From IMG/VR virus record IMGVR_UViG_3300046513_000329, positions 1 to 27,459 of that record: a stretch of 27,459 bases of DNA. The stretch is one strand, 5' to 3'. The translations under genes and the position numbers were made by a program. Below are positions 1 to 27,459 of the stretch, piece by piece. The notes below the pieces were generated by a model, which searched no databases, was not told where the DNA came from, and worked only from the letters and a program-made list of their open reading frames with translations. Each line of letters begins with the position of its first letter. Within the stretch, counting starts at the first letter, position 1. The DNA is from a virus.

Positions 1-814
1 CACCGAACTTGCCCTGCAGCTTGTCCAGAATCGCCATCATCGGCAGGACTTTGCCCTGCTGATCGGTGAACTTCATGCCAAGTTTTTCCGACGCCGCGCC
101 GATGTTTTCGAAGAACGCCTTATAGCGTCCGCCGGCGTCGCCGCCCTCCATGGTGCTGCTCAGCGTGCCGATCACCGCCATCTGTTCGGCAAGATCGACG
201 CCCGATGTGGTGGCGATCGCGCCGGCCTCCTTGAAGGCGTCTTTCATCGCGGCGCCGCTGGTACGGAACAACTGCACAGCCAGCGCCGTTTGCCCGCCGA
301 GCTTTTCCACCCACGCGCCCTTCCCCATCGCATCCGCTTGGGACTTCTGCAGGTTGTAGAGTGTGCCGACGTATTCGCCCATGGTTTCGGCGTCCGTCTT
401 GGTGGCCTTCGCCAGTAAGTTGCTGGTGTTGGTGAACGTGGCGAGCTGGTTGCCGGCGAGTCCCTTGATAGCGCCCTCAATCAGGTAAGCCGAGGCCACA
501 AAATCCTTGGCGTTCTCGCCATAGCTCACCGCGAATTGCAGCGACTTGGCATTGAGTGCCGACAACGCATCCTCAGCCACGCCCAACGATCGGACGTCGC
601 CCAGGGCGCGATTGACCTCCAGCGCCGGTTCCATGGACTCACGGATCCCGACCACAGCCGCCGTCACGCCGCCGATGCCCAAGCCGATGGTCTTGATGTG
701 CTTTTCGCTCTGATCAGCCAGCTCGGAAAAGCCCATTTTCACCTTTCCCAAGGGCGCGGTGACCTTGTCCTGCAAGCTGAGAATGAAAGCCAGGCTGGCG
801 CTACGGTCTGCCAA
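1..814 (-). CDS. Phage tail tape measure protein, N-terminal part (runs off window)
   Basis: The protein sets tail length and is threaded through the tail tube during assembly. The frame is open from 814 to the left edge (271 codons). The N-terminus (MADRSASLAFILSLQDKV, then TAPLGKVKMGFSEL) resembles P2-type tape measure N-termini, and 'ALNAKSLQFA...GENAKDFVASAYLIEGAIKGL' followed by 'AATTSGVDLAEQMAVIGTL'-like text is typical of the conserved TMP domain. I chose the TTG at 814 because it lies six nucleotides after the stop of the frameshifted chaperone (820) and gives the expected N-terminus. The Shine-Dalgarno is weak (GGGTAA). An ATG about 22 codons in is the alternative. The gene is truncated only by the window edge. 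Confidence 0.8.
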   Translation of the reverse strand, partial: MADRSASLAFILSLQDKVTAPLGKVKMGFSELADQSEKHIKTIGLGIGGVTAAVVGIRESMEPALEVNRALGDVRSLGVAEDALSALNAKSLQFAVSYGENAKDFVASAYLIEGAIKGLAGNQLATFTNTSNLLAKATKTDAETMGEYVGTLYNLQKSQADAMGKGAWVEKLGGQTALAVQLFRTSGAAMKDAFKEAGAIATTSGVDLAEQMAVIGTLSSTMEGGDAGGRYKAFFENIGAASEKLGMKFTDQQGKVLPMMAILDKLQGKFG

Positions 815-819
815 AGTCG

Positions 820-1277
820 TTACCCGTTCAGCGCAAGGGCGATGCCGTTAGCCACGGCGAACTCCATGCGTCTCCAGTGTTCGTCCTCCAGCCACTTGGC
901 CGTCCCCATCGCCTCGGGCGTGGGTTCGGCACCAGGAAGCCAGCGGTTCGTCAGGGCCATCAACTGGCCCAGTCCGTTTTCGCTTAGGCGCTCAGCGTGC
1001 TCGAGCGCTTTTTTACGATCACCTCAACGTTGGGCGCGTACTCCTCGAGCAGCGCGCCGGCGATCTGCATCACCATCACCGGGTTGCCCAGCAGCGGTTT
1101 CAGCACGGTTTTTTGTTCCTGCAGCACAGTGGTCATCAACAGGTTGTTGCCCGGGGCGACCTTGTTGGTTTGGGTCAGAGCGTTGAAATACTTGGTGACG
1201 TCGGCCGGTGTCAGGTTGAAGGTGAATTCCTGTTCGCCGACTTCCAGGGTGATTTCGGTGTTGTTCTGTTGGCTCAT
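820..1277 (-). CDS. Tail assembly chaperone, -1 frameshift fusion (GpE+E'-like)
   Basis: If ribosomes slip back one base at A AAA AAG (1014-1008), reading continues as KALEHAERLSENGLGQLMAL and on through WLEDEHWRRMEFAVANGIAL to a TAA at 822-820. The fusion is about 152 residues, and it ends six nucleotides before the tape measure start. This matches P2 E/E' and lambda G/GT, where a small fraction of ribosomes make a chaperone-linker fusion. I checked that the -1 frame is open over the full 190 nt. The frame match is seen directly. The slippage itself is inferred. Confidence 0.75.
984..1277 (-). CDS. Phage tail assembly chaperone, zero-frame product (GpE-like)
   Basis: A small 97-aa protein starting MSQQNNTEITLEVG. 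It would coat the tape measure protein during tail assembly, as P2 GpE does. The ATG at 1277 overlaps the Rz stop (ATGA) and is preceded by AAGAGA at a suitable distance. A longer in-frame extension upstream to 1340 is less likely because it lies inside Rz. The last codons contain the heptamer A AAA AAG, so this is the short product of a frameshifting pair. The family call rests on position just before the tape measure gene, on size and on the frameshift signal. Confidence 0.75.
   Translation of the reverse strand: MSQQNNTEITLEVGEQEFTFNLTPADVTKYFNALTQTNKVAPGNNLLMTTVLQEQKTVLKPLLGNPVMVMQIAGALLEEYAPNVEVIVKKRSSTLSA
988..1014 (-). promoter_or_regulatory. Programmed -1 ribosomal frameshift site
   Basis: The slippery heptamer A AAA AAG is at 1014-1008, in phase with the GpE-like frame (GTA AAA AAG). 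A perfect 6-bp stem follows at once: GCGCTC (1008-1003) pairs with GAGCGC (993-988) around a 9-nt loop. The zero-frame stop is at 986-984. The slippery sequence and structure together are the classical -1 arrangement, though the stem starts closer to the slip site than usual. Confidence 0.7.
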
Positions 1278-1789
1278 GGGGTTGATCTCTTGTTGAGGTT
1301 GGAAAAAGTGGTGTCCTGGTGCGCTGGCGATCGCCGGCACACGCCACGGACGTATTGCTGCAGTCCGAAAATCATTTGCCGGCTTAGGGCGAGCTGATTC
1401 CGGAGGGTGAAATAATCCGGTCTAGCGTCTGCTGCGAGTTCGGCGCGTCCTGCATCAGCCACGCGGGCGGTGCCGGCGGTGGCGGGCACAGATCCGGTGG
1501 CGGGACAGGTGGCGCGGACGAGCAACCGGCCTGTGCCATCGCCAACAGCGCGGCGCAGGCGTTCGTTTTCAGTGCGTGCATCGGTCAATACCTTTGTGTT
1601 TCGTTGGTCGATCGCGTCCCGCTCGGCGAGCATTTCGCCGCTGATGCGTGCCGCTTCCCGCAGGCCGCTGGCCTCCCATTTCGCGCTATCACGCTCGCGT
1701 CTGGCTTCGTCGCGCTGGCCTTCGAGCGAGTCAAAACCGATCCAGGCGACCAGGCACAACACGACCAGGAACAAGGCTTGGCGCAGCAT
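1274..1789 (-). CDS. Rz-like inner-membrane spanin
   Basis: A 171-aa i-spanin that would join inner and outer membranes and fuse them at the last step of lysis. It has an N-terminal signal anchor (LFLVVLCLVAWIGF), then a long charged helical, coiled-coil region (EGQRDEARRERDSAKWEASG). The C-terminal motif RPDYFTLRNQLALSRQMIFG then LQQYVRGVC is typical of phage Rz proteins. The ATG at 1789 overlaps the lysozyme stop by one base (TGATG). Its stop overlaps the tail chaperone start (ATGA). Rz1 is encoded inside it in another frame. Confidence 0.85.
   Translation of the reverse strand: MLRQALFLVVLCLVAWIGFDSLEGQRDEARRERDSAKWEASGLREAARISGEMLAERDAIDQRNTKVLTDARTENERLRRAVGDGTGRLLVRATCPATGSVPATAGTARVADAGRAELAADARPDYFTLRNQLALSRQMIFGLQQYVRGVCRRSPAHQDTTFSNLNKRSTP
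1384..1581 (-). CDS. Rz1-like outer-membrane spanin lipoprotein, nested in Rz
   Basis: A 65-aa proline-rich lipoprotein wholly inside Rz in an alternative frame, the usual Rz/Rz1 arrangement. It has a short N-terminal signal with a lipobox-like AMAQAGC (cleavage before Cys19, Q at -3 being slightly unusual), followed by SSAPPVPPPDLCPPPPAPPA, the Pro-rich linker of o-spanins. It would meet Rz in the periplasm. Nested position, lipobox and proline content make the call firm despite the small size. Confidence 0.8.
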   Translation of the reverse strand: MHALKTNACAALLAMAQAGCSSAPPVPPPDLCPPPPAPPAWLMQDAPNSQQTLDRIISPSGISSP

Positions 1790-2322
1790 CACAAGCCCTC
1801 CGCACACAGGCGGGATTCGGCCAGCCGACGGTTGTGCAGGCCCGGCACAAAGTGCTTCTGGCCCTTGGCGTCAGTCACAAAGGCCCATACCGGCGTCTTG
1901 CCGTCCGGCGCCCATGCCAGAGCTTTGCAGCCCTCGGCGATGCGGCCGGCGTTGATAAGCGCGACCGCTCGACTGGCGCAGGTGCTGGTCACACCGAAGT
2001 TGTGGCCGTGACTGGTGAGTGCGTCGAACGTGTTCTGGCTGGCGTTCGGGTAGGTGATGCACTCGGCGAGCTGCAGCTGCGTTTTGCGGATCACCAGTTG
2101 CTCCACCTCGGCGCACTTGGCGGGTGACCAGTAGTCGCCGACAACGACCGGGTAAGGGCTGGTAAACCGGGTGATGCCCTTGCAAACCGTGGGCAGTCCA
2201 CCGGCGAGCTTGTCCGCATAAACGGTGTTTTGTCCGTTGCCCTCCCAAGTGCCCAGGAAGATCACCAACGGAGCGCTGGCCAGCGCAATCGCACCGGCCT
2301 GAATCCTTCCGCGCAGGCTCAT
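1789..2322 (-). CDS. GH24-type phage lysozyme, probable SAR endolysin
   Basis: A muramidase of 177 aa that would cleave peptidoglycan at lysis. The N-terminal weakly hydrophobic Ala/Gly-rich segment (residues 8-24, AGAIALASAPLVIFLG) looks like a signal-arrest-release anchor as in phage P21 R and P1 Lyz. The catalytic region is WEGNGQNTVYADKLAGGLPT, with Glu27, Asp37 and Thr45 as the presumed triad. The ATG at 2322 overlaps the holin stop (ATGA); a GTG nine bases upstream is possible. The E-to-D and D-to-T spacings (9 and 7) are longer than in T4 or P21 lysozyme (8 and 5). Confidence 0.85.
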   Translation of the reverse strand: MSLRGRIQAGAIALASAPLVIFLGTWEGNGQNTVYADKLAGGLPTVCKGITRFTSPYPVVVGDYWSPAKCAEVEQLVIRKTQLQLAECITYPNASQNTFDALTSHGHNFGVTSTCASRAVALINAGRIAEGCKALAWAPDGKTPVWAFVTDAKGQKHFVPGLHNRRLAESRLCAEGL

Positions 2323-2615
2323 GGAAACCACACCCGCAGCAGTGCCGGCACAACCATCTGCAGCACAGAAGCGACCACCGTGAGAATGGTCAGCAAGCGC
2401 CCGACCTTCGCGCCGATGTCGTTTACCGCGACCGTCAGGGTCTGCTGGCCAGCGTTCAGTTCCGAGAGTTGACCGGCCATGTGTTCGAACCCCTGCTCCA
2501 ACTTGGTCACGCGGGTAGGCACCGTTTCGTGGCGGTCTTCCAACTCGCTCAGCCGGTGTTCGAACACAGCGAATCTCTGCTCCAGCGTTCCGAGGCGTAC
2601 GGTTTCAGTCGTCAT
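2319..2615 (-). CDS. Holin-like small membrane protein
   Basis: A 98-aa protein directly upstream of the lysozyme. Residues 5-70 are charged and helical with heptad character (LGTLEQRFAVFEHRLSELED), followed by one hydrophobic span (about 73-96, RLLTILTVVASVLQMVVPAL). A coiled coil plus C-terminal membrane span resembles XhlA-type lysis proteins. It may be a holin or an accessory holin. Start and stop overlap neighbours (TGATG, ATGA). The lysis role is inferred mainly from position. Confidence 0.6.
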   Translation of the reverse strand: MTTETVRLGTLEQRFAVFEHRLSELEDRHETVPTRVTKLEQGFEHMAGQLSELNAGQQTLTVAVNDIGAKVGRLLTILTVVASVLQMVVPALLRVWFP

Positions 2616-2824
2616 CAGCGTTTACTCTGCTCAAAGCCCGTCTGGCACGGGACGCATCGCGTTTTACCGCCCAGCGCACGGCGTGCCGGCGGGATCTCTT
2701 TGTCGCAGTCCTCGCAATGGGTCAGGCTTGGCCCGACCGGCACAGGCGTCAGCAGTTGGGCCTTGATCGCCTGGTCACGTTGGCGTTGCTCCAGCTCCTG
2801 GGCGCGGTCGAACCAGTCCACCAT
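2615..2824 (-). CDS. TraR/DksA-type C4 zinc-finger protein
   Basis: A 69-aa protein with an N-terminal helix (DWFDRAQELEQRQRDQAIKA) and a four-cysteine zinc finger, C37-x2-C40 and C57-x2-C60. This is the layout of short TraR/DksA proteins of mobile elements. F plasmid TraR binds RNA polymerase through its secondary channel and alters promoter output, so this protein could adjust host or phage transcription. It sits between tail tube and holin in P2-like prophages of this kind. It overlaps the tail tube stop by one base. Confidence 0.8.
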   Translation of the reverse strand: MVDWFDRAQELEQRQRDQAIKAQLLTPVPVGPSLTHCEDCDKEIPPARRALGGKTRCVPCQTGFEQSKR

Positions 2825-3276
2825 TAACGGATCCCCTCGATCTCGGTAGCGTCGAGGTACGGAACGCCGTTGATGTGAATGAAATCCGGACTGGTGACGT
2901 CAAACGGCACCTTGTGTTTGGTTTTCTCGCCACCTTTCGGGTCGATCGACAACAGGCTGGAGATCTTCACCTTGCAGCCGAAGGCTTCCACGCGCAGTTC
3001 CTCTTCTTCGCCGGCCTTGGCGAAGAACACTGCGTCAAACGGCTTGAGCTTGCGGAAGCTGCCCGCAGATCGCGCCGCGTCGATCAGCAACTGAAAGTTG
3101 GAGCTGTCCAGTTCCAGTTCGCCGGCAGCGGCCACGTCGCCCTCCACGTAGCCGTCAGGCACGCCACGGGTTTGGGCTACGGCCGAGTTGTCGGTGATGT
3201 CCAGGGTGCAGCTCTCGACGTGCAGCGACAGATCGCCCAGGCTCACGTCGAAGTTCTTGCCGCCAATTTTTGCCAT
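2824..3276 (-). CDS. Phage tail tube protein (DUF2597 type)
   Basis: A 150-aa protein beginning MAKIGGKNFDVSLGDLSLHV, rich in beta-type sequence, directly downstream of the sheath gene with a six-base gap. Such DUF2597 proteins sit in the tube position of P2/HP1-type contractile tails. They would form the inner tube through which DNA passes. The family is recalled from the sequence style; the tube role rests on gene order. Confidence 0.7.
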   Translation of the reverse strand: MAKIGGKNFDVSLGDLSLHVESCTLDITDNSAVAQTRGVPDGYVEGDVAAAGELELDSSNFQLLIDAARSAGSFRKLKPFDAVFFAKAGEEEELRVEAFGCKVKISSLLSIDPKGGEKTKHKVPFDVTSPDFIHINGVPYLDATEIEGIR

Positions 3277-3282
3277 GGGGCG

Positions 3283-4398
3283 TTACTCCGTTTTGTCAGT
3301 GGAAAGATCCAGGGCGATGTTCGCCGTGAGGTCTTTCGGGCAGTTGAGGGGTTTGAGCTTGATGTAGGCGGCAACCTTGGTTTTGCTGAGCCATTCCAGC
3401 ACCAGGTCACCGTCTTTCGGCGGCTCGATGTCACCGGGGAACACCTCACCGTTGAACTTGATGGACTTGGCCATGGCACGCAGAGGCGCCATCAGTTGGT
3501 TGGTGTTCACCGCCATACTGTTGGGGGTACTGTTCAAGCGGCGATCGGCTACACGGCGGATCAGCAGCGGGCGAATCAGGCGAGCGGCTTTGTCGGTGAT
3601 GCGCAGGTATTCCACGACCTGAAAGTCACTGCCCGGGGTGTCCAACATGTTGCAGTCACCCCAGTACACCCCCGGGTAGTCGGGGTAGGTCTGGGTGACG
3701 GAGAACCGCGCCCGATCCAGTTCACTGCGCACAGCGGACGGCAGCGGGATCAGCTCCATATCGATAGGCACGTCGCCAAGTCCCAACACCGGGCCGGTGG
3801 CCACGCGCATCGGACTATCAGCGATGCTGACTGCCGAATTGGCCAAGCGGCCAGCCAGCACGCCCAAGTCATTACCGTGCAGTTGCGGCACCGGTGAAAC
3901 GCGCGGCGCTGCCAGACCCGCTACCAACGCTTTTTGCTCGCTCAGGTACTGTGCCCAGGTCTGGTCGACGGCGATGCCGGCGGTGCTTGCCAGAAAGAAA
4001 ACACGACGGCCGTAGGTGTTGTTCAGGGCGACGGCCGCGTCATTCATGGCCGATAGTTCGTCACCCTTGGTGACAGGCTTGGTGACGATTACCGCTTCCA
4101 CCGACACCCCTTGTTGCTGGGTTTTCTCCAGAGCGGTGGCCCAGTCGCCTTCGGGGCCGATCGGGGCCGCCATGCAGGCCCAGCGCTGGCCACCGTTCAA
4201 ACGTGCGGCGGTGATTTGGGCTTTCAGATCGCTCGCCGGGACGCCCAGGGCGGCGTCCAGATCGCTGTCGGTGTTCAACGGAATGATCTGGCCGACGTTT
4301 TTGGCGGCGGGGCCGATGAAAAGAAAGTAACGCTCAACCTCTGTCACGGCACCCTGGCCTAGATTGAGATTGTCGACGGTGACTTGACCGAGTGCCAT
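3283..4398 (-). CDS. Contractile tail sheath protein (DUF2586 type)
   Basis: A 371-aa protein starting MALGQVTVDNLNLGQGAVTE. It has the alternating domains of sheath proteins (YFLFIGPAAKNVGQI near the N-terminus, VEYLRITDKAARLIRPLLIR near residues 270-290, and a C-terminal beta handshake region). The start has a good SD (GAGG). It would polymerise around the tube and contract at infection. It is of the DUF2586 type found in HP1/K139-like phages and Pseudomonas prophages, not a close P2 FI homologue. Confidence 0.75.
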   Translation of the reverse strand: MALGQVTVDNLNLGQGAVTEVERYFLFIGPAAKNVGQIIPLNTDSDLDAALGVPASDLKAQITAARLNGGQRWACMAAPIGPEGDWATALEKTQQQGVSVEAVIVTKPVTKGDELSAMNDAAVALNNTYGRRVFFLASTAGIAVDQTWAQYLSEQKALVAGLAAPRVSPVPQLHGNDLGVLAGRLANSAVSIADSPMRVATGPVLGLGDVPIDMELIPLPSAVRSELDRARFSVTQTYPDYPGVYWGDCNMLDTPGSDFQVVEYLRITDKAARLIRPLLIRRVADRRLNSTPNSMAVNTNQLMAPLRAMAKSIKFNGEVFPGDIEPPKDGDLVLEWLSKTKVAAYIKLKPLNCPKDLTANIALDLSTDKTE

Positions 4399-4409
4399 GC
4401 AGTGCCTCG

Positions 4410-5093
4410 TTAGCGGGGTGAAGTTAGGATTTGTTGCAACACCTGGTTAATCAGCAGGTTGGTGTCGCGTTCAGTTTCGGCGCCGATGAACTGGCGTTTC
4501 GGCAAGGTGATTTCCCAGCTTTGCGCGCCAGTGCTTTCGCTGCGCTGGTCGTCGAGGATCCGGATCAACAGACCGGCTTTGGCGTAATTCACATGCTCCT
4601 GAATCCACGCCACCGACGGACGGGTCAGCGTCTTTTTGCCTGCTTGGCGCACACGGAAACCCAACCGGCGCAAGCGCTTGGCTTGCTTGTCGGTTGCTGC
4701 CAAACCCGGCGGGGTCTTGTTCCATCGGCGCATCTGCTGGGCGGTGCGGCGCTCACTGACGCCGTTGTGCTGCTGCGCGGCGACCCATCGGGTCAGGGCG
4801 TTTTTCCAGCCCAATTCCGCTTCATCAGCGCTTACCCGGGTGACCACCATCAACTTGGCCAGGCCGGCTTCCATCTTCTTTTTGCCCTTGCTGTCGCCCT
4901 TGCGTGGGGCGAAGGGCGTGCCGTCCAGGTTCTTCTGCTCACGCACGCGCTTGCGGCTCATCGTCCGCACGCGTTTGGTAACCTGGTTCAGCAGTCGGCG
5001 GCGCAATTGCGGCGGTAGGCTTAGCAACGCCAGTTGCTCGCGAACGCCCAAGCGACCGCGAATGTCGAGTTCGAACGTGCTACGCCCGGCCAT
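4410..5093 (-). CDS. Phage virion morphogenesis protein (GpS-like tail completion)
   Basis: A basic 227-aa protein (MAGRSTFELDIRGRLGVREQ; NQVTKRVRTMSRKRVREQKN). The Pfam Phage_tail_S type acts at tail completion and head-tail joining. It is longer than the P2 protein (about 150 aa). The ATG at 5093 overlaps the GpR-like gene by 14 nt. The frame remains open further upstream, but that part lies inside the preceding gene and is unlikely to be translated. Confidence 0.75.
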   Translation of the reverse strand: MAGRSTFELDIRGRLGVREQLALLSLPPQLRRRLLNQVTKRVRTMSRKRVREQKNLDGTPFAPRKGDSKGKKKMEAGLAKLMVVTRVSADEAELGWKNALTRWVAAQQHNGVSERRTAQQMRRWNKTPPGLAATDKQAKRLRRLGFRVRQAGKKTLTRPSVAWIQEHVNYAKAGLLIRILDDQRSESTGAQSWEITLPKRQFIGAETERDTNLLINQVLQQILTSPR

Positions 5094-5532
5094 CGGTGGC
5101 CACCTCGCCGCGCTCAGCAATCCACAGATCAAACGGGACAAAAGCCCAGGTCTTACCGAAGGCCTCGATCTCGCCGGCAGGGTCTTCGGCCAGATACTGC
5201 GGCTCGACAAATTCCAGCGTGATTTCCACGTCGAACAGATCGTTATCCAGAGGCTCCACGAGGAATTCCGGCGCCGGCAGTTCGTGGCGGTCACGGTTGG
5301 AGTCGTGGTTTTCCAGCCAACTACCGACCAACGCCATCAGGCGCGCCGGATGGTCGGCGAAGCGCTCCAGGACGATCACGGCGCGATAGTGCATGTCGCC
5401 CAGGTGCATGCCGTCGACGTCGGGTTTCCACACCAGAATGAGCTTCACCTGTTCGGTGAAACTGTCGAGCTGTTCAGGCTCGACTAGACGGCGTTCCCGC
5501 AAGTAGGCGGTCAGTCCTTGCAGCTTGGTCAT
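5080..5532 (-). CDS. Phage tail completion protein (GpR-like)
   Basis: A 150-aa protein (MTKLQGLTAYLRERRLVEPE) with the size and position of P2 GpR (about 155 aa), between head completion and GpS. It would help finish the tail so that it can join the head. It overlaps the GpL-like stop by four bases and the GpS-like start by 14, which suggests coupled translation. Confidence 0.75.
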   Translation of the reverse strand: MTKLQGLTAYLRERRLVEPEQLDSFTEQVKLILVWKPDVDGMHLGDMHYRAVIVLERFADHPARLMALVGSWLENHDSNRDRHELPAPEFLVEPLDNDLFDVEITLEFVEPQYLAEDPAGEIEAFGKTWAFVPFDLWIAERGEVATDGRA

Positions 5533-5987
5533 AGCAGCGCCGCCGTGATGCGGCCCCGGCCCTGCAGGGCACGCACGGCTGATTGGCTGAATGCCAAGAA
5601 GGTTTCTTTAAGCTCGGGTGCTTCCTTGGCGGTGTTCTCAGCGCTTTCGCGGCGGGTGACGGATGCAAATTGAGGCAAGGCGCTGGCCTTGGCGCGGCAA
5701 TACACGGCGCGCTTGTACAAGCTGACCCGCAACGCACGTTCAGGCGCCGACTGTTCGGCCGCTTCGACGTTGTTAGTGCCGAGGATCTGCCAGCGGTTTT
5801 TAAGTTTGGCCAGGTCTGTATTGACTTCGACCATGGCAATACTCAGGGCGTCGACCAGCAACGTGCCCAGGAACTCCGCCGGCAGGCGATAGCCCTTCTG
5901 GAACTCGGACACGGAGAGGTTCGGCCAAAAGCCGTCGTTCTCAATCGTCTGTTCCACAAAGGTGGTGGGGTTCCCGGAAAAGCTCAT
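5529..5987 (-). CDS. Head completion/stabilisation protein (GpL-like)
   Basis: A 152-aa protein; MSFSGNPTTFVEQTIENDGF and SVSEFQKGYRLPAEFLGTLL match the GpL family, which closes and stabilises filled heads. I chose the ATG at 5987 because the conserved part starts there and GAG lies about 9 nt upstream. An in-frame ATG at 6038 (MAGPTKNS) would add 17 residues. The 98 nt between here and GpM is the largest gap in the late operon and contains a run of eight G (C on the coding strand). Confidence 0.75.
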   Translation of the reverse strand: MSFSGNPTTFVEQTIENDGFWPNLSVSEFQKGYRLPAEFLGTLLVDALSIAMVEVNTDLAKLKNRWQILGTNNVEAAEQSAPERALRVSLYKRAVYCRAKASALPQFASVTRRESAENTAKEAPELKETFLAFSQSAVRALQGRGRITAALL

Positions 5988-6085
5988 TGCTGGCCGCTCA
6001 AATAGGGCGGGGAGACTGTTTTTCGTGGGGCCGGCCATAAATGGCAGACACACGTCCACAGTTCCCCGCTGGGGGGGGTAGTCGG

Positions 6086-6808
6086 TTATTGGGCGCCGGT
6101 AACGGCGGGCGTTTGTTTGGCGAGTGCGATACGACACTTCTTGATTCGCGTCTCGTTGCCGGCTTTCGCGTACAGCTCGGTAGATCGTTCCAGGTGCTTG
6201 AGCGCGGTTTCCCACTGCTCGGCCTCCATGGCCCGCATGCCGATCAACTTGTGGTACTTGGACGGGATCTGTTCGGTCAGCTCCCATTCACCGTCGACGC
6301 GAGGCAGCAGATCGGACAGGTACGGCTCCGGGCTGCGCTGGGCGTTGTATTCGGCGTAAGCCCAGTCGATCACTGCGTCCGCAACGAAGGTTTGCACGTC
6401 GCGGCGCTTGAACCGCTCGGGCATTTCCTGCCCCTGCCCGATCGCAAAGTCCGCCAGTGCCAGGCCGTCTTCGAACTGCTCGGTGTCGAACAGCCAGACC
6501 ATCACCTGCACCAGGACACGGTTCGGCATCACCAGGCCCGAATCCATGTAACGCTGAATGAAGTCCTGATACTTGGGCAGCAGTTCTTCGCGCTTGAGTG
6601 CCTGACGCCCGGCGAGACCCTTGATATCGCTCAGGCGCTGCAGATCCTGATCCAGCGACGCTTCCATCAGCAGCAGGTGCTTTTTCGCGTTGGCGGGGCT
6701 GCTTAAGGCTTCCGCCGGCGAATACGCCAGTGGTGCCGCTGCAGCAGCAATCACTGCAGCGGTTCCCTGAGCCAAAGTGCGGCGCTTGTGGGCGAGAGCC
6801 AGGCTCAC
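6086..6808 (-). CDS. Small terminase/endonuclease subunit (GpM-like)
   Basis: A 240-aa P2 GpM-type protein (HLLLMEASLDQDLQRLSDIK; VWLFDTEQFEDGLALADFAI). It recognises and cuts packaging sites with the GpP ATPase. The N-terminus (MSLALAHKRRTLAQGTAAVI) is typical. The C-terminal part has TPR-like helices (METEQWETALKHLERSTELY-like, near residues 195-225). It overlaps the capsid stop by four bases (ATGA). Confidence 0.85.
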   Translation of the reverse strand: MSLALAHKRRTLAQGTAAVIAAAAAPLAYSPAEALSSPANAKKHLLLMEASLDQDLQRLSDIKGLAGRQALKREELLPKYQDFIQRYMDSGLVMPNRVLVQVMVWLFDTEQFEDGLALADFAIGQGQEMPERFKRRDVQTFVADAVIDWAYAEYNAQRSPEPYLSDLLPRVDGEWELTEQIPSKYHKLIGMRAMEAEQWETALKHLERSTELYAKAGNETRIKKCRIALAKQTPAVTGAQ

Positions 6809-7824
6809 TTCACCAGCTCCACGTTCTCGGTCAGCGCGATTTTCTCCAGCTGCTCGATCACATAGCCTTCATTGCGGCTGTTGTAATCCTCGACGCGGGA
6901 ACGTTTCGGGTTGTCCACGGTTTGCTTGCGCCAGCTGGAGTCCTGGAAGTAGATCGAAAGGTTGTCCCAGCTGGTGACCAGCACAGCGTTGACCGGGAAG
7001 AACGGCACGCTGAAGCTTGGCAAACCGCCGTAGGTGGCGATCACTTGGGCATCTTCGATGCGCTCTTTCTCGGTCGGCACGTCGCCTTGCTTGGCGTACA
7101 GCTTCGCCTTATCGGCCGCCAACAGATCGGAACCGATGATCGCGATCAAGTCGCCACCGTCGCGCAGACGCTCGTCCACCATCTGTTTGGTGTCATGCAC
7201 CAGGGCGTCAAGGTTGGCGTAGTCACCGTCCAGCCCCAAGGTGACTTTGCCGGCGGCTTTGCCTTCCTTGAGCACCTGCTGCGGCGCCTGCTCGCGCAGT
7301 TGCTGCAGCCAGCCTTTGTTCACGTCCTGCAGCATCGGATAGGCTTCGATGTCGGTCTGCGCAGCCGCTTTCACACCGTGGAAACCGACCATGATGCGAT
7401 CGAGGGCGATCTGCTTCTGCACTGCAGCGGAATAGCGCTGGTGGAAGTCCGGAAACTTCGCCCAGGCATCGATTTTCGCGTACGGCAGGCCCACGTCGGA
7501 TTCAGTCGAAGACAGCTCATAGGTGCTGTTTTCGAGAGCGGATGCATCTTTTGCTTCGCGGTCGGTGGTCTTGGTGTTGGTGCGGCCTGTGACTGGGCCA
7601 GACACGCCGACAAACACCTTCTCGCCCTTGATCTCGGTCACCGGAATGACGTTGATGCGCTGCAGGAAGTCCGCTTTTGCCGTGATTGCGTCGTTCAACT
7701 CCTGGGTGATCGACGGTTCAACGGAAAACATCTTGCTGGACAGCGGGACGCCGTAGGTCTCGGCGATCGCCAGCTGCATTTCGGCGTACATCTTGGCGCC
7801 GTAGGCGCTCAGGGAACGAGCCAT
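6805..7824 (-). CDS. Major capsid protein, P2 GpN family
   Basis: A 339-aa protein that forms the icosahedral shell after N-terminal processing by the GpO-like protease. MARSLSAYGAKMYAEMQLAI is the expected N-terminus. FLQRINVIPVTEIKGEKVFV and LIAIIGSDLLAADKAKLYAK are typical of the P2 capsid family (P2 GpN, 357 aa). I set the start at ATG 7824, one base after the scaffold stop. An upstream in-frame start at 7860 would lie inside the scaffold gene. Confidence 0.9.
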   Translation of the reverse strand: MARSLSAYGAKMYAEMQLAIAETYGVPLSSKMFSVEPSITQELNDAITAKADFLQRINVIPVTEIKGEKVFVGVSGPVTGRTNTKTTDREAKDASALENSTYELSSTESDVGLPYAKIDAWAKFPDFHQRYSAAVQKQIALDRIMVGFHGVKAAAQTDIEAYPMLQDVNKGWLQQLREQAPQQVLKEGKAAGKVTLGLDGDYANLDALVHDTKQMVDERLRDGGDLIAIIGSDLLAADKAKLYAKQGDVPTEKERIEDAQVIATYGGLPSFSVPFFPVNAVLVTSWDNLSIYFQDSSWRKQTVDNPKRSRVEDYNSRNEGYVIEQLEKIALTENVELVK

Positions 7825-7825
7825 G

Positions 7826-8749
7826 TCAGAGCACCCGCACTTTGGATTTGTCGGCGGCACCGGTGGAGCGCGGCAATTGGCGACCGGAAGGAGTGTTCTT
7901 CAGTTCGGTGAACTGCTTCTGCAGGCCCGCCAACGCCGCCAGCACGGCTTTGTTGCCGCCGCCGTTACGCTTGAATTCGCGCTCTTCTTCGGCAGTGGTG
8001 ACGATGTCGTTCACCGCGTCAGTTACGTCATCAATCGGGGCCTGATCGGGTTCTGGTGCGTCTTCAGCGGCAGGCTCAATCACGGCCTGAATGCCGGCAG
8101 CGACGACCAGCAGCTGGGCCAGCAGGGCTTTCAAAGCCGTTGCGGTAGCTTCATCCATTGGGGGTTTGCTCTCGGTTGGGGTTTGCGGAGTGGTTTCGGT
8201 GGGCGAGTCTTCAATGCCGAAACGCTTGAACATGCGGGTGAACATGGCCATGAGCCGTCCGATCTCGCCCTGCGCCTCGGTTTCGCGCAGTGGGCCGAGT
8301 TCCAGCGACGCGGCGTAGTAAGCGGCCCGGCTGGTTCGGTTGGAGAAATACAGCTCTTGAGTGCCGAGGCTGGCCGGCTCGTCAGTTACGGCCAAGCCGG
8401 TCAAATAGGCCTTACCGGTGCCCGCGAAATTCGGGGTGATTTCAATGCTGGTGAACAGCTTCTGGCCTTGATCGTTGAGGTACAGCAGGCGATCGTTTGG
8501 CTTCAGCTGGGCTTCCAAAGCAATTTGCCCAGGCTCCAGATCGTCGCCCTCTTCCACCAGTCGCACGGCGAACACAGTGCCGTGGGAGCCAGGCCAGCGC
8601 TCGTGGTCACACCAGATGACAGCGGTGTATTTGGCCGGGGTGTAGGTCTCGGCGATGTCGCGCAGTTCCTGGGGAAGGATGTCGCGGCCATCAATGGTCG
8701 GGCCGCTGGTGGCAACACGTTTCCAGTAGGAGACAAGGGAACGGGGCAT
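7826..8749 (-). CDS. Capsid scaffolding protein/protease, GpO family
   Basis: A 307-aa protein with an N-terminal serine-protease domain and a C-terminal scaffold. MPRSLVSYWKRVATSGPTID and LTGLAVTDEPASLGTQELYF are family hallmarks. Asp20 and His49 align well with the P2 GpO catalytic Asp and His; the Ser near residue 101 (FTSIEI) is a candidate nucleophile. The second half (about 170-300) is acidic and helical, as expected for the scaffold. It is the first gene of the leftward late operon, so a late promoter must lie between 8750 and 8911. Confidence 0.88.
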   Translation of the reverse strand: MPRSLVSYWKRVATSGPTIDGRDILPQELRDIAETYTPAKYTAVIWCDHERWPGSHGTVFAVRLVEEGDDLEPGQIALEAQLKPNDRLLYLNDQGQKLFTSIEITPNFAGTGKAYLTGLAVTDEPASLGTQELYFSNRTSRAAYYAASLELGPLRETEAQGEIGRLMAMFTRMFKRFGIEDSPTETTPQTPTESKPPMDEATATALKALLAQLLVVAAGIQAVIEPAAEDAPEPDQAPIDDVTDAVNDIVTTAEEEREFKRNGGGNKAVLAALAGLQKQFTELKNTPSGRQLPRSTGAADKSKVRVL

Positions 8750-8911
8750 GAGTGGTAACTGCGCTCAATCGCTGAATGAGCCGCCACGATAGGGAGCCGT
8801 TTACCGCCAAACAAACGGTTGAAATTCAGGGTTCTCCTATTTTCGACAGATAGGCGGATCGCAGCATTTAACCCCGCGTTTCCGGGGTTTTCGCCGCATA
8901 GACTGCGGCCC
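8750..8911. promoter_or_regulatory. Divergent late promoter region
   Basis: These 162 bp separate the leftward capsid operon from the rightward terminase unit, as P2 PO and PP do. P2-type late promoters depend on the Ogr activator. A dyad CCGTTT (8797-8802) / AAACGG (8813-8818) lies near the middle and is a candidate activator site. A strong hairpin, AACCCCG (8870-8876) with CGGGGTT (8883-8889), lies in the leader of the terminase gene and is followed by TTTT-like sequence, so it could act as an attenuator. No clear sigma70 promoter was found by eye. Confidence 0.45.
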
Positions 8912-10954
8912 ATGAACTACCCGACCGAAGTTAAAGAAGCCGCAAAACGCCTCTACCTGCGCCGCTGTTCGGTGAAGGAAATACAGGCGCATTTGAAGCT
9001 GCCCAACATCCGAATCGTTTACTACTGGATCCGCCAAGGCGGCTGGGACGAAATGCTCACGGATGAAGAACCGTTGAGCGCGGTCAACCGGCGAATCACC
9101 TTGATCCTGGAAAAGATCGATCCGCTGACGAAAGCCGAACTGGACGAACTGGAGCGGCTGACGAGCCTGCTTGAGCGGCTGAAAAAACTTGCGGCCAAGC
9201 CTGCACAGGCGGCGCCGTCGGACGCACCGGACGAGCCTCGCGAACGCCAGCCTGGTCAACGCCGTGAACGAGGCGGAAGCAGCGGTAAGAAGCGGGAAAA
9301 GAAGGCCAAGAACGACGTTAGCGGCCTGACCGAAGTGGACTTCCTCGATAAATTCATCTCGAAGATGTATGCCTACCAGAAAGAGCTGTTCGAGGCGAAA
9401 CAGAACCCGCTTACTCGCCGTGTCCGGAACGTCCTCAAAAGCCGTCAGGTCGGTCTGACTTACTACTTCGCCGGCGAAGCGTTCATGGATGCCGTGCTGA
9501 GCGGTGACAACCAGGTGTTTCTGTCTGCCAGCCGATCGCAGTCCGAGATCTTCCGCAGCTACATCATCCAGTTCGCCCAGCAGTGGTTCGGCATCGAGCT
9601 TACGGGCAATCCGATCACACTGAGCAACGGCGCCGAACTGCGCTTTCTCAGCACCAACAGCAGTACCGCGCAGGGTTACCACGGCCACGTCTATGTGGAC
9701 GAATATTTCTGGATCCGTGACTTCGAAAAACTCAGCACCGTGGCCAGCGCCATGGGCACACACAAGAAGTGGCGCAAAACCTATTTCTCGACACCCAGCG
9801 CCGTGTCGCACCAGGCGTACCCATTCTGGTCAGGCGAGGAGTTCCGCAACAGCAAACGCGGCAAGAAGGCTGGCGGTGTGTGGCCGAGCGAAGCGGCTTA
9901 CACGCAGGGCGCGCTGTGTCCGGATGGCCAATGGCGCAAGACAATCACGCTGGACGATGCGATCGCCGGCGGCTGCGATCTGTTCGACTTGGAGCAGTTG
10001 CAGCTGGAGTACGACGAAGACAAATTTCAGCAGCTGTTCTACTGCAAGTTCATCGACAGCACCCAAAGCGCATTCAGCCTCAAGGATCTGGAACGCTGCT
10101 ACTCGGATCTGTCGTTGTGGGAGGACTACAACCCGGATCTGGATAGGCCATTCGGCAACAGTCCGGTCTGGCTGGGCTACGACCCGAGTCGCACCCGCGA
10201 CGACGCCACCTGTGTGGTCATCGCGCCGCCACTCGAACCCGGGGCGAAGTTCCGCATTCTTGAAAAGCACAGCTGGCGTGGCCACTCGTTCACCTACCAG
10301 GCTGCACAGGTCAAGAAGCTGACCGAGCGCTTCAACGTCCAGCACATCGGCATTGACGTCACCGGAGTGGGTTACGGCGTGTTCGACCTGGTGCGCGACT
10401 TCTACGCCAAAGCGACGCCAATTCACTACAGCCTTGAGGCGAAAAACGCCCTAGTGCTGAAAGCCCAGGACACGATCCAAGGCAGTCGCATCGAGTGGGA
10501 CGCCGGCTGGACGGACATCGCGCAGGCCTTCCTGACCATCAAGCGCGGCGCCACCAACAGCGGCCAGATCACCTACAGCGCCTCGCGCACCGACGCCACC
10601 GGCCACGCCGACATTGCCTGGGCGGTTATGCACGCCTTGGCCAACGAACCTTTGAACACCAACAAGCGGCGTCGTAGCCGCTACGTCACGAGTAACCAGA
10701 CCAGCCATGGCCAACCGCAAACGCAGAAAGCAACACGTAGCCCAACCACCGCAGCAGCCAATGCGCTCATTTACGTTCGGGGAACCGGAACAGGTGCTGT
10801 CCGGCAATATTGGCGAGTACGTGGGGGTGTTCCCCAGCGACGACGGCAAGATCTACAAACCGCCGGTGTCGCGGGTTGGCCTGGCCAAGCTGCTGCGCGC
10901 CAACGCGCACCACGGCGCCATTCCGAAGTTCAAACGCAACCTGCTGCTGCGTGA
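8912..10954 (+). CDS. Large terminase ATPase subunit (GpP family)
   Basis: The DNA-packaging motor, 680 aa. The N-terminus MNYPTEVKEAAKRLYLRRCS holds a helix-turn-helix (about 8-45). The ATPase has a deviant Walker A, KSRQVGLT (176-183), and Walker B, VYVDEYFW (260-267). The nuclease domain includes WLGYDPSRTRDDATC (about 420-434), IGIDVTGVGYG and ATGHADIAWAVMHA. The frame opens upstream at 8819, but ATG 8912 gives the conserved N-terminus. Family members are about 590 aa, so the usual end would fall near residue 595. Here the frame runs 80 or so residues further, over the portal gene, with an Arg/Ala-rich tail that looks like out-of-frame coding. Confidence 0.88.
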   Translation: MNYPTEVKEAAKRLYLRRCSVKEIQAHLKLPNIRIVYYWIRQGGWDEMLTDEEPLSAVNRRITLILEKIDPLTKAELDELERLTSLLERLKKLAAKPAQAAPSDAPDEPRERQPGQRRERGGSSGKKREKKAKNDVSGLTEVDFLDKFISKMYAYQKELFEAKQNPLTRRVRNVLKSRQVGLTYYFAGEAFMDAVLSGDNQVFLSASRSQSEIFRSYIIQFAQQWFGIELTGNPITLSNGAELRFLSTNSSTAQGYHGHVYVDEYFWIRDFEKLSTVASAMGTHKKWRKTYFSTPSAVSHQAYPFWSGEEFRNSKRGKKAGGVWPSEAAYTQGALCPDGQWRKTITLDDAIAGGCDLFDLEQLQLEYDEDKFQQLFYCKFIDSTQSAFSLKDLERCYSDLSLWEDYNPDLDRPFGNSPVWLGYDPSRTRDDATCVVIAPPLEPGAKFRILEKHSWRGHSFTYQAAQVKKLTERFNVQHIGIDVTGVGYGVFDLVRDFYAKATPIHYSLEAKNALVLKAQDTIQGSRIEWDAGWTDIAQAFLTIKRGATNSGQITYSASRTDATGHADIAWAVMHALANEPLNTNKRRRSRYVTSNQTSHGQPQTQKATRSPTTAAANALIYVRGTGTGAVRQYWRVRGGVPQRRRQDLQTAGVAGWPGQAAARQRAPRRHSEVQTQPAAA

Positions 10955-11735
10955 GTTCATACCCTCGGCGGGCTGCAGTACGGAAACGATGGGCCGCGCC
11001 GGGCTGGACTACATGGTGTTTGGCGAAGCGTATTTCTACAATGACACCAACGCGTTCGGCCAAGTGCTGGAGCTGCAGCACCTGCCCGCCATCAACATGC
11101 GGGTGAAGGTCGACGGCGGTTTTGTGATGCTGCTGCCCGACAACAAGGAAATGGAGTTCGAACAACACGAGATCTCCCACGTCCTGGACTACGACGTGGA
11201 ACAGAACATTTACGGGATTCCTGACTACTTGGGCGGTCTGCAGGCGCTGCTGCTCAATGAGGCGGCCACCCTCTTCCGTCGTCGGTACTACAGCAACGGC
11301 GCGCACGCCGGTTACATCTTCTACACCAACGACCCCGACCTGACCGAAGAGGACGAGGACGAGCTGCGCGCGCAGATCAGTGCCAGCAAGGGCGTGGGCA
11401 ATTTCCGGTCGATGTTCGTCAACATCCCCAACGGCAAAGAAAACGCGATCCAGATCATCCCCGTGGGTGACTTCCAGGCGAAAGACGAACTGGAGAAGGT
11501 GAAGAACATCACCCGAAACGACGTCATCGCTGCATGGCGTATGAACCCGGCACTGGCCGGCATCATTCCGGAAAACACCGGTGGTTTCGGGGACATCGAA
11601 AAGATCGATCGTGTGTACACGAGTAACGAAATACGGCCGATCTGTCAGTTGTTCAACCAACTGAATGACACGCTTCGCGAAGACAGGCGCTTTAGCTGGA
11701 AAAACGCACCAGATGCAGTGGATACCACTGCATGA
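10707..11735 (+). CDS. Phage portal protein (GpQ family)
   Basis: A 342-aa protein, very close to the 344 aa of P2 GpQ. It forms the dodecameric ring at the head vertex through which DNA enters. MRSFTFGEPEQVLSGNIGEY, LDYMVFGEAYFYNDTNAFGQ, GIPDYLGGLQALLLNEAATL and AWRMNPALAGIIPENTGGFG are family segments. Its first 248 nt overlap the terminase frame. The last codons form a perfect 8-bp inverted repeat (11714-11732). Confidence 0.9.
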   Translation: MANRKRRKQHVAQPPQQPMRSFTFGEPEQVLSGNIGEYVGVFPSDDGKIYKPPVSRVGLAKLLRANAHHGAIPKFKRNLLLREFIPSAGCSTETMGRAGLDYMVFGEAYFYNDTNAFGQVLELQHLPAINMRVKVDGGFVMLLPDNKEMEFEQHEISHVLDYDVEQNIYGIPDYLGGLQALLLNEAATLFRRRYYSNGAHAGYIFYTNDPDLTEEDEDELRAQISASKGVGNFRSMFVNIPNGKENAIQIIPVGDFQAKDELEKVKNITRNDVIAAWRMNPALAGIIPENTGGFGDIEKIDRVYTSNEIRPICQLFNQLNDTLREDRRFSWKNAPDAVDTTA

Positions 11736-11773
11736 GGCGGACGCCAGAGAGAATGCCACTACTTATTGTGGCA
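11714..11773. promoter_or_regulatory. Two inverted repeats upstream of the late activator gene
   Basis: TGCAGTGG (11714-11721) and CCACTGCA (11725-11732) form a perfect 8-bp dyad with a 3-bp centre at the very end of the portal gene. TGCCAC (11754-11759) and GTGGCA (11768-11773) form a second dyad just upstream of the ogr-like gene. They are candidate operators or activator sites for autoregulated late control. The repeats are seen; the function is inferred. Confidence 0.4.
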
Positions 11774-11810
11774 AAATGGTGGCGATCAGCTGCCCCTGGG
11801 GAGGGACACA

Positions 11811-12068
11811 ATGAGAGTTGTATGCAATTGCGGACACAAGGGCCGGATCGCCTCGCGGGAAGAGGTAACCAGAGCCTTTGTAAAACTGTACTGCCAGTGC
11901 CTGGACGCAAAGTGCGGGCACACATGGGTGGCAAATCTGACGTTCTCGCACACGCTCAGTCCGTCATCCCAGACGTTCGAGAGGATGTTGATTGATCGCT
12001 TAAGGGAAATGCCTAGGGCCAAGCAGCGGGAGCTTTTCGAACAGTTGGGATCGCAGGCGGTAGCGTAA
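11811..12068 (+). CDS. ogr: Ogr/Delta-type zinc-finger late transcription activator
   Basis: An 85-aa activator that would recruit RNA polymerase to the phage late promoters, as P2 Ogr does. The start at 11811 follows a strong SD (GGGGAGGGAC). The zinc finger reads MRVVCNCGHKG, then LYCQCLDAKCGHTW, and is followed by the family motif LTFSHTLSPS. The first Cys pair is C-x-C, whereas P2 Ogr has C-x2-C. Downstream helices (FERMLIDRLREMPRAKQREL) may mediate dimerisation. A hairpin terminator follows. Confidence 0.85.
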   Translation: MRVVCNCGHKGRIASREEVTRAFVKLYCQCLDAKCGHTWVANLTFSHTLSPSSQTFERMLIDRLREMPRAKQRELFEQLGSQAVA

Positions 12069-12076
12069 TTACAAAC

Positions 12077-12098
12077 CGCCGACGCACGAGCGTCGGCG
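12077..12098. terminator. Strong hairpin between convergent ogr and immunity genes
   Basis: CGCCGACGC (12077-12085) pairs perfectly with GCGTCGGCG (12090-12098) around the loop ACGA. There is no U-tract on the plus strand. On the minus strand it is followed by GTTTGTAATT, which is moderately T-rich. It sits between convergent genes and probably ends transcription from one or both sides. Confidence 0.6.
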
Positions 12099-12135
12099 AT
12101 CAGTCACGCCGCTAGAGCGGTCGGCTTAAGCAGAA

Positions 12136-12318
12136 TCAACTAAGAGAATCATCAGGAATCGATGCCAGCGCCTCGGTAAGGCGAAGCAATTGCTTTCGAT
12201 CTTCCTCATTCAGCTTGCGATACAGCGCCACAAGGCGCTGTTCAATACTCGAAAGCGCATGCCATTCAGACGGCACTACAAATACACGGGTTTGATCGAC
12301 GTTTACGCGATCCAACAT
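12136..12318 (-). CDS. Small repressor-companion protein, unknown function
   Basis: A 60-aa protein (MLDRVNVDQTRVFVVPSEWH). I prefer ATG 12318 because GGAG lies 8 nt upstream; a GTG at 12324 would be only two bases from the SD. It has no HTH. Its C-terminal half (IEQRLVALYRKLNEEDRKQL, then LRLTEALA) resembles the C-terminal segment of the neighbouring repressor. It follows the repressor on the same strand and could modulate it, for example by forming mixed multimers. That is inference. Confidence 0.6.
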   Translation of the reverse strand: MLDRVNVDQTRVFVVPSEWHALSSIEQRLVALYRKLNEEDRKQLLRLTEALASIPDDSLS

Positions 12319-12412
12319 TCTCACTACTCCATAAAGTGAATTGCTGAATCGAAGTTATCGGAAGGGGGGATGCTTTCAAGCGTTGGGAAACGGAGGATTC
12401 ATACGGGCTGTT

Positions 12413-12787
12413 TCAACCCAAATTTGAGTTCTTTGCAACGTCATCAGCAATGGCTTGCACGAAGCGGCGCACAGATTTTTTGTCATCGGAAGGTAGGGTG
12501 CGATACCTGCTCACCAATACCTGTTCATCCTCGCTCAGCTCTCCGACCTGAACCTCGGTGCGCACGCCAGTAACGACGTAAAGAATATCAAGGCCAACGG
12601 CATGCAGAGCACGTAGATAGCCAGTATCAGGGCGTCGTTCGTTGCGCTCATAGCTGCCTTGGGTGTTCCTGGTAACGCCGCCAATCTGGGCCATTTCTTC
12701 TTGTTTCAGCCCCAAACGGTTTCTTTCTTCGCGCAGGAAATCGCCCGCACCTACATCCGGGAATTCACCCAATGACAATTTTTTCAA
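12413..12787 (-). CDS. XRE-family phage repressor
   Basis: A 124-aa DNA-binding protein, the likely lysogeny repressor. The HTH spans about residues 17-70 (FLREERNRLGLKQEEMAQIG; GSYERNERRPDTGYLRALHA). The C-terminal part (about 84-113, SEDEQVLVSRYRTLPSDDKK) resembles the oligomerisation tail of short P2-like repressors. There is no LexA-like peptidase domain, so RecA-driven self-cleavage is not expected. It diverges from a Cro/Cox-like gene across an 87-bp switch region. Confidence 0.82.
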   Translation of the reverse strand: MKKLSLGEFPDVGAGDFLREERNRLGLKQEEMAQIGGVTRNTQGSYERNERRPDTGYLRALHAVGLDILYVVTGVRTEVQVGELSEDEQVLVSRYRTLPSDDKKSVRRFVQAIADDVAKNSNLG

Positions 12788-12798
12788 ACTTTAGCCCC

Positions 12799-12826
12799 TT
12801 TACAGGACAAATAAACTGGTCATAAT
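12799..12826 (+). promoter_or_regulatory. Early promoter in the genetic switch region
   Basis: TTTACA (12799-12804) and CATAAT (12821-12826) are separated by 16 bp, a good sigma70-like match. It points rightward to the Cro/Cox-like gene and the early operon. It lies in the 87-bp gap between the divergent repressor and Cro-like gene, so the repressor is expected to bind over it. I could not identify a clear operator repeat by eye. Confidence 0.6.
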
Positions 12827-12874
12827 CGGCGCCGTACAAACACCAATCCACACGAACGCACACGAGCGAACACT

Positions 12875-13075
12875 ATGCCCGCCACCCTTACAACCGAGCA
12901 AGCCCGGGAGGCTCTGGATCGAAAAGGAATGAGTATCGCTGAATTCAGCCGTCTTCACGCCTTGAATAAGAATTTGGTCAGCGACCTCTTGAATGGTCGT
13001 AAAAAAGGTCGCCGAGGGGAGGCACATCGCGCCGCCGTTCTTCTGCAAATAAAAGACGGCGTAATCGAACAGTAA
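12875..13075 (+). CDS. Cro/Cox-like HTH DNA-binding protein
   Basis: A 66-aa basic protein with one HTH (ALDRKGMSIAEFSRLHALNK, NLVSDLLNGRKKGRRGEAHR). Such proteins in P2-like switches repress the repressor promoter and may act as excisionase. It is the first gene of the rightward early operon, just downstream of the early promoter. Family assignment is by HTH and position only. Confidence 0.7.
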   Translation: MPATLTTEQAREALDRKGMSIAEFSRLHALNKNLVSDLLNGRKKGRRGEAHRAAVLLQIKDGVIEQ

Positions 13076-13104
13076 TACCGGCGGCAAACAGGGAAAAGTA
13101 GAAG

Positions 13105-13578
13105 ATGAAAAGCCCCATCCTAGACACCCGAAAAGAAATCATGAGCGAAATCATCCGTAGCTATACAGGCGGACGTGAAGCTGCCGCTGCACGCTTGGGA
13201 CTCAAGCTCAAAAAGTTCGACAACCACGCCTATGAGAACGCCGGCTGCAGTCCTCTCAGTGACTCTCAGGTTTTCATGCTTGAGCAGGACTGCGGAACTC
13301 ACCACTTTCCCAATTACGTCGCCTCTATGTACGGCGGATTGTTCGTTCCAGTGGCTGATCCTGAAACGCTAGACAACGTCGAGCTATACGCCCGCTCGCT
13401 ACAGGTAGCGGCAAAACGCGGTTGCGTCGACCAAGCGATCGCCAAGGCGCTGGAAGACGGTTCCATCAGCGAAGATGAAGCCGAACTGATTCTGGACGCT
13501 CATAACCTCCACGTAGCGGCACGGCACGCCGAAGTGCTTGCCGCCATCGCTCTTTACCGCGCAGGGAAAGCTCAATGA
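13105..13578 (+). CDS. YmfL/CII-like phage regulatory protein
   Basis: A 157-aa protein. LDTRKEIMSEIIRSYTGGRE, AAAARLGLKLKKFDNHAYEN and SDSQVFMLEQDCGTHHFPNY are typical of the YmfL putative regulators of P2-like prophages. The N-terminal half looks like a CII-type HTH. The C-terminal half is helical. It is the second gene of the early operon and overlaps the next gene by four bases. Confidence 0.75.
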   Translation: MKSPILDTRKEIMSEIIRSYTGGREAAAARLGLKLKKFDNHAYENAGCSPLSDSQVFMLEQDCGTHHFPNYVASMYGGLFVPVADPETLDNVELYARSLQVAAKRGCVDQAIAKALEDGSISEDEAELILDAHNLHVAARHAEVLAAIALYRAGKAQ

Positions 13579-13940
13579 TCAGTCTGCCTGCAGTACAGGA
13601 ATATCAGGACATGCTCAAAGCTGCGGCGTCGGTGTTTCTTGAGCGGCATCGGTGCGAACACTTGAGCGACGATGAACAACTGATCAGACGTGCCGTGCAT
13701 CACTTGGTATCGGACTTTGACGTGCTAACCCCGACAGCCGAAAAATTGGTTCACCTGGCCTACAGCGATTTGTCCGAAGCCAGCGATCGGCAGCGCCTAG
13801 ATGTAATGACCAGCACACCGACACACACCGTTATCACTGACACAGGCACCGGTGAGGTTTGGGCCATTCCCGTCAGCCTGATTTATGAACGCATCCTCAA
13901 CGCACCGGACAACGGGCGTTTTCGCGTCACCACTCCGTAA
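13575..13940 (+). CDS. Early-operon protein, unknown function
   Basis: A 121-aa soluble protein (MISLPAVQEYQDMLKAAASV) coupled to the YmfL-like gene by an ATGA overlap. The first half is helical and the second more beta-like (TGTGEVWAIPVSLIYERILN). I do not recognise a family. Codon usage and overlap show that it is real. Confidence 0.7.
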   Translation: MISLPAVQEYQDMLKAAASVFLERHRCEHLSDDEQLIRRAVHHLVSDFDVLTPTAEKLVHLAYSDLSEASDRQRLDVMTSTPTHTVITDTGTGEVWAIPVSLIYERILNAPDNGRFRVTTP

Positions 13941-14014
13941 CACCTAACCACTAAATCCCCGATTCCCCATTCCCGTGGGTTTGGGTGAGCTGCACCCGAA
14001 ATTGAGGTTTGACG

Positions 14015-14266
14015 ATGGAAAACGCCCTGAACATCAACGCAAAACTGCCACCGGTGCAGGCCGAAGCGCTCTTGGCCAACCTGCGCGAGCAGTACCGTCT
14101 CAGCCTCAATGACCTCTGGTATTCCGACCATTACCGCCTGATCCCCGAAGGGCTGCGCCACGGGTCGATCCTCACGAACGATCCGGTGATGGCCGCTCGA
14201 AAACATCTGATCGGCGCCCTCGCCGGCGCCCTGACTCAAAGCCTCAAAACAGTGAAAAAACCATGA
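14015..14266 (+). CDS. Small early protein, unknown function
   Basis: An 83-aa protein (MENALNINAKLPPVQAEALL; YRLIPEGLRHGSILTNDPVM). The ATG at 14015 follows GAGG at 8 nt. It overlaps the primase start by four bases, so it may be a replication accessory protein. No recognised domain. Confidence 0.65.
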   Translation: MENALNINAKLPPVQAEALLANLREQYRLSLNDLWYSDHYRLIPEGLRHGSILTNDPVMAARKHLIGALAGALTQSLKTVKKP

Positions 14267-16956
14267 GAGACGATCTCCGCTCCGACGTCCTGCAGCGCCT
14301 TGAAAATGACTACGGCCTAAAACACCGTAACGGCACCGACTATATGCGCGGTGGTGAATGCCCCAAGTGCAGGAAGAAAGAGCTGTATTCACGTCACGAC
14401 AAGCCGTGGCTGGTTATCTGCGGTCGCCCTGAAAAGTGCGGTCACACCATGCACGTCAAGGAAATCTACGACGATCTTTTCGAAGACTGGAGCAAGCGAG
14501 CCCCCGCTACGGACAGTGCACCAACGGCCACAGCCCGCGCCTATCTGGAGTTCGGTCGGGGCTTCGACATCCAGTTGATTGCTGGCTGGTTCACGCAAGA
14601 CACCTACTACTCCTCTCAGCACAACGCAGGCAGCGCGACGGTGCGTTTCGCCTTGGAGAAAGGCGGCTACTGGGAACGCTTGATCGACAAGCCGGCACGC
14701 TTCGGAAAAATGAAAGCGCGTTTCGCTCCGGGTGAAAGCTACCGGGGGGTGTGGTGGTGCCCGCCCTGCGTGGATCTGCTCGAAGCGAAAGAAGTGTGGA
14801 TCGTGGAAGGCATCTTCGACGCCACCGCCCTGGTGCACCACGGCATTGCCGCCGTGTCCGCCATGTCATCCAACGCCTTCCCGGCTGAGTCGCTGCAGGC
14901 GTTGGTCACAGCACGCCCGGGCAATCTGCCGAAGCTGGTTTGGGCGTTGGACAACGAACCAGGTGCACACGCCTATACCAAACGTTGGGTACGTATGGCC
15001 CGCGAATTGGGCTTTACCTGTGAGGCCGCGCAGATCCCTCAGCGGGACAAACGCAAGGTCGATTGGAACGATTTACACCAGCGCTGGCAGTTCCTGGACG
15101 AAGGCGAGAAACGCGACGCCAAAATTGAAAAAGACATCACCATTGCTCGGCATCACGGCGCGCTGCTGATCGCTGAGAACGCTACCGAAAAAGCCCTGGT
15201 GATGTTCGATTGGAAGCGTCGAAGCGAATTTCATCTGGAGTTCGGCAATCGTCTGTATTGGTTCAAGCTTGATCTGGAGAAATACAACAAGGCCATTCAG
15301 GAACTGGAGGACAGCGAGCATCACGACGATCAGCAGCTGAACAACAAACAGATGCGGGCGAAAGCCATGCAGCAGTGCGGCGCGCTGCAGCGCATCGCTA
15401 CCTGCAATCCGAAAGCCCTGTACTACCAGGAAAACAAGCTCACAGACGAGTCCTGGTATTACTTCCGGATCACGTTTGCACACGACGCTGCGCCGATTAA
15501 AAACACTTTTACCAGCGCTCAGATCTCTTCATCGGCCGAGTTCAAAAAGCGTCTGTTGGGCATTGCCCCCGGTGGGATGTTCACCGGTACAACGCAGCAA
15601 TTGGACGCATTCATTGAGGAGCAAACCGACGCTCTCAAGACCGTTCAAACCATCGACTTCACGGGCTACACCCGCGAACACGGCGCATACGTGTACGGCG
15701 ATGTGGCGGTACGCGACGGTAAAATCTTCAAACTGAACGAAGAAGACTTCTTCGATATGGATCGCTTGAGCATTAAAACGCTCAGCCAGTCAGTGACCTT
15801 GAACCTGAACACTGACCTGGAGAAGTTCGACACCGAATGGCTCGACATCATCTGGCAATGCTTCGGTGCCAAAGGGCTGGTCGCCCTCGCCTTCTGGTTC
15901 GGCTCATTGTTCGCCGAGCAGATCCGGCAGCATCAAAAGAGTTACCCCTTCATGGAAATTATCGGTGAGCCAGGGGCCGGTAAATCCACCCTGATCGAAT
16001 TCCTATGGAAGTTGTGCGGACGCCTCGACTACGAAGGTTTTGACCCCACTAAAGGCACCCCAGTTGCTCGGGCACGAAACTTTGCCCAAGTCGGGAATCT
16101 GCCGGTGGTGTTGATTGAATCTGAGCGCGAAAAATCAGATGGAAGCCAAACCCGCCAATACGACTGGGACGAACTGAAGACCGCCTACAACGGCCGCAGC
16201 GTTCGCTCAACCGGTGTAAAGAACAACGGTAACGACACCCGCGAACCGCCCTTCCGTGGCGCCGTGGTCATCGGTCAGAACCACGCGGTGAACGCCTCTG
16301 AACCGATCCTGCAGCGCTTGGTGCACATCGCCATGACGAAGGACGGGCAGACCCCGCAAACCAAGCTGTTGGTTGAAAAACTTGAGCGTATGCCCGTCGA
16401 CCGCGTGAGCGGATTTCTGCTCAAAGCCACCACGTCTGAGTCCTCCGTGATGGAGACTATTCGCGCGAAGGTTCCGACCTACGAACAGGCGCTGCTGGCC
16501 CTGCCTGAAATTCGCACCGTCCGGATCGCAAAGAATCATGCCCAGCTGCACGCGCTTGTAGACGCACTGGTGCACGTCGTTCCTCTGAAAAAGCATCAGT
16601 TGGAAGCCACACACGCGGAGATCCAGAACATGGCCAAGGATCGCCAGCTGGCCATCAATGCTGATCACCCGGTCGTCGTTGAGTTTTGGGAACTGTACGA
16701 ATACCTAAACAGCGCTGCCGGCGGACTCAACCACTCACGCAATGACAGTTTGATTGCGGTGAACCTCAACGACTTTGCCAAAGAAGCCGCGGAGAAACGC
16801 CAGAAAGTCCCGGACATGACCGAGCTGAAACGCCACCTGAAAACCAGCAAGTGCCCGAAGTTCGTGGAGACAAACAGAACCGTTTGCTCCGCCTGGGAGC
16901 TGGACGCTGCAGACAAACCGAAAACCGTGCGCTGCTGGATTTTCCAGAGCGCTTAA
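14263..16956 (+). CDS. Phage TOPRIM primase/helicase
   Basis: An 897-aa replication protein. The N-terminus has a CHC2-like zinc site (C33, C36, C53, C59). A TOPRIM domain follows, with EVWIVEGIFDATALVHHG (177-194; Glu182) and VWALDNEPG (from about 226; Asp230). A central region of unknown fold leads to a helicase/ATPase domain with Walker A GEPGAGKS (568-575) and a Walker B-like LPVVLIESE (about 613-621). It could prime and unwind DNA at a phage origin. P2 itself uses a rolling-circle initiator (GpA), so this prophage replicates in a different way. It overlaps the small gene upstream. Confidence 0.85.
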   Translation: MRDDLRSDVLQRLENDYGLKHRNGTDYMRGGECPKCRKKELYSRHDKPWLVICGRPEKCGHTMHVKEIYDDLFEDWSKRAPATDSAPTATARAYLEFGRGFDIQLIAGWFTQDTYYSSQHNAGSATVRFALEKGGYWERLIDKPARFGKMKARFAPGESYRGVWWCPPCVDLLEAKEVWIVEGIFDATALVHHGIAAVSAMSSNAFPAESLQALVTARPGNLPKLVWALDNEPGAHAYTKRWVRMARELGFTCEAAQIPQRDKRKVDWNDLHQRWQFLDEGEKRDAKIEKDITIARHHGALLIAENATEKALVMFDWKRRSEFHLEFGNRLYWFKLDLEKYNKAIQELEDSEHHDDQQLNNKQMRAKAMQQCGALQRIATCNPKALYYQENKLTDESWYYFRITFAHDAAPIKNTFTSAQISSSAEFKKRLLGIAPGGMFTGTTQQLDAFIEEQTDALKTVQTIDFTGYTREHGAYVYGDVAVRDGKIFKLNEEDFFDMDRLSIKTLSQSVTLNLNTDLEKFDTEWLDIIWQCFGAKGLVALAFWFGSLFAEQIRQHQKSYPFMEIIGEPGAGKSTLIEFLWKLCGRLDYEGFDPTKGTPVARARNFAQVGNLPVVLIESEREKSDGSQTRQYDWDELKTAYNGRSVRSTGVKNNGNDTREPPFRGAVVIGQNHAVNASEPILQRLVHIAMTKDGQTPQTKLLVEKLERMPVDRVSGFLLKATTSESSVMETIRAKVPTYEQALLALPEIRTVRIAKNHAQLHALVDALVHVVPLKKHQLEATHAEIQNMAKDRQLAINADHPVVVEFWELYEYLNSAAGGLNHSRNDSLIAVNLNDFAKEAAEKRQKVPDMTELKRHLKTSKCPKFVETNRTVCSAWELDAADKPKTVRCWIFQSA

Positions 16957-16965
16957 CGAAGTGGC

Positions 16966-16989
16966 GTCGAGGGGTTGCAGCCCCTCGAC
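16966..16989. other. Perfect 9-bp hairpin after the primase gene
   Basis: GTCGAGGGG (16966-16974) pairs with CCCCTCGAC (16981-16989) around TTGCAG. It lies 10 nt after the primase stop and 25 nt before the next start. There is no U-tract. It may be an RNA-processing or mRNA-stability structure, or a weak terminator separating replication from downstream genes. Confidence 0.5.
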
Positions 16990-17014
16990 ACCTACCACCA
17001 CTGAGGGCAACACG

Positions 17015-17278
17015 ATGAAAGCAAAGCACTACAGCGGTAGCGATTCAAAGGCTAACACACAGGGCGACGTCGACACTCAATCCGACCGGCACCTGATGGC
17101 AATCCGGATAGTCGGCACAGCTTTGTTCGATTACCAGATCACCAAAACAGACGAAGCGCGGATCCGCCTTGAGTGCTTGGCCACCTTCGCCAAACAGCAG
17201 GGCGATATAGATGCGGCCGAAGCCGCCATCGTGGCCCAGCTTCTGGCGAGCCATTCATCGTCTGGGGCTAGGTTATGA
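17015..17278 (+). CDS. Small early protein, unknown function
   Basis: An 87-aa protein (MKAKHYSGSDSKANTQGDVD) with a disordered polar N-terminus and a helical C-terminus (RIRLECLATFAKQQGDIDAA). The ATG at 17015 follows GAGGG at a suitable distance. The frame opens upstream across the hairpin, but that part is not likely to be coding. It overlaps the next gene by four bases. Confidence 0.65.
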   Translation: MKAKHYSGSDSKANTQGDVDTQSDRHLMAIRIVGTALFDYQITKTDEARIRLECLATFAKQQGDIDAAEAAIVAQLLASHSSSGARL

Positions 17279-17487
17279 ACGATGACAAAAGCATTCGGGA
17301 GCGGCCGGCATTGGCCAGTAAGCGACTGGATCTGCCGAGCATCTGCGACATCTGCGGCAAAGCCAGATCTACCCGAAAACATCAAAAATGCAGCCGTATT
17401 CGTCAGCATCGCAAGACTGCGGAATGGGCCGCTCTAATGGCCGAGAAGGCTGCAATCAGAAAAGCAAAGGAACGCCATTATGTTTAA
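17275..17487 (+). CDS. Small Cys-containing basic protein, unknown function
   Basis: A 70-aa basic protein with C-x2-C (ICDICGKARSTRKHQKCSRI) and a third Cys 14 residues on, with nearby His that could complete a zinc site. The C-terminus is helical and lysine-rich. It is coupled to its neighbours by overlap on both sides. It may bind nucleic acid (inference). Confidence 0.65.
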   Translation: MNDDKSIRERPALASKRLDLPSICDICGKARSTRKHQKCSRIRQHRKTAEWAALMAEKAAIRKAKERHYV

Positions 17488-17611
17488 ACGCCGTGAGCAA
17501 GCAGCACCAGAATCATACCCAGTGGTTTCTACTACGCTTTCAGCAGAACCCGCCTCTACACTGGCCTGTCATCAGGCGCGGGAACACACAGGTTCGAGGG
17601 TTGTACCGTGA
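17480..17611 (+). CDS. 43-aa overlapping small protein
   Basis: A short frame, MFKRREQAAPESYPVVSTTL to the end HTGSRVVP. It starts 8 nt inside the preceding gene after a good SD (AAGGAA, 7 nt), and its stop overlaps the GTG start of the next gene (GTGA). The chain of overlaps supports translation, if only for coupling. No function is evident. Confidence 0.5.
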   Translation: MFKRREQAAPESYPVVSTTLSAEPASTLACHQAREHTGSRVVP

Positions 17612-17820
17612 GCCAAGCAACAACAGGTGTTTTGACCTTTCAAGACCTGCAGCACATCACCGGTTATCAGCGTCGATCCGATGTTGAACGCTCGCTGATC
17701 GCCCAAGGTGTGCGCTTGTTCCGTGGCCGAACTGGCCCGTGGACAACGCTTGACCTGATTAATCACGCCGGCGGCGTCACGTCGGCCAGCGCTGAAAGGT
17801 ACGACACCGACATATTATGA
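17608..17820 (+). CDS. DUF4224-like small protein next to integrase
   Basis: A 70-aa protein with a GTG start (MSQATTGVLTFQDLQHITGY; VERSLIAQGVRLFRGRTGPW). LTFQDLQHITGY...R is like the DUF4224 proteins that precede many phage integrases. A role as excisionase or int regulator is inferred from its coupling to int (ATGA overlap). Confidence 0.7.
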   Translation: MSQATTGVLTFQDLQHITGYQRRSDVERSLIAQGVRLFRGRTGPWTTLDLINHAGGVTSASAERYDTDIL

Positions 17821-18965
17821 GGCGAGCGAGGAAGCGTAAGCACAACCCCCATATCCCTGCCCATGTCGATCAGGCCGCCCTCCCGGCGGCCGTTTACTTC
17901 GACCATCGCGACAGTGGTGTCTGGTACACCCTTCATCGGGACGAGACCGGAAAGCAGCGCCGCCAAAACGTGGCGCCCGCAGACGTGTCGCTGGCAGAAC
18001 TTCACCAAATCATGGACGAGGCGTCCAACGTCGATCGAGGAACGCTCCGCTACGTGTGCGAACAATTCCACCTGAGCGACCGTTATAAAAAACTCGCACC
18101 CAAAACCCACGATGATTACTGCTACTCCCGCGATGTTCTGCTGAACATCCCCACCAAATTGGGCAAGCCGCTGGGCGATCTCGCCGTGAAGAAATTCACC
18201 GCAGCCCTGGTGCAACGCATTGTCGATCGAATCGCAGACGAGGGCACACCCTCAAAAGCGGCGCACGCACTGCGATACCTGCGCCGCGTGCTGCAGTGGG
18301 GACGCAATCGGGGTTTCCTTGAGGTGAACCCTGCCCTGGGCATCGAAGCGCCGATAGAACGTAAACAACGCCGGTTGCCACGGTTGAACGTTATGGACGT
18401 ACTCATCGATCGCGCAACGGCGCGTGGACGTCTGGCACGTAACGAGCCTGGCGGTTGTCCCGAGTACCTAGCCAGCGTGATGGAGTTAGCCTACCTATGC
18501 CGCCTTCGCGGCATCGAAGTCGTGACGCTCACGGACGCGAACGAGCTGCAGGAAGGGGTTTTGACCAACCGCCGCAAGGGCAGTCGGGACAATATCGTCC
18601 GATGGACGCCCCGATTGCGCACCGTGTGGGAGGGCGCGAAGGCATTGCGCGCGAGGGTCTGGGAGCGCCGTAAAACGCCTATTCCGATCGCGGCGTCAAA
18701 GCGCTTTATCATCGTGGCCAGCCACGGTGGCCCGCTTCGTAAAACGAGCCTCGACACAGCCTGGCAACGCTTTATCACTTTGGCGATCGCAGACGGAAAC
18801 ATCGATCCGGAAGATCGCTTCGCGCTGCACGATCTAAAACGGCGCGGCATCACTGACACTACCGGCACCAGGGCCGACAAACAGGAAGCGAGCGGCCACC
18901 GTGACGCGAAGATGATGGATGTCTACGATCACAGTGTTCCAATTGTTTCCCCATCAGCTGACTAA
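17817..18965 (+). CDS. int: Tyrosine recombinase (phage integrase)
   Basis: A 382-aa integrase for site-specific insertion and excision. An N-terminal arm-binding region (about 25-60) is followed by a core-binding helical domain (about 75-180) and the catalytic domain. Catalytic residues are Arg231 (LCRLRGIEVV), Lys254 (NRRKGSRDN), His338 in LHDLKRRGIT, His361 in ASGHRDAKMM, and Tyr370 (MDVYDHS). The usual second Arg (HxxR) is a Lys (HDLK), a form I recall in other phage integrases of this type. It is the last early gene and lies 0.6 kb from the attachment repeat at tRNA-Thr. Confidence 0.9.
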   Translation: MRRARKRKHNPHIPAHVDQAALPAAVYFDHRDSGVWYTLHRDETGKQRRQNVAPADVSLAELHQIMDEASNVDRGTLRYVCEQFHLSDRYKKLAPKTHDDYCYSRDVLLNIPTKLGKPLGDLAVKKFTAALVQRIVDRIADEGTPSKAAHALRYLRRVLQWGRNRGFLEVNPALGIEAPIERKQRRLPRLNVMDVLIDRATARGRLARNEPGGCPEYLASVMELAYLCRLRGIEVVTLTDANELQEGVLTNRRKGSRDNIVRWTPRLRTVWEGAKALRARVWERRKTPIPIAASKRFIIVASHGGPLRKTSLDTAWQRFITLAIADGNIDPEDRFALHDLKRRGITDTTGTRADKQEASGHRDAKMMDVYDHSVPIVSPSAD

Positions 18966-19027
18966 CATGAGCGCTGTCGGGAACGCCTGCTAGCCTGAGA
19001 GGGCACACACCACATGAGTAGCGCTAA

Positions 19028-19444
19028 ATGTCAGACGATCAAATTTCACCGTTACAACACAATATGCGGCAGCTAATCGGTCTCTCGATGAGGGAAGGCT
19101 ACTGCGACATAACCTTTCATAACGCTCCACCGTTGCTCGGGGTTCGTTTAAAGCCTACTTTGAATGCTGCTCTCAGCTATGGCGCTGGTGCCACGAAAAT
19201 TTCTGAGCTGATGGATAGAGTCGAAACACGGGACGGCGCAACATTTCGGGCGACTGACGTTTGGGTGATCGTGCAGTTCCCCAACGGACGACCAAGCAAA
19301 GAAGATTTGGCAAATGTTGATCTTGCGGAAGGAGATGCTGAGGTTGCGCCTGGTGTCTCCTTACGCCTGATGGCAAGGCAGGTTTACCACTGCAAGGATG
19401 ACGAAGCGGCCGAAGCAATGCTTCGACGAGTGATCGCTGCATAA
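19028..19444 (+). CDS. Unknown protein between integrase and attachment site
   Basis: A 138-aa soluble protein (MSDDQISPLQHNMRQLIGLS; YCDITFHNAPPLLGVRLKPT). No domain is recognised and there is no membrane span. It sits between int and the attachment repeat, where P2-like phages often carry accessory genes, and starts 62 nt after int with a poor SD. It could be cargo gained by the prophage. Confidence 0.6.
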   Translation: MSDDQISPLQHNMRQLIGLSMREGYCDITFHNAPPLLGVRLKPTLNAALSYGAGATKISELMDRVETRDGATFRATDVWVIVQFPNGRPSKEDLANVDLAEGDAEVAPGVSLRLMARQVYHCKDDEAAEAMLRRVIAA

Positions 19445-19458
19445 ATGAGCATGACTAG

Positions 19459-19522
19459 CCACGTAACAAGCGAACAAAACCCCGCGAAACAGGTGGAGTT
19501 TGGCGTCCCCCCACGTAACAAG
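19459..19522 (+). repeat. Two 12-bp direct repeats beside att: candidate integrase arm sites
   Basis: CCACGTAACAAG occurs at 19459-19470 and 19511-19522, 52 bp apart and in the same orientation, just left of the attachment repeat at 19569. Phage integrases bind such short repeats (arm sites) beside the core. The repeats are seen; the function is inferred. Confidence 0.5.
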
Positions 19523-19568
19523 AAATCACCCAACCCATTGATTATATTGACAAAAGCATCTGCCTTGT

Positions 19569-19655
19569 AATCAGTAGGTCCCGGGTTCGACTCCTGGTGC
19601 CGGCACCATACAAAACGAAGCCCCTGCAGAAATGCAGGGGCTTTGTCGTTTCTGG
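19569..19655 (+). repeat. Attachment repeat copy 1: tRNA-Thr(TGT) 3' half plus terminator
   Basis: From 19564 the sequence reads as the 3' half of tRNA-Thr: anticodon loop CTTGTAA, stem TCAGT, T arm (CCGGG, TTCGACT, CCTGG), acceptor TGCCGGC and ACCA ending at 19608. The 5' half is missing, and the anticodon-stem partner upstream is broken (TCTGC where ACTGA is needed), so this is a remnant, not a gene. 84 of 87 bases match 25004-25090. It is the likely attR of the prophage; the intact tRNA gene should lie left of the window. Confidence 0.8.
19619..19646 (+). terminator. Rho-independent-type terminator of the tRNA-Thr remnant, copy 1
   Basis: AGCCCCTGCA (19619-19628) pairs perfectly with TGCAGGGGCT (19633-19642) around GAAA, followed by TTGT. 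The same hairpin is present in copy 2. A second small hairpin, GAGGTT/AACCTC (19655-19671), follows. Confidence 0.75.
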
Positions 19656-19689
19656 AGGTTAAAAAAACCTCACGCCAAATCGTGAAGAC

Positions 19690-19707
19690 GTCCACAAAGT
19701 GTCCACA
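19690..19707 (+). repeat. Paired GTCCACA motifs at the left end of the island
   Basis: GTCCACA occurs at 19690-19696 and 19701-19707. The same 7-mer recurs at the other end of the island (24900-24906, and inverted at 24994-25000). These are candidate integrase arm sites of the island, different from the CCACGTAACAAG repeats of the prophage side. Confidence 0.4.
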
Positions 19708-19716
19708 CTTGTTTTT

Positions 19717-20292
19717 CTAACTCCGCGGACGATCCTTAATGCCCGGCTCGTTGGCAATCGAATCCGTCAGTGCGTGCCCGATTCTCAATGCCATTTCGAG
19801 CAAATCTGCGGTTTTGCCAAAATCATTAGGATCATTAGTTCCGACAGCCAACCTCCCCCCAGGTACAACATCCAACCTGACGCTGTCAGCCAGTTGGTGA
19901 AACCGGACGATTTCTCTCGCATCATCTGCGGCGAGTACTCCCAACTTCGTAACATTTCCCTGATAAACCCTGTTGAACTGGCTATCGATGTCAACTTCAT
20001 AGGATTCGGTAATATTCGAGAAGACACTCATTACGGATCCCTGCCGAGCGGCTAACAACTTCTGTCTATCCCGAAGGGCAGGGAGATATCCTCTCAGCTC
20101 AACGATATCTACAAGGGCCGCCACTTCAGCCAACAGTGAAGCTTTCACACTCGCACTCTCCCGCTCCGATTGCCTATTCCAAAGCAACTGCGGTGCTTTT
20201 ATCGACACCCCACCTGATACCACTGCGACCACAATCGCAGTCCAGTTAGCAGCAGCCAACGACTCGATTAACGGCGACCAATCAATCTCCAT
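19717..20292 (-). CDS. One-TM protein, unknown function
   Basis: A 191-aa protein (MEIDWSPLIESLAAANWTAI) with one N-terminal membrane span (about 17-38, WTAIVVAVVSGGVSIKAPQL) and a cytoplasmic helical domain (ERESASVKASLLAEVAALVD; YQGNVTKLGVLAADDAREIV). The start at 20292 follows GGAGG; a longer frame begins at 20322. It reads away from the operon at 20640. No family is assigned with confidence. It is the first gene inside the island. Confidence 0.7.
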   Translation of the reverse strand: MEIDWSPLIESLAAANWTAIVVAVVSGGVSIKAPQLLWNRQSERESASVKASLLAEVAALVDIVELRGYLPALRDRQKLLAARQGSVMSVFSNITESYEVDIDSQFNRVYQGNVTKLGVLAADDAREIVRFHQLADSVRLDVVPGGRLAVGTNDPNDFGKTADLLEMALRIGHALTDSIANEPGIKDRPRS

Positions 20293-20387
20293 CCCCCACC
20301 TCCCCTTCACCCACCAGCCCAAACGAAAGCGGATTCAACTTCACCACCTCCGCCAAATGCCCAGGGCTAAAATGCGCATACCTCATC

Positions 20388-20445
20388 ACGATAGTCATAG
20401 CCATAGCCATAGCCATAGCCATAGCCATAGCCATGACTCTATCGT
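20388..20445. repeat. (CATAGC)n microsatellite inside an inverted repeat
   Basis: A six-base unit, CATAGC, is repeated 6.5 times without error (20396-20434). It is flanked by arms ACGATA (20388-20393) and TATCGT (20440-20445), with GTCAT/ATGAC next to the repeat, so the tract sits in the loop of a possible cruciform. It is non-coding, about 200 bp upstream of the operon. Hexamer tracts vary in copy number by slippage. Confidence 0.85.
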
Positions 20446-20506
20446 CATTTTGTATTAGTAATACGACCGTTGGAAATCACGGCTAAGTGTCCCAGTCAAT
20501 TTTGCG

Positions 20507-20532
20507 ATGGCAATGGCAATGGCAATGGCAAT
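20507..20532. repeat. (ATGGCA)n microsatellite next to the operon promoter
   Basis: Unit ATGGCA is repeated 4.3 times (20507-20532) and ends close to the position expected for the -35 of the downstream promoter. It is a second, different hexanucleotide tract about 70 bp from the first. Confidence 0.85.
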
Positions 20533-20554
20533 ACGCTAGCAATACCTGAGCTAA

Positions 20555-20610
20555 TATAGTAAAACTCGTCTCGCAAGCTATGACTCTCGCATGGAAGCTG
20601 CCGTGCGAGA
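20555..20610 (+). promoter_or_regulatory. Candidate promoter and operator of the island operon
   Basis: TATAGT (20555-20560) is a fair -10; no good -35 is seen. Downstream, TCTCGCA occurs at 20569-20575 and 20585-20591 and inverted (TGCGAGA) at 20604-20610. The spacings are near 16-19 bp, about one and a half to two helical turns. Binding of a regulator over the transcription start would repress. All this is within 90 bp of the first gene of the operon. Confidence 0.45.
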
Positions 20611-20639
20611 TTAGACTGGAATTTGCGTAGGAAGACCGC

Positions 20640-21194
20640 ATGGTTTTTTTTCTTGCAGGGGTTCACGGTGTGGGAAAAACGAGCCTTTGCTCCAGGCTAG
20701 CAGAAACGCTGAAAATCCCCTCCATTAGTGCCAGCCAGCTGATTAAACAGCAAGGCGAATTAGAAGCGTGGACCTCAGATAAAAAAACCGTAGAGATCTC
20801 AAGCAACCAGCAAAAATTGCTGTCGGCTATACGTACATACGAAAAGCAAACTGAGGCCTGGTTACTAGATGGTCATTTCGCTCTGCTGGATCACTCAGGG
20901 CGCATCACGCAAATAGAACAAAATGTCTTTTACGCAATGCATTTATCTGCAGTTGTATTTATTGAGGATGATCCTTTTGCTATAGCGCTGAGATTAGAGA
21001 AGAGGGACAATGTCCAATGGGATGCCGGCTTAATTACTAAACTACAACGAGCCGAGAAAGAAGGCGCTCTGAACTTCTGCAAAAAAACCGATACACCTTT
21101 ACTAATTGCTATTCCGTCAGATTTCGAACAAGTACGCGAATTTATTATAAAAGGCATAGCAAAAGACAGTATCAACGTCAAAGGATTGAGATGA
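20640..21194 (+). CDS. P-loop kinase-like ATP-binding protein
   Basis: A 184-aa protein with an early Walker A, GVHGVGKTS (7-15), a Walker B-like LLDGHF (75-80) and a possible lid segment, RLEKRD (118-123). Size and layout resemble adenylate/nucleoside kinase-type P-loop proteins. SASQLIKQQGE (about 30-40) could contact substrate. The substrate is not known. It is the first gene of the four-gene operon, coupled to the next by ATGA. It is AT-rich compared with the prophage, which suggests transfer. Confidence 0.75.
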   Translation: MVFFLAGVHGVGKTSLCSRLAETLKIPSISASQLIKQQGELEAWTSDKKTVEISSNQQKLLSAIRTYEKQTEAWLLDGHFALLDHSGRITQIEQNVFYAMHLSAVVFIEDDPFAIALRLEKRDNVQWDAGLITKLQRAEKEGALNFCKKTDTPLLIAIPSDFEQVREFIIKGIAKDSINVKGLR

Positions 21195-22249
21195 AAAATT
21201 TAAAATATTGCAGCTTTGACAAAGTAGATATATCAGACGTTTTTTTTGACTCTCTCAAACTTGACTATATAGGATTTGAGGCATGGTTCAAAAAAAAGGA
21301 ACTAGCTGGCGAGCTAGCTTATGTCTTTTACAATTCAAAGAATAAAATTGACGGCTTTTTATATCTGAAAGCTGAAACAGGTGTGGACGAGGGAATCGAT
21401 CCACCGCTCCGGGTCGTTTCGACATTAAAAGTTGGAACTTTAAAGATCAACGCTCACGGCACTAAACTAGGCGAACGTTTCATAAAGAAAATATTTGACC
21501 ACGCCATTAATGGCGGATTCGAGCAAATATATGTCACCGTGTTTTCCAAGCACGAAAATTTGATATCACTTTTTGAACGCTATGGATTCGAAAATTATTC
21601 GACCAAGGTAACACCTGATGGTGAAGAACAAGTTTTAGTACGCCAGATGCAGACACTCTCAGGTGACGTGGTAAAAGAATTTCCATTATTCAACTTTGAA
21701 GACCGAAAATACTATCTTTTAGCTATATACCCAGAATATCACTCCGCCTTCTTGCCAGACTCAATACTAAACAACGAAAACCATGACATTGTACAAGATG
21801 TATCTCATACCAATAGCATCCACAAGGTTTTCATATCAGGCATCGCAAGAACCAAGGCAATGAAACCTGGCGACCTTGTACTTATTTATCGAACTTCGGA
21901 TGGCAAAGGCAAAGCTTATTATCGCTCTGTGGCATCATCCATTGGTGTTGTCGAGGAAGTAAGACAAATTAAGTCATTCAATTCAGAATCAGAATTCATC
22001 AAATACACCAAACCTTATAGCATTTTTACGCTCGCACAACTTAAAGAGTATTTTACTAACAAGAAGAAATCATATATAATTAAGTTTACGTATAATGCCG
22101 CTCTTAAAAAAAGGATTATTAGAAAGAGGCTCATGGAGGAGTGCATGATTAGCACCCGCACCCGTTGGGACTTCATGTCGTTAACAGAGGCGCAAATTAA
22201 ATGGGTTGCTGCGGCAGGAGAAATTAATGAAGGTCTTATTGTCGATTAA
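21191..22249 (+). CDS. GNAT acetyltransferase fused to EVE/PUA-like domain
   Basis: A 352-aa two-domain protein. Residues 1-155 look like a GNAT: a beta strand with TLKINAHGTKLGERFIKKIF in the acetyl-CoA loop position, then YVTVFSKHENLISLFERYGF, the typical last GNAT motif. Residues about 170-350 look like an EVE/PUA-fold domain: YYLLAIYPEYHSAFLPDSIL, then VFISGIARTKAMKPGDLVLI and YRSVASSIGVVEEVRQIKSF. Such folds bind modified bases or RNA. The classical Q/RxxGxG/A is not clear (AHGTKLGER), so catalysis is uncertain. It overlaps the next gene by 23 nt. Confidence 0.72.
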   Translation: MKNLKYCSFDKVDISDVFFDSLKLDYIGFEAWFKKKELAGELAYVFYNSKNKIDGFLYLKAETGVDEGIDPPLRVVSTLKVGTLKINAHGTKLGERFIKKIFDHAINGGFEQIYVTVFSKHENLISLFERYGFENYSTKVTPDGEEQVLVRQMQTLSGDVVKEFPLFNFEDRKYYLLAIYPEYHSAFLPDSILNNENHDIVQDVSHTNSIHKVFISGIARTKAMKPGDLVLIYRTSDGKGKAYYRSVASSIGVVEEVRQIKSFNSESEFIKYTKPYSIFTLAQLKEYFTNKKKSYIIKFTYNAALKKRIIRKRLMEECMISTRTRWDFMSLTEAQIKWVAAAGEINEGLIVD

Positions 22250-22640
22250 ACCGGAATACGCGAATAAAATATTGAGTGGCGAGAAACGGTTTGAATTCCG
22301 TAAAGTGTCATTCACTAACGCTTGCGTGAAAACCGTTGTGATTTATGCCACCAAACCCGTCGGAAAAGTCGTCGGCGAATTCGAAGTCTTGGACATTTAT
22401 AGTGACTCTCCATCAAAAATTTGGGAGAAGACTAAAAAACATGCGGGAATCGACAAGCAATTCTTTGATAGCTATTATGAGGGCAAGCGGATTGCTGTCG
22501 CGATAGCCGTAGGTGAAGTGCAGCGCTATAAGAATCCGATTGAGCTAGCAGAGCTGGGTGGATCGCCAATCGCTCCTCAATCGTTCCGATATATAGAGGC
22601 GTCTGAAGGGAGGCACCAGAGTGAACTGGAGCTTGTGTAA
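22227..22640 (+). CDS. ASCH-domain protein
   Basis: A 137-aa stand-alone ASCH (PUA-like) protein. MKVLLSIKPEYANKILSGEK, RFEFRK and the second strand VVIYATKPVGKVVGEFEV are the classic start of the family. ASCH proteins are thought to act on RNA or nucleosides; E. coli YqfB, of this fold, is an N4-acetylcytidine amidohydrolase. The ATG at 22227 has an excellent SD (GGAG, 7 nt); an upstream TTG is less likely. The start lies inside the GNAT-EVE gene, so translation is coupled. Confidence 0.82.
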   Translation: MKVLLSIKPEYANKILSGEKRFEFRKVSFTNACVKTVVIYATKPVGKVVGEFEVLDIYSDSPSKIWEKTKKHAGIDKQFFDSYYEGKRIAVAIAVGEVQRYKNPIELAELGGSPIAPQSFRYIEASEGRHQSELELV

Positions 22641-23235
22641 GAATCTTTCGATTATCGACTCGGACAAATTGGTCGATAAGACGCATGCAAATGAGATTTC
22701 GTCCTCGATAAAGCTCATTGATAGTCATTTGCTCTCGAAAAGTCCTGAAACGTTTATTACAGCGCTTCCGACAATTATCAAACACCTCAGAGATCTGTCA
22801 GGGCTGTATCCGGAATTTGACACATGGCTGTACAACAAAATGCTTCCAGGCATAGTGTCGGGTGAGCGTAGTATTTTACTTGAGCATCGACGGGGAACGC
22901 TGTCCGGTTTGGCGATTGTTAAGAACAATGAGCTGGAACAGAAACTGTGTTGCTTGCGAGTCCTTCCAGCATTTCAAGGTTCAGGTGTAGGGTTGAGGTT
23001 GTTTGAGCGTGCATTTGAATCACTGAATAATGATCGGCCATTATTGTCAGTTGCCGAAGAGCAGATACCTGTTTTCCAAAAGCTTTTTGATTATTATGGA
23101 TTCGAACTAGAGAAAAAATATAAAGGCTACTATCGCCCATCAAAAGATGAGCTCAGCTTCAATGGTCTTATTGAAGCCGAGCCACCCGCATATCGATGGA
23201 TAGATAGAGTTAAGCCTGTACTACTTGTTAGCTAA
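22621..23235 (+). CDS. GNAT-family acetyltransferase
   Basis: A 204-aa protein with a GTG start after a strong SD (GGGAGG, 8 nt), overlapping the ASCH gene by 20 nt. The acetyl-CoA loop is canonical: LRVLPAFQGSGVGLRLFERA, with QGSGVG at 119-124. VFQKLFDYYGFELEKKYKGY is the usual last motif. The N-terminal 60 residues are helical and specific to this protein. It would transfer an acetyl or acyl group to a protein, tRNA or small molecule. The partner gene products suggest a nucleotide or RNA link (inference). Confidence 0.75.
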   Translation: MNWSLCKNLSIIDSDKLVDKTHANEISSSIKLIDSHLLSKSPETFITALPTIIKHLRDLSGLYPEFDTWLYNKMLPGIVSGERSILLEHRRGTLSGLAIVKNNELEQKLCCLRVLPAFQGSGVGLRLFERAFESLNNDRPLLSVAEEQIPVFQKLFDYYGFELEKKYKGYYRPSKDELSFNGLIEAEPPAYRWIDRVKPVLLVS

Positions 23236-24568
23236 ATACTTTTTTCAAGTACGCCATGGTTTTTCTAGCAACAAATCCTACAGAAGTGATCATTGCGGCC
23301 AAACCAACAAAAATGCACAACCTGGTAAAAGTACTGAATTCGGACTTTATAAGATCCCCCAACAGCTCCCAAGATCCACTTCCTGCCGCGCCGAGGACAA
23401 TTACCAAGATAATAAACCTGACGATAGAGGTAGCATCCGACTTAACCTTCGAGAATCTAGCCAAGACTATTAAGTCCTTGACTTTCTTTTTCTCCCCCTT
23501 TGAGTTCAGTTGTTTACCTGCGGCCGCTGTCCATTGGTATCCCAGATAGTTTCTTACACTGTTTTCAGCAGAAATACCAGTCGAGCTATCCAGCCTTACA
23601 TACTCATTCCATACGTCCTCATCCATTAGAGAACGGTATCCAGAATAACTGCTACTTTGGGAGACGCACTCCTCGCTTCTTTCAGTAGTTAAAAAGCAAT
23701 GAATTTTCTCAAACTCTGGAAAATAAAGTTTTTCGTCACCACTCAGCAACTCCTCAGGTATACCTCGGCGAACATTAATACGAAAATCAACGATTCTGGT
23801 TTCGATAGTCGAACTAATCAGTGCTTTGTCTTTCTGATCAAATACGCTCGTGTAAACCTCAACGGGAATATTTCTGATGCGAAATCGGATATAAGCCGAT
23901 TTTCTAATATTTTCGGCAGTGACACTTTTTAATATAGGAGGTATCCGAACCGTTAAACGGGACGCGGGAGAGCCATCACTGAGATATATCTTAATTATGG
24001 TGAAATGCTGAGAGTTAAGCCTAAGCAGCGAAAACGGTTTCTCATCGTTATTATTCTTTCTAAAACTAATATTGGCAAAATTCCCTTCTGCGAAACCATC
24101 ATAATGAACTATTTCATTAAAAATGGCCGCAACGCTTTTCTCACCATTGAGTCGAGATCCCAGATCACTTATATCTTTTTGCTCTACAGCCCATGGTAAA
24201 TCTACGACTACATGACCTGTGTTGGCTCTATCCCCTATCATCACACCAATATCCATAAAGGGACTGGCCGGAGTTTTACCTATTTCCCATAGGTTGACGT
24301 GAAGCTCATCAGGCAAAGCTTCTGTCAGGAATTTTGGCTCTTTTCGTTGGGTCGTACCAAGAGCTGCCTCGTCTGTAGATTTAGGCTCACTCTGAGCATC
24401 TCTATGTGCCGGCGGCTCCTCTTGGGGTTCAGTCGCAGAGTCACGGCCATAAGAACAGCATTTCTCCGATTCCATGGGTAGGAAACGGACCAATATTCCT
24501 GAAAACGGATAGGGCATCTGACTAATTCCATGCTCGCGACAATTGGATCCATATATGCGCCATTCCAC
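23228..24568 (-). CDS. Large membrane-anchored protein, unknown function
   Basis: A 446-aa protein. Residues 1-375 are soluble, with an acidic, Pro-rich stretch (about 45-75). Two C-terminal spans follow (about 388-412, VRFIILVIVLGAAG; about 420-440, CIFVGLAAMITSVGFVA) with a short basic tail. The soluble part has beta-rich segments (TGHVVVDLPWAVEQKDISDL) and a motif-like YLGYQWTAAAGKQLNSKGEK. No family is recognised. The first Met (24568) has a weak SD; starts near 24520 (MPYPFSG) are possible. It is convergent with the operon and overlaps its end by 8 nt. Confidence 0.65.
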   Translation of the reverse strand: MEWRIYGSNCREHGISQMPYPFSGILVRFLPMESEKCCSYGRDSATEPQEEPPAHRDAQSEPKSTDEAALGTTQRKEPKFLTEALPDELHVNLWEIGKTPASPFMDIGVMIGDRANTGHVVVDLPWAVEQKDISDLGSRLNGEKSVAAIFNEIVHYDGFAEGNFANISFRKNNNDEKPFSLLRLNSQHFTIIKIYLSDGSPASRLTVRIPPILKSVTAENIRKSAYIRFRIRNIPVEVYTSVFDQKDKALISSTIETRIVDFRINVRRGIPEELLSGDEKLYFPEFEKIHCFLTTERSEECVSQSSSYSGYRSLMDEDVWNEYVRLDSSTGISAENSVRNYLGYQWTAAAGKQLNSKGEKKKVKDLIVLARFSKVKSDATSIVRFIILVIVLGAAGSGSWELLGDLIKSEFSTFTRLCIFVGLAAMITSVGFVARKTMAYLKKVFS

Positions 24569-25003
24569 CGCTTACCGGCAGCGATGTCAATGTGATGTTG
24601 CCTCTTAAGCGCTGCAGATCGGTTACATGTCCGATTAGGAAATACTATTGCAAATGATAGAACGAAAGCATCGTGTATGAACTGCTACAGCTCAGTGCTC
24701 ATCCCACTACCCTTGTTGCTGGCTTTCTAAAGCACTTTGCCCCCGCCGGCGGGCTTCTGATCCTTTTTGCGCAAAACGACAGCAGCTGAAACCGTGATGC
24801 TCGCGCGGGATCGCTGAACACGGGCCAATATGGCCAGTCTCACACTGTGAGACCTTTGCAAAAGGTGTGAAAAACTAAGCCTGCGACCGTTCACAAAAAG
24901 TCCACATCGTGAAGGAATGTTGCGGATCTATTTCCCTTATGTGTCGGAAAACATTGGATCTTCCTGCTCTGCCGAACGATCATTGGAGGCATGTGTGGAC
25001 TTG
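24569..25003. other. Non-coding right end of the island with many dyads
   Basis: No supported gene. Seen: the palindrome CCCGCCGGCGGG (24742-24753), followed 12 nt on by a T-run and possibly an old terminator; GGCCA/TGGCC (24823-24835); TCACACTGTGA (24840-24850); ACCTTT/AAAGGT (24852-24866); and TGTGA again at 24866-24870. GTCCACA occurs at 24900-24906 and inverted at 24994-25000, next to the attachment repeat. The cluster at 24820-25000 could be an attachment region or operator. Confidence 0.5.
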
Positions 25004-25090
25004 AATCAGTAGGTCCCGGGTTCGACTCCTGGTGCCGGCACCATACAAAACAAAGCCCCTGCAGAAATGCAGGGGCTTTGTTGTCTCTGG
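25004..25090 (+). repeat. Attachment repeat copy 2: tRNA-Thr 3' part plus terminator
   Basis: It is identical to 19569-19655 except for three bases (25052, 25082 and 25085). It starts at AATCAGT of the anticodon arm; the preceding CTTG lacks the T of the anticodon TGT, so no tRNA is encoded. CCA is at 25041-25043. The terminator hairpin is at 25054-25077. It marks the right end of the island and the join with chromosomal flank. Confidence 0.8.
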
Positions 25091-25159
25091 GGGGTGTTTA
25101 TATTTTTAGCTGCATTTCAGATTCAGTAGAAATAGCGCACCTCCTCCGCACACGTCGAT

Positions 25160-25478
25160 CTAATCGCCAGACGCCCTTCTCCCACAAAGCACGGCTTTTG
25201 CCCAAAATGTCCGGTTTCCGCTTTTATTCCAAATTATGAGCTGGCAATAATTATGGCGTGCCCATAAAAAAGTGTAATTGCATGAGCAGCGTCTCAGCTC
25301 CTGAACCGGCGGAGTCAATGGCAACCCGGTTTCCCAGTCCAAGAGTGCTTGATGCCTCGACGCTTTGTTCCTCCGCCGCAGAGAGCCGCATCTGCGTTAC
25401 GCGCGCGGCCTCACCGGCCTTCATCTGACGTACAGACTCCAGTAAGTCCTGCTGGAATTGTTCCAGCTCATCGACCAT
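25160..25478 (-). pseudogene. Decayed HTH antitoxin (NadS/HigA-like)
   Basis: A strong SD (GAGGAG) and ATG at 25478 begin a frame of 75 residues. It starts like short XRE antitoxins (DELEQFQQDLLESVRQMKAG, then EAARVTQ) but then loses similarity and stops at 25251. A second frame just downstream contains LDWETGLPLTPPVQELRRC, which is like the DWExGxxxPxxxAxxLL end of the same family. An internal deletion of the HTH plus a frameshift would explain this. No partner toxin is seen upstream. The call is from memory of the family and should be treated as tentative. Confidence 0.45.
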
Positions 25479-25640
25479 CGCTGATCTCCTCGTTTTGTTG
25501 CTTGGAAAATGCCAAGGACAAGTCGTGACCGACAAACGCATGGCGCGAAATCCTGAGAAATCTGCAGTAACGAGAAGCCAGGCAAAGCCACTACTGGCCA
25601 CGATTGCGCCCCTGCTACTCCCCAAGCTACCGTCAAACCC

Positions 25641-25853
25641 GTCGCTGCCAATCAGCGACCGGGCCTGATAACCCGGGTAAGATACAGGCGCACCAGCGCC
25701 CCAACTCACGTTTGCCGGCGCATTTTTTGTGTCAGCATTACCGTGTAATGGCGGCTGTGCGTGGGAGACCTTCGGGTCTGCCGGGTTCCTGTATCTCCGG
25801 TTTATCAGCCCGCGCATAGCTGCCACCCATTCGTCTGATAACGAATTGGCAGC
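25641..25853. ncRNA. Dense hairpin region, possible structured RNA or repeat element
   Basis: At least six perfect or near-perfect stems lie in 213 nt: GTCGCTG/CAGCGAC (25641-25659), GGCGC/GCGCC (25687-25700), CATTAC/GTAATG (25736-25750), AGACC/GGTCT with a TTCG loop (25766-25779), and a 13-bp stem with a CCC bulge (GCTGCCA-ATTCGT / ACGAAT-TGGCAGC, 25819-25853). A long-range inverted repeat joins 25665-25688 and 25788-25808. It is upstream of the leader peptide and DUF3077-type gene. The strand is not known. Confidence 0.45.
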
Positions 25854-25878
25854 CTCATTTGATACAGGGAGTTAACAA

Positions 25879-25953
25879 ATGAAAGCCATTGATCCGTCAG
25901 CCACACCTGTCACCTCACACCGCCCATCTCGAAAGGCAGGTGAAACGAAATGA
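25879..25953 (+). CDS. 24-aa leader peptide
   Basis: MKAIDPSATPVTSHRPSRKA then GETK, with a good SD (GGGAG, 8 nt). Its stop overlaps the start of the next gene (ATGA), which suggests translational coupling or a leader function. It has no hydrophobic segment. It is short, so coding is supported by SD and overlap only. Confidence 0.5.
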   Translation: MKAIDPSATPVTSHRPSRKAGETK

Positions 25954-26231
25954 CCACCTCTCAAGATCTGAAAACCCTCGGCCTCACCCACTTTTCCTTC
26001 CACTCCAATCAAGCAATGTTCCGCACCAACCGTGGTGTACCGGTAATCGCCGCCCTTTCCCATGCCTCGCACTTGCTTCACATTTCACGACTGCTCACTG
26101 CGGACTCTTCAGTCGCACGCGATCCTGATCTTCACGCTTATGCCTCGCAGTATCTGCAGGAATTGAGCAAGGCGTTGATCGATGATGTTGTGAAGGTAAT
26201 GGATGCGCCGCCGGACAAGCCGTTGATGTAA
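25950..26231 (+). CDS. DUF3077-type protein
   Basis: A 93-aa protein (MTTSQDLKTLGLTHFSFHSN; GVPVIAALSHASHLLHISRL; YASQYLQELSKALIDDVVKV). The pattern, a beta-type start followed by two helices, is that of DUF3077 proteins common in Pseudomonas and of unknown function. The SD is GGCAGGTG. It is followed by a clear terminator. Confidence 0.72.
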   Translation: MTTSQDLKTLGLTHFSFHSNQAMFRTNRGVPVIAALSHASHLLHISRLLTADSSVARDPDLHAYASQYLQELSKALIDDVVKVMDAPPDKPLM

Positions 26232-26244
26232 ACATCGCTGTAAG

Positions 26245-26269
26245 GCCCTCGTTGATGCGAGGGCTTTTT
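26245..26269 (+). terminator. Rho-independent terminator
   Basis: GCCCTCG (26245-26251) pairs with CGAGGGC (26258-26264) around TTGATG, followed by TTTTT. It ends the DUF3077-type unit and lies just before the end of the convergent RES gene. Confidence 0.9.
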
Positions 26270-26274
26270 GCGTT

Positions 26275-26955
26275 TCAGACCTGACTGATTTCAAGCACAA
26301 ACGAAATCTTCTGCTGAGTCGCACTCCACACATAGCGCAAATGCTTACCCTGCTTCGGAATCGACACCGCAGGCGGCCGAAACGCGGCGACGCATTCATG
26401 GCCCGGCAGGCGAACGCTGTTGTAGAGCAGTCCCCACGACTCGGTTTCGCGCAGTTGACGGGCGAATAGCTGAGACGGCCCATAAGCCTCAGGATCCGGA
26501 TTGTGCAGTTCGGGATGATCGTGACGAATGTCGTGCAACGGTTTAACCACCCGATTAACGTAAGTGCGCATGGTCAACTCAAGATCCGCTTCCTGGGTCG
26601 CCGCCAGAAATCGCTTCTGGTGATAACAGGTCTCTGCGATGGCAGCCGCCTGACTGCTCGCAGCGTAGTAAACGCCGAAGGTGCCGTCACAGAAACGACT
26701 GCGTTTGCCAATATGAGTAAACGCAGCCATCACCGGAGTCGAGCCGGGGCCAGAGAGTCGGTCTTCGGGTCGCACTCGGGCAAGTACCCCGGCCTGCTCG
26801 ATCAGACGATCATTGGTCAGCGCTTCAATTGCGTAGGCAACTTCCAGATCTTCGGGATCGAGCACGTCTTCGAACAACGCAATCGGCGGGAAGCTGCTGT
26901 TGACGATCCGATAGGCTCGCGTCCACGCCACATCAACCAAATCGGGCGCCTTCAA
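26275..26955 (-). CDS. RES-domain toxin
   Basis: A 226-aa RES toxin; characterised members (Pseudomonas putida Res, Mycobacterium MbcT) degrade cellular NAD+. Seen are WTRAYRIVNS (11-20, with candidate catalytic Arg), SRFCDGTFGVYYAASSQAAA (86-105), IAETCYH with Glu108, and SWGLLYNSVRLPGHECVAAF (173-192, with Ser180). I chose the TTG at 26955 because it overlaps the antitoxin stop by four bases (TTGA); upstream frame lies in the antitoxin gene. It is the second gene of a two-gene operon. Confidence 0.85.
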   Translation of the reverse strand: MKAPDLVDVAWTRAYRIVNSSFPPIALFEDVLDPEDLEVAYAIEALTNDRLIEQAGVLARVRPEDRLSGPGSTPVMAAFTHIGKRSRFCDGTFGVYYAASSQAAAIAETCYHQKRFLAATQEADLELTMRTYVNRVVKPLHDIRHDHPELHNPDPEAYGPSQLFARQLRETESWGLLYNSVRLPGHECVAAFRPPAVSIPKQGKHLRYVWSATQQKISFVLEISQV

Positions 26956-27359
26956 CCGCGTACCCCATCGAGATAGCGACGCACATCGGCGATGTCGATC
27001 ACTCTCCCCGCCAGCATGTAATCCAATGCAGTTTGCCCGTTGAACGGCGCCGCTGTGTTTGGACTGCTGACCCACGTATAGGCGCGCTCACGGTTATTGC
27101 TGAAGATGATGCTCAACGCCTTGTGAATGCCCATCAGGTAGGAGATGCGCTCAAGGGTGTCGTTAGGCAGACGTATGTTCGGCAGGTGTTTGTATTTGTA
27201 GAACGTGGTGTTACCAACGCCGCCGAGTAATGTGCGTTGCTGCTCTGCGCTGCAGCCCCAACGCTCCATAAGGTTGAAGAAGAACTTCAGCGCAACGCGG
27301 CCGGCTTTGGGGGCGTCGAGTTGTTCGTGTGGGGTGAGGGCTGGGGATGAGGTAGTCAT
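26952..27359 (-). CDS. Xre/MbcA/ParS-type antitoxin
   Basis: A 135-aa antitoxin for the RES toxin. The N-terminal half is an Xre-like HTH (RVALKFFFNLMERWGCSAEQ; RTLLGGVGNTTFYKYK). The C-terminal half is DUF2384-like (LERISYLMGIHKALSIIFSN; AYTWVSSPN; GQTALDYMLAGRVIDIADVR; RYLDGVRG). The ATG at 27359 follows GGAGAGG; the frame extends upstream, but without support. It blocks the toxin and represses its own promoter in known systems. Confidence 0.87.
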   Translation of the reverse strand: MTTSSPALTPHEQLDAPKAGRVALKFFFNLMERWGCSAEQQRTLLGGVGNTTFYKYKHLPNIRLPNDTLERISYLMGIHKALSIIFSNNRERAYTWVSSPNTAAPFNGQTALDYMLAGRVIDIADVRRYLDGVRG

Positions 27360-27374
27360 TGAGCCTCTCCAGAT

Positions 27375-27425
27375 TTGTCTTGCTTTGATACTAGTACATA
27401 TACGAATAAATCGATAAAAAAGCTC
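27375..27425 (-). promoter_or_regulatory. Probable promoter/operator of the RES-Xre operon
   Basis: An AT-rich stretch directly upstream of the antitoxin, with the palindrome TACTAGTA and a wider imperfect dyad (GTATATGTACTAGTATC). It is likely to hold the autoregulated promoter. I cannot place -35 and -10 with confidence. Confidence 0.35.
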
Positions 27426-27459
27426 CGTAAGCGTATTACTGGTTACCACATTCCCCATT

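Follow-up and report, generated by a model that had tools for sequence, protein, structure and literature searches.

What does a compact set of overlapping, AT-rich genes behind a Pseudomonas prophage do, and does it belong to a system that already has a name? The question is raised by an IMG/VR virus record whose full 27,459 bases are the window analyzed here, a Pseudomonas P2-like prophage followed by an AT-rich island. The closest DNA match to the window is Pseudomonas phage UFJF_PfPro, with ~80% identity across half of it. A first-pass annotation had described four overlapping genes forming one plus-strand unit, much richer in AT than the prophage and lying in an island flanked by tRNA repeats, and all of this held on reanalysis. 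The kinase and GNAT-EVE genes overlap by 4 nt, GNAT-EVE and ASCH by 23 nt, and ASCH and GNAT2 by 20 nt; GC content is ~0.39-0.44 in this operon versus ~0.60 in the prophage's left half; and direct repeats of 90 nt bound the island (Table 1). The part of the repeat common to relatives at loci L105 and L106 is the 3' end of tRNA-Thr(TGT), and no intact tRNA was found in the 27,459-nt window. What we have is a small mobile island adjoining a Pseudomonas prophage. Within it, a minus-strand gene at 19717-20322 encodes a 201-residue protein with a hydrophobic segment at its N-terminus and no Pfam match, and perfect or near-perfect hexamer arrays lie directly upstream of the kinase gene, (ATAGCC)7.3 at 20391-20434 and (ATGGCA)4.3 at 20507-20532, where copy-number variation could tune expression. 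Outside the right repeat is a RES-domain toxin (26275-27458, minus strand, Pfam E 4.8e-33) with an antitoxin of the Xre/MbcA/ParS type.

Table 1. Genes of the island unit and the repeats that bound the island, in window coordinates.
Feature	Position	Strand	Remarks
Left attachment repeat	19569..19658		tRNA-Thr(TGT) 3' end and following hairpin
KIN, AAA_17/archaeal-adenylate-kinase-like P-loop kinase	20640..21194	+	Pfam AAA_17 E 1.7e-15
GNAT-EVE fusion (PADLOC PDC-M11A; homologue of phage "GevT toxin")	21191..22249	+	PDC-M11A E 9.9e-138
ASCH (PADLOC PDC-M11B; homologue of phage "GevA antitoxin")	22227..22640	+	ATG at 22227; PDC-M11B E 1.2e-50
GNAT2, EVE-less acetyltransferase	22621..23235	+	Same GNAT subfamily as GNAT-EVE
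X, uncharacterized, predicted cytosolic beta-sandwich and C-terminal membrane hairpin	23228..24568	-	Convergent with GNAT2
Right attachment repeat	25004..25093		96% identical to left repeat

Profile matches bear out the domain calls that had been made for the four genes, kinase, GNAT-EVE, ASCH, and GNAT, the last of these weakly (rimI model E 4e-6). The kinase profile finds archaeal adenylate kinases among solved structures (E ~1e-10), and the ASCH domain is recognized by Pfam at E 2.2e-7. A Pfam scan of the fusion protein gives weak matches to both GNAT and EVE, and its EVE domain, at E 8.8e-6 in the genome search, lies below the Pfam cut-off; its predicted model (pLDDT 90) combines an N-terminal GNAT fold, to which many GNATs are similar and N-terminal acetyltransferases most of all (Z ~15), with a C-terminal PUA-like domain that matches ZmASCH. 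The first-pass annotation knew of no named system with this gene set, yet three names apply to parts of it. In PADLOC-DB the window's GNAT-EVE and ASCH proteins are the A and B components of the phage-defence candidate PDC-M11, although no PDC-M11 model recognizes the kinase or X, and the A model matches GNAT2 only weakly (E 3e-4). In Escherichia phage PhiR47_2 (PV340567) a homologous pair, 45% and 61% identical and with the same 23-nt overlap, is annotated "GevT toxin / GevA antitoxin", but consists of two genes only. The third name is that of the (PIN)-GNAT-EVE operons of Bell, Wolf and Koonin (2020, PMC7641849), a module that the accessible text of their article traces to Iyer et al. (2013), describes as almost always containing ASCH and often an AAA_17 ATPase, places commonly in beta- and gammaproteobacterial prophages, and predicts to be a toxin-antitoxin (TA) system. 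The window has the GNAT fused to a C-terminal EVE, the adjacent ASCH, the AAA_17 kinase, and the prophage context; it differs in having no PIN domain, and the same text makes no mention of a second, EVE-less GNAT or of X. Given the PDC-M11 matches, the description of Bell and coauthors, and the GevT/GevA annotation, three of the four genes of the overlapping set are therefore of an already known, predicted kind. The first-pass idea of a defence or TA-like module agrees with this published prediction and with the PADLOC listing of a candidate; in the accessible literature we found no published experiment on defence by, or toxicity of, GNAT-EVE/ASCH modules, no paper on experiments behind the GevT/GevA annotation, and no literature on the name PDC-M11.

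GNAT-EVE/ASCH modules are widespread, with at least 480 confirmed GNAT-EVE matches in one genome scan. Profiles of the five families were scored around the best 80 of these matches and a similar number of viral loci. Of 114 GNAT-EVE/ASCH pairs, 103 overlap by exactly 23 nt, which is not chance and is expected of translationally coupled partners. After removal of near-copies, 133 loci remained, a set that takes in plasmid loci found via X or GNAT2; ASCH is present at 131 of them, the kinase at 42, X at 29, and GNAT2 at 18. Most GNAT-EVE loci thus carry only ASCH, so GNAT2, X, and the kinase are not needed for the core. Where GNAT2 does occur, X and the kinase are both present (18 of 18 dereplicated loci; Fisher p 4e-15 for X and 5e-11 for the kinase), and the same holds for 12 of 12 among 76 genome loci chosen by GNAT-EVE only (p 2e-10 and 9e-8).

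It follows that the unit is not one of four genes, as had been supposed, but of five, with the convergent gene X, missed earlier, included. X overlaps GNAT2 by 8 nt in the window, and the two are immediate neighbours in all 19 loci where they were compared, on the same strand in 12 and opposed in 7; GNAT2 is the inseparable neighbour of X across several gene orders. X and GNAT2, searched for separately in an order-level sample of 397 genomes, turned up in the same 4 genomes and are adjacent in all of them (one of the 4 being the chosen sample centre and the other three independent of that choice). This previously unnoticed fifth gene and its pairing with GNAT2 are what is new here. All five plasmid matches, and locus L018 as well, adjoin a GNAT-EVE gene; at L017, which ends at a contig end, X, GNAT2, and ASCH are visible.

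Conservation of the neighbourhood in unrelated genomes, which the first-pass annotation had proposed as a check, was found in alpha-, beta-, and gammaproteobacteria, Nitrosophilus, and Paenibacillus. The extended set has at least five gene orders (in gammaproteobacteria, Methylophilus, alphaproteobacteria, Paenibacillus, and Nitrosophilus), that of gammaproteobacteria being kinase, GNAT-EVE, ASCH, and GNAT2 with X reversed; the Pseudomonas CIP-10 plasmid has the same five-gene layout as the window. In a tree of GNAT-EVE proteins most extended loci group in a single clade of Pseudomonadota, Paenibacillus and Nitrosophilus lie far off (the latter on a long branch of unsure placement), and X alone accompanies GNAT-EVE in a separate enterobacterial prophage clade. 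Extended and X-only loci are scattered in this way, so the link has been made, or kept, more than once. If the five genes were instead unrelated cargo gathered in one island, as islands at tRNA genes do gather (the 201-residue gene may be an example), the same families should not recur in distant phyla in shuffled order, nor should X and GNAT2 be found in identical genome sets; co-occurrence refutes chance for these five genes, and we regard this explanation as highly improbable. Some of 12 extended loci have genes for pAgo, SIR2/HerA, and Rmr-like proteins nearby, each recognized by one protein match, and since these 12 loci have no control set we do not count such neighbours as evidence.

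What X contributes must be read largely from its predicted structure. Its sequence has no match in Pfam, PADLOC, or the PDB; a viral fold library returned only matches of low TM score, and no X was found in isolated phage genomes with an enterobacterial X as query. PADLOC CARF_TM matches one X relative weakly (E 0.008) over the membrane segment only, and we rejected that identity for X. The predicted model (pLDDT 80.8) is a beta-sandwich with a C-terminal helical hairpin, and residues 84-377 resemble ribophorin I of OST (VIA Z 11.3, rmsd 3.4, 177 aligned) and the N-terminal saddle domain of M1 aminopeptidases (Z 8.7, rmsd 4.0, 173 aligned). With ~6-10% identity to either, no sequence match, and no metallopeptidase domain in X, this is a resemblance between a modeled fold and known ones only. 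One or two hydrophobic segments lie at the C-terminus of X, and nearly all members have hydrophobic helices there. Basic residues flank both segments in X, making it likely that the main domain is cytosolic. The invariant residues H90, N92, W94, Y226, R228, R230, R263, N265, R268, R312, W320, Y323, and W346, polar and aromatic, suggest a putative binding site. Abortive systems often use membrane proteins as effectors, and X, with its C-terminal hydrophobic segments, nearly always accompanies a GNAT of the GNAT2/GNAT-EVE subfamily, so X could be the killing effector that disrupts the membrane, with GNAT2, the kinase, and ASCH as its sensors or modifiers. Most of X, however, is taken up by a large soluble domain that is conserved and has invariant residues of the types H/N/W/R/Y/D, as would suit a binding protein better than a pore, and we consider an effector role quite unlikely.

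The ASCH protein was the basis of another proposal, that the unit might remove an acyl mark from a nucleotide or RNA in the manner of YqfB. That N4-acetylcytidine amidohydrolase has a catalytic Lys21-Thr24-Glu74 triad and also uses Arg26, and its Thr24Ala variant is inactive. When 174 ASCH sequences are compared with the E. coli K-12 yqfB gene as reference, Lys21 and Arg26 are kept, but the Glu74 column is not Glu and the Thr24 nucleophile is replaced by Glu in 172 and by Gln in 2. Hydrolysis by the YqfB mechanism, and with it an N4-acetylcytidine-type eraser, is therefore not supported. The closest solved structure is instead ZmASCH of Zymomonas mobilis (E 9e-27), which cleaves single-stranded RNA with an RNase activity reported as weak (PMC5615036). 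Its Ser128 has an equivalent (PQS) in 173 of the 174 sequences and its Tyr47 motif is found in 162, although its Lys53 aligns with Gly in the ASCH partner. The unit could instead label nucleic acid as self or as belonging to the element, with the GNATs acylating a DNA or RNA base or a nucleotide, the PUA-like domains reading the mark, and the kinase supplying or consuming a nucleotide intermediate. Such a scheme would suit a unit that combines two acyltransferases with two readers of the PUA superfamily, and Iyer et al. (2013) proposed acetylation of bases, according to the accessible text of Bell et al. (PMC7641849). On the other hand, the window's unit has no nuclease partner, its ASCH lacks the YqfB nucleophile, and a membrane-anchored X would have no obvious role in base marking; we find the labeling scheme doubtful.

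The same tRNA-Thr(TGT) 3' end occurs at three Pseudomonas loci (L105:1859-1883, L106:100-124, and L197:1491-1515), beside a kinase-GNAT-EVE-ASCH version at the first two and an X-GNAT2-ASCH-kinase version at the third. That different versions stand beside the same 3' sequence suggests that a single tRNA-Thr attachment site receives differing variants of the system, an apparent integration hotspot in Pseudomonas. The position of the island at such a site behind a P2-like prophage, the frequency of GNAT-EVE loci in prophages generally, and the suggestion in the accessible text of Bell et al. (PMC7641849) of phage protection against restriction would all fit a counter-defence or exclusion device, one that serves to protect the prophage or exclude rivals and not to defend the cell as such. 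But full five-gene sets also occur in chromosomes and plasmids, and such a device would be functionally hard to tell from defence by a mobile element. We judge it unlikely.

Profile searches with X across ~1,187 whole genomes gave 9 loci beyond the starting genomes, 6 of them in genomes from which GNAT-EVE is absent. Two have all five genes and one has X-GNAT-EVE-ASCH; L196 and L197 have X, GNAT2, ASCH, and the kinase without GNAT-EVE, and the other four are degenerate, interrupted by IS elements, or located at contig ends. GNAT2 is also kin to the fusion protein. It aligns with that protein's GNAT domain (hhalign probability 92, E 5e-7), and both have the motif Y-x-x-F-x-x-W-x-x-x-K ahead of the core. 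GNAT2 of the window has a canonical acetyl-CoA loop, QGSGVG, while in GNAT-EVE the loop reads GTKLG, GTLRG, or GTRLG and differs from Q/RxxGxG, for which reason catalysis by GNAT-EVE is not assured from its sequence. A Pfam scan of all proteins of the unit found no ribbon-helix-helix (DUF1778-type) antitoxin, and the partner here is ASCH rather than the RHH protein of GNAT-RHH type II systems of the TacAT/AtaRT kind.

Our best explanation, tentative and given a little under an even chance, is that the island carries an expanded GNAT-EVE/ASCH module, a TA-type anti-phage or element-stabilizing system in which two linked GNAT units share ASCH and the kinase. In the first unit, the GNAT domain of GNAT-EVE would acylate a target selected by the EVE domain, probably modified RNA, for instance a tRNA, and the translationally coupled ASCH would restrain GNAT-EVE or guard the same target. 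In the second, GNAT2 would work with X, whose membrane-anchored cytosolic beta-sandwich may tether it or sense for it. The adenylate-kinase-like protein would play an accessory part by modifying a nucleotide or an RNA end, and it and ASCH, as neutralizer, would be common to both units. The gene content, the homologies, the overlaps, the pairing of X with GNAT2, and the recurrence in distant taxa are observed; that the GNATs are toxic, that RNA is the target, that ASCH is an antitoxin, that X senses or tethers, and that the system defends are inferred. We favour this explanation because of the PDC-M11A and PDC-M11B matches, the published TA prediction, the GevT/GevA annotation, and the 23-nt overlap for the core, and because of the co-occurrence of X, GNAT2, and the kinase, the shuffled orders, the sibling without GNAT-EVE, the kinship of the two GNATs, and the hydrophobic helices of X for the rest. 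The non-canonical loop of GNAT-EVE, defence neighbours at only some loci, and the many ASCH-only loci count against it.

If X, GNAT2, ASCH, and the adenylate-kinase-like protein suffice by themselves, then they may constitute an undescribed four-gene immune or TA system with an acetyltransferase under the control of a membrane-anchored sensor, and the window would be a natural merger of this system with a GevTA-type GNAT-EVE/ASCH pair sharing one ASCH and one kinase; we hold this to be a serious possibility, albeit one that is probably wrong. The expanded module is open to test through natural dissections of the system, namely the constant pairing of GNAT2 with X, a membrane protein that matches no library searched, and the GNAT-EVE-free sibling, which make it testable which GNAT is toxic, what ASCH neutralizes, and what the membrane partner senses.

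Several related arrangements were seen along the way. In some P2-like prophages a second kind of membrane partner, an 8xMP gene (octameric membrane protein family, Pfam E 1.6e-25; L002:7382-7990), lies directly upstream of GNAT-EVE; found at only 2 dereplicated loci, it was rejected as a general alternative to X. A copy of the L197 X/GNAT2 pair (L198:403-3785) has X truncated beside IS21-type transposase and helper-ATPase genes. On a Variovorax plasmid a short GNAT2 relative (L013:5034-5360), with neither X nor GNAT-EVE, has as neighbours a DUF262 gene and a gene with a Wadjet JetD domain. On a Rhizobium plasmid (L019:3273-8539) a GNAT-EVE/ASCH/X unit is directly followed by an ASCH/PIN-GNAT-EVE unit, so that the module occurs there twice in succession, in two versions.
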